A stretch of DNA of 64,000 nt, taken from the NCBI GenBank assembly GCA_029215795.1, contig JARDYH010000007.1, positions 103,617,263-103,681,262 of the forward strand. Reading direction: 5' to 3'. The stretch comes from Anniella stebbinsi (Eukaryota > Chordata > Lepidosauria > Squamata > Anniellidae). Under the pieces are notes generated by a model. That model had not been told where the DNA came from. It saw only the letters and a list, made by a program, of their open reading frames with translations, and ran no database searches. Made by a program: the position numbers and the translations under genes. Positions 1 through 64,000 of the stretch are shown piece after piece (position 1 is the stretch's first letter; each line of letters opens with the position of its first letter).

Positions 1-502
1 CACCTGAGAAGAAAGAAACACAGAAGGCAGACACTGCAGCAGATACAACCAAAGTTAATCAGATTAATACTTCAAGAGGCCTTTGGCACTAACAGGAATG
101 TAACCCACCTGGGATAAGGGAGTAAGTAAATAAATAAATAAGCTTGCTTTGCAAGAGTACCATAGTATTGGCATGTCTAACTACAACTGGAGAGAAGGTG
201 CAACAGGCACCACAGCCGTGGAATTAATTGTATCTATGTTGTCAATATTGTTATCTTTTCAGCACCAGGACAAGACTTTCCTCTTCTCCCAGGCATTTAA
301 CAGTGTATGTTGAGGGTTTTGTTGCAGTGGTGGTGGTGGTTTGACCCAGAATAGTTGTTTTTAAATTATATTGTATTTATAACATGTTTGTATGCTTTTT
401 ATCGTTTCAAATTTTGTATATCGGTTTTTTAATGCTCAATGTTTTTAATTTTTGTAAACCGCCCAGAGAGCTTCAGCTATGGGGCAGTATATAAATGGAA
501 GA

Positions 503-546
<44 letters not shown>

Positions 547-1378
547 ACTAGGCAGTATTCTTATTCTACTGTCAGATCCGATTGTGGGCATTTTACATTT
601 CCAAAGCAAGAGAGTGAAAGACATCTTGAAAGCATTCCTTTAAAAAGAAAGACATCCGTGGGATACCTATGGTTTACAATTTTAATTATCTTAATTAACA
701 TTTAAGTGTGGCACACTGTATTCTCTAGTTACATTTGGAGCTGCCTTATTTGTAATCACACTGTTAGTCTACCAGTGGCCTCTCCTGTCAGGCAGTGACC
801 CTCCAGGGTGCTAGACTGAGCTTTTCCCCAGGCCTGCTTACTGGGACCTCCTGCATTCAAATCAAACACCTTTACCAGTGAACGACAGACCCTCTCCTAC
901 ACAAACTGAAAAGTAGATCATACAGCCATTTTCGCAGGACATTCTCATAAGGTTCTGCAGAAAGCGGTCTATAGTGATATCAGTACCAAGTTGATTTTTC
1001 ACAACATTAATTCAAAAGGCAAACAAACATTGGGAAAATCCTTCTAGATGTTCCAAAGAATCCATGGCTGGGAAGGGAATGAAATCACACAAGTCCTCTT
1101 CGGTATTTTTTTCTTCATCTCTGAAGAAACAGAACTGCAAAACCAGTGTTGCCAATGTTGCTTAAAAACCAATGTTGCCTAAAAAGTTAATCCCACATGG
1201 TAACACTCACGAAGTCAGACTGGGAAGACAGTTAAAAGACTTCCCGTCTAGTCTTTTGTCCCCATGGCAAAATGACCCACCCAGCAGATCTCCACACACC
1301 AGCCTACATAATCTATCTGCATCGCAGGCAAAGAACAGGTGCGCTGTGGAAAGAAGAGGATGCAAAAGGGAAACTTAC
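1..1378. other. GSTK1 intron 3' of the last visible exon
   Basis: This is non-coding sequence on the 3' side of the last GSTK1 exon seen. The remaining GSTK1 exons (the part after ESILA in the protein) were not recognised here and probably lie beyond the left edge. Apart from the LINE/SINE-like tail near position 500, I see nothing assignable. Confidence 0.5.
400..545 (+). repeat. 3' tail of a CR1/L2-type LINE or SINE ending in (TAA)n
   Basis: The stretch 'gtaaaccgcccagagagc' followed by a gcagtatataaatgga-type end and about 14 TAA units is the 3' tail typical of dispersed non-LTR repeats in reptiles. Only the tail is recognisable. The family assignment is from memory of the motif and is tentative. 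Confidence 0.5.
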
Positions 1379-1414
1379 TGCCAAAATACTTTCTGGCTGG
1401 GTGATGTCTTCATC
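1379..1414 (-). CDS. GSTK1: GSTK1, 36-nt exon (DEDIT...ESILA)
   Basis: This short exon of glutathione S-transferase kappa 1 encodes DEDITQPESILA, close to the NEDITEPQSILA segment of mammalian GSTK1. On the minus strand it is preceded by a CTTTTCAG acceptor and followed by a GTAAGT donor. It starts and ends in phase 0, which agrees with the phase-0 end of the exon upstream at 2515. In the kappa family this segment belongs to the helical domain inserted in the thioredoxin fold. Later exons should lie to the left of the window. Confidence 0.88.
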
Positions 1415-2514
1415 CTGAAAAGACAAGGAGTAAATGAACGGGTCACAACTGCTCATGACCAAGAGACTGCCCAAAGAGCGAAAGTGTCAACTTAAGTATC
1501 TGGTTCGCTAACGAGTCAAAAACAAACAAACAAAAACGGTGAGACAAGGATGTCATTTTGTTCACCTACATGGAGGAGAATGCCAAGTTTTCTTCACTAT
1601 TCATACAACGACACGGAAGTGTAGGAATATGGAAGAGAGAATAATGGAGTCTGGCTGGGAATTCTGAATTTCCATAAAAATTTCCACCTCATTTTGATGT
1701 TCCACCCACCTCAGACCTGTATGACTTGTGGCCAATGAAGCTGAACACAGCCCCACCAGTCATGTATCATAGTCAGCAAGATGTCTACAACAAACCATTT
1801 TTGCCGTTCTTCGGGGACAATCAAAGCAGGGGCAACCTACAGTACTGCATTTGACTTAGTGTATAAGTCTGGCCCAGGTCATTCCAACTTTCTTGTATAA
1901 GCGACCGGACGAAATAATTCTGAGGGGCACAGAAACATCTTGAAAGATGCATGTGACGTCACCACCCACTGTGACGCTATCCATGACTTTATTCTCAAAA
2001 AGAATGAGGGAACTATAAACCTTCTTGTTATTTATTTATTTTTGTGCGTGAATGTGAATGTGTATCACCAATCTAAGGTAATGAATAAGGCTGAGTAAGC
2101 GTGGTTAAAATAACAAAACAATATTTAAATACACCTTAGGTTTAATGTTATTAAAATAACTATACTTTCCTCCACCTCTCAGGGAAAACTAACTAATCCC
2201 CAAAACTATAGCCCCCCTTTCCTAATCCTATTCTGATGAAAGCCCGTCCTTCTCCCTCTCCCAACTCTCCTTTAACTGCCTCTCAACTCCTTTATCTTCT
2301 CCTCTCCACTCCAAATCAACCAACCAGACGACAACATTCAAACAGCTCAACATTCTAACTCCCCTTCCGCCCCACTTACCATTGCCTGTAATAAAAAAGA
2401 ATTGGCCCAAGCAAATCAAGCCCTGAACCAACCATTCAAAAATTATACATATAAACAACAACATCAAATACCATTTCAGCACAATGCACAATACTTGAGT
2501 TCTGGAATACTAAC
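1415..2514. other. GSTK1 intron
   Basis: This is the intron between two GSTK1 exons. It is AT-rich, with no coding similarity and no clear repeat that I could recognise. Confidence 0.6.
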
Positions 2515-2615
2515 CCGGGACCAAATACGCATCCAAAATTCTCTTGACACAGACTCCAGAAGCTGCGGTTCTGCTATATCCACAGCTGTGACAAAACGCA
2601 TGGCAGAAAGACTAC
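2515..2615 (-). CDS. GSTK1: GSTK1, 101-nt exon (GSLSAMRF...WMRIWSR)
   Basis: This exon encodes a segment running from [12 protein letters not shown] to EFWMRIWSR. It matches the mammalian GSTK1 block SLSAMRFLTAVN...LWMRVWSR almost residue for residue. The minus strand shows an AATACAG acceptor and a GTTAGT donor. The exon begins with two bases completing a Gly codon split from the upstream exon, and ends in phase 0. There is no stop or frameshift, so this looks like a functional exon. In the kappa family this part belongs to the helical insertion domain that helps form the glutathione/substrate site. Confidence 0.93.
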
Positions 2616-3786
2616 CTGTATTTGGTAAAGACAGACATGAAAGAAGGCTAGAGAGATTGCACAAAGGTCAATGGAGAGAACCCCATTGCTGCAAAACACC
2701 AAAGAAGGTTTGGCCAAAGGACTTCCCATCAGATAATCATTTACACTTCAATGTCATCAGTTTACATGATGACACGGCACATGGTAAAGTTTACACGCTT
2801 CAGCCCTACCATAAGCTTACAATCTAGCTGTTGACAGAGGGGAAAACAACAGCACTCAAGCCTAAGGAAGTATTATCTCTTAACCAAGATCAACCAACCC
2901 AGAACCCGGTCCACCACACCACGTCAAGAACAGACATGAGCCTGGGGTTTGTTCATCATGTAACATTTTCATGACATTTTGCCTCTAGCTGTTTGACTTC
3001 ACCCTGGCATATCAGTTGAGTAAGTATTAGGCAAAGAGAGGAGAGTTCAGAATTCTGAAAAGTTGCTCAGGTAAGTCCTGATTTCTTTCCTTTCCTTCTA
3101 GCTCCCTGAGTTCTGGCCATCTGCAATCATAATATAAGCAATGTCAAATGTTTACCTGCCAATGGGATGGCAAGTGGTGCACAATGGAGGCACCCAATTT
3201 GGCCAGCACTGAGAGACATGGATTCTGTCAGCGTAGGCTGAGTCTTCCTTTGCATGACTCTCACCACCCCAATGGGGATGGCAAGAAATGCATAAGCGAG
3301 ATGCTTTACTAGGCTTGTTACTGGAAGGAGCTCCTCTTCCCAGCACCGGTCATGTCTCTTTCCTTGTGCGAAGAGAAGAGTATGGACATAGGCAAAATGG
3401 ACAAGGTTCATGGTGTCAGTGGGAGTGGTGATGCCCAGTGATATCATCTGGACCATGAAGGACCTGGGAGGGGGGTGGCAATTCAGCCCCAAAGTAGTTC
3501 CCCTCCTCTGTTCTACAGTATGTAAAAATTTAATAGCAGTCTTTTTGGAGGGGTGGGGAACACACACACACACACACACACACACAGCAAATTGGGACTG
3601 CAGCACTGGCGGAGGAGCTGTTTTTAAGCTTTTCCTTCTGTATTTGTTTTTTTCTAATTAAAGTCCCTCCAATTGTTTTTACAAATTGAGGGAAAGCACG
3701 GGAATACCACCCCATTTAAATGAAATAGTGACCAGATCTTCCAAAGGGACTACATTGTCCCCGTTAAAGCAGCCTCCTTTTCTTAC
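2616..3786. other. GSTK1 intron
   Basis: This is the intron between the GSTK1 exons at 3787-3915 and 2515-2615. It holds a (CA)n microsatellite. An open minus-strand stretch at about 3127-3470 has no family match that I can recognise and is not called as a gene. Confidence 0.55.
3560..3585 (+). repeat. (CA)n microsatellite
   Basis: This is an uninterrupted CA dinucleotide run of about 13 units, directly visible. Confidence 0.95.
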
Positions 3787-3915
3787 CCTTTTCAATCACA
3801 GTCCCCATGAAATCCTTTGGTATTTGCACAGGCACTTGGTAGAATTTTGCCACCCGCACGATGTCCTTCATCATGTACTCTCCTCTCTTGGGCAGCAGTG
3901 CTGGGGGGCGGTTAC
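3787..3915 (-). CDS. GSTK1: GSTK1, 129-nt exon (GNRPPALLPKRGEYM...VIEKG)
   Basis: This exon encodes NRPPALLPKRGEYMMKD and continues to QIPKDFMGTVIEKG. It corresponds to NKPPGLLPRKGLYMANDLK...FPKDFLSVMLEKG of mammalian GSTK1. The acceptor is TTGCAACAG and the donor GTAAGA on the minus strand. Both ends split a Gly codon after its first base, so the phase matches the next exon exactly (G|GT). In kappa-class GSTs this block opens the helical domain. The reading frame is intact. Confidence 0.94.
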
Positions 3916-4979
3916 CTGTTGCAAAGGATGGAGCATTACAAGAGGGAGTTTTCAGACAGAGACGAATGCTGCATCTTGCCATTTCTCATTCCTCCAGCAC
4001 AACACGGGAGTTAATCAAGAGAAAACTTTTCTGGATTCTTTCCTTAAGAAGCCTAGAACCCAGCGGATTGAACGATTCTCTGGATTTAACCTCATAACCA
4101 TAATAGAATCCATAATAAGTTTCCAGCATTGGGAGCAGTTGATCAGTGGAATTCTTTAACAACCCCCCCCCCAAAAAAAATTATACTAAAAATATAAAAA
4201 CATATTTTAAAAAAAACAAAATACATTTCAAGCAATTATGCAGTGTGCTGATAGCTAAGTGTTGACAGGATCATTCAGATATAAGACAATCAAGGCTGCC
4301 GGCTGTCTATGGATTAACTTAAATTGCTCCAAAACTGACCTTGGCTTCTAAGTAGGAGGAAGGCAAGTTTTGAGATAGCAAGTTTTGAGATAGTACAGAG
4401 CCCGCGGGGACGCCCAACAAGCTGAGAACTGTTTCCTTTTGCATTTAGGTTTTATTGTTTTAATATTGTGGTAACGACCACAAAATTATAGAGAAGTGTG
4501 TTTTTCTTCAGCTCCTGACGAAGGATTTTTCCGAAACGCGTAGAACAGATTTTATTAAAAATTAAAGAAAAAGACTGTTTCATAGCACCAGAGCTTGGCT
4601 CTCTTTTTCCATCGCTGTATTTTAATAAGGCCCACTGCAATCATTTTTTCACTGTGTTTGTGGAAGAAGGAAGCTGCTGTGTGCTGTTGTATTAGCAGAG
4701 AGAAAGAGAAACTAAACAGATCGGGAATCCTGGCAGGTGACCAGAGACGGTAATTAATGGATTTTAACTTGAAGCAGTAAAGGCTGACTGATAAGGCTGG
4801 GGGGAGAGATTGAAGCGAACATCTGAGTGAAAAGAGGCATTTAACCCCCAGCTGAATGTGTTAGAAGCCGAAACATATTTGTCTGATAAGAACGGAGAGG
4901 ATATTTGAGTGTGGCGGCTAAGAACTAGGTGAGGGGTGCGGATTTATGAGTTTAGCTTTATGAAAAGAAAGTAAAAAGG
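3916..4979. other. GSTK1 intron, non-coding up to the L1
   Basis: This is intronic sequence on the 5' side of the third visible GSTK1 exon. It includes a poly-C/poly-A stretch near 4165 and a CTGACGAAGG...CGAAACGCGT-type segment near 4515 that looks like part of a dispersed element I cannot name. The missing second GSTK1 exon was looked for here and not found. Confidence 0.45.
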
Positions 4980-5061
4980 TGATAAGTCCAGTGCCCCCGC
5001 CTGGTTCAGGCTGTTGAAAGAGCATCCTTCAGATAAGAACTGGCATCGGCTCACTAGAGTA

Positions 5062-5968
5062 ATGGAGGACAAAGCGAAGTCGTCAGACAAAGCCGGAAAA
5101 GTGTCTCCACTTCACTCCGGAAGTGGCAGCTCTAAATCTGGAAGCAAGCCAGGTGCAGTTCCTAAAGCGGCCAAAGAGAGTCAATCATGGTCACCAGATG
5201 ATTTAATGGACAATTTTCAGAAGGTGTTAGAGATGGCCCTGAAGAAGCAGGAGGAAAGATTAATTCAAAGAATTATGGACTCACAGATTGAATTTATGAC
5301 AGGCCTTCAAACGGTGGTGGAAAATATGGAGAATTTGGAGAAGGAGACTGGAAAGCTTAAGGAAGATAGCAAGCAGCAGGGGGAGCACTTGCAGGAGATG
5401 GATTTGCATTTAATTGCCCTCGAAGATAGAGACAGGAAAGTGAACATTCAGATTAGGTCTTTTAAAGAGCAAGAGGGGGAGAACCCTAAGGCTTGAAGAG
5501 ACATAATTTTGGCATGGATCAGGGAACTGGAACCCCAGGAAATTTGAGAGATGGATGACATCGAGAGGATCCACAGAGTAGGCTACAAGAAGAAGGGGAT
5601 GCTCCCAAGGGATATAATTGTTAAATTTGCAAAATTATTACAAGAAAGAAAAGTTAATGCAAGCAATTAGGCGTCTGGGCCAACCCATGTTACAAGCAAC
5701 ACCAATTGAGATTTATAATGACTTATGTCCTCAAACCGTGCAGTGGCGGAAGAGCATCAGATTGTGTACAGTGGTCTTGCGGAAGAAGTCGATAACATAC
5801 AGTTGGGGGTATCCAGTCTTTTTGAGATTTATGTGGAAAGGGAAACAACATAGAATAACATCATGTGAGCAACGGATGGATCTTCTGGAGAAGTTGGGTT
5901 TAGTCGACGCCACAGATGATGGAGAAACAAAGCAGGATGAAGGCGCTGTAGGAGGAAGCAGTCAATAA
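5062..5968 (+). pseudogene. L1 ORF1-like RNA-binding protein remnant
   Basis: An ATG at 5062 opens a frame to 5496. It has a low-complexity Ser/Lys-rich head (residues 1-50), then a coiled-coil-like stretch with regular Glu/Lys/Leu spacing around EEERLIQRIMDSQIEF. After the stop at 5496 the homology continues in other frames. A segment with IERIHRVGYKKKGMLPRDII resembles the RRM/C-terminal core of L1 ORF1p, where the usual pattern is IERVHR...RDIIVKF. In active L1s this protein trimerises and coats L1 RNA. The frame is broken at 5497 and again before 5618, so it cannot make the full protein. Confidence 0.7.
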
Positions 5969-6216
5969 AGAATTATGATTGTAATAGGGATAAGAAGAGA
6001 TTATAAGGGAGGGGAGGGTCAGATTTTGCTCCTGGATTGTTGGGTTGCTTCTCCCCCCACCCTGAAGAGTTCTAAAATATTTGGGGCCATTGCCCAGAAA
6101 GGTCTGGTGAGGAGGGGGGTGAAGATGGGGGGGGTAAGTGTGGGGGGAGGGTAAGGGAAGGGGGGTATGTGTGTCACAGAGGGAGACCAATTTAGAGATT
6201 TGTGTGAAAGGGAGAG

Positions 6217-7637
6217 ATGGAAAATAAATTAAGGGTTGCAACTTTAAATGTTAAAGGGCTAGGAACTGTTATAAAAAAGAAACATTATAAAAAAGAAAAA
6301 GCGGATGTGATTTTTTTGCAGGAAACTCATCAAATAAAGGAGGGTGTAAATGAGCTTCAGATGAGGGAGGTGGGCGTTTATGAAAGTCTTTTGGTACTTC
6401 TAAAGCGAGGGGTGTAGCGATAATAATCTCAAAAAATGTGGTATTACTATACAAAGGGTGAAGAAGGATGAAGTGGGAAGATTTCTGATAATTTTTTGCA
6501 TGGTTGGGGAGGAGGAATATATATTGATTAATGTATATGCTCCAAATGTGAAACAAATAGAATTCTTCGATGAAGTTTTTAATGCGGTGGGAGAAGTGGG
6601 TAAAAATAACATTTTGATGGCAGGTGACTTTAATATGGTATTAGATAAAGGGAAAGATAGGGATAATATATTAAGAGATCTTAAGAGTGGTGGGAAGACG
6701 GGGTTAAGCAAATTAATGGAGGGAAAAGAATTAATGGATGTTTGGAGAGTATTAAAAGGGGAAGAAAGGAAATATACCTTCTATTCACCAAGGTTTAAGA
6801 GTTATTCTAGGATTGATTTTATTTTTGTGTCAAAGAATATGGTATCTAAAATTATAGATTGTGCTATTGGGGTAATTAAAGTCACCGATCACGCATTAAT
6901 GACGATGGATATTAAAACGAAGAAGGATTATAGACAAGCTAAGAGGTGGAGAATGGATACAAGGTTATTAAATAATAAAACTATAGTGGGAAAAATAAAA
7001 AAAGAAATGCAGGAAATATGGGAAATTAATGAAATGGAGTCAAACTCGCAAGGGTTAATATGGGACACAATGAAGGCAGCGGTAAGAGGGATTTGTATTA
7101 GGGAAATGTGTACCTTAAGAAAACAACAGGAAGCTCAAAATAAAAAAAATTGAAAAGGAGGTAAGGGACTTAGAGGAGAAGCTAAGAGAGACAAAAGATA
7201 AACGCCTATTTGCCCAAATTCAAGCTAAGAAAAAGGAATTAGAGAAAGAAGAGTCAGAACAGGTCCAAAGAGATTTGCTATATTTAAGGAGGGAATTTTT
7301 TGAATATAGTAATAAAAATTTGAAGATGCTGGCCAGGTCCACTCAGTCAAAAAAGGCTAAGAATATGATAGGGACAATTAGAGATAAGACAGGGGAAAGT
7401 AGCAATTTAATGAAGGATAAATTAAATATATTTCAGGAATTTTATAGAGAATTATATACAACAGATACGGGTCCACAGGTTAAGGTATTGGAATATGTAG
7501 AGAGGAACTGGAAAATAAGATTACAGAGGCAAGATAGCGATTATATGGAAGGATTAGTCACTGAGAGAGAAATAGAAGGAATTATTGATAACTTAAAAGG
7601 AGGGAAATCTCCAGGAATGGATGGTTTGGGGCTTGAG
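6217..7637 (+). pseudogene. L1 ORF2, endonuclease domain and start of RT
   Basis: The frame opens at the ATG at 6217 with LRVATLNVKGLG, then ADVIFLQETH, the first apurinic-endonuclease motifs of L1 ORF2. After a frameshift near 6415 the domain continues with YILINVYAPN, ILMAGDFNMV, SRIDFIFVS and KVTDHALMTMDI, the catalytic Asp/Asn and SDH-like positions of the EN fold. The linker follows, and the frame ends with GGKSPGMDGL, the first RT motif. In a working L1 this protein nicks DNA and primes reverse transcription. Here it is frameshifted and cut off before the catalytic RT motifs. Confidence 0.82.
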
Positions 7638-8404
7638 TAAAAAGTGAAAAGTGAAAGTAGGAAAGCAGACACGAGCCCTGTAATGGATACTAGCAAGGAT
7701 CAAAGGGATCGAGACGAGACAGTGTTTCCTTTTCTTCGCGGGAAGCGGGAGGGGGAGGAGAGGAAGACCTGGCCTCTGTGGAACATTTTTTGAAACATTT
7801 AATCTAAAAATTCCATAGCCATCAAATGCCTGGACCTATCATTCTGAAATTTCTGACACATATCTACCCCTAACCCATCTACAAAGTGAGCAATGTTCAG
7901 ACTTCTAACTTTTAAAATAAAAAAGTTATAGGCGTTTCTTTCCTCATTGTTTCAAAAATTAATTGCCACCACATGCCTGGACCCAGCTTTCGGAAATTTT
8001 ACACATCTATCAAGTGAAGTGTTCCCTGTAATGTGCCCATGTTTCCTGTTTGTATCTTAAAAAATAAAAAAATGGGAGGCGTAACTGTATTTACCCCACT
8101 ACTACCCATTTTTCTAAAATTAATTGCCATACAAGGCAAGCACCTACGTTTTTGAAATTTCACACACATAGGTCCCAAGGTACCACCTACAATGTGGCAA
8201 AGTTTCATGTGTGTAACTTTAAAAATGACAAAGTTATAGGCATTCCTGGGTATTTATTAAAAAATTAATTGCCACAAAACGCATGCACCAATCTTTCTGA
8301 AATTTCTCACAGATAACTATCCCTAACCAGTCTACAATGTGCCCAAGTTTCCTGTTTGTATCTTCAAAAATAAAAATGTGGGAGGCATAACTGTATTTCT
8401 CAGT

Positions 8405-8488
8405 GGGAAAGTGCAATGCAATGATTCCCTATGGGAAAGTGCAATGCAATGATTCCCTATGGGAAAGTGCAATGCAATGATTCCCTAT
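8405..8488 (+). repeat. 28-bp tandem repeat, three copies
   Basis: Three exact copies of a 28-bp unit beginning gggaaagtgcaatgcaatga start at 8405, 8433 and 8461. A degenerate continuation runs to about 8540. Confidence 0.9.
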
Positions 8489-9339
8489 GGGAAAGTACTG
8501 TCCAATGAATCCCTATGGGCAAGTGCTGTCCAATGAATCCCTCATTGTTTCAAAAATTAATTGCCACACCAGGCAAGCACCAATGTTTCTGAAATTTTAC
8601 ACACATATCAAGTGAAGTGTTCCCTGTAATGTGCCCAAGTTTCCTGTTTGTATCTTCAAAACTAAAAAAATGGGAGGCGTAACTGTATTTACCCCACTAC
8701 TACCCATTTTTCTAAAATTAATTGCCACACAAGGCAAGCACCTATGTTTCTGAAATTTCACACACATAGGTCCCAAGGTACCACCTACAATGTGGCAAAG
8801 TTTCATGTGTGTAACTTTAAAAATGACAAAGTTATAGGTGTTTCTTTCCTCATTGTTTCAAAACTTAATTGCCACACAAGGCAAGCTCCAATGTTTCTGA
8901 AATTTCACTCACATATCAAGGCAAGTGGTACCTGTAATGTGCCCAAGTTTCCTGTTTGTATCTTAAAAAATAAAAAAATGGGAGGCGTAACTGTATTTAC
9001 CCCACTACTACCCATTTTTCTAAAATTAATTGCCACACAAGGCAAGCACCTATGTTTCTGAAATTTCACACACATAGGTCCCAAGGTACCTCCTACAATG
9101 TGGCAAAGTTTCATGTTTGTAACTTTAAAAATGACAAAGTTATAAGCATTCCTGGGTATTTATTAAAAAATTAATTGCCACAAAACGCATGCACCAATCC
9201 TTCTGAAATTTCTCACAGATAACTATCCCTAACCAGTCTACAATGTCCCCAAGTTTCATCCTTCTATCTTTAAAAATGAAAAAGTTATAGGCGTTTTTGT
9301 AAAACAATACTTGGCTATGGGAAAAAGCATTCAAAATGG

Positions 9340-9467
9340 CGTCCGATCCGGATCGGACATCTGGTCCGATCCGATCCGACCAGCCTCCGATCCGATCCGA
9401 TCCGACCCCCCAGGTCCGATTCCGATCCGCTATCCGATCCGATCCGGGGGGTCAGTGCACATCCCTA
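9340..9467. mobile_element. Right end of a GATCCG-rich hAT-like MITE
   Basis: A run of tccgatccg motifs ends in gtgcacatccct followed by a. This equals the right terminus of the complete element at 18772-19167. No matching left terminus or target duplication was found at this locus, so this is a fragment, or one end of the larger 7638-9467 block. Confidence 0.6.
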
Positions 9468-10820
9468 TTTAGAATGCTGCCGATTAAAATATCGGAAGTA
9501 GAGTTAAAGAGCTGGCAAAATATGATTAACGCTTATTGCAATGGAGATAAGAGAGCTAGGATTAATAAAGGGTTATGGTATAAGACACAAAAGAAAGGAG
9601 GCTTGGGACTTCCAAATATAAAGAATTATTATATTGCTAATCAGTTAAGATACGTCATAAATAGTATATTAGGGGAGGAAGATTTAGAATGGTTAGAAAT
9701 GCAAACAGGGGAACTAGATTTTAAATTGCAAAATATTTTTTGAATTAAAATTCAAAAGAAAGGTTTGAGGGGACTGGACAACCCATTGCTGAAAAATATT
9801 TTAGAGATCTGGGAGAAAGTTAAAGGAAAGTTAATACCAGGAGACTCTCCACTCGCCCCAGTGGTAGCAGTGGGAAACTTCCCAAGGAATTTAAAAGTAG
9901 AGTTGGAAGGGAGTCTGAAGGATCAGGAAATTATTAGGTTAAGGAATTGGATGGAAAGAATGATAGATAAGGAGCAAATTAGAGAGTTATTAAAAGGACA
10001 AAAGATAGCTTAGTTCAAATGTTTACAATTGGAAAAATGGACACAGGAATGGAAAAAGATAAATAAGAAATGTAGAAATAATACAAGATTTGAAGATTTA
10101 ATTGAATCAAGAGGAAAGAAGGAAGTAATTAAAACTAGAAAAGGTTTGACTAATGGAATATACAGAATTCTGATAGAGGATGATGAATATCAAGACTCTC
10201 TTAAAATGATTTGGAAAGATGATTTAAAGGAACAAATTAACGAATATGACTGGGGGAGGATATGGGATGCAAGAATGTTAAAGCTCTTGTCGATTAGAAT
10301 TAAAGAGAATTATAAGACAGTATAGAGATGGTATTTAACACTGTTAAGATTTCATCAGATAGATAAAAAAGTGTCCAAGAATTGTTGAAGGGGGTGTCAG
10401 GAGGTTGGAACTTATTTTCATATGTGGTGGAGCTGTGAACATGTACAAAAAATTTGGGAAAGGGTGTTTAAAGAAATAAGTGAAATAATTGGAAGTAAAG
10501 TGGAATTAAGCCCAAAGCTGGCTCTACTAGCAATATGGGATAAAGGAAATGAGAATATAAACAAGAGAGAATTGATAAACAACCTCCTGGCTCCTGTCAG
10601 AATAATGATTGCTAAAAACTGGAAAGGGCAAGGGATATATACTATAGAAGAATGGTATAAAGAAATATGGGATATGGCACTTAATGATAAGCTAACGTGT
10701 AAAATGAAAATAAAGAGGGGAATGTCCAGTAAGAATGATTTTGGAGATATATGGAGCCCATTTTTGGAATATGTATTAAGAACGGGAAAGGGGCAAATAC
10801 CTTCAAAAGAGTCTTTATAA
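9468..10820 (+). pseudogene. L1 ORF2, C-terminal part
   Basis: The L1 resumes at 9468 with a segment beginning FRMLPIKI and containing KKGGLGLPNIKNYYIANQL. This corresponds to the post-RT region of L1 ORF2, where the usual pattern is GGLGFPD...YYLASQL. Several open pieces follow, at 9765-10013, 10029-10325 and 10422-10820. The last contains MWWSCEHVQKIWERVF, the W/C-rich C-terminal segment (compare HMWWECPKVKKFW in related elements). At least three stops separate the pieces. The distance missing from the ORF2 centre is inferred to be about 1 kb. Confidence 0.75.
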
Positions 10821-10975
10821 TTTTGGAAAGAAGAATAATGAATAATTGAAGGTCTCCTGGGGGGAGGGGAGCACGGGGGTTATGTAGGTTATGTATTGTA
10901 TTTTATGTTGTTTTTATGTTGTATTATGTTGAAAAATAAAATATATATTTTTAAAAAAATAAAATAAATAAAAGC

Positions 10976-11962
10976 AAAATACCAATGAAAACAGATTGCT
11001 TGACAAGAAGCTTGATTTCCAGGACTCGGCAGCACTCTTTTCCTAGGGTGAGATGGATCCAAGCAGGGATTTCAGCATGCCAACATATACGGAATGCTTC
11101 ACCCACCTCCTGTGAACTACACTGAACTTCTGCAATCAGAACATCACTTTGAAGTAATATCCTTTGGTAGAAAGTAATTGCTGGACACATTTCCCAGGAC
11201 TATGCCTAATTTTTAGCAGAGCCAAGTTCTGCTATTCTGCACCTACCAGTTTCCTTCATTATGCCTGCAAGGAAAGAAGGCCGCAAACGCAGCTCAATGT
11301 TCCAGATGGGACGGTACCGGCAGAGAACCTACAGTGGGAGAAAAACTCATTATCGGCAGCCTCAAATTCACATGGAGAAAGATCTGGAGCTAGCAGACAA
11401 GAAATGAAAGCAGCTTTGGCAAGGTAGATTTCTGAGCCAGTCTGCAACAGGAAAAAAAGACATGTTGCATGTACATGTGGTGCTTGAGGAATCAACAGGT
11501 TTACCGAGGCAACAACCTTCTTCATCGGATGCAAGAAATGGATTGGGAATGCAAGATGTACAGAGAAATATGTTTAGGTACATCCAAAGATAACCCAAGT
11601 TAAAACCAACAAGTACAAAGGTTTGCTGGAGTTCCTAACATGAACAGTGGCCTTAACTATTGCTGCAAGCTGTTGAGAAGTCTCATTTGCGGTAAGGGTG
11701 AGAGAAGACACAGGCAAAGTAGAGACACCAACTAACCTTGCCAAAAAAATGGCAAAATCAAACGTCATCATTCCATTGGGGATTAGTCACGCACATATTG
11801 GAGGGGCAAACCCCAACATGCTTCCCATAACCTAGGCATATGTCCTAGAGAGCCACAGGCCATCGCCTCTGACCATAAGGTTTCTATAAAGTAAAAAACC
11901 ACAAAACGAAGAACAACTAAAAAAAGGTAGCTGTGCTGACCATAAGAAAAATTGCAAACACC
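10976..11962. other. GSTK1 intron, unassigned
   Basis: No coding similarity was found. The moderately open minus-strand frames between 10951 and 11771 match nothing I recognise. Confidence 0.5.
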
Positions 11963-12235
11963 ATATTAGTGTAATAACTTTATTAGGTCAACCAAAAGAT
12001 CACAAAAAAATGTGCAAGCTTTTGAATCCTCTAAATCTCTCCATCAGGAAAGATGTTACAAAAAACAGGTTTAGCGGGAGGCAGGAGGAAAAACTGATTT
12101 GTTTTCTATCCCATCCCATCCCTATACCCTGACCAAACCCATTTTTTGTAATATCTTGCCTAATGACGAGATCTGGAGATCTTGAAACTTGCATATTTTT
12201 TGTGATCTTTGGGTTGGCCAAATAAAGGTATCATA
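11963..12235. repeat. Palindromic (fold-back) MITE
   Basis: The left segment 11966-12012 (tttattaggtcaaccaaaag...) is an imperfect reverse complement of 12186-12232 (...tttgggttggccaataaag). The two arms flank a roughly 170-bp centre. This is the structure of a non-autonomous fold-back DNA element. The superfamily was not determined. Confidence 0.6.
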
Positions 12236-15050
12236 CTGATAAGGATTTGGGGAGAAAAATAATTAAGAGTCATATAATCAGACACAGATTTGAACGTGAG
12301 ATCCCAAATTCCTGACAAGTCAATGTTCTTTTGAAGCAAAGTTTGCTGGGAGGGGACCGTGACGGGTGTGAAGAAAGTGGTTTCCATTGAAAATCTGGAA
12401 CAACTCAGCCACTGGCATTGCAGCCCAGGCGATTTTGACAGCTCTTTCACCATCAGAGAGGAAGACATGAGCACGCTTATGGGCCAGCCCACATGATGGT
12501 GCTTGATGAATGAAGAGGCAGGCACCAACTGGAATTTAAGAACGCCCCATCCCCTAATCCATTTCCCTTCGTTTGCGGCCATAGAGCAATTTAAAAAAGA
12601 GAGCCCCCGTGATATTAACTTTAAATCATGGCTTGGCTCTCAGGGAAGAGAACACATGTGAAGGCAAGTCCCGGCAGAGGCAGCTCATGGTGGAGGGGGC
12701 AGGGAGAGAATCAGGAGTCCCATGGACTCCCGGTCAGCCTTGCCCCTGGCTTTCCTGCTGTGTAGTTGTGCAGCCACCACCCAGGGACCACGCAAAGGCT
12801 GAAATCTTGCTTCAGTGCCGAGGCGAGGTGGGCAAGACCCAAGCCTCCAAAATGGCCTCCGAGGCAAGTCGGCTGGGGGGGGGGGGCTGTGGACGGCCCT
12901 ACTTTTCACCTGGTGTCAGGGCTGGCCCTACCAGGAGGTGGACTGAGGTGCCCGCATCAAATGGCAGAGCAGCAGAAATGCCAAATTGCACCACTCGCCA
13001 CCCTTGCCCTGCTCCTGCCAGGAGGGCCTGCCGCCTCCTCCAGTGTGCATTCTGGCAAGCCCCTCCATTTGCAGCAGTGAAAGAGCGGCTGGCAGGGCTC
13101 TCTAGAGCAGCCGCCCACCTGTTTCCCTTTCCCTTTGCAATTTCCACAATCAAAAGAAGCAGCCAGCTGAAAACTTGTGACTTCTAGCTAAGCTTTTGAA
13201 AGAGGCCCATAGCTGGGAACTGGTGTGAGGCCATGGAAGAGCTTGGGCAAGGGCTACCTGGCATGGCAAGAAGGAAGGAGATTTCACAGTGTTGGGGTGT
13301 CTCCGAGAGCCTGGAGGCCTGCATCCTTGGGCCCAACCAGGGCTATGGTTTGATTGGGCTGGTCACTGTTTCATGCTTGCATGCTTTGCAGCATCAGAGC
13401 AGAGCTTTCCAACAGCACCTTTCCCAACTTGACATGAATTAAGGCACCGGGCAGAGCTGCCCACTTCAATTAAATTTGGCTAATTGCTTCTGTGGAAAGT
13501 TTCAAGCTTGGGGGCTTGAGATAGAGGGTCCCTGCTTGGACCCTTATTTCTGTGCCCCAAGTGTGTCCTGAAAGATCTGAAACTCCCCAGGCTCAGGGTG
13601 AGGTGGACGTAAGGTGTCATGGAAATCTATAGGGTAATTTTTTGTCCCTGCCTAGACTGCAGGCAGTTTGGGACAACCCCCTCTCTTCCTTCGCTGCCAT
13701 TGAGGCAGTTTTTGCTCCCAGCACAAGGGGCACCTAGACCTTGGTCAGCCCCCACTTGTGGAACATACAATGCAGTTTGCTGTGCAAATCAGATGTATTT
13801 CTGCAACCATCTTGAGTGCTCTCTCAATTTTTGCCTCTTAGACCAAGATTGAGGGGCCTTTGGATGCCACACCTGATTTCCAAGATAGGAAGATGCTCAA
13901 GGGAGGGGCCAAGTTATCCCCACCTACTCCTGACAAATGGCACCTCTTTCCCCACAATATTCTCTGTTACACTGGGTCAATATAGCTTACTACATTTGAG
14001 TTTACTTGTTCTCAACTGCATTGCTTCTGGCCTTCTTTGTGTCTCTACATATTAGCAAGTTGCTGGTAAATCTGTCGGATGCTTCTGGCCATGCACCAAA
14101 TGCAAGGCCTTAAAGAGACTAAGGCCTTAGGGTCATGCTGCATGACTCTTGGACAGACCAGCAAAGCTGAGGTTTTATGATTCATATCCAGGAAAGTGCC
14201 ACTTCCTTACTTTGCCAGGTGAAGGCTTTGTCCCATTTCTGCAACTTACATGGGTCTTGCCCAGGTGTACCCGTCCACCATGATGATGGATCAACTGTGA
14301 CTGCATACCAGTTTGGGGCAGAGGTTCCAAGGCTTTTATCATGGGACATGAATCCCAAGGATTTTGACATTCATCCTTTTTCAATTGGTGCAGCCTCAAG
14401 AGCTGTCCAGATGGGCTTATTTGCAGGCAAGGTTAAGCACACTATGAACTATCACCAGTCAGCATCATTCAAGCATTACATGCACTAAAAGCTGGCCGTT
14501 GTATGGCATGACCGTGGTCCAGCAAGACTCCTGGTATGTGACCATTCAAACATCTTTTGGGCAACCATTGTGCGGCCAATTAAAGCACGGGAATGCAGTT
14601 TGGGATGAATGATCATGATGGAGTCAAATGGAATGGAAAAAGTGTTATAGTGCCGGGGGGGGGGGAGCTTTTGCCTACTTTTTGACAATGAGCAGCAGCA
14701 GGTCCACATACACTGTTCATTAGGCAAAATGATTTCGGGCAGAGGACAGTACTGGACCTTTGTCATCAAAGTTGGTGTGATTTGAACATTATTCAGCTTT
14801 GAGGGCTGCGGATTTCAATCTTTGAACCAAGTTTTGGAGAGAAGGACTTCAGAAGAGCAGGTATGTACCCCAAGAAGATCAACTACACTTAGTAAAGGGT
14901 CAATAGTAAGCAGTCACTGGCATTTGAAGGGCATGGAGTGAGGCCGGCATGAATCAATATTCAGCAAATGGGGTACCATTAACCAAGGTTAGGCTGAGGG
15001 GTGGCCGCCCAGCCTATACTCATTGCCAAGCTCTCAATTTGTTCTTTATT
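12236..15050. other. GSTK1 intron, unassigned
   Basis: There are scattered open frames without recognisable products, a G11 run near 12877 and another near 14656. No exon or named repeat could be supported. Confidence 0.45.
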
Positions 15051-16045
15051 GTTCATAGGGGATCTAAATGGCTATGAGCCTTTCCCCTCCCTGACTCCCT
15101 TCCCATCCTGCAGGTTCCTGGTGGACTGGCTACTGCACCCTCTGGCCTGGTTGTGGTGCTGGTGAATGCCAGGTGGGTTCGCAACAAGACCCACTCATCC
15201 ATGATGAGGGATCCGACTTGGTGTGCATCATGAGACCTGGGTGGGTGAGCTGGGCAGTGTAGATATGACCCAGCTCTGCCCAACAACTCAAGCTTGAGGG
15301 TGGCCATGTTCCATAAAAGTTCCATAAAAGTTCCATAAAAGTTCAATCTCTGCTTTGGATAGGCTGTGAGGACCTGTACCTTGTGCTGACAGATCCTGCC
15401 CACAGGGAAACCATACTTGCCCATAGGGAAAATATAGCTCCACATAGGAAAACCATACTTGCCCTTAGAAAAGCAAAGGACAGTGTTTGCCCACAGGGAA
15501 ACAGGATAGTAATTGCTCATAGGGAAAATATAGCTCCCCATAGGAAAACCATACTTGCCCATGCGGAAACCATGCTAGCCCATAAGGAACATAGGACAGT
15601 GTTTGCCCATAGAGAAACATAGGACAGCACTTGCCCATAGGGAAACAATACTTGCCCATAAGAAAACATAGGAGAATACTTGCCCATAAGGAAACATTGG
15701 ATAGTAATTGTCCATAGGGAAGCATAGGACAGTATGTCCCCAAAGGAAAACCATACTTTCTTATAGATTAACATAGGGCAGTGTTTGCCCATAGAGAACC
15801 ATAGGATAATACTTGCCCATAGGAAAAATATACCTCCCCACTGGGGAATCATACTTGCCCATAGGGAAGATTTAATTGCCTATAAGGAAACATAGGACAG
15901 TACTTCGCTATAGTAAAAGTACTATAGGACAGTACTTCGCTATGGTTGCTCATAGGGGAACCATAGGGAACCATGGCATTCGTAGATATAGGAGCGCTCT
16001 CATTCCTGCATTGCACAGTTATAAGCCATAGTTTGAAATACACTT
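15051..16045 (+). repeat. Composite repeat: CR1/L2-type LINE endonuclease fragment plus 'cccatagggaaa' array
   Basis: Positions 15100-15290 carry a degraded LINE endonuclease start. The plus strand reads VLVNARWVRNKTHS and, one frameshift on, a segment resembling DEGSDLVCI.ETWV, the EN motif of CR1/L2-clade LINEs. From about 15395 to 15960 follows a degenerate minisatellite of 'ttgcccataggaaaa' units. The same two-part structure recurs at 32800-33690 and in the array at 36691-40637. Confidence 0.7.
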
Positions 16046-17955
16046 GGTACTCTGGGATTTGATGGTATTGTGTTTAGTGTGTTAAAAGCATCACACAATC
16101 GTACTCTAACCAGTGCTCAAACTTTGCGAATGATCCAGCCAAAGTAAAACTCTTTCAAGCCCCATTAATTTCACTGCAAGAAATGTAACACAATCTTAAT
16201 TGTCAATTGAAATCAATGGAATGGGAAAGTGCTTAACCTTGGCTGAATCATTCCCAAATGTGCAGCTTGGCACTGTATTGGGCTAAATTCTATTACAATT
16301 CTATTAATGTGCAGCTTGGCACTGTATTAGGTTCAGTTCTTTACACACCCAGAATCGCTACATGTAATGAACAAGTTACAGCTGGAAGATTGCAACATTT
16401 TTTGCAGCAACAATAAATGGGGCAAAGTCCAGACCAAAGGTGCTGGAAAGCTGAGGCCCCTATGAGGTTTTGCAAAAGCTGACAAAAGTGCTTTCGCTCT
16501 TGCCCTTTTCTTTGGAATTGCCATCCATTGATCACCCACTTTTATAGAACATCCAGAGGACATTGCTGTCAAATCATTGCAGTCTAACATTTTATGTGTT
16601 AATCTTTCATGATTTATCAGATCTTATTTATGGCATATTTCTGCAATACAATTTAACTGCAGCTCCAGCATGTCTATTCTGGACAGGCAAGGTGCTATTG
16701 AGGTTTTTCAAGAGTCCTGGGTCTCAAAATTCAGTCCTCTGCTTGCAGATCCTGCCTGTTTTATTGCTTTGTGTTGATTACAACTGACTGGCTAAACTGC
16801 AACGTATTTTTGTAGGCCCCATTTCTATGCTGCTACTGAGTTATGCTGACAGGTATTCTGTTTATACGGTGTGAAATGATCATGTTCTGGAAGAAGTTCT
16901 TTTCTTCAGCTCTATGCATACTTGTGGGAACTTTAATCTTGTATGGGATCAGACAGTAAATATACAGCCCTAATCATACTTAATATGGCAGTAGACCCAT
17001 TGGAACTTACTTTTGAGTATATACAGTATCGCAGCTACATGGGGCCAAACTCCAGAGGCAGAGCAAGTCAGTGGAGATCACAGAAGGGAGTTCTGGAGTT
17101 CTGGAGACCCGCAGGGTCGTACAGAGCTGGTCATAGGCCCAGGCCAGATGGGAAGTGTGTGCCCGCCCACCATTTCAAAAAAGGAGGACAACAGGGCAGC
17201 CCCAAGGGGGCCATGTGCCCACCAACGTGTCCCTTCTGCATAACACCTTCATATTAAACCTGTTATACAATACCCTCAAGGCACATATCTCCATGCCCCG
17301 CATGCGGCATATGGCCCTAGTCTGGAGCTTGTCGTCTGACCCCGTGGTATTCACGACGGATGGCTCCTGTGCTGTGTCCGCAAGGCGGGCTCCTCGCTTC
17401 TCGATAGGCCGCTGACGCTACGGAAGCAGTAGCGTAAGCTAGGGGGGAACTCCTCGTCCGAGTGCCCCCTCAAAATCGTAGGTCCGGGGCTAACTGCCCC
17501 CCCCCCGGCCCGGGCCTGGAGACCCGTTCCATCTTGGAAATTCCCACGGTTGTGCTTTAGAAAGCACTGCTTTCCTGTTGTGCTAGTGGTTGATCCCGCG
17601 GCAGAACAGAACAAGCCCAGGCGTAACAGCACTATCCAATACTACCCCAGGGGCTCCCCAAAGGGACCCCCCAGAGAGCAGCGAGCGCAGAAACAAAACC
17701 CCTTTTATTATGCTTGCTATGATTTTAGGTGAATTTAAAACGCACAAGTGAACACGCTCAGGGTACTTAAAAAAAAATCAGGGTTGGCAAGCATTCCCCC
17801 CCCCACTTTGCAGGAACGTGAAAACAGCTGAAAAGTACAGAAACACCGTTGAAAGGCGTGTGTGTGTATGGGGGGGGGGGGAGTTGAGAGATTGAAATGT
17901 AACTCGCGTGCTTCGCCATTGAAGTTAATGCAGACGACCATCTAAGGGAGGCCCG
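16046..17955. other. Intron/promoter-proximal region, unassigned
   Basis: No gene is supported here. GC content rises from about 17100 towards the CpG island. A C-run near 17500, a C-run near 17797 and a G-run near 17870 are visible. Confidence 0.45.
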
Positions 17956-17959
17956 TGAA

Positions 17960-18600
17960 GTGGGTCGCTCCTGGGAGGGGGCTTTCTGGGGCTGCATCTG
18001 CACCTGTTCCATTTGGATACTGCTACCTTTGGGGAGGCAGTTACCCCTCCGTCCTCCTCTCCTTTCCCTGCGCTCTTACCTCGAATCCAAACCAGGAATA
18101 GGGAGACAAGATGTCGTAGAAGCAATCCACTGCTTTCTTGCTGCTCCCCAAACCTCCACACGCCGTCGCCATAGTCCTCCCTAGGGCTGCGAAGCCGGAG
18201 AGAGAGGCTCTGCGCATTTGTACCAGGAAAGCCAGCGCGGAAAAATGCCTCCCGGAACGGCGAAAGCGAGACCCGCAAAACACGCGCGGAACTTGCCCAA
18301 ACTTTCCCCTCCCGCTTCTGCTGAGTGGCTGTTGCGTCACACGACAGAGGGGTGGGGTGGAGGGCGATCTAATGATTCTTGCTGGTTGCTGACACCTGGC
18401 GGCACGAAGCTGAAGCGCCCTTTCCCGGCCTCGTGCCTGGGACGCTCAATATGGCGCCCGAGGAACAGCCGATGTCGTTGCGCTCTGATTCTCCCCGCCC
18501 TGTTCCACCGGCCATCACTCCTGCGGGCGGGAAAACTCAGAAGCGCGCTAGCATCGCACGCGTCGCGTTTAGCCGCACGTTACTGAGGGAGGATCAGTGG
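17960..18600 (-). promoter_or_regulatory. CpG-rich promoter region of GSTK1
   Basis: This stretch is GC-rich with many CpGs, unlike its surroundings, and contains the first coding exon of GSTK1 on the minus strand. That fits a housekeeping-type CpG-island promoter. No TATA box is evident. A plus-strand open frame from 18451 lies in the island but has no recognisable similarity and no clear splice donor. Confidence 0.7.
18080..18172 (-). CDS. GSTK1: GSTK1, first coding exon
   Basis: Glutathione S-transferase kappa 1 is a DsbA-like thioredoxin-fold GST of mitochondria and peroxisomes that conjugates glutathione to small electrophiles. The exon is 31 codons, starting at the ATG at 18172 (MATACGG...) and ending GFE before a GTAAGA donor. 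It contains FYDILSPYSWFGFE, nearly identical to the mammalian FYDVLSPYSWLGFE. The Ser in SPYSW is the kappa-class active-site serine. The N-terminus is a few residues longer than in human. The next exon, which should encode the CRY...W...LRP segment, was not found between here and 3915, a gap of about 14 kb filled with transposons. Confidence 0.92.
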
Positions 18601-19181
18601 AGGCTGGTGGCTCCGCTTTTGGTGGGGCTGTGAATCCATTCCTGAGCCAGAACCAGCTGCAACGTTTTGAGAATGAAGTTTGGCACCTTGGACGGCTCCT
18701 TTGGCGTTCTGGCTGGTTCTGACTGAAACCCAGAATGGATTCTCAGCCCCACCGAATCCAGAACTACTGGCTAGGGGTGTGCACGGACCCCCCGGATCGG
18801 ATCGGGACCCGGATCGGGACCTCCAATTTTGTCACGGATCGGTTCGGACAAAATCGGAGCCCCCCCCGGACCAGATCAAGTAAGATCCCGATCCAAAAAT
18901 CGGAAAGGTAAGGGCCCACCTCCTCCCCCCCCCCGCTGTCCACTTTCATCGGCAGGCGCCTGCTGGCGCCCGCCAATGGAAGCGGCGGTGGGCGCCAGTG
19001 GGCGCCCGCCGATCCGCCGATCCGCTGAACCGGTTCGGAGCCTTTTCGGACCAGTTCGGATTGGATCGGCCGATCCAGCTGTCAGATCGGAAATCGGATA
19101 ATTTATCCGATGTCCCACTGGACCGGACTCGGATCGTGGATTGGGTCCGATCCAGTGCACATCCCTACTACTGGCCTCCAC
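18594..19181. mobile_element. Palindromic MITE (gtggaggctggtgg ends), split by a second MITE
   Basis: The left part 18594-18771 begins cagtggaggctggtgg and the right part resumes after 19167 as ctggcctccacc. Internal stretches ggtggggctgtgaatcc and ggattctcagccccacc are inverted copies of each other. The element is about 190 bp without the insertion. Its own target duplication was not determined. Confidence 0.65.
18772..19167. mobile_element. 396-bp hAT-like MITE, GATCCG-rich, with 8-bp target duplication
   Basis: The ends are taggggtgtgcac and gtgcacatccct plus a, inverted repeats with one mismatch. The flanks are ctactggc at 18764-18771 and ctactggc at 19168-19175, a perfect 8-bp target-site duplication, which is the hallmark of hAT transposition. 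The interior is made of gatccg/cggatc motifs. There is no coding capacity. Confidence 0.9.
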
Positions 19182-19561
19182 CAAGAAAAATGGAGAGTTG
19201 GGGTGGAGTGGATAAGCGATCAACACTACTGCTTTATAACGATATATAACGGTTTTAAACAGTTATAAACAGTTATAAACCATTTTAAAGTGTTATATCC
19301 TGCTTAGCGTAGACCTATAGATGCTGCTTTTGCTGGCAGCTACACGTCCCTTGTATTGTATGGTCTGGTCGCTTACACTTGAGGAGAAGAAGCCCACTCC
19401 CACCCTTGTCTAGCACCTGCATGAAGCAAGCAGTGCCCACCTAGGGTTGCCATATTCTGAATCCACAAAACTGGGACAAATTTTTTTTTTTTGGCTCGAA
19501 TTTTTTTTAAAACTGAGCAATATGTAAAGGTCTAGGGAAAGCAGAAAGCTATCTAACAGCG

Positions 19562-19643
19562 GCAATCCTATGTGTGTCTACTAAGAAATAAATCCTATTG
19601 AGTTAAATAAGACTTATTCCCAGATAAGTATGTATAGGATTGC
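19562..19643. mobile_element. Short MITE with GCAATCCTAT inverted ends
   Basis: An 82-bp unit starts gcaatcctatg and ends tataggattgc, with the internal palindromic core ctattgagttaaataagact. This resembles a short palindromic repeat very common in squamate genomes (family named from memory, tentative). Confidence 0.6.
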
Positions 19644-20745
19644 AGCCTAAAGTATTTAAACATCTGCAAATAAATAATAGGCAAAGAACAGTTTAAGCAA
19701 TAATTTAAAAAATGACATTACATTACATTTCTCCACTAGTTCTCAAAAGCTAGAGGAGAATTCAATACGGAGACTTACTCCCACCCCAGTCACCCAAGTA
19801 GTTACCATAGAATATTAAGGATATTAATATTAAAACCATCCGCAATCTGCAAGCGGGACACACCCATGGACAAAGAGAACTTCTCAGGGTGAAAATTCTT
19901 GTAGGAAAGCGACAGGACATCAGCTGAACAACCATCACGATTTTGCCTTTCTTCAGTTTGTTACTTAATTAGGCACCCATCTCCTGAAATCCAAATCCAA
20001 ACTATTGTTATGATTTTTAAGTTTAATTTAATTTAGGAAATGTATAAACAACTTTCCTTAAAAAACAAAACCCAAAGAAGTATATATGAAACATTACAAC
20101 AATTAAACTTTAAAACTGTGATGTTCTACTGTTTAGGGATGTGAATGTGTTGCAAAAGTTATTATTTAGAGTTGCAACTTGCAGGTCTGGGTGAGTATGG
20201 AATGAGTAGTAAGTGAGTGCTGATTGGTTAGTTGTTTGGAGTGCCTGGATTGGTGGGGTGTGTGAGAATGGGAGGAGCTGGGGAGTGAATGAGATATATA
20301 TGTCAAACAGAGGGAGAGCTGACAGGGTTGTTTTTGGGTTCAGTTGAGGAGGGGGTTGATTGTAGGTTGGGCAGGGAGAAGAGAGCGAAAGAAAGAAAAA
20401 GAAAGAATATCTAGTGAGGTGTTTGATTGATTGATACTGTGAGAAGAAACAGTTTGGCTTTGGGAACAGTTTGAAACATATAAGCATTGTACTTGAAACC
20501 GCTACACAAATGAACTAAAGAAACCAAGAAGCTTATTGTGCACACAATATACTTGATGTTAATAGAACTTGTTAATTCCATCCAACTGCTGTGGTCATTA
20601 AAGTGTACCTGAGGAAGGTACTGGTGGCAGTGGGAATTTAGATGCTTGTCTGAGGCCAGGTTGCCAGGCTGTGGAGCTGTGGGGCCTAATAGTAAAGGCA
20701 GGACAGGAGCAGCAGCAGCAAGGGGCTAGGATAAGGCATCACATT
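19644..20745 (+). other. Unassigned; possible truncated Gypsy-type LTR at about 20120-20616
   Basis: Most of this stretch shows nothing recognisable. Between about 20120 and 20616 a TATA-like 'gatatatatg' (near 20290) and an attaaa (near 20597) precede 'tggtggcagtggga'. The last resembles the primer-binding start of vertebrate Ty3/Gypsy elements, so a lone plus-strand LTR end is possible. No second LTR was seen. Confidence 0.3.
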
Positions 20746-21170
20746 GACCCTGTTCAGACAACATGCTAAGCTACGGTGGTTAAGCATTTTGAGCTAAATG
20801 TTATGACTTAGCGTATCATGGAAACCATTCCTAACCCTGGTGGCTACATAACCACAGTTTAAACACACTTTGTTCAGACAACACACTAAGCCATGGTAAA
20901 GAATCACGCTGAGCCGTACAGGGCCTGTTCAAAAGACACCTTAAACCCTACTGGTTAAGCATCAGGGTTTAAAGTGTCTTGTGCAATGCGACAGCACTGG
21001 TTGTGGTTAGTACTAACCCCAGAGAACCACATTTTTGCTAACCAAAGTATGAACAGGCCCAATGTTTAGCTCAAAAAGCATGTCATCTGAATAGGGTCAT
21101 TCACTAACCATTTGCTGCAGAAGGGTTAGCGGCCTAATCATGGCGTAGTGTGTTGCCTGAACAGCCTCAC
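20746..21170. mobile_element. hAT-like MITE with a related MITE nested inside
   Basis: The outer ends gaccctgttcagacaacatg and (reverse complement) gtgaggctgttcaggcaac are imperfect inverted repeats. Inside, 20921-21060 has its own inverted ends, gggcctgttcaaa and gaacaggccc. Both are non-coding. The shared 'ctgttcag'-type ends suggest related families. Confidence 0.65.
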
Positions 21171-21227
21171 TGACTCTCAACTTAGCCTACCTAGCAGGTT
21201 TGTTGTTGGCTAAAAAAGGAGAGAGAG

Positions 21228-21731
21228 GGATATGTTACCTGGAATTACTTAAAAATCACACTCAGATAGCAAGGAGGAGGGTCCAACTCAATTTTATTAA
21301 TTGAGAAAAATCAGCGCTGAGTCGGCTCCCTGAAGCCTCATGGCTAAAATTCAGAGGAACCGCCCCTAACAAAATTAAGCAAAGGTTTTTATTTCTTGGG
21401 TATGAAAAGGATCCACCCCTCTCTAGTGACGTACGTGTTTAGAAGCTTCTTACAACTAAGGAATAGGGGAAGGAAAATAACGCCTCTGTTGCAAGCGTAG
21501 TTACAGAAGCACAAGCAAGCATTCAGAACAATTCTACATTCATTAAAAGTGAAACAGAGATAACAAGGCTGTCTGACTTCACACAGCTTTTGCTAAGGAG
21601 GGAGTCTGCTATAGGCATAGATAACAGCACTTCTACAGGGCTTCAAGGCTACAGTAAACATTCCTAAGATTAAAAAAAAACAAGCCTTGCAGCAGCTAAC
21701 ATTAATTCAAAATTTAACCCTTCATGCCACA
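21228..21731 (-). repeat. 3' LTR of the ERV
   Basis: In element orientation it begins TGTGGCATGAAGGG and ends near CAGGTAACATATCC. It carries an AATAAA signal (complement of ttttatt near 21282). The sequence appears identical to 28169-28672. If ggata is not counted, the LTR ends in TG...CA and is 499 bp. Confidence 0.92.
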
Positions 21732-21742
21732 TTCCCCTCTTT
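21732..21742 (-). other. Polypurine tract of the ERV
   Basis: In element orientation AAAGAGGGGAA directly precedes the 3' LTR, the expected plus-strand primer site. Confidence 0.85.
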
Positions 21743-23640
21743 AAGAATCATATATAATCAATAATTTCTATTTTATTTATTTTTATGGTTGTTTTCTATA
21801 TTTAAAAAGCATAAGGTTACAAAAAAAAGAAAATCGCTGTTAGTTACATTCATCTTGTCTATAGTCATTCATAGTTCTTTGTGCCTCAAAAATTGCTAAC
21901 AGGATTTAGAGCATGTGTAGAGTGCAAAACAGGAATTAGATACATTCTTAACTATGTCTGGTTTCCTATTTCTTCATGTTTTACATCTTCTTGCATAGTT
22001 AACGATAGATCATGAGAATATATTTTGCATTCTTTTCTAAATGACCTTTTTTCAGCTAAGCGTGTAGTGTGGTTCCAATTCTATATAGATGCTACAGGGG
22101 ATAAAATTCAGTCTGTAATTTTTGGGTACACGTTATTTAATTCTTGACACTTGGGACTTTTCTAAATAGTCACATAGTAGCCTCTTGTACAGACAAAACA
22201 TTCAGTTTTGTCTGAAGACTTTGCAGTGTTCTTTATCTACTGCAGCTAAATATAGCTCGTGTCCTGGGTTACAATTGTCCTTAACCGTTCTTTCCACTGG
22301 TTAGGTTTTGCATCAGGAATGTGAATCTGGGGTGGTGTTGGCACTTATGGCTTTCATCTTTGGACAGTGTGCTGTGCAATATTTACTGGACTTCTCCTAG
22401 TCTCCATTGTCCCTCTTGTGTGTTCCTTCTTGAGTTCTTGTGTCTATTGTTTTTATCAACCCCCAGTAAGCTGCCAGCCATATTAGCATTTTTACCGGGG
22501 GTTCTATGGAGCAAGCACTATTCCAGGAAATCCTGGTAAGTTAAGGTATCTCAGTGTTTGGCACGGAATGGAGTGCAATGTAGCTGCACTCTTATGTGCG
22601 ACATGATGACACTGCACACACACTTGAATCTGTGAACTGTGACTACTGGATACTATGGGTTCTGTTTGGATTTTTGGTTTGTTTCTTCTTCTCATGTATT
22701 CTTACTTCTTTGTAACACTGCTTATGGACCTACAAGTTGTACACAAAAACAAAAATCCTTCTGCTGTTCTGGTCTTTGCTTATAAATATACACTGCTTCT
22801 GTGGTCTTGGGTCTCTCAATCCCCTATGACAGTGTTATAAGTTTATTTAGATAGTCCAATAGGATAGAAATCTTTTTGTTGGATTCTTCGTCAGAGGAGA
22901 CTGTCAGCTTCCGGGTGTGACAGCTCCTTTGAGCTGTAGCTCCTTTCTCTCTCTCTCTCTCTCTCTCCACAGAGTGTCAGCTCTCGGCAAGGGGGGTTGC
23001 TTGGGTCAGGCAGACGCTTTAAGATTTTTTCAGTTTAACCCTTAGAGTTCTCTTCACTGGGCTGGCCTTCCACAGTCCCGGTGCTTCAGCACGTTTGGCT
23101 CTGCTATAATGCGTCCAGGATTTAAAACCAAAACATTTAATTGCAGCTGAAATGACTAGCATAACTTGATGTGGGCCTGACCATTTAGGCTTTAGGGATC
23201 AGCTTTCTACTCTTTTTACATAAACCCAGTCTCCTGGCTCTATATTATGTACTTTATCTGTAAGAGGTAAGGCACCTTCTAGTTTAAGTTCTTCCTTACC
23301 TCTACAATACATTTTACCCATGGGACTACCTCTCTTGGGGCATCTTAACTACTGCCACATTTTCTCCACAACGGGGAGGGCCCACCTACATGGCCTCAAA
23401 AGGAGGTCAATTTACTCTTTTCCCTTGGGAGTGTTTGGCATCCTGAACAATATCTATGGCAACAGCAAACTCTAGTCAGTAGGTCTCCAGTAGTTCAGTT
23501 TATTTTTCCCAACTTGCAGTCTCCACTCAATGCTTTAGAGACCTCATTGTCTCTCACACTATCAATGAGTGCGCTTCTGAGTTCAGCTGTAGTGGGAGCC
23601 CGTGGGTGTATTTCTCTGGAGCGTCTTCACTAGAGTCTCC
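21743..23640 (-). other. ERV 3' internal region, no env recognised
   Basis: This is where late pol and env would be expected. Only short frames are open and none is recognisable. A (CT)n run sits at 22946-22967. Confidence 0.5.
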
Positions 23641-23642
23641 TG

Positions 23643-24027
23643 TCAGCTATTTTCGGCTCCCCAATCTCTCCTGTCTCTGGTGTGAGGATTTGCTTTGATT
23701 TCTCCCTTCTCTGTAACATAGAATTGGAAGGGTTTGGACAGGTTGGGTCCATGTGCTAGCTGATGCTTTAATTCTTCAAAACCTCTTTGTTGCTCTGTGC
23801 CCCAGATAAACATGGTCTGTGTCTTTCCCTTCCGTTGCTTTGTAGAGTGGCTGCCCATGTGTAGCATAATCTATGATCCAGAGCCGACAGTAACCCACCA
23901 TTCCTAAGAAGGCTCTCAGTCCTCGCCTTGTGGTGGGTGGTGCAATATTACAAATTGCTTGCACTTGCTCTGGCAACAGGGCTCGTTTCCCATCTTCTCT
24001 CTGGGATCCACACACTCTCTGGAACAT
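23643..24027 (-). pseudogene. ERV pol fragment (RT thumb/connection)
   Basis: Two overlapping frames carry RGLRAFLGMVGYCRLW and, after a frameshift, QRGFEELKHQLAHGP. These are the gammaretroviral RT thumb and connection motifs (FLG.AG.CRLW; F..LK..L...P). The frame is shifted once between these motifs, and no upstream catalytic RT segment adjoins it. Confidence 0.78.
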
Positions 24028-24861
24028 CTGTCAATTCAATCATGGGGGGCATAATGGCTATCGGCTGGCCACTTCTTTCCCATAACAGCTTATACTGCCA
24101 TCCATGTTTGGCATGGATACTGTACAGACATCTCCTTCGTGTGGGACCTCGAACTCGAAACCTCTGTCTCTCTCAAAGGTCAGTCTTGCTTGGAGGTTCT
24201 TGAGTTTGCAGGACTGGTGTGTACAGAATTAGCTCTTTCTCTTGGGCTCAGCCTTCTGGTTTTATTTAGCAGTATCAGACAATACATTACTGCTACTTTT
24301 CGCGTTTAGGGTCACAGCTTCTGACAGGGCTTGTCCTTTTGGACTTTCTTATCTCGTAAGCCCTGGCACTATGACTTCCAAAACTATGCCTTGCAGGCAG
24401 TATATTTTTGCTAATTCTGTCAGTCCTCCTTAAATTTCTCTGCATCATTTCTTCTTATTGCTTTCAATGGGGGGTAAGGTTAAACGCTCTTCTCTGGCAG
24501 ACTCTGCTCCAGCTCAAGGCTTTAACTCTTTCTGCTCTCCCCCCCCGCCTTCTTTCTTTCTATTGCTTTATTTTGCCAAGGAGCAGACAGACCTGGAAAA
24601 CCTTTGAGTAATCCCATTACTCCTGGTCCACCTTAAAGGAATTCAAGCAAACAGTCTGCATTTTCTTCTCAAGTTGCTTTTTCTACACAAGTGGGGTTTG
24701 CAACTTGACTCTATAGCTTTAATCTTGATTCTTTTAGCAAAACTGGCTTTTCTAATGCTTTAGCATTCTTGGCTTGGGGTTGTTATTTCTCGACAGGTTC
24801 AGGATCACAACCAGGGATCTTCCTCACGTCATGATTTTTGTTGCCAGCATAGATTGCTTCC

Positions 24862-25068
24862 TTACTGCGTTTGCTCCTTTCTGGGCTTCAGTTGCTCAAC
24901 TTGTTGATTAGACCTTTCACTGTCTAATTTTCCCCTCTTTTTGGCACCTAGAGCCTCTTCAGACCTTCGAGTCTGATGGGGAACAATTTTTGTAGCATCT
25001 GGCCCCTGTGCTTCTGAAGTCTTGGGCTGTGTCTTTTTCTTTCTTTTCACTTTCATCTCTTGCCACAC
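24862..25068 (-). pseudogene. ERV gag/pol junction region, basic, degraded
   Basis: A Lys/Arg/Glu-rich frame with no zinc knuckle lies between the gag capsid piece and the RT piece. By position it could be the nucleocapsid/protease area, but no diagnostic Cys-His motif remains. Confidence 0.35.
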
Positions 25069-25234
25069 TGAAGTTTGCTAAACTTCTCGCCTTTTCTCCT
25101 ATAGCCAAAATCCAATTCCTCTTGGTCTGCATTCATCTCTTGTCTCTCAAGGAGTCGCCGTGGTCTTAGGGAGTTGCCACTGTCTTCACAGTCTTTACAT
25201 CGACTTTTCCTTCGTCTATATTCCCTTCTGCTTG

Positions 25235-26789
25235 CTACTTTCTCTGCCTTTTTATTTTCTGACTTTTAAACTGCATGTCTGGGCTTCCATCTAAAACTCT
25301 CTCACATTTCTGGAGTTTCTTCCTGTATGTCTCTGTAGCTTGACTCACAAGGGACATGTTCACTGTACGTCTGTTGGCAGCCTCATCTGGGTCCACTGGA
25401 GTGTATTGTCGATAGGCTTCTTTTAGTCCTTCCATAAAAGCCCCTGGGGATTCTTTTGGACCCTGCATCACTTCAGCTACATTCATAGCTTTCTTGGCTG
25501 CTCTCCGAATCTCTCTTGTGGTCAATTGGCACAACTCTTGACGCCTCTACTCATGGTTCACATTATGAGGGTCTCATTGGGGATCCTACGTCTCATCTGC
25601 AGCTGCTAGATCTCTCAGTTCTTGCCCCATGGCCTGATGTAGGCGCCCTCTCTCTTCTGTACTAAACAGAGGGCTTTCTGAGGTTCTTAGGTCCTGTCAT
25701 GTGGGACTATACGTGTTTATGACATTTTCTCACAAATCAGCCATTTGTATGGGGACTTCAGTCAGTGATTTCTGTGACATTCCATCTGGGGATCATCACA
25801 TTGAGATCTATGGGAACTGGGTCCCGCCACTCTTGTACCTTCAATGTTACTTGAAGCACAAGTTTCAACTTTCCTCCCTGTTGCTGAGTGCGTTGGCCGT
25901 GAAAACGCTGGGGCGCTAGTTTGAGTAGCTTCTGGTGACTCAGCAACCAGTGGGGCGTCGGGGCAGAATGGGGCATTGTTTGAGGGGATGGCAAAATTGG
26001 ATCTCAGCATCTTCTTGCCACTTTCCAAACTACATAGTTATACACGCCATGCAGGGCTTCAAAAGGACGCAGTCATCGGGAAAACTCTTGTCTTCCAGCC
26101 CCTGCTCTCGCGTCTGTATACTTTTACTTCTCCTCCGCTGACATTGCTCCAGTTGGAGGAAGGGCAGCTGCTGCCGCTTGCATCAATGCTCTCGTCAGGG
26201 GGGGATTCTTAGCTGCTAACTTTGAACAATCTCGTTTGAGAGTTTTTTTTTATTACTTTGCCATAAAAAACACCTCTCACTTTGCAGCTTAGCTTCTGAG
26301 CATTGGTCGCGCTGCCTACTTCGCCGGATTCAGCTCAATGGGGGCGTTGTCTCTTCGCCTGTCTCCCTCTCTCCTCGGCTCCCGACCTGCTTCCTCTTTG
26401 CCAAAGCACTCAATCGGTCTGCCATCCGCGCTGCTTTCACTGCCATACTGGGGTTCTGACATCATCTCTCTTTCTGGGTCCCTGTTCCTGCTTCTTTGCA
26501 CACCATCTCGAACCAGGGGAGAAGCCATTGCCCGCTGCAATGCCTCTTCATCTTTTGTATACATAAACTGCATACATTTACTGGGCCTGCTCTCTCTGCA
26601 GGTCCGTCTCCTTACTCTGGAGACGTTTCCCTGGCTCGCTGTTTTACTTTTCTCTTCAGCCCGTGGGGCTTGGAGACTCGGCTGGTTAAGCCTTTTTGTA
26701 GACTGGCGTGTCTGCACTGGTGAAGCTTGTATACATACAGGCTTTGGGATAAAAGCCTGGGACCATCTCTCGTGCTGCTCTCTTTGCAC
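25235..26789 (-). pseudogene. ERV gag, broken
   Basis: The pieces run from matrix-like sequence (26789 to about 26316) through a Pro/Ser/Thr-rich part (26028-25762) to the capsid C-terminal region at 25534-25235. The last contains QGPKESPGAFMEGLKEAYRQ, the gammaretroviral major homology region (QGP.ESP..F...L.EAY...). Frames change between the pieces, and stops interrupt them. Confidence 0.75.
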
Positions 26790-26821
26790 ACAAATCTGCT
26801 AGGACATTGTGCCATTGCATG

Positions 26822-27031
26822 TCAGATGGCAGTCTGTTGAGGAGGGTCCTCAACCAGTGGAGTCAATGGTTCTACTCTAGAGTTCACAGCGCGTAGATCA
26901 TGTACTGGTCTGTACTGGCCTGAGTCTTTCTTTTCAACTGGATACAAGCTGATGGACTTGGTTGGGGTGCTTGCAAAGCTGGCTATATGGTGGCTGTGGC
27001 GGTGACAATTCATCTTCCCCATCCTAGGCAA
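26822..27031 (-). pseudogene. Displaced ERV RT N-terminal fragment
   Basis: The frame contains KKDSGQYRPVHDLRAVNSRV, the RT motif Y-R-x-V-x-D-L-R-x-V-N of gammaretroviruses. It lies 5' of gag in element orientation, whereas RT should follow gag, so the interior has been rearranged or is a chimera of two elements. Confidence 0.75.
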
Positions 27032-28150
27032 AGGCTCTGGGGAGTTTTAACTCTTTTCTTGACTTGCGTGCCCTCACTTTTCTTCTCTCTGCCTCTAGGG
27101 ACCTCTTCATCTGGGTACCCTCTGCCTTTAAGGCTTTTTTCCTCTTTTAGGCGTTCACTGTTCTGGCATCACCAAATTGGCTGTGGTGCATGCCTGTTTA
27201 CAAGGATTTCTTAGACACGCTGGCATTTCTTGATAATTAGTGGGCTATTGATACAGGAACTGATCAGGATGTGGAACACTCACAATGATTGGTAGGCTTC
27301 CTTAAAATTTTTCTTCTATCTAAGTTACACCTCTCCTCTGCCTTCTAAAAATCACTCTGACTTGGCAGATCTATTTGACAAACAACGTCTCAATGCATGT
27401 GGGTCTAACTCTTCTTCTACATTCTCTTGAATCCACTTTCAAGATTAACTACCCCTCTCTTGAATCTATTTCTAGATTTTCTACCATATACTACAATATG
27501 GTTTTTGGGGTTTTCTTTGAGTTTCTCCCACCCATTATGAGTTTTCACAGAGACGTCACACTTTCCATACAAACAACAGGCACAGAGGGAAAGGAACAGG
27601 CTGAGTGGTAAGGGGTCCACTTCAGCTGACACAAAAAGGTATGGACAGACAATCCAGACGTGCCCCTCTTTCACGGCCCTGCCTGTCTCCAGGACAAGGA
27701 AACGCGTTAGTCAAGGGTCCCACTCTCCAGGGAGAGTCACACTCGTTTTTCGGGTCTCTGCTAATCAGATAACCGTCTCAGCCACCAATCCACGCATTCA
27801 CCAATCACACTTCCAAACCCTTTCTCCAGGACCACGTCGGGGTATGAGGTTTAAGCCAAAACCTCCCCCCGGTCCAACAGGATGGCTTAAGTCCTGTTCT
27901 CTATGGAGGCCTCCCTTTTTCATACGTTACCTGCCGGCCGGCGTCTTTGTCCTGGTTAAGAAAGAAAACCTCGTCCTTTTTTCACCCTTTTTTTTTTTGG
28001 CTGCTGCTCAGCTGGCCTCCAGCAGCCGGTGTCCAGCCCTCTCTCTCCGCAAAGGTGGAGGTGGCGCCTGGGGTGTGAGCATCAGCAGCAGGAAGCCTTG
28101 CTTGTCACAGCTAAGCCAACTTGGGCAGGTAATTCACCAGAAAACCATCC

Positions 28151-28168
28151 GAGTTTTTCACGGCACCA
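28151..28168 (-). other. Primer-binding site of the ERV
   Basis: TGGTGCCGTGAAAAACTC begins immediately after the 504-bp 5' LTR. The first eight bases fit a tRNA-Phe-type site, but the rest does not match a tRNA I can name. Confidence 0.6.
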
Positions 28169-28672
28169 GGATATGTTACCTGGAATTACTTAAAAATCAC
28201 ACTCAGATAGCAAGGAGGAGGGTCCAACTCAATTTTATTAATTGAGAAAAATCAGCGCTGAGTCGGCTCCCTGAAGCCTCATGGCTAAAATTCAGAGGAA
28301 CCGCCCCTAACAAAATTAAGCAAAGGTTTTTATTTCTTGGGTATGAAAAGGATCCACCCCTCTCTAGTGACGTACGTGTTTAGAAGCTTCTTACAACTAA
28401 GGAATAGGGGAAGGAAAATAACGCCTCTGTTGCAAGCGTAGTTACAGAAGCACAAGCAAGCATTCAGAACAATTCTACATTCATTAAAAGTGAAACAGAG
28501 ATAACAAGGCTGTCTGACTTCACACAGCTTTTGCTAAGGAGGGAGTCTGCTATAGGCATAGATAACAGCACTTCTACAGGGCTTCAAGGCTACAGTAAAC
28601 ATTCCTAAGATTAAAAAAAAACAAGCCTTGCAGCAGCTAACATTAATTCAAAATTTAACCCTTCATGCCACA
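28169..28672 (-). repeat. 5' LTR of the ERV
   Basis: By direct reading it appears to be an identical copy of 21228-21731. It is followed on the plus strand by agag, matching the agag before 21228. Confidence 0.92.
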
Positions 28673-28676
28673 AGAG

Positions 28677-29950
28677 GAGGACCATGTGAACTGCCTTAGG
28701 GTTCCTTGTTGGAAAGGTAGGATATACATGTTACAAAAAAATACAAAATACAAAATGTGGACCTCCTTGTCCAACCAGAACCAGGAGGAATGAGGAGAGG
28801 GAGCCCCTCTCCTCTAGTCACACCTGCTCCCCCTAATTTTCCAAAGGGTTTGGACTACAAATCCCAGAATCCCCCAAAGCTCTCCAGGTGGTTTATAAAG
28901 ATTAAAAGACTGTGCATTAAAAATCAACAGACAAAATTTAAAACCATAAAAGCATTTTTTAAAAAAACCAGCTAACATTTAAAAACAATTTAAAACTCTC
29001 AGCCGGGCCAAAAACTCAGTTTCAACACTCAACATAAGCTGTTAAATGCTTGGGAGAAAAGAAAAGCCTTGGCCTGGAGTTGAAAAGATAACAATTTAAA
29101 TATTAGTGGTAAAGAAGCTCCTTAAATTAATACGGCTCGTCTTGACTAATGAGTCAAAAGTGTATTACCTGTGGGACATTTTCAGATTAAGCACAGGAAT
29201 AGGGGTTTTGAGGGCATGTGGTATTATTGCACTGGGTGGGGAGTTCAAAGGATGCTGAGCAGGAGCCCCTCCCTGCCTGCTGTTTTTTCTCAATCAGCCA
29301 TGCTGGGAATTGCTGGCTGCTTGTTAGGCAATCTGGGCCCCTCCTTCCATCACCTGGCTGAAAGAGCGGGATAAATGCAAGCCAAGCCTTCTTACTCTCT
29401 TTGATTTTTGCACCTGTGCACATCATCCCCAGATTCCCTCCTTCCAGCCTTACCTTTTAATTCATTTTATATGTGAGTGAGAGAGAGTTTTAATCCCTCT
29501 CCCCCATTTTATTCTTTATGTTTTTATTCCCCTTTTTAACCACACGGTACTGAGGCGACTCACAATTTTCCTTCATTGTGGAGGTAAAAAGGGACCCTTT
29601 CTTGTTTGTCTTTTTTATTTTAAAATTTAGTGGGAGTGGGGGGGTGAGAAGTAGCCAGTTCATGCATGCAGCAAGCCCAACCTTCCCCCATGGTTTTCTG
29701 GTGGGCCTTTGGCCTTCTAAGGCAGGGTGTGAGAGAAAGGGGGTGCCCTGCTTGCATGAGGGGGGAGCATTCCCCTTCCTTCGTGGCCTTGCTTTGCTTG
29801 AGGGTTTTTTCTAAGGCTGGAGGGGATTTAGAGGGAAGACGGAGGCCTTTCTCTTGTTACGGCGGAGCAAGGGAAATGGAGGGTCTCCTCAGACTTCATT
29901 CTCTTGGCCTGGGACGACAATATTTTCCCAGTGGTGGGAGAATGAAATTC
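28677..29950. other. Unassigned
   Basis: No gene is supported. A ggactacaaatcccagaatc motif near 28852 is typical of dispersed reptile repeats. The rest is A-rich or G-rich without recognisable content. Confidence 0.4.
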
Positions 29951-29959
29951 TTTGAAAGC

Positions 29960-30033
29960 TCATGATGAATTGTGAGTAGAAATTTGCAGCCTTGAGCTTT
30001 GAGTGTTCTGCAATGCTACAAGGTGGTATTAAA

Positions 30034-30079
<46 letters not shown>

Positions 30080-30554
30080 GTGGGAAACTGGTTCTTCCAA
30101 AGTTTATTTTCTCATTCAAAGCAGGTGCTTTACTCCTGAGCAATGCCCCCAGTCCTTGAACCCGTTTAGCTCTGTGTATGGGAAGGGGGAATGGACCTCT
30201 TCTATAGCTGAAGGCTCTCAACTGGGGAAAGCCATACGGTGACCTTATGGAAAGGAGGACAGGGCCATTGTATCTTTAACAGTTTTATGGAAAAGGGAAT
30301 TTCAGCAGGTGTAATTTGTTTAAATGAAGGACCTGGTGAAATCCCCTCTTCATCATAATGGTTAAAGCTTCAGGAGCCTTGCTCTCTTGACCAGATACAA
30401 AAGAGGGCAGGGCTCCTACAGCTTTAATCGTTGTTTTGAAGAGGGAATTTTACCAGGTTCTTCCTATAAACAAATGACACTTGCTGAAATTCCCTTTTCT
30501 ATGCAACTGTTAAAGATACAGGAGCCCTGTCCTCCTTTCCATAAGGGTCACCCT
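29960..30554 (+). repeat. Left copy of an inverted duplication, including a palindromic MITE
   Basis: The stretch from 'aaatttgcagccttgagctt' through a (TA)n run (30040-30076) and 'gtgggaaactggttcttcc' to the MITE at 30232-30554 is present in reverse complement at 35202-35745. The MITE has ends ggtgaccttatggaaaggag and ctcctttccataagggtcac and a palindromic body. Confidence 0.7.
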
Positions 30555-31430
30555 AGGAACCTAGGACTTATGCTTCTATTCTATTAAGTTTACTCCTGAC
30601 TAGTGGTGCATTTACTGGGTGATTTGTGGCAGAGGCTTTTCTTGAAAGGGGGTATGAAAGTCTTGGGGTGGGGAGGGTGCCTGAGAGTGAGGAGAGAGAT
30701 TAAGGACTGAAGAGGGGAGTGTGAGGGGATTCCAGATGTAAGGGATTACTAATATTTATTTTGGGGTTTTCAAAATTGCTTGGGGACAATTCTGAAGCAC
30801 TCATAAAACACTGTTGAAGCTACAAGCCTCTAAATGATTCCTTTTTTTTACCTCAGGCCAAATTCCCTAAACCTTCACCAGCTGCACCTACAGGCAGATC
30901 CACCTCTTGGGTCTTGCCTTCCTTTCCCTCCGAAAGTTTGTTAGATTGCAGCCAGGTGTTATTAATTACATTCTGATTTCTTTGTCTAGAAACTGCTCTG
31001 TTAGGAGTTATAGGAGATGTTCCTTTTTTGGGGGGGTAGGATTTCTTCTCCCTAGCACTGCTACTGTCTATGGGCAGGTGTTATTTGTATGCATGCGATG
31101 AAATTCCCCCTTCATCACAACAGTTAAAGCTGCAGGAGCCCTGCCTTCTTTTACTTCCATGCTTTACTAGGAAGTAAGCTCTGCTGAATGCTTCTGAGTG
31201 AACATTCACAGTAGAATTGCACTGAACTGGAGGCAGAAGGTGTATTTTTGCAACCAATTTAAACAGTAGGAGCAAATTCTCTTCTTACAAATTCTCTTCT
31301 TCTTACCCCTTCCCCTGCCTGCACTGGGCCCTGCTGATAATGCGGGCTGTCAATTTATTAAAATATTGAATATTTTAATATTTATTAAAATATTAAAACC
31401 TATTTAATTATATTTCTAACTTTTGCATGT
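30555..31430. other. Unassigned
   Basis: There is no coding similarity. Near 31092-31150 a short piece of the palindromic MITE (gatgaaattccccctt...ggagccctgcc) is visible. Confidence 0.45.
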
Positions 31431-31552
31431 TTCTATTTATAGCTTTTAACTGTGTACGTTTTAATTTTGTAAAGCCACCTTGAGGCCCAGTATTGAGCAA
31501 AAGGTGGGATACAAATGAAGATTAATAATAATAATAATAATAATAATATAAA
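31431..31552 (+). repeat. LINE 3' tail with (TAA)n
   Basis: 'gtaaagccaccttgaggccc' followed by ggtgggatacaaatga and a TAA run is a typical non-LTR 3' end. Confidence 0.55.
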
Positions 31553-32790
31553 TGTTTTGAGAGGATGAGCCAGTTACAAGCCAGATTGATCAGGTTGAAA
31601 TGCAAAAATCTCAGTCACACATGCCATGGAGCTGCAAGGTAACTTGCAGTTTAACAGTGAAGAGGTGCTGTCAGGTAGTATTAGCAGGGCTATAAAATGC
31701 TTTCTTCCCCCCTTTCAACACGGAAAAGATAAGAAAACATACCCCTATGGCTCAACTAAAGCTCCCGTTGGTTGATCTAGGACATGGACAGTCTTTCAGA
31801 GCTGTGTGGCAGCCAGAAATTAAACAGGGCCAGCCTTTTATACTATGGAAATACAACAGCCCTGTAAGGTAGGTTAGGTGGAGTTAATATATGTCCATAA
31901 TCAGTAATCCATAAGCAAAGCCAGTGAATACTAACGAGCCAGACTCAGTTCAACTGTGGAGAATTTGCATAGGGGAGAGACTCAATAAAGAACCAGCCCT
32001 GCTGTTGCTTTCCTTCCTTTCTGGGAGCATCACTAAGGCCCAACTGGCACCTTGGGGCTGCCTGGGCCACAAGAAACACCTGGTCTTCTGCTTCAAATGA
32101 CTTTTACCTGCCAGCAAGAGTGCCTTCTTGCTTCTCCAAGCTCTGCCTGCCAAACTGCCCGTCTGCTCACCTGCACTGTTTCAATCTGCAGCTTTGCTGG
32201 TAAGAGTTTGGCACGGGGGACTGTGTGGTGGCTGGATTGGGCCAGAGTTTCACCTGGAAGAGGCTCATAAAAAACAAAAACAAAACACATCTAGCCCTGC
32301 CTTGGGGGGCAGGCTGCCACTTGGGAGAAAGCCACCTTCCAACACCCAAACCAATGGGGGAGGGGTTTGCCCATCTTGTGCCCAAGTGATGGCTTACTTG
32401 GCTTGCCCTGCCACCCCTTGGGGGCAACCCCCCCTTGTTGTTTTGACTGTTGGAAGGCTGCCAGGCTTCTGTGTGAGAGACAGGCCTGTGACCCTGACCT
32501 AGGGTGAGAGTGGGAAGCTGTGTTATGTGGGGTCCTCCCTCCCCTTAGAGTGAGAGTCAGGGAAGAGCAAAAAATGGAATGGAGGTTAAAAGCTCCAACC
32601 AACTGGGGGTAGAATGTAACCACACCTGGGCTTTATTTATTTTCCCTCACTTTTGTCACTGCTTCTTAACCTTTTCCTTCCTTCCATATTCTGCTGTCTC
32701 TCTCAAAATTGTTACAAACCAGGATGCTCCTGGGTAGGAAAAAGGGTAACATGGACGTAGAGGGGTAAGGGAAGGTCTAGCACAGTGGGG
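31553..32790 (+). repeat. Low-copy repeat, copy 1
   Basis: From about 31915 the sequence (agccagactcagttcaact, then gagactcaataaagaacc, then a pyrimidine-rich part and gttacaaaccaggatgct) recurs at 35880-36660 with small indels. It is non-coding. The upstream 31553-31915 part shows nothing recognisable. Confidence 0.65.
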
Positions 32791-32799
32791 AGGAAATGT

Positions 32800-33690
32800 T
32801 ATCAAACCTGTGGGGAAGCTAGATAACTACAAGCCTTTCCCCTCCCTGACCCCCTCCACATCCCACAGGTTCCTGGTGTACTGGCTACTGCACCCTCTGG
32901 CCTGGCTGTGGTGCTGGTGAATGCCAGGTGGGTTCGCAACAAGACCCACTCTTCCATGATATGATCATGGATGAGGGATCCGACCTGGTTTGCGTCGCTG
33001 AGACCTGGGTGGGTGCGCTGGGCGGTGTATATATGACCCAGCTTTGCCCACCAACCCAAGCTTGAGGGTGGCCATGTTCCATAAAAGTTCCATAAAAGTT
33101 CAATCTCTACTTTGGATAGGCTGTGAGGACCTGTACCTTGTGCTGACAGCACCTGCCCACAGGGAAACCATAGTTGCCCATAGGGAAAATATAGCTCCCC
33201 ATAGGAAAACCATACTTGCCCTCAGAAAAACAAAGGACAGTGTTTGCCCATACGGAAACAGGATAGTAATTGAAAATAGGGAAAATATAGCTCCGCATCG
33301 GAAACTCATTGTTGCCCATGCGGAAACCATGCCTGCCCATAGTGAAACATAGGCCAGCACTTGCCCATAGAGAAACAATACTTGCCCATAGGAAAACATA
33401 GAATTTGCCCATAAGGAAACATTAGATAGCAATTGTCTATAGGGAAGCATAGGACAGTACATCCCCAAAGGAAAACCATACTTGCTCATACAGAACCATA
33501 GGATAATACTTGTCCATAGGAAAAATATACCTCCCCGTTGTGGAATCATACTTGCCCATAGGGAAGATATGCTTGCCTATAGGGAAACGTAGGACAGTAC
33601 TTCGCTATAGTGAAACTATAGGAGTGCTCTCATTCCTGTATTGCACAGTTATAAGCCATAGTTTGAAATACACTTGGTACTCTGATTGGG
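32800..33690 (+). repeat. Composite LINE-endonuclease plus 'cccatag' repeat
   Basis: It has the same arrangement as 15051-16045. A degraded CR1/L2-type endonuclease start lies at about 32860-33050 (VRNKTH, then DEGSDLVCVAETWVGALG in a shifted frame). 'gccatgttccataaaagttc' follows, then the 'cccatagggaaa' minisatellite. Confidence 0.7.
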
Positions 33691-33948
33691 ATTGGATGGT
33701 ATTGTGTTTAGTGTGTTAAAAGCATCACACAATCGTACCCTAACCAGTGCTGTGCTGAATATTTCTCCCACAAAAATTTCAACCATTCTTATTCAATTTG
33801 ATGCAAAGGAAATTGCTTTCGAAAAGAAATTCAAAGGAGGAGAAATTTCTCATGGATTTGGTTTCGGGTTTTTGTGCTTTCCTTATGAGATGGCTAGTGT
33901 CTGTGCATGATTATTCTGTCTTTCATTGTACAACCATCTCTCTGGCTG

Positions 33949-34282
33949 CCTCTACAAGAGGCATTTAAAGCTCTTTCAAGGCGCATTAAAAATTTTACCT
34001 CCACACCAGCGGAGCGCAAATAGGGCGTAGAGGCGCGTTATCTCTCCGATTATGCGCATTATCGAATGCGCGTTAAATCACGAGTTTTATTTTGCTCCGT
34101 CCGTTAAAGCGCATTTTGACTGTGCATATGCGCTTATGCGCATTAACTACTTGTAAACCGCATTTTGGACAACCTTTAATGCGCTTCACCGCCTCTCGTG
34201 CAGAGGGATTAGGCGTAAATGCGCTTCTGCGATTATGCGCATAATCGGCTAACCGGGCGCAAAAGCGAATCCTTGTAGAGGG
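33949..34282. mobile_element. Harbinger-related MITE, about 330 bp
   Basis: The ends are cctctacaag and (reverse complement) cctctacaagg. The interior contains 'ttttacctccacaccagcgg' and repeated gcgcattatcg/gcgcttatgcg motifs. The first about 140 bp match the leader of the Myb-like gene at about 44830-44970 closely. That links this MITE to the element carrying that gene. It is non-coding. Confidence 0.75.
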
Positions 34283-35201
34283 GACCTCTGACATCCTGTA
34301 GCCTCCTTGGCTTCCCACACTTCATGCAATGGGGGAGAGATGAATTTGTTCCTCCCATAGGACCTTTTCAGATCAGGAAGTGCAGGCAACCTGGGAAACT
34401 GCAGAGCGATGGAGAGATGTGTAATAGGGGGTAAAAACCATACACACACAGTACCCTTGGCCACCTCACAGTGATTGAGTAAGGTCAAAAACACCACCAA
34501 TACACATTCAAAATAAACAACAAAATGCCCTTGAGCCTCTTTCATGGAGGAAGAGGACTTTCAGGAAATTGGAGGACAGATTTTGGCAGAGCGTTAGCTC
34601 CACAATTTACCTTGCGCTGGATACAACACCGCCCTTTTGTGTTGTCTTGTTTTGTATTGTAGTAGTAGTAGAATCTCTAGACTGCTCCTTCAATATAATT
34701 TTTAAATACTTTTTAGATTGTAAGCCATTTGGGCAGGGCATTGTTTTATTTTCTTGCTCTCTGTACAGTTATGGTGCGTTATAAATAAATGATAACAATA
34801 AGTACATTATTATTACTATTATTATTATTTATTTATTTTATAGACTGCTGACTATATCTTAAAAAAGATATCTCTAAGTCCCTTACAAGGGATTAAAAAA
34901 TTAAAATATGCAAAACGTTACAAAGGATTCAAATACAAATATACAAATCCATTAAAACGTTTAAAACATTTAAAATCAGAGACGGACAACATAAAATACA
35001 GACAGAGAGAAAATGCACAACCTGGGCTACACAATCAGAATTGCACAACCTTTGACTTCATAGTGCTTTTTCCTACTGGCTGGAGTCAGTCTTCATATTA
35101 ACGGTTTCTGGAAACTAGGATGAGACTTAATAGAAACTTTAGTGACTTGTTTGCTGTTTCCCTATGGGCGACTACTGTCCTATGTTTTTCTAAGGACAAG
35201 T
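34283..35201. repeat. Unassigned, with LINE/MIR-like 3' tail
   Basis: 'tagattgtaagccatttggg' to the (TTA)n run at about 34710-34835 resembles the 3' end of CR1/L3-type elements. The remainder is unassigned. Confidence 0.4.
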
Positions 35202-35745
35202 ATAGGGTAACCCTATGGAAAGGAGGACAAGGCTCCTGCAACTTAACAGTTGCATAGAAAAGGGAATTTCAGCAGGTGTCACTTGTTTAAAGGAAGAACC
35301 TGGTGAAATGACCACTTCCTCACAACAGTTGAACCTGCAGGAGCCCTGCCCTCTTTTATATCTGGTCAAGAGAGCAGGGCTCCTGCAGCTTTAACCATTG
35401 TGATGAAGAGGGGATTTCACCAGGTTCTTCATATAAACAAATGACACCTGCTGAAATTCCCTTTTCTATAAAACTGTTAAAGATACAAGGGCCCTGTCCT
35501 TTCCATATGGCTTCCTCCAGTCTCGAGCCTTCAGCTACAGAAGGGATCCATTCCCCCCTTCCCATACACAGAGCTAAATGGGTTCAAGGACTGGGGGCAT
35601 TGCTCAGGAGTAAAGCACCTACTTTGAATGAGAAAATCAGCTTTGGAAGAACCAGTTTCCCACAATTTATATATATTAATGCCACCTTGCCGAACACTAA
35701 AAGGCTCAAGCCTGCAAATTTCTACTTAGGAGCAAAAGCCTCTCA
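35202..35745 (-). repeat. Right copy of the inverted duplication
   Basis: A palindromic MITE lies at 35202-35511, followed by 'gagctaaatgggttcaagga' and 'ggaagaaccagtttcccac'. This is the reverse complement order of 29960-30554. The copies differ by many substitutions, and the (TA)n run is much shorter here. Confidence 0.7.
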
Positions 35746-35879
35746 TGAGGAGAAAGAACCAGTCCTGCAGGAACTTTTAAATTTTCTTTTTCCCTTTTTT
35801 TAAATAGCTGCATTCAGCGCTGAAAAGCATCAAATGGGAGGAGGCTGGAGAGGTCTTCTCAAGAGAAGGAAGAACCAGC

Positions 35880-36690
35880 TGTGAATACTAAGGAGCCAGA
35901 CTCAGTTCAGCTGTGAGGTGGAGAGTTTGCCTAGGGGAGAGACTCAACAATGAACCAGCTCTGCTGTTGCTTTCCTTCCTTCCTTCCTGGGCACCCTGGG
36001 GCTGCCTGGGCCACAAGAAACATCTGGCCTTCTGCCTCAACTGCCTTTTACCTGCCAGCAAGAGTGCCTTCTTGCTTCTCCAAACTCTGCCTGCCAAACT
36101 GCCTGCCTGCTCACCTGCACTGTTTCAATCTGCAGCTTTGCTGGTAAGGGTTTGTCTCTGGGGACTGTGTGGTGGCTGGATTGGGCCAGAGCCTCACCTG
36201 GAGGAGGCTCATAAAAAATAAATACAAAAACCACACTCCTGCCTTGGGGGGCAGGCTGCCACTAATGGGGGAGGGTTTTGCCCATCTTGTGCCCAAGAGG
36301 TGGCTTACGTGGCTTACCTTGCCACTACTTGGGGGCAACCCCCCCTTTGTTGGTTTTGCTGTTGGAAGGCTGCCAGGCTTCTGTGTGAGTGACAGACTTG
36401 TGATTCTGACCTAGGGTGAGAGTGGGAAGCTGTGTTATGTGGGGTCCTCCCTGCCCTGAGTGAGAGTCAGGGAGGAGTAAAAAATGGAATAGAGGTTAAA
36501 AGCAAAAGTAGAATGTAACGACACCTGGGCTTTATTTATTTTCCCTCACTTTTGTCACTGGTTCTTAACTTTTTCTTTCCTTCCATATTCTGCTGTATCT
36601 CTCAAAATTGTTACAAACCAGGATGCTTCAGGGTGGACAGAAGGGTAACGTGGAGGTAGAGTGGGAAGGGAAGGTCTGGCGCAGTGGGGA
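35880..36690 (+). repeat. Low-copy repeat, copy 2
   Basis: Direct duplicate of about 31915-32790, again leading into the composite LINE/'cccatag' repeat, so the whole roughly 1.8-kb block was copied. Confidence 0.65.
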
Positions 36691-39600
36691 GATAATGTTA
36701 TCAAACCCATAGGGGATCTAAATGGCTATGAGCCTTTCCCCTCCCTGACTCCCTTCCCATCCCGCAGGTTCCTGGTGGACTGGCTAATGCACCCTCTGGC
36801 CTGGTTGTGGTGCTGGTGAACGCCAGGTAGGTTCGCAAGAAGATCCACTCATCCATGATGAGGGATCCAACTTGGTGTGCATCACTGCGACCTGGGTGGG
36901 TGAGCTGGGCAGTGGAGATATGATCGAGCTCTGCCCAACAACCCAAGCTTGAGGGTGGCCATGTTCCATAAAAGTTCAATCTCTGCTTTGGATAGGCTGT
37001 GAGGACCTGTACCTTGTGCTGACAGATCCTGCCCACAGGGAAACCATACTTGCCCGTAGGGAAAATATAGCTCCTCATAGGAAAACCATACTTTCCCTTA
37101 GAAAAACAAAGGACAGTGTTTGCCCATGGGGAAACAGGATAGTGATTGAAAATAGGGAAAATATAGCTCCGCATTGGAAACTAATTGTTGCCCATGCGGA
37201 GACATTGCCTGTCCATAGTGAACCATAGGCCAGCACTTGCCCATGGAGAAACCACACCTGGGCTTTATTTATTTTCCCTAACTTTTGTCACTGCTTCTTA
37301 ACGTTTTCTTTCCTTCCTTATTCTGCTGTCTCTCTGAAAATTGTTACAAACCAGGATGCTTCAGGGTGGAAAAAAGGGTAACGTGGAGGTACAGGGGTAA
37401 GGGAATTCTGGCGCAGTGGGGAGATTCCCCTCCCTGTCTCCCTTCCCATCCCGCAGGTTCCTGGTGGACTGGCTACTGCACCCTCTGGCCTGGTTGTGGT
37501 GCTGGTGAACGCCAGGTGGGTTCGCAAGAAGATCCACTCATCCATGATGAGGGATCTGACTTGGTGTGCATCACTGCGACCTGGGTGGGTGAGCTGGGCA
37601 GTGGAGATATGATCGAGCTCTCCCTAACAACCCAAGCTTGAGGGTGGCCATGTTCCATAAAAGTTCAATCTCTGCTTTGGATAGGCTGTGAGCACCTGTA
37701 CCTTGTGCTGACAGATCCTGCCCACAGGGAAACCATACTTGCCCATAGGGAAAATATAGCTCCTCATAGGAAAACCATACTTGCCCTTAGAAAAACAAAG
37801 GACAGTGTTTGCCCATGGGGAGACAGGATAGTGATTGAGAATAGGGGAAATATAGCTCCGCATAGAAAACTAATTGTTGCCCATGCGGAGACATTGCCTG
37901 TCCACAGTGAACCATAGGCCAGCACTTGCCCATAGAGAAACCACACCTGGGCTTTATTTATTTTCCCTAACTTTTGTCACTGCTTCTTAACGTTTTCTTT
38001 CCTTCCTTATTCTGCTGTCTCTCTGAAAATTGTTACAAACCAGGATGCTTCAGGGTGGAAAGAAGGGTAACGTGGAGGTACAGGGGTAAGGGAATTCTGG
38101 CGCAGTGGGGAGATTCCCCTCCCTGACTCCCTTCCCATCCCGCAGGTTCCTGGAGGACTGGCTACTGCACCCTCTGGCCTGGTTGTGGTGCTGGTGAACG
38201 CCAGGTGGGTTCGCAAGAAGATCCACTCATCCATGATGAGGGATCCGACTTGGTGTGCATCACTGCGACCTGGGTGGGTGAGCTGGGCAGTGGAGATATG
38301 ATCGAGCTCTCCCCAACAACCCAAGCTTGAGGGTGGCCATGTTCCATAAAAGTTCAATCTCTGCTTTGGATAGGCTGTGAGCACCTGTACCTTGTGCTGA
38401 CAGATCCTGCCCACAGGGAAACCATACTTGCCCATAGGGAAAATATAGCTCCTCATAGGAAAACCATACTTGCCCTTAGAAAAACAAAGGACAGTGTTTG
38501 CCCATGGGGAAACAGGATAGTGATTGGGAATAGGGGAAATATAGCTCCGCATAGGAAACTCATTGTTGCCCATGCGGAGACCATGCCTGCTGTTGCGGGA
38601 ATATTTCAGGTATGATCATAACAATAGCTTGTGATAACAACATTTAAATGATTGAGAAACTAATATTGATTTCATGCTTCTAATAAAACCATGTATCTGT
38701 TCTCCTGTAAGATAGAACCAGCAATGTGCTAGCTAGATGTGCTGAGCCTCATCATAATGAACTTTGGTCCACTAGCAACTATATGCATTCTGTATTGTTT
38801 TAGTTTATCTTGACCTCCATCATTCATATGTGGTGCCTTTCTCTGTTTTGACTTAGAGACAAATTACATCATTCCTATGTACAACCCTGTATTATTGTAA
38901 ACTTTCCCCTGGTACAAAGGTGATTCAGTACAAAAGGCTAGATATGCTAATTCTGATGTTTCCAGTTTCCTATATAAGAGTGATACCCTATATACTTAAT
39001 TCAGTCAGAGGTCTATCTCTGGCTCCCTCAGCTGATGTGTCTTCTTCAATAAACCTATCTTTAAGAAACCAATACGTGAGTACCTTTGGACTCCACTGTA
39101 ACTGAGTTTAGTTGCTTGCATGAATATAACTCCTTTGAAGTTATTGGGAGGGAAGTCACTGATCTATGGAAGGTCCCTTCCCATCTTAAGGTTATTCATC
39201 CCTAGTCTACATTTAGGCCAGTTACTGTATCAAAGCATTATAAATAATTAGAGTAAAGATCTTTCTCATAAGAGATCGGCGACAATAAATGACCCCTTTC
39301 TCATAAGAGAGAGTCATAGGCCTCCCTGGGGGACTCAAATTCCTGCCACACCTGCCCATACTGAAACATAGGCCAGCACTTGCCCATAGAGAAACCACAC
39401 CTGGGCTTTATTTATTTTCCCTAACTTTTGTCACTGCTTCTTAACTATTTCTTTCCTTCCTTATTCTACTGCTTCTCTCAAAATTGTTACAAACCAGGAT
39501 GCTTCAGGGTGGAAAAAGGGTAACGTGGAGGTAGAGGGGTAAGGGAAGGTCTGGTGCAATGGGGACATAATGTTATCAAACCCATAGGGAATCTAAATGG

Positions 39601-40637
39601 TTATGAGCCTTTCCCCTCCCTGACTCCCTTCCCATCCCGCAGGTTCCTGGTGGACTGGCTACTGCACCCTCTGGCCTGGTTGTGGTGCTGGTGAATGCCA
39701 GGTGGGTTCGCAACAAGACCCACTCATCCATGATGAGGGATCCGACTTGGTGTGCATCACTGAGACCTGGGTGGGTGAGCTGGGCAGTGTAGATATGACC
39801 CAGCTCTGCCCAAAAACCCAAGCCGGAGGGTGGCCATGTTCCATAAAAGTTCCATAAAAGTTCAATCTCTGATTTGGATAGGCTGTGAGCACCTGTACCT
39901 TGTGCTGACAGATCCTGCCCACAGGGAAACCTGAATTGCCCATGGGGAAAATATAGCTCCACATAGGAAAACCATACTTGCCCTTAGAAAAACAAAGGAC
40001 AGTGTATGCCCATGGGGAGACAGGATAGTGATTGAGAATAGGGAAAATATAGCTCCGCATAGGAAACTCATTGTTGCCCGTGCGGAAACCATACCTGCCC
40101 ATAGTGAACAATAGGCCAGCACTTCCCCATAGAGTAACCACACCTGGGCTTCATTTATTTTCCCTAACTTTTGTCACTGCTTCTTAACTTTTTCTTTCCT
40201 TCCTTATTCTGCTGTCTCTCTGAAAATTGTTACAAACCAGGATGCTTGAGGGTGGAAAGAAGGGTAACGTGGAGGTAGAGGGGTAAGGGAAGGTCTGGCG
40301 CAGTGGGGAGATAATGTTATCAAACCCGTAGGGGATCTAAATGGCTATGAGCTTTTCCCCTCCCTGACTCCCTTCCCATCCCGAAGGTTCCTGGTGGAGT
40401 GGCTAATGCACCCTCTGGCCTGGTTGTGGTGCTGGTGAATGCCAGGTGGGTTCGCAACAAGACCCACTCATCCATGATGAGGGATCTGACTTGGTGTGCA
40501 TCACTGAGACCTGGGTGGGTGAACTGGGCAGTGTAGATATGACCCAGCTCTGCCCAACAACCCAAGCCTGAGGGTGGCCATGTTCCATAAAAGTCCCATA
40601 AAAGTTCAATCTCTGCTTTGGATAGGCTGTGATCAGT
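36691..40637 (+). repeat. Tandem array of about 689-bp composite repeats
   Basis: The same open segment starts at 37016, 37705 and 38394, exactly 689 bp apart. Further, longer units lie at about 39360-40137 and 40138-40637. Each unit joins a pyrimidine-rich leader ('ggctttatttattttccct'), a CR1/L2-type endonuclease fragment and a 'cccatagggaaa' tail. The array is broken by a solo LTR at 38591-39350 and ends abruptly in the next satellite at 40637. Confidence 0.85.
38591..39350 (+). mobile_element. Solo LTR, 760 bp, with 5-bp target duplication
   Basis: It begins TGTTGCGGGAAT and ends ATTCCTGCCACA, near-inverted termini with TG...CA. It is flanked by cctgc at 38586-38590 and 39351-39355. A TATA box (tatataag, 38971) and a polyadenylation signal (aataaa, 39048-39053) sit in LTR order. 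No second LTR or internal region remains, consistent with LTR-LTR recombination. Confidence 0.87.
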
Positions 40638-43600
40638 AGAGCAAATGCTAAAAATGAGAGAAACGGGTTCAATGTAAAGAAACATTGCAGATGAGCATCA
40701 TATCCAGCCATTTAGCCCTAGTTGCATGGATGTACCTTATTTCCAGAGGGTTCCCATGTATTTTTAAGGTACATTCACTAGTAAGACATTTCGTGCAGCT
40801 TTGTAGGAGAAACTGACCAAAATAAGAGAAAACATGTGAAATGCACAGCAAATGCCCAAAATGAGAGAAATGGGTTCAATGTAAAGAAAATTGCAGATGA
40901 GCATCAAAGCACGTATTTAGCACGAGTTACATGGATTTACACTATTTTCAGTGATTTCCCATGTATTCTGACTGTACGTTCGCTAGTAAGACATTTGGTG
41001 CAGCTTTCTAGGATAAACTGACCAAAATAAGAGAAAATGTGTGAAATATTCAGCAAATGCCCAAAATGAGAAAAGAAAAGAAATGAAAATGAAAAGAAAA
41101 TTGCAGATGAGCATCAAAGCACATATTTTCAGTGATTTCCCATGTATTCTTAAGGTTTGTTAGCTAGTAAGTCATTTGATGCAGCTTTCTAGGATAAACT
41201 GACCAAAATAAGAGAAAATGTGTGAAATGTTCAGCAAATGCCAAAAATGAGAGAAACGGGTTCAATGAAAAGAAAATTGCAGATGAGCATCAAAGCACCT
41301 GTTTAGCCCTAGTTGCATGGATTTAGACTATTTCCAGGAATTTCCCATGTATTCTGATGCTACGTTCGCTAGTATGGCATGTGGTGCATTTTCTACGATA
41401 AACTTACCAAAATAAGAGAAAACTTGTGAACTGCACAGCAAATGCCCAAAATGAATGAGTCGTGTTCAATTTAAAGAAATATTGCAGATTAGCATAACCC
41501 ATTTATCCCTAGTTGCATGGATTTATCTTATTTCCAGAAGTTTCCCATGAATTCTTAAGGTAAGTTCGCTAGTAAGTCATTTGATGCAGCTTTCTAGGAT
41601 AAACTAACCAAAAGAAGAGAAAACGTGTGATAAATAGAGCAAATGCCCAAAATGAGAAAACGGGTTCAATGTAAAGAAACATTGGAGCTGAGCATCAAAT
41701 CACCCATTTAGCCCTAGTTGCATGGATTTTTCAGATACGTTCGCTAGTAAGACATTTGGTGCAGCATTCTAGGATAAACTGACCAAAATAAGAGAAAATG
41801 TGTGAACTGCACAGCAAATGCCCAAAATGAGAGAAACGGGTTAAATGTAAAGAAACATTGGACAGGGTAGTCGAGGGAGTTAGTTGAGTTAGTTTGTTTA
41901 TATATTATGTATGTTTGTTTTGTTTTGTTGAAAAATTAATAAAAATTATACAAAAAAAAAAAAAAAGAAACGTTGGAGATGAACATCAAATCACCCATTT
42001 AGCCCTAGTTACATGGATTTTGAAGGTACGTTCGCTAGTAATACATTTGATGCAGCTTTCTAGGATAAACTGACCAAAATAAGAGCATCAAATCACCGGT
42101 TTAGCCCTAGTTGCATGGATTTACACTATTTCCAAGGTTTTCCCATGTATTCTGATGCTACGTTCGCTAGTATGGCATTTGGTGCAGCTTTCTACGATAA
42201 ACTGACCAAAAGAAGAGAAAACGTGTGATAAATAGAGCAAATGCCCAAAATGAGAAAACGAGTTCAATGTAAAGAAACATTGGAGATGAGCATCAAATCA
42301 CCCATTTAGCCCTAGTTGCATGGATTTATCATATTTCCAGAGGTTTCCCATGAATTTTTAAGGTACGTTCACTAGTAAGACATTTGGTACAACTTTCTAG
42401 GATAAACTGACCAAAATAAGAGAAAACGTGTGATGAGTAGAGCAAATGCCCAAAATGAGAGAAACGGGTTCAATGTGAAGAAACATTGCAGATTAGCAGC
42501 AAATTACCTATTTAGCCTTAGTTATATGGATTTACAGTATTTCCAGTCATTTCCCATGTATTCTGAATGTACATTCTCTAGTAAGGGTTTGGTGCAGCTT
42601 TCCAGGATGAATTATTAATATAAAACATGTGAAATCCACAGCAAATGCCCAAAATGTGAGAAACGGGTTCAATGTAGAGAAACATTGCCGATGAGCATCA
42701 AATCACCAATTTAGCCCTAGTTACATGTATTTACACTATTTCCAGGGATTTTCCATGTATTCTGACTGTACGTTCACCTGTAAGGCATTTGGTGCAGCTT
42801 TCCAGGATGAATTATAAATATAAATCATGTGAAATGTACAGCAAATGCCCAAAATGTGAGAAACGGGTTCAATGTAAAGAAACATTGCCAATGAGCATCA
42901 AATCACCCATTTAGCCCTAGTTGCATGGATTTATCATATTTCCAGAGGTTTCCCATGAATTTTTAAGGTACGTTCACTAGTAAGACATTTGGTACAGCTT
43001 TCTAGGATAAACTGACAAAATAAGAGAAAATGTGTGAAATGTACAGCAAATGCCCAAAATGAGAGAAAGGGTTCAATGTAAAGAAGTATTGCAAATGAGC
43101 ATCAAATCACCTATTTAGCCCTAGTTGCATGGATTTACACTATTTTCAGTGATTTCCCATGTATTCTGACTGAACGTTCGCTAGTAAGTCATTTGGAGCA
43201 GCTTTCTGTGATAAAGTAACGAAAAGAAGAGAAAACGTGTGATAAGTAGAACAAATGCCCAAAATGAGAAAACGGGTTCAATGTAAAGAAACATTGCAAA
43301 TGAGCATCAAATAACCCATTTAGCCCAAGTTGCATGGATTTACACTATTTCTAGGGATTTTCCATGTATTCTGACTGTACGTTCGCTAGTAAGGCGTGTG
43401 GTGCAGCTTTCCAGGATGAATTATAAATACAAGAGAAAACATGTGAAATGTACAGCAAATACCCAAAATGTGAGAAACGGGTTCAATGTAAAGCAACATT
43501 GCCGATGAGCATCAAATCACCCATTTAGCCCTAGTTGCATGGATTTATCATATTTCCAGAGGTTTCCCATGAATTTTTAATGTACGTTCACTAGTAAGAC

Positions 43601-44782
43601 ATTTGGTACAGCTTTCTAGGATAAACTGACCAAAATAAGAGAAAACGTGTGATGAGTAGAGCAAATGCCCAAAATGAGAGAAACGGGTTCAATGTGAAGA
43701 AACATTGCAGATTAGCAGCAAATTACCTATTTAGCCTTAGTTACATGGATTTACAGTATTTTCAGTCATTTCCCATGTATTCTGAATGTACATTCTCTAG
43801 TAAGGGTTTGGTGCAGCTTTCCAGGATGAATTATAAATATAAAACATGTGAAATCCATAGCAAATGCCCAAAATGTGAGAAACGGGTTCAATGTAAAGTA
43901 ACATTGCAGATTAGCATCACCTATTTAGCTCTAATTGCATGGATTAACACTATTTTCAGTGATTTCCCTTGTATTCTGACTGTACGTTCGCTGTTAAGGC
44001 ATTTGGTGCAGCTTTCTTGGATAAACTGACCAAAATAAGAGCATCAAATCACCTATTTAGCTCTAGTTGCATGGATTTACACTATTTCCAGGGATTTCCC
44101 ATGTATTCTGATGCTACGTTCGCTAGTATGGCATTTGGTGCAGCTTACTATGAGAAACTGACCAAACTAAGAGAAAATGTGTAAAATGTACAGCAAATGC
44201 CCAAAATGAGAGAAACGGGTTCAATGTAAAGAAACATTGCAGATGAGCATCAAAGCACGTATTTAGCACAAGTTACATGGATTTACACTATTTTCAGTGA
44301 TTTCCCATGTATTGTGACTGTACGTTCGCTGTTAAGGCATTTGGTGCAGCTTTCTACGATAAACTAACCAAAAGAAGAGAACATGTGTGATGAGCAAATG
44401 CCCAAAATGAGTGAGTCGTGTTCAATTTAAAGAAACATTGCAGATGAGCATCAAATCACCAATTTAGCCTTAGTTACATGGATTTACACTACTTCCAGGG
44501 ATTTTCCATGTATTCTGACTGTACGTTCGCTAGTATGGCATTTGGTGCAGCTTTCTACGATAAACTGACCAAAATAAGAAAAAATGTTTGAAATGTTCAG
44601 CAAATGCCCAAAATGAGAGAAACGGGTTCAATGTAAAGAAACATTGGAGATGTACATCAAATCACCCATTTAGCCCTAGTTGCATGGATTTTTAAGGTAC
44701 GTTCACTAGTAATACATTTGATGCAGCATTCTAGGATAAACTGACCAAAATAAGAGCATCAAATCACCTGTTTAGCCCTAGG
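40638..44782 (+). repeat. Diverged satellite, monomer roughly 175-210 bp
   Basis: Recurrent landmarks such as 'agcaaatgcccaaaatgag', 'gccctagttgcatggattt' and 'gtacgttcgctagtaag' repeat at 174-206 bp intervals. Monomers differ by substitutions and deletions. A 1,219-bp higher-order period is visible because the frame starting at 42430 recurs at 43649. The open frames inside are by-products of the repeat. Confidence 0.88.
41862..41963 (+). mobile_element. 5'-truncated LINE 3' end with poly(A)
   Basis: About 90 bp of non-satellite sequence ending 'aattaataaaaattatac' and A15 interrupts a monomer. The flank aaagaaacattgg is repeated after it as aaagaaacgttgg, a 13-bp target duplication with one mismatch. 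The tail resembles the 3' end of the L1 at 10.9 kb. Confidence 0.8.
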
Positions 44783-45263
44783 CCTCCTCCACACGAGACG
44801 TTTAATGAGCCTTAGAGGCTCATTATAAATTTTACCTCCACACCAGCGGAGCGCAAAACGGGCATAGAGGCGCGTTATCTCCCGGATTATGCGCATTATC
44901 GAATGCGCGTTAAATAGCGACTTTTATTTTGCGGCGGGATGTAAAGCGCGTTATGCCCATGTGTACAGTTTTTCAGCGAAGCGCATTTTCGGAGAGGTGT
45001 GAGCAGGAAGAGGGCGGGTTTTGACGAGATGGGCAGGGAGAGGGAAGGGATTTCTGGCGGGAAATTTGAAAAAAGGCCCTCGGGTTATGCGCAGCCGTGC
45101 GGGTGTGTTCACGCAACGGATTGGCTGGAGGCGCAGGTGTGGTCGCGCGCCTATGCATATAAGCACGTGTGCGCGATCCGACCGTTGACCTCATTTAACT
45201 TCGCGACGCCAGAGAGACTGCATCCTGAGTTATTTCCTCTCTACACCTTTTCCACCTAACGAA
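44783..45263 (+). promoter_or_regulatory. Left end and promoter of a Harbinger-like element
   Basis: The satellite stops at 44782 and GC-rich sequence begins with cctcctccacacgagacg. Positions about 44830-44970 match the MITE at 33949. A CCAAT box in inverse orientation (attgg, 45118-45122) and a TATA box (tataag, 45158-45163) lie about 100-145 bp upstream of the ATG at 45264. Confidence 0.65.
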
Positions 45264-45753
45264 ATGGCTGCTCCAGGAAGGGGAGTTTCTTGGAAAAAGG
45301 CAGAGATCCTCGACCTTCTGGACATTTTTGGGGAGCAGAAAGTTCAAGCTCAACTGAATGCCAGCCATAGGAACTTAGATGCCTATGAATCCATTGCTCA
45401 GGAAATGCAAAGAAGGGGCCATATCCGTACAGCGAAGGAGTGCAGGACCAAGGCAAAGGCAATGAGGCAGGAATATCGCAGGGTCGTGAATCATAATTCA
45501 CGATCAGGGAATGATGCTGCCACCTGCCCCTTTTTTGAGGAGCTTCATAGCATTTTTCGGGGGGATGCTACTATTCAACCAAATCGCGTGGGCAGGAGTC
45601 TGAACATCCATCGTGTCCAAGCACCTGCTGCTGCTCCCCCAGTAAGTTCCCCCCTGGCTTTCCTGCTCTCAGAAGGCTCAGAAGAACTGTTCAGCAGTGA
45701 ACTTCAAACAATAGATGTGGAGGACTACCTTGGAACGCCCTACTCTCCCGGAG
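45264..45753 (+). CDS. Myb/SANT-like DNA-binding gene, exon 1
   Basis: This is the first of ten predicted exons (45264-50003) giving 630 codons without a stop. Residues about 8-100 form a trihelix Myb/SANT-like domain. It starts SWKKAEILDLLDIFGE, contains YESIAQEMQRRGH and TAKECRTKAKAMRQEYRRV, and ends with PFFEELHSIFRGD. Such domains occur in the accessory DNA-binding proteins of Harbinger transposons and in host MSANTD/ZSCAN29-type proteins. The start is the ATG at 45264, about 100 bp after a TATA box. The exon ends in phase 1 before GTACAT. The promoter match to the MITE at 33949 suggests a transposon-encoded protein rather than a host gene. A role in binding the element's ends is inferred from family knowledge. 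Confidence 0.8.
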
Positions 45754-45844
45754 GTACATTGATTGTAATTGCCATTTTAAAAAAAATTTCGTTCTTCCTT
45801 CTATTTCATGCCTATAGCTCACATCTGATGTTTTCCCCTTTTAG

Positions 45845-45886
45845 AATTCGAGACACCAGAAGATATTGGAAACGAAGAACCTGAAG
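45845..45886 (+). CDS. Myb/SANT-like gene, exon 2 (acidic, 42 nt)
   Basis: The acceptor is cccttttag and the donor GTATAT. It encodes the acidic FETPEDIGNEEPE. It starts with two bases and ends with one base of split codons, so it matches the phases on both sides and is itself frame-neutral. Confidence 0.7.
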
Positions 45887-46189
45887 GTATATACTGTTTC
45901 TTTTGTTGGGTTGGGAAGACTCTTACCTTTACAACTTAATATTGTGTTCCATGGAATAAAAAATTGTATTCTAAAATGGGGCAGGCAGATGCGGGTGAGC
46001 GGGTGGGGCAGGAGAGGGCAGGAGAGATCTCCTCTAGCTACCCAGCGTTTCTCTGGTCTCTCCAGGGCGGGGGGGAAAAAGGATGAGGCAGCCATTTTGA
46101 ACAACCACCCCCATTTAAAAAGGAGGGAGGTTTGTGATTGTGCCTATTGATGAAACCTCCTAAAAGCTCTTCTTTTTCTGCCACGGCAG

Positions 46190-46282
46190 GAGCCTACAGT
46201 ACCACCAGTGCATCGGAATCCATTGAGCAAGCAGATTTGAGGGCCAGAAATCTCCAGCTGCATCCTGCAGCAGCAGCACCGA
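46190..46282 (+). CDS. Myb/SANT-like gene, exon 3 (founder-like repeat exon, 93 nt)
   Basis: The acceptor is tctgccacggcag and the donor GTAAGT. It encodes a variant of the repeated module (AYSTTSASESIEQADLRARN...). It differs from exons 4-9 at several codons, so it is probably the oldest copy. Phases are the same as in the other repeat exons. Confidence 0.75.
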
Positions 46283-46621
46283 GTAAGTACAGGCCTAGCT
46301 AATTTCTGGGGTCAGACATCATGGAAGGAAGGGAGTTCCCAATGATCTAAGCTGGGTTTATGGGGGGGGAGGGGGAAAGGGGGCCATTGGACACAACATT
46401 GTGGTGCATGGGACCAGAAATTGTGGTCTATGGGAGGGATTCCCGCCTTTTTCTCTACAGCAGTTAAAGTTACATGAGCCCTGACCTCCTTTTCATGTGG
46501 TCAGCCTAGGCAGGCAGCCATTTTGAACACACAAACAACCCCCCCTATTTAAAATGGAGGTTTGTGATTGTGCCTATTGGAATGAAACCTCCTAATAGCT
46601 CTTCTTTTTCTTCCACGGCAG

Positions 46622-46717
46622 CCTACAGAAGCAGCGGTTCCACCAGTGCGTCAGAAACCAGTGAGCAAGCACATTTGAGGGCCAGAAATCTCCAGCATCC
46701 TGCACCAGCACCACCGA
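46622..46717 (+). CDS. Repeat exon 4 (96 nt)
   Basis: Flanked by cag and GTAAGT. It encodes the module YRSSGSTSASETSEQAHLRA... It shares the variant 'AHL' and a gtaagtataggg donor with exon 9, so these two are the closest pair. Its downstream intron is longer (512 bp to the next exon start instead of 339) because it keeps more of a palindromic MITE. Confidence 0.75.
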
Positions 46718-47133
46718 GTAAGTATAGGGCTAATTTCTGGGGTGCATGGGACCAGAAATTGTGGTCTATGGGAGGGATTTCAGCCTTTTTCTCTACAGCA
46801 CTTAAAAGTTACATGAGCCCTGACCTCCTTTTCATGCCCTGCCCTCTTTTGTATATGGTAACTGTAGTATAATACAGCCTGCAACTTTAACTGTGGTGAT
46901 GAAGAGGGAATTTCACCAGGTGCTGCATGCATACAAACGGCACCGGCTGAAATTCCCTTTTCTCTACAGCAGTTAAAGTTACATGAGCCCTGACCTCCTT
47001 TTCATGTGGTCAGCCTAGACGGGCAGCCATTTTGAACACACAAACAACCCCCCCCCCTATTTAAAATGGAGGTTTGTGAGTGTGCCTATTGGAATGAAAC
47101 CTCCTAATAGCTCTTCTTTTTCTTCCACGTCAG

Positions 47134-47229
47134 CCTACAGAAGCAGCGGTTCCACCAGTGCGTCAGAAACCAGTGAGCACGCAGATTTGAGGGCCAGAAA
47201 TCTCCAGCATCCTGCACCAGCACCACCGT
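47134..47229 (+). CDS. Repeat exon 5 (96 nt)
   Basis: Same module with the 'EHADL' variant. The acceptor is cacgtcag and the donor GTAAGTACTGGG. It ends with T instead of A, changing the split codon to Ser. Confidence 0.75.
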
Positions 47230-47472
47230 GTAAGTACTGGGCTAATTTCTGGGGTGCATGGGACAAGAAATTGTGGTCTATGGGAGGGATTTCAGCCTTT
47301 TTCTCTACAGCAGTTAAAGTTACATGAGCCCTGACCTCCTTTTCATGTGGTCAGCCTAGGCAGGCAGCCATTTTGAACACACAAACAACCCCCCCCCTAT
47401 TTAAAATGGAGGTTTGTGATTGTGCCTTTGGAATGAAACCTCCTAATAGCTCTTCTTTTTCTTCCACGTCAG

Positions 47473-47568
47473 CCTACAGAAGCAGCGGTTCCACCAGTGC
47501 ATCAGAAACCATTGAGCAAGCAGATTTGAGGGCCAGAAATCTCCAGCATCCTGCACCAGCACCACCGT
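47473..47568 (+). CDS. Repeat exon 6 (96 nt)
   Basis: Same module with the 'ETIEQADL' variant. It starts exactly 339 bp after exon 5. Intron sequence is almost identical to neighbouring units. Confidence 0.75.
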
Positions 47569-47811
47569 GTAAGTACTGGGCTAATTTCTGGGGTGCATGG
47601 GACAAGAAATTGTGGTCTATGGGAGGGATTTCAGCCTTTTTCTCTACAGCAGTTAAAGTTACATGAGCCCTGACCTCCTTTTCATGTGGTCAGCCTAGGC
47701 AGGCAGCCATTTTGAACACACAAACAACCCCCCCCCTATTTAAAATGGAGGTTTGTGATTGTGCCTTTGGAATGAAACCTCCTAATAGCTCTTCTTTTTC
47801 TTCCACGTCAG

Positions 47812-47907
47812 CCTACAGAAGCAGCGGTTCCACCAGTGCGTCAGAAACCAGTGAGCAAGCAGATTTGAGGGCCAGAAATCTCCAGCATCCTGCACCAGCA
47901 CCACCGT
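47812..47907 (+). CDS. Repeat exon 7 (96 nt)
   Basis: Same module ('ETSEQADL'), 339 bp after exon 6, with acceptor cacgtcag and donor GTAAGTACTGGG. Confidence 0.75.
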
Positions 47908-48150
47908 GTAAGTACTGGGCTAATTTCTGGGGTGCATGGGACAAGAAATTGTGGTCTATGGGAGGGATTTCAGCCTTTTTCTCTACAGCAGTTAAAGTTA
48001 CATGAGCCCTGACCTCCTTTTCATGTGGTCAGCCTAGGCAGGCAGCCATTTTGAACACACAAACAACCCCCCCCCTATTTAAAATGGAGGTTTGTGATTG
48101 TGCCTTTGGAATGAAACCTCCTAATAGCTCTTCTTTTTCTTCCACGGCAG

Positions 48151-48246
48151 CCTACAGAAGCAGCGGTTCCACCAGTGCATCAGAAACCATTGAGCAAGCA
48201 GATTTGAGGGCCAGAAATCTCCAGCATCCTGCACCAGCACCACCGT
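48151..48246 (+). CDS. Repeat exon 8 (96 nt)
   Basis: Same module ('ETIEQADL'), 339 bp after exon 7, with acceptor cacggcag and donor GTAAGTACTGGG. Confidence 0.75.
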
Positions 48247-48489
48247 GTAAGTACTGGGCTAATTTCTGGGGTGCATGGGATAAGAAATTGTGGTCTATGG
48301 GAGGGATTTCAGCCTTTTTCTCTACAGCAGTTAAAGTTACATGAGCCCTGACCTCCTTTTCATGTGGTCAGCCTAGGCAGGCAGCCATTTTGAACACACA
48401 AACAACCCCCCCCCTATTTAAAATGGAGGTTTGTGATTGTGCCTTTGGAATGAAACCTCCTAATAGCTCTTCTTTTTCTTCCACGGCAG

Positions 48490-48585
48490 CCTACAGAAGC
48501 AGCGGTTCCACCAGTGCGTCAGAAACCAGTGAGCAAGCACATTTGAGGGCCAGGAATCTCCAGCATCCTGCACCAGCACCACCGA
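48490..48585 (+). CDS. Repeat exon 9 (96 nt)
   Basis: Last intact copy ('ETSEQAHL'), 339 bp after exon 8, with donor GTAAGTATAGGG as in exon 4. A further unit starts at about 49100 but breaks off at 'taatagctcttg', just before where its exon should begin. Confidence 0.75.
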
Positions 48586-48599
48586 GTAAGTATAGGGCT

Positions 48600-49311
48600 A
48601 ATTTCTGGGGTGCATGGGACCAGAAATTGTGGTCTATGGGAGGGATTTCAGCCTTTTTCTCTACAGCACTTAAAAGTTACATGAGCCCTGACCTCCTTTT
48701 CATGCCCTGCCCTCTTTTGTATATGGTAACTGTAGTATAATACAGCCTGCAACTTTAACTGTGGTGATGAAGAGGGAATTTCACCAGGTGCTGCATGCAT
48801 ACAAACAGCACCGGCTGAAATTCCATTTTATATACAGCAATTAAAGTTACATGAGCCCTGACCTCCTTTTCATGCCCTGCCCTCTTTTGTATATGGTAAC
48901 TGTAGTATAATACAGCCTGCAACTTTAACTGTGGTGATGAAGAGGGAATTTCACCAGGTGCTGCATGCATACAAACGGCACCGGCTGAAATTCCCTTTTC
49001 TCTACAGCAGTTAAAGTTACATGAGCCCTGACCTCCTTTTCATGTGGTCAGCCTAGGCAGGCAGCCATTTTGAACACACAAACAACCCCCCCCCCTATTT
49101 AAAATTGAGGTTTGTGATTGTGCCTTTGGAATGAAACCTCCTAATAGCTCTTGTTATTTGCTTGATAAAGTTTCAGTCAGTCCTGCAATTCTTATAAATG
49201 TGTGAAAGGACATTCTCATCTTCAGGATGAGGGTGCGAGAGAACCCATGGGACAGGCTGGACATGGAATAAATGATTTTTAAACACACTAAACTTTGCCC
49301 TTTCCCTTCAG
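48600..49311. repeat. Last intron: palindromic MITE pieces and a broken repeat unit
   Basis: Two copies of 'aactttaactgtggtgatga...caccaggtgctgcatgcata' lie about 180 bp apart. They are followed by half of a repeat unit lacking its exon, then unique sequence up to the acceptor at 49311. Confidence 0.65.
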
Positions 49312-50003
49312 GTACAGATGAAGGAAGGAGACATCCCATCCCAAAGGCAGCACTCTCGCCTGCAACGCGCCTGGAAATGGCCAGAAACAGAAGACCCCCA
49401 TGCAGCAGGGACACAGAACGCATTCTGGAGCATGCCTCTGCACACAACGCAAACCTCTTGCAGATGCATGAGCAGATGCATGCGCAGATGTTGCAGAGAA
49501 ATGACCAGATGTTGGACTACTTGAAAACAGAAGATGCAAGGGACCAAAGAAATCAAGATGCCCTTCTCAGAATTCTAGAAAGACAATGTGTCACGATGGA
49601 GAAGATGGTGACGGTGGTGCAACAGGAAGAACCGGGAACATCAACCCATACAGCCAACCCATCATCTGCTAGCCATGGAAAACGCCAGCCAATAAAAAGA
49701 CGGTTGGCTATTGACAGTATGGAGGGGACCAGCAGTAAGCCAAATGACTTAGGTGGGAACTCAGGAGAGGGTGAGGGGAGAAAATGCCTGGCTAAGAAGA
49801 AACGTAAAGTCAGGGTGCAACAACCCCAGTCTGCCCAGTTGCAAAATCCCCAGAATGACATTTTAACCAAAGACTTGGACGAATCACTGCTCCCGTGCTC
49901 CCATACAGTACCCCCACAGCGCTCATCATCACCACTTCAAGGTGAGCCAAGCATAAAGCGCACGGCACGGGAGGTAAAAAAACCCTTAAAGTTCTCCCCT
50001 TAG
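49312..50003 (+). CDS. Myb/SANT-like gene, terminal exon (coiled coil, basic tail)
   Basis: The acceptor is tttcccttcag. The exon takes up the split codon in the right phase and runs 230 codons to TAG. Near the start, residues with RDTERILEHASAHNANLLQM and Gln/Met/Leu-rich heptads (MHEQMHAQMLQRNDQMLDYL) predict a coiled coil, as in the C-terminal oligomerisation part of Harbinger Myb-like proteins. A Lys/Arg cluster (KKKRKVRV) is a likely nuclear-localisation signal. An ATTAAA signal lies at about 50368. No frame defect is visible. Confidence 0.75.
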
Positions 50004-50375
50004 AATACATGTTTTATGTTATTGTTAATAATTTGCTGTTAATTATGGTTTTTTTTGCTGTTATTTATGTAATTGTTATTTGCTGTTATTTATGTAATTG
50101 TTATGTTATTTGCTGTTAATTATGGTATTTTTTGCTGTTATTTATGTAATTGTTATGTTATTTGCTGTTAATTATGGTATTTTTTGCTGTTATTTATGTA
50201 ATTGTTATGTTATTTGCTGTTAATTATGGTATTTTTTGCTGTTATTTATGTAATTGTTATGTTATTTGCTGTTAATTATGGTATTTTTTGCTGTTATTTA
50301 TGTAATTGTTATGTTATTTGCTGTTAATTATGGGTTTTTTTGCTGTTATTTATGTTGTATTTAACCATTAAAATA
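50004..50375 (+). repeat. 52-bp tandem repeat in the 3' untranslated region
   Basis: A unit beginning tgctgttaattatggtattt repeats with an exact 52-bp period (for example 50111, 50163, 50215), about six copies. It consists almost entirely of ttatg/gctgtt words. Confidence 0.9.
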
Positions 50376-50570
50376 TAGTTTTCATATCTCACTGTGTGGT
50401 TGGGACTGTGCTTCCTATCTATTATTAAAACAGTTAGGCATCCCTCCTTAATACTGCACCAACCTGAAAATGCTAAGGAAAACCAAAACAATGTTTTAGT
50501 AACAAAAATAAAGATTTAGTTTTTTAAACAAATATTATTTTCAACTATTTACAATATTATTTTCAACTAT

Positions 50571-50677
50571 TTACAATTTATTGAGGATCTTGTCCAACTT
50601 TTCCTCCATGGAGGACATGCGATTCTGCATGCCTCCAACGGCTGCCTCAAGCCTCTCCAGCCGCTCCTGAGTGGGAA
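50571..50677 (-). pseudogene. Second Myb-like gene, coiled-coil terminal exon
   Basis: On the minus strand, CATGCAG is followed by an exon encoding ERLEAAVGGMQNRMSSMEEK and ending KILNKL-stop, a short leucine-heptad coiled coil. Its phase fits the exon at 51054-51160. The gene runs towards, and ends about 570 bp from, the plus-strand Myb-like gene, so the two are convergent. Confidence 0.6.
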
Positions 50678-50861
50678 CTGCATGGGATGGTAAGAATTTT
50701 TTTTTGTTTAAAATCATATAATATAACCAACAGAAAAACATTTCAAGATGTACTACTCAATGACATTGGCTATTCAATGCGATTCAATTTACAGGAATGT
50801 GAATATAGTTTTTCTTTTTTTAATTAAAAATTTAAACCATTAGTCCTGTACTGTACAATAG

Positions 50862-51008
50862 GGTGACCACATAAAATCCAGGTCGGTTAAACTGTTGTGA
50901 TGAAGAGGGGATTTCACCAGGAACTAATTGCATACAAATGACACTGGCTGAAATTCCCTTTTCTCTACAACTGTTACAGATACAGGAGCCCTGACCTGGA
51001 TTTTATAT
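50862..51008 (+). mobile_element. Palindromic MITE fragment in the intron
   Basis: This is an internally shortened copy of the MITE seen at 30232 and 35202 ('ggtgaccacataaaatccag', 'gatgaagaggggatttcacc', 'gaaattcccttttct'). Confidence 0.75.
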
Positions 51009-51053
51009 GCTCAATGTACTCTACATTATACAAAGCAATGGAACTTCTATTAC

Positions 51054-51160
51054 CTGCTGGAGACACAGCAGCAGGTGAGACAGGTGGGGGTGCATCCTCC
51101 TCTTCCTCCTCTTCCTACACCTCCTCCTCCACCTCCTCCGCAGACGACGACGGCGATGGA
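51054..51160 (-). pseudogene. Second Myb-like gene, acidic exon with a stop
   Basis: The acceptor is GATACTCAG and the donor GTAATAG. The natural frame is Ser- then Glu-rich (PSPSSSAEEVEEEV), followed by a TAG stop and then EEEEEDAPPPVSPAAVSPA in the same frame. A single nonsense codon therefore breaks it. Confidence 0.6.
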
Positions 51161-51362
51161 CTGAGTATCCCTTCAAAATTGGAAAAAAAATGTTATTTTA
51201 AGTTTCTATCATGGTGTTCCCCGCCTCGATCCGTTGGGAGAGTCTGTTAATTAATAAATAAATAAATACATATATCATTACAATTATTAATATTAATAAT
51301 ATTATTAAAGTACGCTGGGCAAAAATAGTATTCCTAATTAATCTGGCTTGCATTTAACTTAC

Positions 51363-51466
51363 GTGCCCTTCTGCGGAGGGTCATCCGAGGAGGAGGAGGA
51401 GAAGGAGGAGGAGAAGTCCCCCCAACCTCCTCCACTTCCGGAGAAGGCGCTGCCTCCTCCGCCATC
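51363..51466 (-). pseudogene. Second Myb-like gene, Pro/Glu-rich exon
   Basis: The acceptor is CACAAAACAG and the donor GTAAGT. The best-looking frame (EEAAPSPEVEEVGGTSPP) does not join in phase with the exons on either side, so an indel or an unseen exon is likely. Confidence 0.45.
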
Positions 51467-51533
51467 CTGTTTTGTGCTAAGAAAAAGAGGGAAAAAGGGA
51501 AATAACATTAAAATGTGGAAGGGGTCCCTGAAG

Positions 51534-51845
51534 GGCATCTAGTCCAACCCCAAGATGAATGCAGGAATCCACCTTAAAGCCTCATTGTGTCAGGAGTCAT
51601 AGTTTTTGGGGCATTCCCCCCCCCCCAACCTGCACATCCACCAGAGAATACACAATGAGCAGTGGGCAGAATCACCAGCACACAGGGCTCCTGAAGGGCA
51701 TCTAGTCCCACCCCACCCAAGATGTATGCTGGAATCCACCTTAAAGCCTCATTGTGTCAGGGGTCATAGTTTTTGGGGCATTCCCCCCCCCCCCCCCCCA
51801 ACCTGCACATCCACCAGAGAATACACAATGAGCAGTGGGCAGAAT
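51534..51845 (+). repeat. Tandem duplication, about 164-bp unit
   Basis: 'gaagggcatctagtcc' to 'gagcagtgggcagaat' occurs twice, each with a long C-run (C9-C18) in the middle. Confidence 0.85.
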
Positions 51846-51863
51846 GCTAATGCACTCACTCAC

Positions 51864-52197
51864 CTGCAGTCAGCCTCTCCTCCGGGGTTGGTCTCCCTGC
51901 CTTCCGCCACAGCTCCCGGAATTGACCGAAGTAGGGTGGACGCTGACGGAAGGGGGGATGCTCCCCATGGGCAGCAATGGCCCGAAAGAAGCCCGCCTTA
52001 ATGTACTTAAACTTTGTCCGACACTGCAGGGCAGTGCGGACAAAGTTGTTCGTTTGCAGAGCAGCAGCCGCCCTCCTAAACAGCCTCATAGTCGGGAGGC
52101 TGCTGCTCCGCACAATCCTTCCCACGAGGGAGGATTGGAGGAGGAAGGCCAACAATATGCGGACCTCCGCATCGCTCCAATACCTCCCTCTCGGCAT
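51864..52197 (-). pseudogene. Second Myb/SANT-like DNA-binding gene, first exon
   Basis: The ATG at 52197 opens MPRGRYWSDAEVRILLAFL..., followed by RRAAAALQTNNFVRTALQCR, TKFKYIK and a PPYFGQFRELWRKAG block. This is a compact trihelix Myb/SANT-like domain with the usual W-x-x-x-E...LL, Q-C-(R)-x-K-(F/I)-K and Y/F...L-W spacing. The exon is intact to a GTGAGT donor in phase 1. The downstream exons carry a stop and incompatible phases, so the gene as a whole is called broken. It may be the Myb-like partner of the transposase fragment at 53411. Confidence 0.65.
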
Positions 52198-53410
52198 CTT
52201 GAAGGATTGTGAGGAAGTGTAGGCCTCACTTCCGGTTTGCGATGTTTCCGCGGACCGGTTTAGCGGTTGCACGCATGTGCGCGGAACCGTCAAACCACCA
52301 TTCCCGAACCGCGCGTAAGTGATTAAACACAGTCGCGTTTGTTCGGAGCAGTGGGAAAGTTACCAGATGTGTTTTGGGTGTCCTGAATGTACCTTTGGGT
52401 GTCCTGAACTGAAAACCTGAGAATGTTATTGACTAGATGGTACTATGTTATTCTCAAAAAAACAACCCTGTGAGGTAGGCATGGGTTGTGGTCCTGTTAC
52501 TTGCCCTTCTGCAATGTTCACTGTACTGCATATGTGTGTTGGGTTACCCGAAGTCTTATTGTCTAGGAATACTACTATCAACATTGTTTGAAAATTGTAG
52601 GAACATATTTTATTTAGGATTAGCATTTTTAAAATAAGCATTTTTAATATGGCAACAACAATTTCAGCATAGAACATAAAATGAACAGCAAACAGCATTT
52701 ACAACAGCATTTAATTTGACATTGAAAGAAACATAGTTGAAAGTCACATTATTATGAACATCTCAAAACAATATCTAATTACTAACAGCAATGTAAAAGA
52801 AAAATCTGCATAGAACATAAAATGAACAGCATTTGAAACAGCATTGCATTACACATTGAAATACACATACATAATGAACATCTCAAAACAGCAATGTAAA
52901 AGAAAAATCAACATAGAAAATAAAATTCACATATTCTAAAGGGATTGTCTATCAGTAGTCTCATTTCCTAATGCAGCTTCTTCTTGATGAAAAAAGAATA
53001 AACAGTCAGTGCTGCCTGGAGCGGGACTTGGCTTTTGCTTGAAGAATGAATGATCCAGAAAAAGGAAGAGGTTGCCTTCTGGTCTGGTCACATCACAGAG
53101 GTTCCACACGACACCGTCTTTTGATCCCCTGCAGTTCTCTCTATGCCATGTTCTAAGGGAAATTTAGAGATGGATTGTTTTAGCATAGGATGTAATAACA
53201 ATATCCCACCCTCTACACATTCATTCATTCATTCATTCTCAGGCCATGAAGCCTTTATGCGGAAACTTTCCTTATTTGTTTATGCTTCTATCCAGGTCTT
53301 CACATGATTCCTTCCTGTGACTTGCTGAAATAGAGTAAATAGAGTAAAGTTAGGGACAACATGGCTTACACAAGTTTGGCACAGGGTTTTGGCACTGAAC
53401 ACTCACCTCC
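52198..53410. other. Upstream/intergenic region with a tandem duplication and (ATTC)n
   Basis: A unit of roughly 120-140 bp containing 'gaacataaaatgaacagca' and 'atgaacatctcaaaaca' is duplicated at about 52668-52915. A short (ATTC)n lies at 53218-53238. No further exon was recognised. Confidence 0.6.
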
Positions 53411-53923
53411 CTAGGGGTTCTGCCCACGCAGAGACCAAAGCATGCCTCTTAAGGCATCTCTGACCTTTTCCCCAGCAGCCTTTTCTTGAATTTCTTCATG
53501 CGCCATTGGCAGCGGGGCACCCAGGGTTGCCAGTTCAATTTGCCTTGCTTCTGGGAGATCCAATTCAACATCATGTCCTTGAGTTTCACAAATGTTGTGC
53601 AGAATGACACAGGCAGATATCACTGAAATGATGTTTTCTTCAGCGAGTTCTATCCTGGATGACAGGCATCTCCACCGTGCTTTTAACCTTCCAAAGGCAC
53701 ATTCAACAACATTCCTCGCCCGTGACAGACAGTGGTTGAAATGTTGCTTTGGCTGGTCCAGGGCTCCACCGTAAGGTTTCATCAGCCACTTCCGAATGGG
53801 GTAAGCGGAATCAGCCACCACCAGTGGAGGAATCTGCACGTCATTAACAGTAATGGTAGGGTTCCCTGGGATGAAGACACCAGCTTCCATGGCCTCAAAG
53901 AGTGCAGAGTTCCTGAAGACATG
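53411..53923 (-). pseudogene. Harbinger DDE transposase, C-terminal half
   Basis: This is a HARBI1-like (DDE_Tnp_4) transposase piece. In order it has HVFRNSALFEAMEAG, the second catalytic Asp in VADSAYPIRKWLMKPY, the catalytic Glu in RNVVECAFGRLKARWR, and a tail with ISACVILHNICE. In the family these residues, with an upstream Asp, coordinate metal for cut-and-paste transposition. The upstream half with the first Asp is missing. At 53924 the sequence switches directly into the 82-bp minisatellite. No stop occurs within the remaining part, which ends at 53411. Confidence 0.85.
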
Positions 53924-54203
53924 GGCAACCCCCTCTTGTGGCCGGAACCGGAAGTGACATAGGTAAACAAATGCCATGTGGCCGGAACCGGAAGTGACGT
54001 AGATATGCAACCCCCTCTTGTGGCCGTAACCGGAAGTGACATAGGTAAACAAATGCCATGTGGCCGGAACCAGAAGTGACGTAGGTATGCAACCCCCTCT
54101 TGTGTCCGTAACTGGAAGTGACATAGGTAAACAAATGCCATGTGGCCGGAAGCGGTAGTGCCGAATGTAAACAAAACCCAGGTGGCCGGAAACGGTTCAA
54201 CAG
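53924..54203 (+). repeat. 82-bp minisatellite (two 41-bp halves)
   Basis: 'aaccccctcttgtggccg' recurs at 53927, 54009 and 54091. Within each unit 'gtggccggaaccggaagtga' occurs twice. Confidence 0.88.
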
Positions 54204-54373
54204 TAACACGGGCCCCTCTGGGTGACACGTCCTGTAGGAACATGTCCAGGCATGTCTCCCCACAGCCCCTCAGCGGTTGGCTAAGGAATAACACGGGGGC
54301 CGTCTGGGTGACACGTCTGCAGGAACATGCCCAGGCATGTCTCCCCACAGCCCCTCAGCGGTTGGCTAAGGAA
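54204..54373 (+). repeat. Duplicated terminal segment, 85-bp unit, two copies
   Basis: 'taacacggg' to 'ggttggctaaggaa' occurs at 54204-54288 and again at 54289-54373 with several substitutions. The right arm has only the inner copy. Confidence 0.88.
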
Positions 54374-54501
54374 TAGCTCGTGACCTGCCCCCCAGCCAAT
54401 AGGAAGAGGTTTCAGAGCCCCCAACACTAGGACAGGGCGTGCTGTGCTTTTCAGACAGCCGGGGCAAGCCGTCGGTCACAGTTGCTGATTTTTGGAAGAA
54501 C

Positions 54502-55188
54502 ATGGAATCCCCCAGCACCCCGATGAGGCCTACGGAATTTTCTACCCCGATGGCGCCAGGCAGGCCTAAACCCAGAAAGAAGGGTACGATTCGGTCTTTA
54601 TCATATCCACCAGATCCTCAGAACAGTTCTGCTGCAGCCGAGAGCAAACCATTATCTGTGGGGCCTTGTGGTTTTTCTTTTCCACTGACCCCCTTGAAGC
54701 TCCAACCTAGAAAGCTGAATACGGGACAGTCTTCTCTTCCTGAAACCACATCAGGGTTCGATTGGAGAATGGATTGTACTGACCAGTGGGCTGATACAGT
54801 ATCAGGGTTCGATTGGAGAATGGATTATACCGACCAGTGGGCTGATAAAGTATCAGGGTTCGATTGGAGAATGGATTGTACCGACCAGTGGGCTGATAAA
54901 GTATCAGGGGTCGATTGGAGAATGGATTGTACCGATCAATGGCCTGATACGGTGTGTGGTTTGAACAAGATGCCGCTAAAGAAAGAGCTTACGGATACTT
55001 CCGACAGCCTTGGGGAGTTCACCAGCATCGCTGAGGAGGCGGATGGGGGTGTACTTAGGAAACTGGCCAGCCTGTCTATAGAGAAAATGGGGCTTGGAGA
55101 TCCTGACACAGCCGGTTCTACTTACCAACCAACCCTGGAGACTCTGGAAGAGGAGATGGAGGTTATGACCGAGAAAGGAGGAGCACCA
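54502..55188 (+). CDS. Unknown gene in the left arm, exon 1 (four 17-residue repeats)
   Basis: I do not recognise this protein. The frame is open from before 54439. The first ATG is at 54502 (MESPSTPMRP...), with a possible splice acceptor (tgcttttcag) at about 54453, so a 5' exon may exist. The N-terminal third is rich in Pro/Ser with basic clusters (GRPKPRKKG). The middle has four copies of a 17-residue unit of the form SGFDWRMDCTDQWADKV. The C-terminal part is acidic. The exon ends in phase 0 before GTAAGT. In vertebrate adintoviruses, small arm-proximal genes without cellular homologues are common. Function is unknown. Confidence 0.7.
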
Positions 55189-55275
55189 GTAAGTATTTTT
55201 TATATTAAATTTGTTGTCACTAGTATGTTGAGGGTGATTGTAGATTACTAAAAATCTTGTCTTTGTTTTACATAG

Positions 55276-55383
55276 GAGCGTTGTACGTGTGTTGGTCTTG
55301 AGAACTTGAACATTGACACTTCACGGACTGTCAAGATTACCTGCATTTCGTGTATTTCTCCAGGCATGGACATTGAAAAATAG
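55276..55383 (+). CDS. Unknown gene in the left arm, exon 2 (Cys-rich end)
   Basis: After an 87-bp intron (GTAAGT ... TTTTACATAG) this 108-nt exon continues in phase 0 to TAG. It encodes ERCTCVGLENLN... and a CISCIS motif, giving C-x-C and C-x-x-C pairs that could bind zinc. AATAAA signals follow at 55385 and 55414. The splice call rests on consensus sites and frame only. Confidence 0.65.
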   Translation, partial: ERCTCVGLENLNIDTSRTVKITCISCISPGMDIEK

Positions 55384-55467
55384 TAATAAAAAGTTTCTGT
55401 TGTTATTTGCACCAATAAAAACATTTTGTTGTAAACTTCCGCCTCCATTCTTGCGTTAACCTACAAT

Positions 55468-55914
55468 ATGGCAGATCTTGAAGAGATCCTAAGGAATGTT
55501 TATTATACACCCGGGAAGGCCGGGAGCTTTGGAGGTGTGGACCCTCTATTTCAGGAGGCCAAAAAGCAGAATGAAAAGGTGACTAAAAAGCAGGTTATCT
55601 CATGGCTTTCAGACCAGGATGCTTACACGCTGCATAGGCCGGTCAGACTCCATTTTAAAAGAAACAAAACAATTGTGTCTGGAACGGATGCCCAGTGGCA
55701 AGCTGACTTAGTGGATATGCAACAGTTTTCTAAATACAACAAGGGCTACAAGTACATTTTAACAGTGATAGACATTTTGTCTAAATATGCTTGGGCTGTT
55801 GCTTTAAAAAATAAGACAGGCAAAGAAGTGTCCAAGGCCTTTAATGCCCTTTTTAAACAAGATTCCAGAAAGCCGGGCAAACTGCAAACGGACAGAGGGA
55901 AAGCCACATATTAA
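55468..55914 (+). pseudogene. Polinton retroviral-type integrase, truncated (left arm)
   Basis: The ATG at 55468 starts MADLEEILRNVYYTPGKAGS. An N-terminal zone with K/R-rich strands is followed by the integrase core: ADLVDM (first catalytic Asp), YILTVIDILSKYAWAV, then LQTDRGK (second Asp). Polinton integrases have these motifs plus a downstream Glu and often a chromodomain. Here the sequence changes after LQTDRGK at about 55900 into an inverted piece of the central basic gene and stops at 55914. The catalytic Glu is lost, so the product should be inactive. Confidence 0.85.
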
Positions 55915-55979
55915 AACAGCTACTCGGAATATTGCTAAAGATGTGGTCAGCCATGTGTCTCAAGCGGTTTTGAATAATG
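55901..55979 (+). repeat. Nested 79-bp fold-back, left copy
   Basis: It is the exact reverse complement of 56176-56254 (coordinates sum to 112155). It lies immediately inside the end of the left integrase fragment. Confidence 0.9.
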
Positions 55980-55994
55980 TCTCCCCGACCTATC

Positions 55995-56437
55995 GATGAG
56001 CGCCTCTTCTTTCTAACGCTCTTCCTTTTCTGAGGTTTCTTCCCCCTCACAGCTTTCCTTTTAAGGGGCCGGGGCGGGCCGATTAGCTGTGCTTGAGATG
56101 CTTTTCTTTTCAACCCCTTTCTTCTTCTTTTTATATAGATTAGTCCTGAACCATCTTGGCGTTGTGTAGGGGAGGCATTATTCAAAACCGCTTGAGACAC
56201 ATGGCTGACCACATCTTTAGCAATATTCCGAGTAGCTGTTTTAATATGTGGCTTAATGATCTCTAGCCCTCTTCTCAAAAGAGGAACAGCCTTTCGGAAA
56301 AGACTCCTGAATATCCCCCCAATCCCTGCCCCATACATAACAGGGGCTCCATGGTACCCCGGAAGGGCATTTCCCGCCTGAGCCCTGTAATAATTTCTGT
56401 AAAGGGAGGGGTCTCCGTACGTTTTCAGGATCGCCAT
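55995..56437 (-). pseudogene. Basic virion-type protein remnant (central region)
   Basis: The ATG at 56437 lies 2 nt after the stop of the penton-like gene, so the two are adjacent in one unit. The frame shows a Gly-rich, membrane-active-looking N-terminal region (GAGIGGIFRSLFRKAVPLLR), then a very basic part with RKGLKRK, GPPRPLKRKAVRGKKPQKRK and RKKRRSS. Small basic proteins downstream of the penton are known in Polintons/adintoviruses and compared with adenovirus core/pVI proteins. That comparison is inference. The natural C-terminus is lost where the sequence folds back at about 55990. The frame itself runs on to 55853. Confidence 0.6.
56176..56254 (-). repeat. Nested 79-bp fold-back, right (in-gene) copy
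   Basis: This copy lies within the basic protein gene and encodes IKTATRNIAKDVVSHV. The inverted duplicate sits at 55901-55979. Confidence 0.9.
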
Positions 56438-56439
56438 TT

Positions 56440-57025
56440 TCAAAGCTGCAGGGTTCTCCGGGGCCGAAAGTGTAGCTTCACAAACACCTTCCCAAAACGG
56501 AATGGCACGTTTTTGTTCTGGTCTGTCTTTATCTCAATAGTGATTGTGTCGATATGGTGTTTGCTCACCGGGATGTAGTGTGGCTTGTCGTAAACAATGT
56601 TGACACGTTCGTTGTTCTGGCCGCGTACAGGTACGCAACGCAGTAAAGGTACATAATAGTCTCCCACTATCTGGTGATTCACAATGTCTGTGTAAATGTA
56701 TAAACTGTTAAAACCTCCAGTAATGTCAGCAGGAAAAGGCAATATTTCAACATCCTGATCAGGAAACAGGCCTAATATGTGGGCCAGTTCTGCACTTGCT
56801 CAAAAGGTATTTTTTTCTGTTGCTTGCAGGCTGATTTTTCTAGACACAGCGTCATAGTGCAGGGTCACTTTTGGACCACCATGTATATGGCTGTTCATGC
56901 TTTCCACCAGCTCAGGAATGCTGGCATAATAGCCGCGGCGCAGAAAAAAACAATACCTACGTACCCCGTTAGAAATTTCAAATCGTGCATCAGTAGTTAG
57001 AGTGTCCCAGCTGTGGGGGTATTGA
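56440..57025 (-). pseudogene. Penton-like minor capsid protein of Polinton type, C-terminal part
   Basis: It is similar to the Polinton minor capsid proteins annotated as F54H12.2-like. Visible landmarks are YPHSWDTLTTDARFEI, GYYASIPELVESMN, NSLYIYTDIV, PHYIPVSKHHIDTITIEI and PFRFGKVFVKLHFRP at the end. In the family this single jelly-roll protein forms the pentameric vertices. The N-terminal part is cut off at the palindrome edge (57026), and one in-frame TGA (56800-56802) divides the remainder. Both sides of the stop are in the same frame. It ends just before the ATG of the basic protein gene. Confidence 0.85.
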
Positions 57026-57026
57026 G

Positions 57027-57436
57027 CCCGGCTTTCTGGAATCTTGTTTAAAAAGGGCATTAAAGGCCTTGGACACTTCTTTGCCTGTCTTATTTTTTAA
57101 AGCAACAGCCCAAGCATATTTAGACAAAATGTCTATCACTGTTAAAATGTACTTGTAGCCCTTGTTGTATTTAGAAAACTGTTGCATATCCACTAAGTCA
57201 GCTTGCCACTGGGCATCCGTTCCAGACACAATTGTTTTGTTTCTTTTAAAATGGAGTCTGACCGGCCTATGCAGCGTGTAAGGATCCTGGTCTGAAAGCC
57301 ATGAGATAACCTGCTTTTTAGTCACCTTTTCATTCTGCTTTTTGGCCTCCTGAAATAGAGGGTCCACACCTCCAAAGCTCCCGGCCTTCCCGGGTGTATA
57401 ATAAACATTCCTTAGGATCTCTTCAAGATCTGCCAT
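57027..57436 (-). pseudogene. Polinton integrase, truncated (right arm)
   Basis: It begins at the ATG at 57436 and is identical to the left-arm copy except DPYT instead of DAYT near residue 51. It is cut at the arm's inner edge, before the LQTDRGK motif, so it keeps only the first catalytic Asp (ADLVDM). The frame runs on into penton sequence out of frame and ends at 56990. Confidence 0.85.
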
Positions 57437-57520
57437 ATTGTAGGTTAACGCAAGAATGGAGGCGGAAGTTTACAACAAAATGTTTTTATTGGTGCAAATA
57501 ACAACAGAAACTTTTTATTA

Positions 57521-57628
57521 CTATTTTTCAATGTCCATGCCTGGAGAAATACACGAAATGCAGGTAATCTTGACAGTCCGTGAAGTGTCAATGTTCAAGT
57601 TCTCAAGACCAACACACGTACAACGCTC
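57521..57628 (-). CDS. Unknown gene in the right arm, exon 2
   Basis: Mirror copy of 55276-55383 with the same acceptor, Cys pairs and stop. No difference was seen. Confidence 0.65.
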   Translation of the reverse strand, partial: ERCTCVGLENLNIDTSRTVKITCISCISPGMDIEK

Positions 57629-57715
57629 CTATGTAAAACAAAGACAAGATTTTTAGTAATCTACAATCACCCTCAACATACTAGTGACAACAAATTTAAT
57701 ATAAAAAATACTTAC

Positions 57716-58402
57716 TGGTGCTCCTCCTTTCTCGGTCATAACCTCCATCTCCTCTTCCAGAGTCTCCAGGGTTGGTTGGTAAGTAGAACCGGCTGTGTCA
57801 GGATCTCCAAGCCCCATTTTCTCTATAGACAGGCTGGCCAGTTTCCTAAGTACACCCCCATCCGCCTCCTCAGCGATGCTGGTGAACTCCCCAAGGCTGT
57901 CGGAAGTATCCGTAAGCTCTTTCTTTAGCGGCATCTTGTTCAAACCACACACCGTATCAGGCCATTGATCGGTACAATCCATTCTCCAATCGACCCCTGA
58001 TACTTTATCAGCCCACTGGTCGGTACAATCCATTCTCCAATCGAACCCTGATACTTTATCAGCCCACTGGTCGGTATAATCCATTCTCCAATCGAACCCT
58101 GATACTGTATCAGCCCACTGGTCAGTACAATCCATTCTCCAATCGAACCCTGATGTGGTTTCAGGAAGAGAAGACTGTCCCGTATTCAGCTTTCTAGGTT
58201 GGAGCTTTAAGGGGGTCAGTGGAAAAGAAAAACCACAAGGCCCCACAGATAATGGTTTGCTCTCGGCTGCAGCAGAACTGTTCTGAGGATCTGGTGGATA
58301 TGATAAAGACCGAATCGTACCCTTCTTTCTGGGTTTAGGCCTGCCTGGCGCCATCGGGGTAGAAAATTCCGTAGGCCTCATCGGGGTGCTGGGGGATTCC
58401 AT
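57716..58402 (-). CDS. Unknown gene in the right arm, exon 1
   Basis: Mirror copy of 54502-55188, translating identically, including the four 17-residue repeats. Both copies therefore remain intact, and the two are transcribed towards the centre of the palindrome. Confidence 0.7.
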
Positions 58403-58639
58403 GTTCTTCCAAAAATCAGCAACTGTGACCGACGGCTTGCCCCGGCTGTCTGAAAAGCACAGCACGCCCTGTCCTAGTGTTGGGGGCTCTGAAACCTCTT
58501 CCTATTGGCTGGGGGGCAGGTCACGAGCTATTCCTTAGCCAACCGCTGAGGGGCTGTGGGGAGACATGCCTGGGCATGTTCCGGCAGACGTGTCACCCAG
58601 ACGGCCCCCGTGTTATAGTAGGGCCTATAACTACTGCAG

Positions 58640-60945
58640 GGCTTCTGTAACTTTCACCCACGTCTCGCATTTTGGGATTTCCGGAATCGGAGAATGTGCC
58701 CGAATCAAGGGACCCAGTAAACGCAGACGAGCGTGTCGGAAACAAGTGAAATCGCTGGAAAGGGGGCAAATGCCTCAAGCGAGGGTAGAACGGGACTTTT
58801 GCGGGTCGTATGCAGGGCTTCTGTAACTTTCACCCACGTCTCGCATTTTGGGATTTCCGGAATCGGAGAATGTGCCCGAATCAAGGGACCCAGTAAACGC
58901 AGACGAGCGTGTCGGAAACAAGTGAAATGGCTGGAAAGGGGGCAAATGCCTCAAGCGAGGGTAGAACGGGACTTTTGCGGGTCGTATGCAGGGCTTCTGT
59001 AACTTTCACCCACGTCTCGCATTTTGGGATTTCCGGAATCGGAGATTCTGCCCGAATCAAGGGACCCAGTAAACGCAGACGAGCGTGTCGGAAACAAGTG
59101 AAATCACTGGAAAGGGGGCAAATGCCTCAAGCGAGGGTAGAACGGGACTTTTGCGGGTCGTATGCAGGGCTTCTGTAACTTTCACCCACGTCTCGCATTT
59201 TGGGATTTCCGGAATCGGAGAATGTGCCCGAATCAAGGGACCCAGTAAACGCAGACGAGCGTGTCGGAAACAAGTGAAATCGCTGGAAAGGGGGCAAATG
59301 CCTCAAGCGAGGGTAGAACGGGACATTTGCGGGTCGTATGCAGGGCTTCTGTAACTTTCACCCACGTCTCGCATTTTGGGATTTCCGGAATCGGAGAATG
59401 TGCCCGAATCAAGGGACCCAGTAAACGCAGACGAGCGTGTCGGAAACAAGTGAAATCGCTGAAAAGGGGGCAAATGCCTCAAGCGAGGGTAGAACGGGAC
59501 TTTTGCGGGTCGTATGCAGGGCTTCTGAACTTTCACCCACGTCTCGCATTTTGGGATTTCCGGAATCGGAGAATGTGCCCGAATCAAGGGACCCAGTAAA
59601 CGCACACGAGCGTGTCGGAAACAAGTGAAATCGCTGGAAAGGGGGCAAATGCCTTAAGCGAGGGTAGATCGGGACTTTTGCGGGTCGTATGCAGGGCTTC
59701 TGTAACTTTCACCCACGTCTCGCATTTTGGGATTTCCGGAATCGGAGAATGTGCCCGAATCAAGGGACCCAGTAAACGCAGACGAGCTTGTCGGAAACAA
59801 GTGAAATCGCTGGAAAGGGGGCAAATGCCTCAAGCGAGGGTAGAACGGGACATTTGCGGGTCGTATGCAGGGCTTCTGTAACTTTCACCCACGTCTCGCA
59901 TTTTGGGATTTCCGGAATCGGAGAATGTGCCCGAATCAAGGGACCCAGTAAACGCAGACGAGCGTGTCGGAAACAAGTGAAATCGCTGGAAAGGGGGCAA
60001 ATGCCTCAAGCGAGGGTAGAACGGGACTTTTGCGGGTCGTATGCAGGGCTTCTGTAACTTTTACCCAAGTCTCGCATTTTGGGATTTCCGGAATCGGAGA
60101 ATGTGCCCGAATCAAGGGACCCAGTAAACGCACACGAGCGTGTCGGAAACAAGTGAAATCGCTGGAAAGGGGGCAAATGCCTCAAGCGAGGGTAGAACGG
60201 GACTTTTGCGGGTCGTATGCAGGGCTTCTGTAACTTCCACCCACGTCTCGCGTTTTGGGATTTCCGGAATCGGAGAATGTGCCCGAATCAAGGGACCCAG
60301 TAAACGCAGACGAGCGTGTCGGAAACAAGTGAAATCGCTGGAAAGGGGGCAAATGCCTCAAGCGAGGGTAGATCGGGACTTTTGCGGGTCGTATGCAGGG
60401 CTTCTGTAACTTTCACCCACGTCTCGCATTTTGGGATTTCCGGAATCGGAGAATGTGCCCGAAACAAGGGACCCAGTCAACGCACACGAGCGTGTCGGAA
60501 ACAAGTGAAATCGCTGGAAAGGGGGCAAATGCCTCAAGCGAGGGTAGAATGGGACTTTTGCGGGTCGTATGCAGGGCTTCTGTAACTTTCACCCACGTCT
60601 CGCATTTAGGGATTTCCGGAATCGGAGAATGTGCCCGAATCAAGGGACCCAGTAAACGCAGACGAGCGTGTCGGAAACAAGTGAAATCGCTGGAAAGGGG
60701 GCAAATGCCTCAAGCGAGGGTAGAACGGGACATTTGCGGGTCGTATGCAGGGCTTCTGTAACTTTCACCCACGTCTCGCATTTTGGGATTTCCGGAATCG
60801 GAGAATGTGCCCGAATCAAGGGACCCAGTAAACGCACACGAGCGTGTCGGAAACAAGTGAAATCGCTGGAAAGGGGGCAAATGCCTCAAGCGAGGGTAGA
60901 ACGGGACATTTGCGGGTCGTATGCAGGGCTTCTGTAACTTTCACC
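58640..60945 (+). repeat. 176-bp satellite, about 13 monomers
   Basis: The monomer contains 'cacgtctcgcattttgggat', 'gagaatgtgcccgaatcaag', 'gagcgtgtcggaaacaagtg' and 'gcgggtcgtatgcagggctt'. The same frame restarts every 176 bp (58733, 58909, 59085, 59261, 59437; one unit is 175 bp). Monomers differ by only a few substitutions. The open frames in it are by-products. Confidence 0.97.
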
Positions 60946-61493
60946 TGTAGGGGAAAAATGCCCTAGAGCAAATCTCCTGTCAGGAGTGTGCAGAACTCAG
61001 AGACACAAACCAAGACTCACGTATTTATCAAAGCAGCTTTATTCATCAAAAGACAGGTTCAGCAGTTTAAAATATTTCTCTACAGCAAGGCCCATCGTTG
61101 CCATACCGAGAACAGCGGCCCGCTCCTACCGTGCGGGCTAAAACTTGGCATCCCTTCCCCACCAAGAACCAACTCTCCCTCTCAAGCCAGGGTTTTTGTC
61201 CCTTCCCCTGGAATGTTCCCCCTCCCAGTCCGGCGCCAGAACTCTTCTCCTCTTCACACCTCCTACGCCAGCCTTGAAGTTTACAGCTGGAGATAGCCCC
61301 GGCCTTCCTGCTCTGGAGTCCTTGAATCCCTTATCTCTCCCCAGATGGCAACCCCAGGGCCGTTTGTCTCTCTAATGTCTCTACAGCTATATGAAACCAT
61401 CTTACCAATCCTATTTCCTACCAACGCTACTTTTCCCCCCAAAGTCCTCGTTCTCCTCCCCCAACCAGCACAGTCTATCTGATCCCCTTTACA
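60946..61493 (-). repeat. 3' LTR of the Gypsy element
   Basis: On the plus strand it runs tgtaggggaaaaatg to gatcccctttaca. An AATAAA signal in element orientation lies near 61030. The purine tract AAGGGGGGAGG abuts it at 61494. Confidence 0.93.
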
Positions 61494-62360
61494 CCTCCCC
61501 CCTTAAGATGGAACTGAGGGGGTTTCACCTCCTCTTTCTTGGGTTCTGGTTTCTTTCTCTCTCTCACTCTCTCTACTCTCTGCTCTCTCTCAGTTCCATC
61601 TCCACTTTCTCTCCGTTCTACTAACTCTCTCTCGGGTTCTGGTTCATCCAAGTACCGGCGGGACAACCCATCTGCCACCACGTTCTCTTTTCCTTTAATG
61701 TGGGTAACTGTAAAGTCATAGTCCTGTAAGGCTAGACTCCACCGCAACAACTTTTGGTTGGTGTTCTTTACTCTAGCCAACCAACACAGCGGAGAATGGT
61801 CAGTCTGCAACGAGAAGGGGCGCCCCCACAAATACGGCCGCAATTTCTTAATGGTCCACACAATGGCCAGGCACTCCTTTTCGATGGTGGCCAGGGCTTT
61901 CTCCCGGGGTAGTAGTTTCTTACTGATGAAGGCAATGGGGTGCGACTGTCCCTTTTCATCTTCTTGTAGCAACACCCCCCCCAAACCTCTTTCAGAGGCA
62001 TCGGGCTGCAATATGAACGGTTTATCAAAATCTGGCGCCTGTAACACTGGGCGCCTCCGCAAGCAGCGCTTGAGGCTTTCAAACGCTTGTTGACACTGTG
62101 TCGTCTAGGGCACTCTAATGGGCTGTCGTTTCCGACAGAGATCCGTGAGGGGGGCCACCAGGGCACTAAAGTCAGGCACAAAACGTCGGTAGTACCCTGC
62201 TAATCCCAGGAATGACTGCACCTGTTTCTTAGTCTGTGGCGTTGGCCAGTTTTGAATAGACTCTACCTTCGCCGCCAGCGGTTTCACACTGCCCCCTCCT
62301 ACCCGATGTCCCAAATACGTCACTTCCCCCAACCCAAATTGACACTTGGTCGCGTTCCGC
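61494..62360 (-). pseudogene. Gypsy pol: RT thumb and RNase H
   Basis: From the junction at about 62360 the frame reads VTYLGHRVGGG, SFLGLAGYYRRFVPDFS, meets one TAG (62105-62107), then continues in the same frame with the RNase H domain: FILQPDASERGLGGVLLQ, ATIEKECLAIVWTIKKLRPY, FSLQTDHSPLCWL and GKENVVADGLSRR. The catalytic D-E-D positions of RNase H are present. The frame ends at 61475, just inside the LTR. The RT palm (YxDD) and integrase are missing. Confidence 0.85.
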
Positions 62361-62571
62361 TTCGGCTCTCGCCGGCCGACACCGCCACAGGGGCCTGCTT
62401 ACTTGCTGCTCTTTTCTTTAGCTCAGTCACCCCTCCTGAGACGTCGCCCACCACCCATTCCTCGATGGTCGCCTGGCCGGGCCCCATGGCCCCTTCATCC
62501 CCCCCGACAACCGGCAGCAGCTGCTCCACTGTCTCGATACCTTGCAACTTTTTTATTTCCTTCCCGGGCAT
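62361..62571 (-). pseudogene. Gypsy gag-like N-terminal fragment
   Basis: The ATG at 62571 starts MPGKEIKKLQGIETVEQLLP about 75 nt after the 5' LTR. About 70 codons remain before the sequence jumps into RT. The assignment to gag rests on position only. Confidence 0.5.
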
Positions 62572-62647
62572 TGCTGTCGCCGCTTCTCACCCTGCAACTT
62601 ACTGTTTGTTTTCTCTGCTTCTGCACAATATCCCACCGCTGCCAAAA

Positions 62648-63195
62648 TGTAGGGGAAAAATGCCCTACAGCAAATCTCCTGTCAGGAGTGTGCAGAACTC
62701 AGAGACACAAACCAAGACTCACGTATTTATCAAAGCAGCTTTATTCATCAAAAGACAGGTTCAGCAGTTTAAAATATTTCTCTACAGCAAGGCCCATCGT
62801 TGCCATACCGAGAACAGCGGCCCGCTCCTACCGTGCGGGCTAAAACTTGGCATCCCTTCCCCACCAAGAACCAACTCTCCCTCTCAAGCCAGGGTTTTTG
62901 TCCCTTCCCCTGGAATGTTCCCCCTCCCAGTCCGGCGCCAGAACTCTTCTCCTCTTCACACCTCCTACGCCAGCCTTGAAGTTTACAGCTGGAGATAGCC
63001 CCGGCCTTCCTGCTCTGGAGTCCTTGAATCCCTTATCTCTCCCCAGATGGCAACCCCAGGGCCGTTTGTCTCTCTAAGGTCTCTACAGCTATATGAAACC
63101 ATCTTACCAATCCTATTTCCTACCAACGCTACTTTTCCCCCCAAAGTCCTCGTTCTCCTCCCCCAACCAGCACAGTCTATCTGATCCCCTTTACA
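62648..63195 (-). repeat. 5' LTR of the Gypsy element
   Basis: Nearly identical to 60946-61493. In element orientation it is followed by ttTTGGCAGCGGTGGGATAT, the TGG-initial primer site in the style of vertebrate Gypsy elements. Confidence 0.93.
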
Positions 63196-64000
63196 TCACC
63201 CACGTCTCGCATTTTGGGATTTCCGGAATTGGAGAATGTGCCCGAATCAAGGGACCCAGTAAACGCAGACGAGCGTGTCGGAAACAAGTGAAATCGCTGG
63301 AAAGGGGGCAAATGCCTCAAGCGAGGGTAGAACGGGACTTTTGCGGGTCGTATGCAGGGCTTCTGTAACTTTCACCCACGTCTCGCATTTTGGGATTTCC
63401 GGAATCGGAGAATGTGCCCGAATCAAGGGACCCAGTAAACGCAGACGAGCGTGTCGGAAACAAGTGAAATCGCTGGAAAGGGGGCAAATGCCTCAAGCGA
63501 GGGTAGAACGGGACATTTGCGGGTCGTATGCAGGGCTTCTGTAACTTTCACCCACGTCTCGCATTTTGGGATTTCCGGAATCGGAGAATGTGCCCGAATC
63601 AAGGGACCCAGTAAACGCAGACGAGCGTGTCGGAAACAAGTGAAATCGCTGGAAAGGGGGCAAATGCCTCAAGCGAGGGTAGAACGGGACTTTTGCGGGT
63701 CGTATGCAGGGCTTCTGTAACTTCCACCCACGTCTCGCGTTTTGGGATTTCCGGAATCGGAGAATGTGCCCGAATCAAGGGACCCAGTAAACGCACACGA
63801 GCGTGTCGGAAACAAGTGAAATCGCTGGAAAGGGGGCAAATGCCTCAAGCGAGGGTAGAACGGGACTTTTGCGGGTCGTATGCAGGGCTTCTGTAACTTT
63901 CACCCACGTCTCGCATTTTGGGATTTCCGGAATCGGAGATTCTGCCCGAATCAAGGGACCCAGTAAACGCAGACGAGCGTGTCGGAAACAAGTGAAATCG
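63196..64000 (+). repeat. 176-bp satellite, continued to the window edge
   Basis: The array resumes with the duplicated tcacc and the same monomer (restarts at 63275, 63451, 63627). It runs out of the window after about 4.6 units, so its full length is unknown. Confidence 0.97.

Follow-up and report, generated by a model that had tools for sequence, protein, structure and literature searches.

How does Maverick (Polinton) sequence in the Anniella stebbinsi genome come to be folded into a near-perfect palindrome, and what keeps its two halves alike? The stretch of 64,000 nucleotides analysed here (the window) holds such a palindrome at 54288–58616 (the window palindrome), which the original prediction took for a deletion derivative that might spread as fold-back DNA. 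Vertebrate Mavericks, as described in the sections of PMC8097293 used here, have an (AGT)2 terminus, a terminal inverted repeat (TIR) and the gene order integrase, minor capsid (mcp), PW, and belong to a group of elements whose polymerase is protein-primed.

Results

An inverted-repeat search followed by base-by-base comparison placed the left arm at 54288–55878 (plus strand) and the right arm at 57026–58616 (minus strand), 1,591 nt each and ungapped, around a centre of 1,147 nt. Recomputation gave the predicted lengths and zero indels, but the predicted two substitutions became three (54321/58583, 54696/58208 and 55621/57283). At all three sites the right arm alone deviates, the left arm agreeing with 20 other copies and with both arms of a duplicate locus on contig C5 (the C5 sister). 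As the next-longest inverted repeat within the window measures 258 nt at 91% identity, the window palindrome lies far beyond chance.

The arms carry an accessory gene (gene 1) and part of an integrase. Gene 1 consists of a putative exon 1 with four 17-aa repeats (54502–55188, plus strand; open frame and GT-AG signals), mirrored in the right arm, and a putative exon 2 read from the sequence (55276–55383, plus strand). Since a protein search with exon 1 returned zero homologues at E≤1e-3, calling the gene 'oncoid'-like is a guess. The N-terminal part of the integrase (55468–55903, plus strand) matched PF00665 at 8.2e-09, and its right-arm copy at 1.4e-05, under Pfam's cut-off; the intact integrase of an ordinary Maverick copy has 368 aa, with an rve domain (1.8e-14) and a chromodomain. 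Of the two-exon gene and half integrase predicted for the arms, the integrase is thereby confirmed, while the exons stay putative.

Just inside the centre, at junction J3 (55901–55903), the integrase is truncated and joined to the PW gene with a 3-nt overlap, as also at C5. A sense PW piece of 89 nt follows (55901–55989, plus strand), an inverted copy of 56166–56254 with 2 mismatches that forms a nested fold-back absent from the original prediction. Within it lies J2 (55973–55986), which is identical at C5 and at which the sequence changes strand over an imperfect microhomology with the core ATG[T/C]CTCCCC. The PW-like gene (55991–56437, minus strand), named by the gene order of vertebrate Mavericks (given in part of PMC8097293), has 17 homologues at E≤1e-3, the best at 75% identity. 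Next to it lies the C-terminal part of mcp (56440–57026, minus strand), identified by gene order and by alignment to an ordinary copy. Its in-frame stop (56800–56802) is found in the window copy only, being absent from C5 and from all 18 readable copies of the 20 fetched. At J1 (57026, 1-nt overlap) a deletion of ~830 bp joins integrase to mcp; the lost stretch is kept in 19 of the 20 other copies, that is, in all that hold both blocks.

Gene 1, the partial integrase and the mcp and PW pieces are all that the element contains; polymerase, ATPase, protease and major capsid are lacking, in support of a deletion derivative. No relative was found in viral contigs, nor in GTDB genome contigs with PW as the only query. 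Rfam models yielded nothing at gathering scores, and the integrase piece had no match among PDB sequences.

In the case of the ends, the original prediction stopped at 54288 and 58616, but Maverick terminal sequence runs left to 53925 and right to a terminus at 58635. Comparison with other Maverick copies excluded both the outer ends of the arms as element termini and 53925–54203 as host DNA. On the left, tandem-repeat detection and other copies define a terminal region that contains an 82-bp tandem array plus a single 85-bp unit (53925–54287, plus strand), which has lost the terminus and the outermost ~200 bp and is fused to Harbinger sequence. That host flank (49951–53926) carries a truncated Harbinger transposase gene (frame 53414–54196, minus strand; DDE_Tnp_4, PF13359, 4.7e-19). 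On the right, ~544 bp of the terminal array are lost at J0 (58616–58617), and 19 further bases end at the terminus, AGTAGTTATAGGCCCTACT read inward (58617–58635, minus strand), identical in 20/20 other fetched copies. Together with the rve integrase piece, this confirms the Polinton/Maverick content. A 176-bp satellite array detected by TRF (58636–60945) is joined to the terminus on its CCCTGC side.

Junctions J0, J2 and J3 recur together with both host flanks near one end of contig C5, which identifies the C5 locus as a segmental duplicate and not a transposition. J0 occurs at exactly two places in the genome, the window and C5; J3 occurs at the same two among the best 40 of 129 candidates; and J1 was seen in the window only, among the best 40 of 185 candidates scored. 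The left flank matches C5:2448410–2452400 in inverted orientation (98.65% over 4001 bp), and the 176-bp satellite is present at both loci. The window palindrome and the C5 sister are therefore a pair duplicated with their flanks, in either direction. The C5 sister additionally holds a 1.8-kb insert flanked by 8-bp repeats and, unlike the window palindrome, retains the terminus on the Harbinger side. Its 6-bp flanks differ (CCCTGC and TGAGTG), the TGAGTG side reading as Harbinger transposase sequence. Of the paired (AGT)2//(ACT)2 termini of Mavericks the window keeps the right one; with its left terminus lost and no matching 6-bp target-site duplication (TSD), the locus is classed as Maverick-derived and not as a complete Maverick.

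The centre is inverted relative to the flanks between the two loci, so the arms have recombined since the duplication. Mutations have likely been copied from arm to arm as well, as predicted, and the strongest evidence comes from the C5 sister. A 29-mer carrying 55612A has exactly two matches in 1.89 Gb, one in each C5 arm, and the window palindrome lacks this allele; 55007T follows the same pattern among the fetched copies. Arm types, given by the number of 51-bp repeats and by site 55722, are equal between the window arms and unequal between the C5 arms. Three alleles present in both window arms, and in neither C5 nor 20 other copies, were rejected as proof of conversion, because all recur elsewhere: 54394A in L039, 54748A in one other Maverick, and 55498G in two Mavericks by exact pattern and in L032 by alignment. 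The case for conversion consequently rests on 55612A and the arm types. Both speak against the arms being alike merely through the youth of the palindrome, a reading without gene conversion that we consider unlikely, although the sharing of window-arm alleles with other copies would suit it. So would the divergence of the window arms (3/1591), which by itself is only weakly below that of the flank (18/3539; Fisher 0.15, Poisson 0.04) and offers no strong contrast.

The assembly holds 57 pairs of exact Maverick termini, 44 of them spaced 13–19 kb apart, so relatives of full-length size, sought since the original prediction, are many. The terminus stood at the integrase-side end in 20/20 other fetched copies. 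Nine short elements comprised four palindromes of one end, one mixed form, one plain deletion and three without a long inverted repeat, and a 6-bp TSD was found in seven of the eight short relatives read whole. Each of the four palindromes (L034–L037) combines an inverted copy of one Maverick end with a non-palindromic centre and a matching 6-bp target duplication. L034 (5,454 bp; TSD GATACA; a single mismatch between its arms of 2,195 bp) and L035 (AAAGTT) derive from the integrase side, L036 (ATCATT) and L037 (TTTGTC) from the opposite side; L015 is a mixed fold-back with TSD TGTGTG. Two frames of the opposite end (L038) matched no Pfam family, so this end is called the polymerase end by published gene order alone. 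Beyond the TIR, arm-to-arm differences were 0/1,340 in L034, 0/228 in L035, 3/2,482 in L036 and 2/3,139 in L037, compared with 9/1,340, 2/228, 22/2,483 and 19/2,965 to an ordinary copy, each element being measured against one such copy. Whole arms, terminal arrays included, are ~97.6–99% identical in L035 and 97.7% in L036.

The TIR of this family ends ~855 bp from the terminus, and the window arms reach 2,103–2,128 bp. The window palindrome is thus an inverted duplication of one end beyond the TIR, like L034–L037; C5 lacks the matching TSD of that class, and the window copy no longer has its left terminus. It is extremely improbable that the arms are just unusually long TIRs: lengths of up to 1,447 bp are given for vertebrate Mavericks (in part of PMC8097293), but here the TIR stops well inside the arms, and a deletion element sampled at both ends carries gene 1/integrase sequence at a single end.

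Discussion

We favour, at a probability of about 0.7, the view that the locus is a snapback-type Maverick provirus, duplicated with its flanks and with its arms recombined, a rearranged member of a recurring class. In plan, it would work like L034–L037, judging from the sequences. Two integrase-side ends face each other around mcp and PW fragments, and the palindrome could have arisen when DNA copying changed strands at a short homology, in combination with deletions. Lying between the 176-bp satellite and Harbinger near a contig end, the locus was duplicated with its flanks to or from the end of another contig, after which arm recombination flipped the centre and conversion has likely copied mutations between arms.

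The end structure of the fold-back Mavericks with matching TSDs is directly observed, and the TSDs of L034–L037 and L015 indicate that self-complementary genomes formed before integration. Such defective genomes would then have been inserted by the normal reaction, presumably with helper supply and replication. The predicted spreading as a fold-back accordingly fails for the window palindrome, a segmental duplicate, and holds for fold-back derivatives elsewhere in the family. The window palindrome itself may have been inserted in finished form; the 6-bp flanks at C5 differ.

A chromosomal origin is possible, though we would not bet on it: two ordinary Mavericks in opposite orientation, one in the satellite and one in Harbinger with their integrase ends outward, would have been fused by deletion, a broken end folding back, copying ~80–90 nt and then being joined. 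On this reading the remaining fold-back Mavericks would have nothing to do with the locus. The unlike flanks at C5, with Harbinger transposase sequence on one side, the microhomology at J2 and J3 and the confinement of J0 to the satellite side all fit this course. What points back to a snapback provirus is a plan close to that of L034, which has a matching TSD, and the presence of 54688A in all four arms and in 0/20 other copies, which later conversion could also explain. Inverted chimeras are a known assembly artefact, and the short junctions look like template switches; even so, a fold-back read chimera or collapsed repeats are very improbable here. The C5 locus, with J0, J2 and J3, the opposite centre orientation, the 1.8-kb insert and other arm alleles, weakens this worry, as do the four fold-backs and one mixed element that end at a Maverick terminus with TSDs.

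Among known systems, Ad12 SYREC symmetric adenovirus genomes and palindromic derivatives of yeast pGKL are protein-primed linear DNAs in which one end is present twice, the second time as an inverted copy. The fold-back Mavericks share this doubled end, but are integrated germline elements. Foldback transposons such as Galileo likewise have long inverted arms, contain tandem repeats within them and recombine between copies, but use a P-element-like transposase, a different family, of which there was none among the Pfam matches of seven frames scanned; the ends of the window element are Maverick ends.

Snapback genomes of AAV, as portrayed in part of PMC8235507, are self-complementary for the left or right half, symmetrically or asymmetrically. 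The Maverick fold-backs resemble them in deriving from either end (L034/L035, L036/L037) and in coexisting with a plain internal deletion; unlike AAV genomes sequenced from particles, they are integrated with TSDs, come from elements with a protein-primed polymerase and are known from genome sequence alone. In agreement with the portions of PMC8097293 on vertebrate Mavericks, we find the terminus, the TIR, the gene order, the rve and chromodomain integrase and, in relatives, the 6-bp TSD, whereas the window element differs in consisting of end sequence and late-gene fragments with both ends from the integrase side. Conversion between arms and inversion of the centre also characterize human Y palindromes such as P6, whose arms are kept alike by gene conversion and whose centre is occasionally inverted (PMC3723533, in the part used); the window/C5 pair differs in its 1.6-kb arms, viral content and position near contig ends.

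Palindromic Mavericks were not described in the literature searched, whose scope left out most subscription journals. No virions of vertebrate Mavericks had been observed at the time of PMC8097293, according to the part of it used here, and their virus-like DNA replication has so far been argued mainly from genes. It is well supported that Mavericks, like AAV, produce self-complementary defective genomes regularly and from both ends, and that those of Mavericks become integrated in the germline. In fold-backs with matching TSDs, aberrant copying of free Maverick DNA has left a physical trace that predates integration, and through them the mechanism of replication (strand switching, end regeneration, help in trans) can be read from genomes. 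To this the window/C5 pair adds a small palindrome with arm exchange and a flip, behaviour best known from sex chromosomes. A further consequence, which we put forward as an improbable one, is that read-through of the inverted arms could yield long hairpin RNA against the integrase and accessory genes; if true, this RNA could restrain intact Mavericks elsewhere in that genome and so act as a heritable brake.

Structure, content and junctions of the palindrome

The palindrome is real. As predicted, it is an inverted repeat free of indels, with 1,591-nt arms (54288–55878 and 57026–58616), although the arms differ at three positions rather than the two originally counted; at all three the right arm deviates alone when compared with the left arm, both arms of a related palindrome on contig C5 and 20 other Maverick copies. 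An 89-nt second inverted repeat is nested within the centre. Each arm carries gene 1, an accessory gene recognised from sequence whose intron is putative, and the N-terminal part of an integrase, assigned by Pfam (rve; 267 homologues in the protein collection, top identity 70%). On the minus strand of the centre lie the end portion of an mcp gene and a PW-like gene, so named because PMC8097293 gives the order integrase–mcp–PW for vertebrate Mavericks. Pfam returned no family above cut-off for either gene; a search of the protein collection with the PW-like protein yielded 17 homologues, all without a name (top identity 75%). For gene 1, a protein search with exon 1 gave no homologue at E≤1e-3. 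Gene 1 contains four 17-aa repeats of the DWRMDCTDQWAD type (54750–54949 and 57955–58154), and the number of its 51-bp units differs among Maverick copies.

Four rearrangement junctions were mapped, with coordinates counted from the Maverick terminus as 1. J3 (55901–55903) passes from integrase 2128 to PW 3706 with a 3-nt overlap, J1 (57026) from mcp 2934 to integrase 2103 with a 1-nt overlap, and J0 (58616/58617) from 564 to 19, deleting most of the right-end terminal array. At J2 (55973–55986), PW sense sequence up to 3791 joins PW antisense from 3986 through imperfect microhomology; here a 3′ end near the PW end would have folded back onto its upstream complement and copied ~80–90 nt. The integrase breakpoints of J1 (2103, window 55878), J3 (2128, window 55903) and the short element L034 (2189) span 86 bp, and possibly mark a preferred switch region.

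A duplicated segment with an inverted centre

We searched the 1.89 Gb assembly (91 contigs; window at C7:103617263–103681262) for the junctions, whose recurrence elsewhere the original prediction had left to be checked. J1 was seen in the window alone among the best 40 of 185 candidates, while J3 recurred at one other place, C5:2.44 Mb (best 40 of 129 candidates scored). J0 has exactly one further genomic place, again C5:2.44 Mb, and J2 is the same at these two loci, where it was compared. The satellite flank is common to both, and the 4,001-bp Harbinger-side flank is 98.65% identical (18 substitutions in 3,539 flank sites compared). Since both flanks match and J0, J2 and J3 are shared, the two loci are copies of one segment. 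Both lie close to contig ends (2.44 of 191.7 Mb on C5; 103.67 of 105.1 Mb on C7).

At one end of the C5 element is the satellite-side terminus (CCCTGC); at the other, the terminus is followed by TGAGTG and then by sequence of a Harbinger transposase. The element lacks the J1 deletion and carries an additional 1,806-bp insert (L029:2961–4766) bounded by 8-bp repeats. The ends of this insert resemble window 18772–19167, and it perhaps represents a small transposon family. At C5 the arm next to the J3 side is the satellite-side one, in the window the Harbinger-side one, and a crossover between the inverted arms would have turned the centre round, giving the two orientations. Of the Harbinger sequence next to the C5 element (L030:813–1011), the genome contains at least 40 copies with 100% identity (233 candidates, of which 40 were scored), which marks a very recent burst. 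The 176-bp satellite of the window is broken at 60946–63195 by sequence containing a retroelement-like, possibly Gypsy-like, frame (61478–62104, minus strand).

Probable exchange between the arms

At C5 the arms show 10 differences in 1,565 sites and unequal numbers of the 51-bp repeat, against 3 in 1,591 and equal numbers in the window. A 29-mer with 55612A is confined, genome-wide, to the two C5 arms, and 55007T is found in both C5 arms and in none of the other fetched copies compared. Both window arms share 54394A, 54748A and 55498G, which are absent at C5 and in 20 other copies. These alleles recur elsewhere (54748A in one other Maverick; 55498G in two that match an exact pattern and, on alignment, in L032; 54394A in L039), so import into the window arms from another copy is possible. 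Overall arm versus flank divergence gave only a weak contrast (Fisher 0.15, Poisson 0.04). The original suggestion was that gene conversion or hairpin replication may keep the arms identical; arm-to-arm conversion is likely, with the best case at C5 (55612A, 55007T), but not proven. The nearest case for the behaviour of these arms is a human Y palindrome, for which PMC3723533 describes gene conversion with rare inversions.

Mavericks and fold-back elements elsewhere in the genome

A right-arm integrase query found the two window arms and 38 further places at 99% (best 40 of 162 candidates scored), and none of these 38 crossed J1. We fetched ~10 kb around 20 of them. In all 20, AGTAGTTATAGGCCCTACT is the terminus on the integrase side, and 19 contain both integrase and mcp blocks, always separated by ~830 bp that are absent from the window; the remaining copy, L015, is itself a short, rearranged element. 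In four copies (L010, L015, L023, L024), an extra terminal stretch and a common 925-bp segment precede the usual integrase-side end, the inner terminus of L015 being complete; these are nested or end-to-end Mavericks.

The ordinary copy L009 has an integrase frame of 368 aa (rve and chromodomain), followed by frames of 242, 157, 436 and 189 aa; the 189-aa product matches adenovirus protease below threshold. The terminus with 11 fixed bases has 131 exact occurrences genome-wide (67 + 64; 144 at ≤1 mismatch), a census that misses elements with further diverged termini. Exact termini form 57 convergent pairs (44 of 13–19 kb, 2 of 10–13 kb, 2 >19 kb and 9 <10 kb), leaving 16 without a partner, the C5 terminus included. 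Relatives of full-length size, as had been sought, are thus numerous in this genome.

Nine short elements were read, eight whole and the ninth as two 2-kb pieces. Both ends of L034 (5,454 bp) and L035 (5,203 bp) come from the integrase side, and both ends of L036 (7,474 bp) and L037 (8,392 bp) from the opposite side, which L038 also has. On that side the published order (PMC8097293) would place the polymerase module; two L038 frames there matched no Pfam family. L015 (5.3 kb) terminates with 294 nt of gene 1 in inverted orientation plus an inverted terminus; in L032, L033 and L039 no inverted repeat exceeds about 250 bp; and the ninth, with one end of each side, is therefore a plain internal deletion. 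Beyond the TIR, arm differences are 0/1340 in L034, 2/3139 in L037, 3/2482 in L036 and 0/228 in L035, versus 9/1340, 19/2965, 22/2483 and 2/228 in comparison with a single ordinary copy. Including the variable terminal arrays, arm identity is about 97.6–99% in L035 and 97.7% in L036. Overlaps at the switch points are 3 nt (L035), about 12 nt (L036) and none (L037), and in L034 several switches follow one another, their overlaps being 2, 5, 0 and 7 nt. The 6-bp flanks are identical in seven of the eight elements read whole, and these matching target duplications indicate that the fold-back palindromes inserted as units. The exception, L039 (C8:12386641–12389569; 2.9 kb), has identical but inverted host flanks (~92 bp read) and no direct target duplication, reflecting either that it inserted at the centre of a palindrome in host DNA or that the locus was duplicated there in inverted orientation.

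Origin of the palindrome

The window palindrome runs from a truncated integrase arm through a short late-gene piece and then, in inverted order, through late gene, integrase and gene 1 to the end, a plan resembling that of L034. On this resemblance we favour a viral origin, with one flank exchanged later (probability roughly 0.6). The 6-bp flanks at C5 do not match, which speaks instead for two chromosomal Mavericks having been fused at a junction repaired by fold-back; we rate this as less likely, though a substantial alternative. Symmetric defective genomes are known in adenovirus, which uses a protein-primed polymerase. Mavericks also encode such a polymerase (PMC8097293). According to PMC8235507, AAV forms snapback defective genomes from either half of its genome, left or right, in symmetric and asymmetric versions, alongside deletion genomes, and the Maverick fold-back set has the same two-sidedness.

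The idea of a spreading fold-back deletion derivative thus stands in part: the locus is a Maverick derivative, and fold-backs did insert as units elsewhere, but the window copy was duplicated together with its flanks. It is a rearranged, duplicated Maverick derivative laid out like the fold-back Maverick proviruses, a class for whose existence the same genome provides direct evidence.
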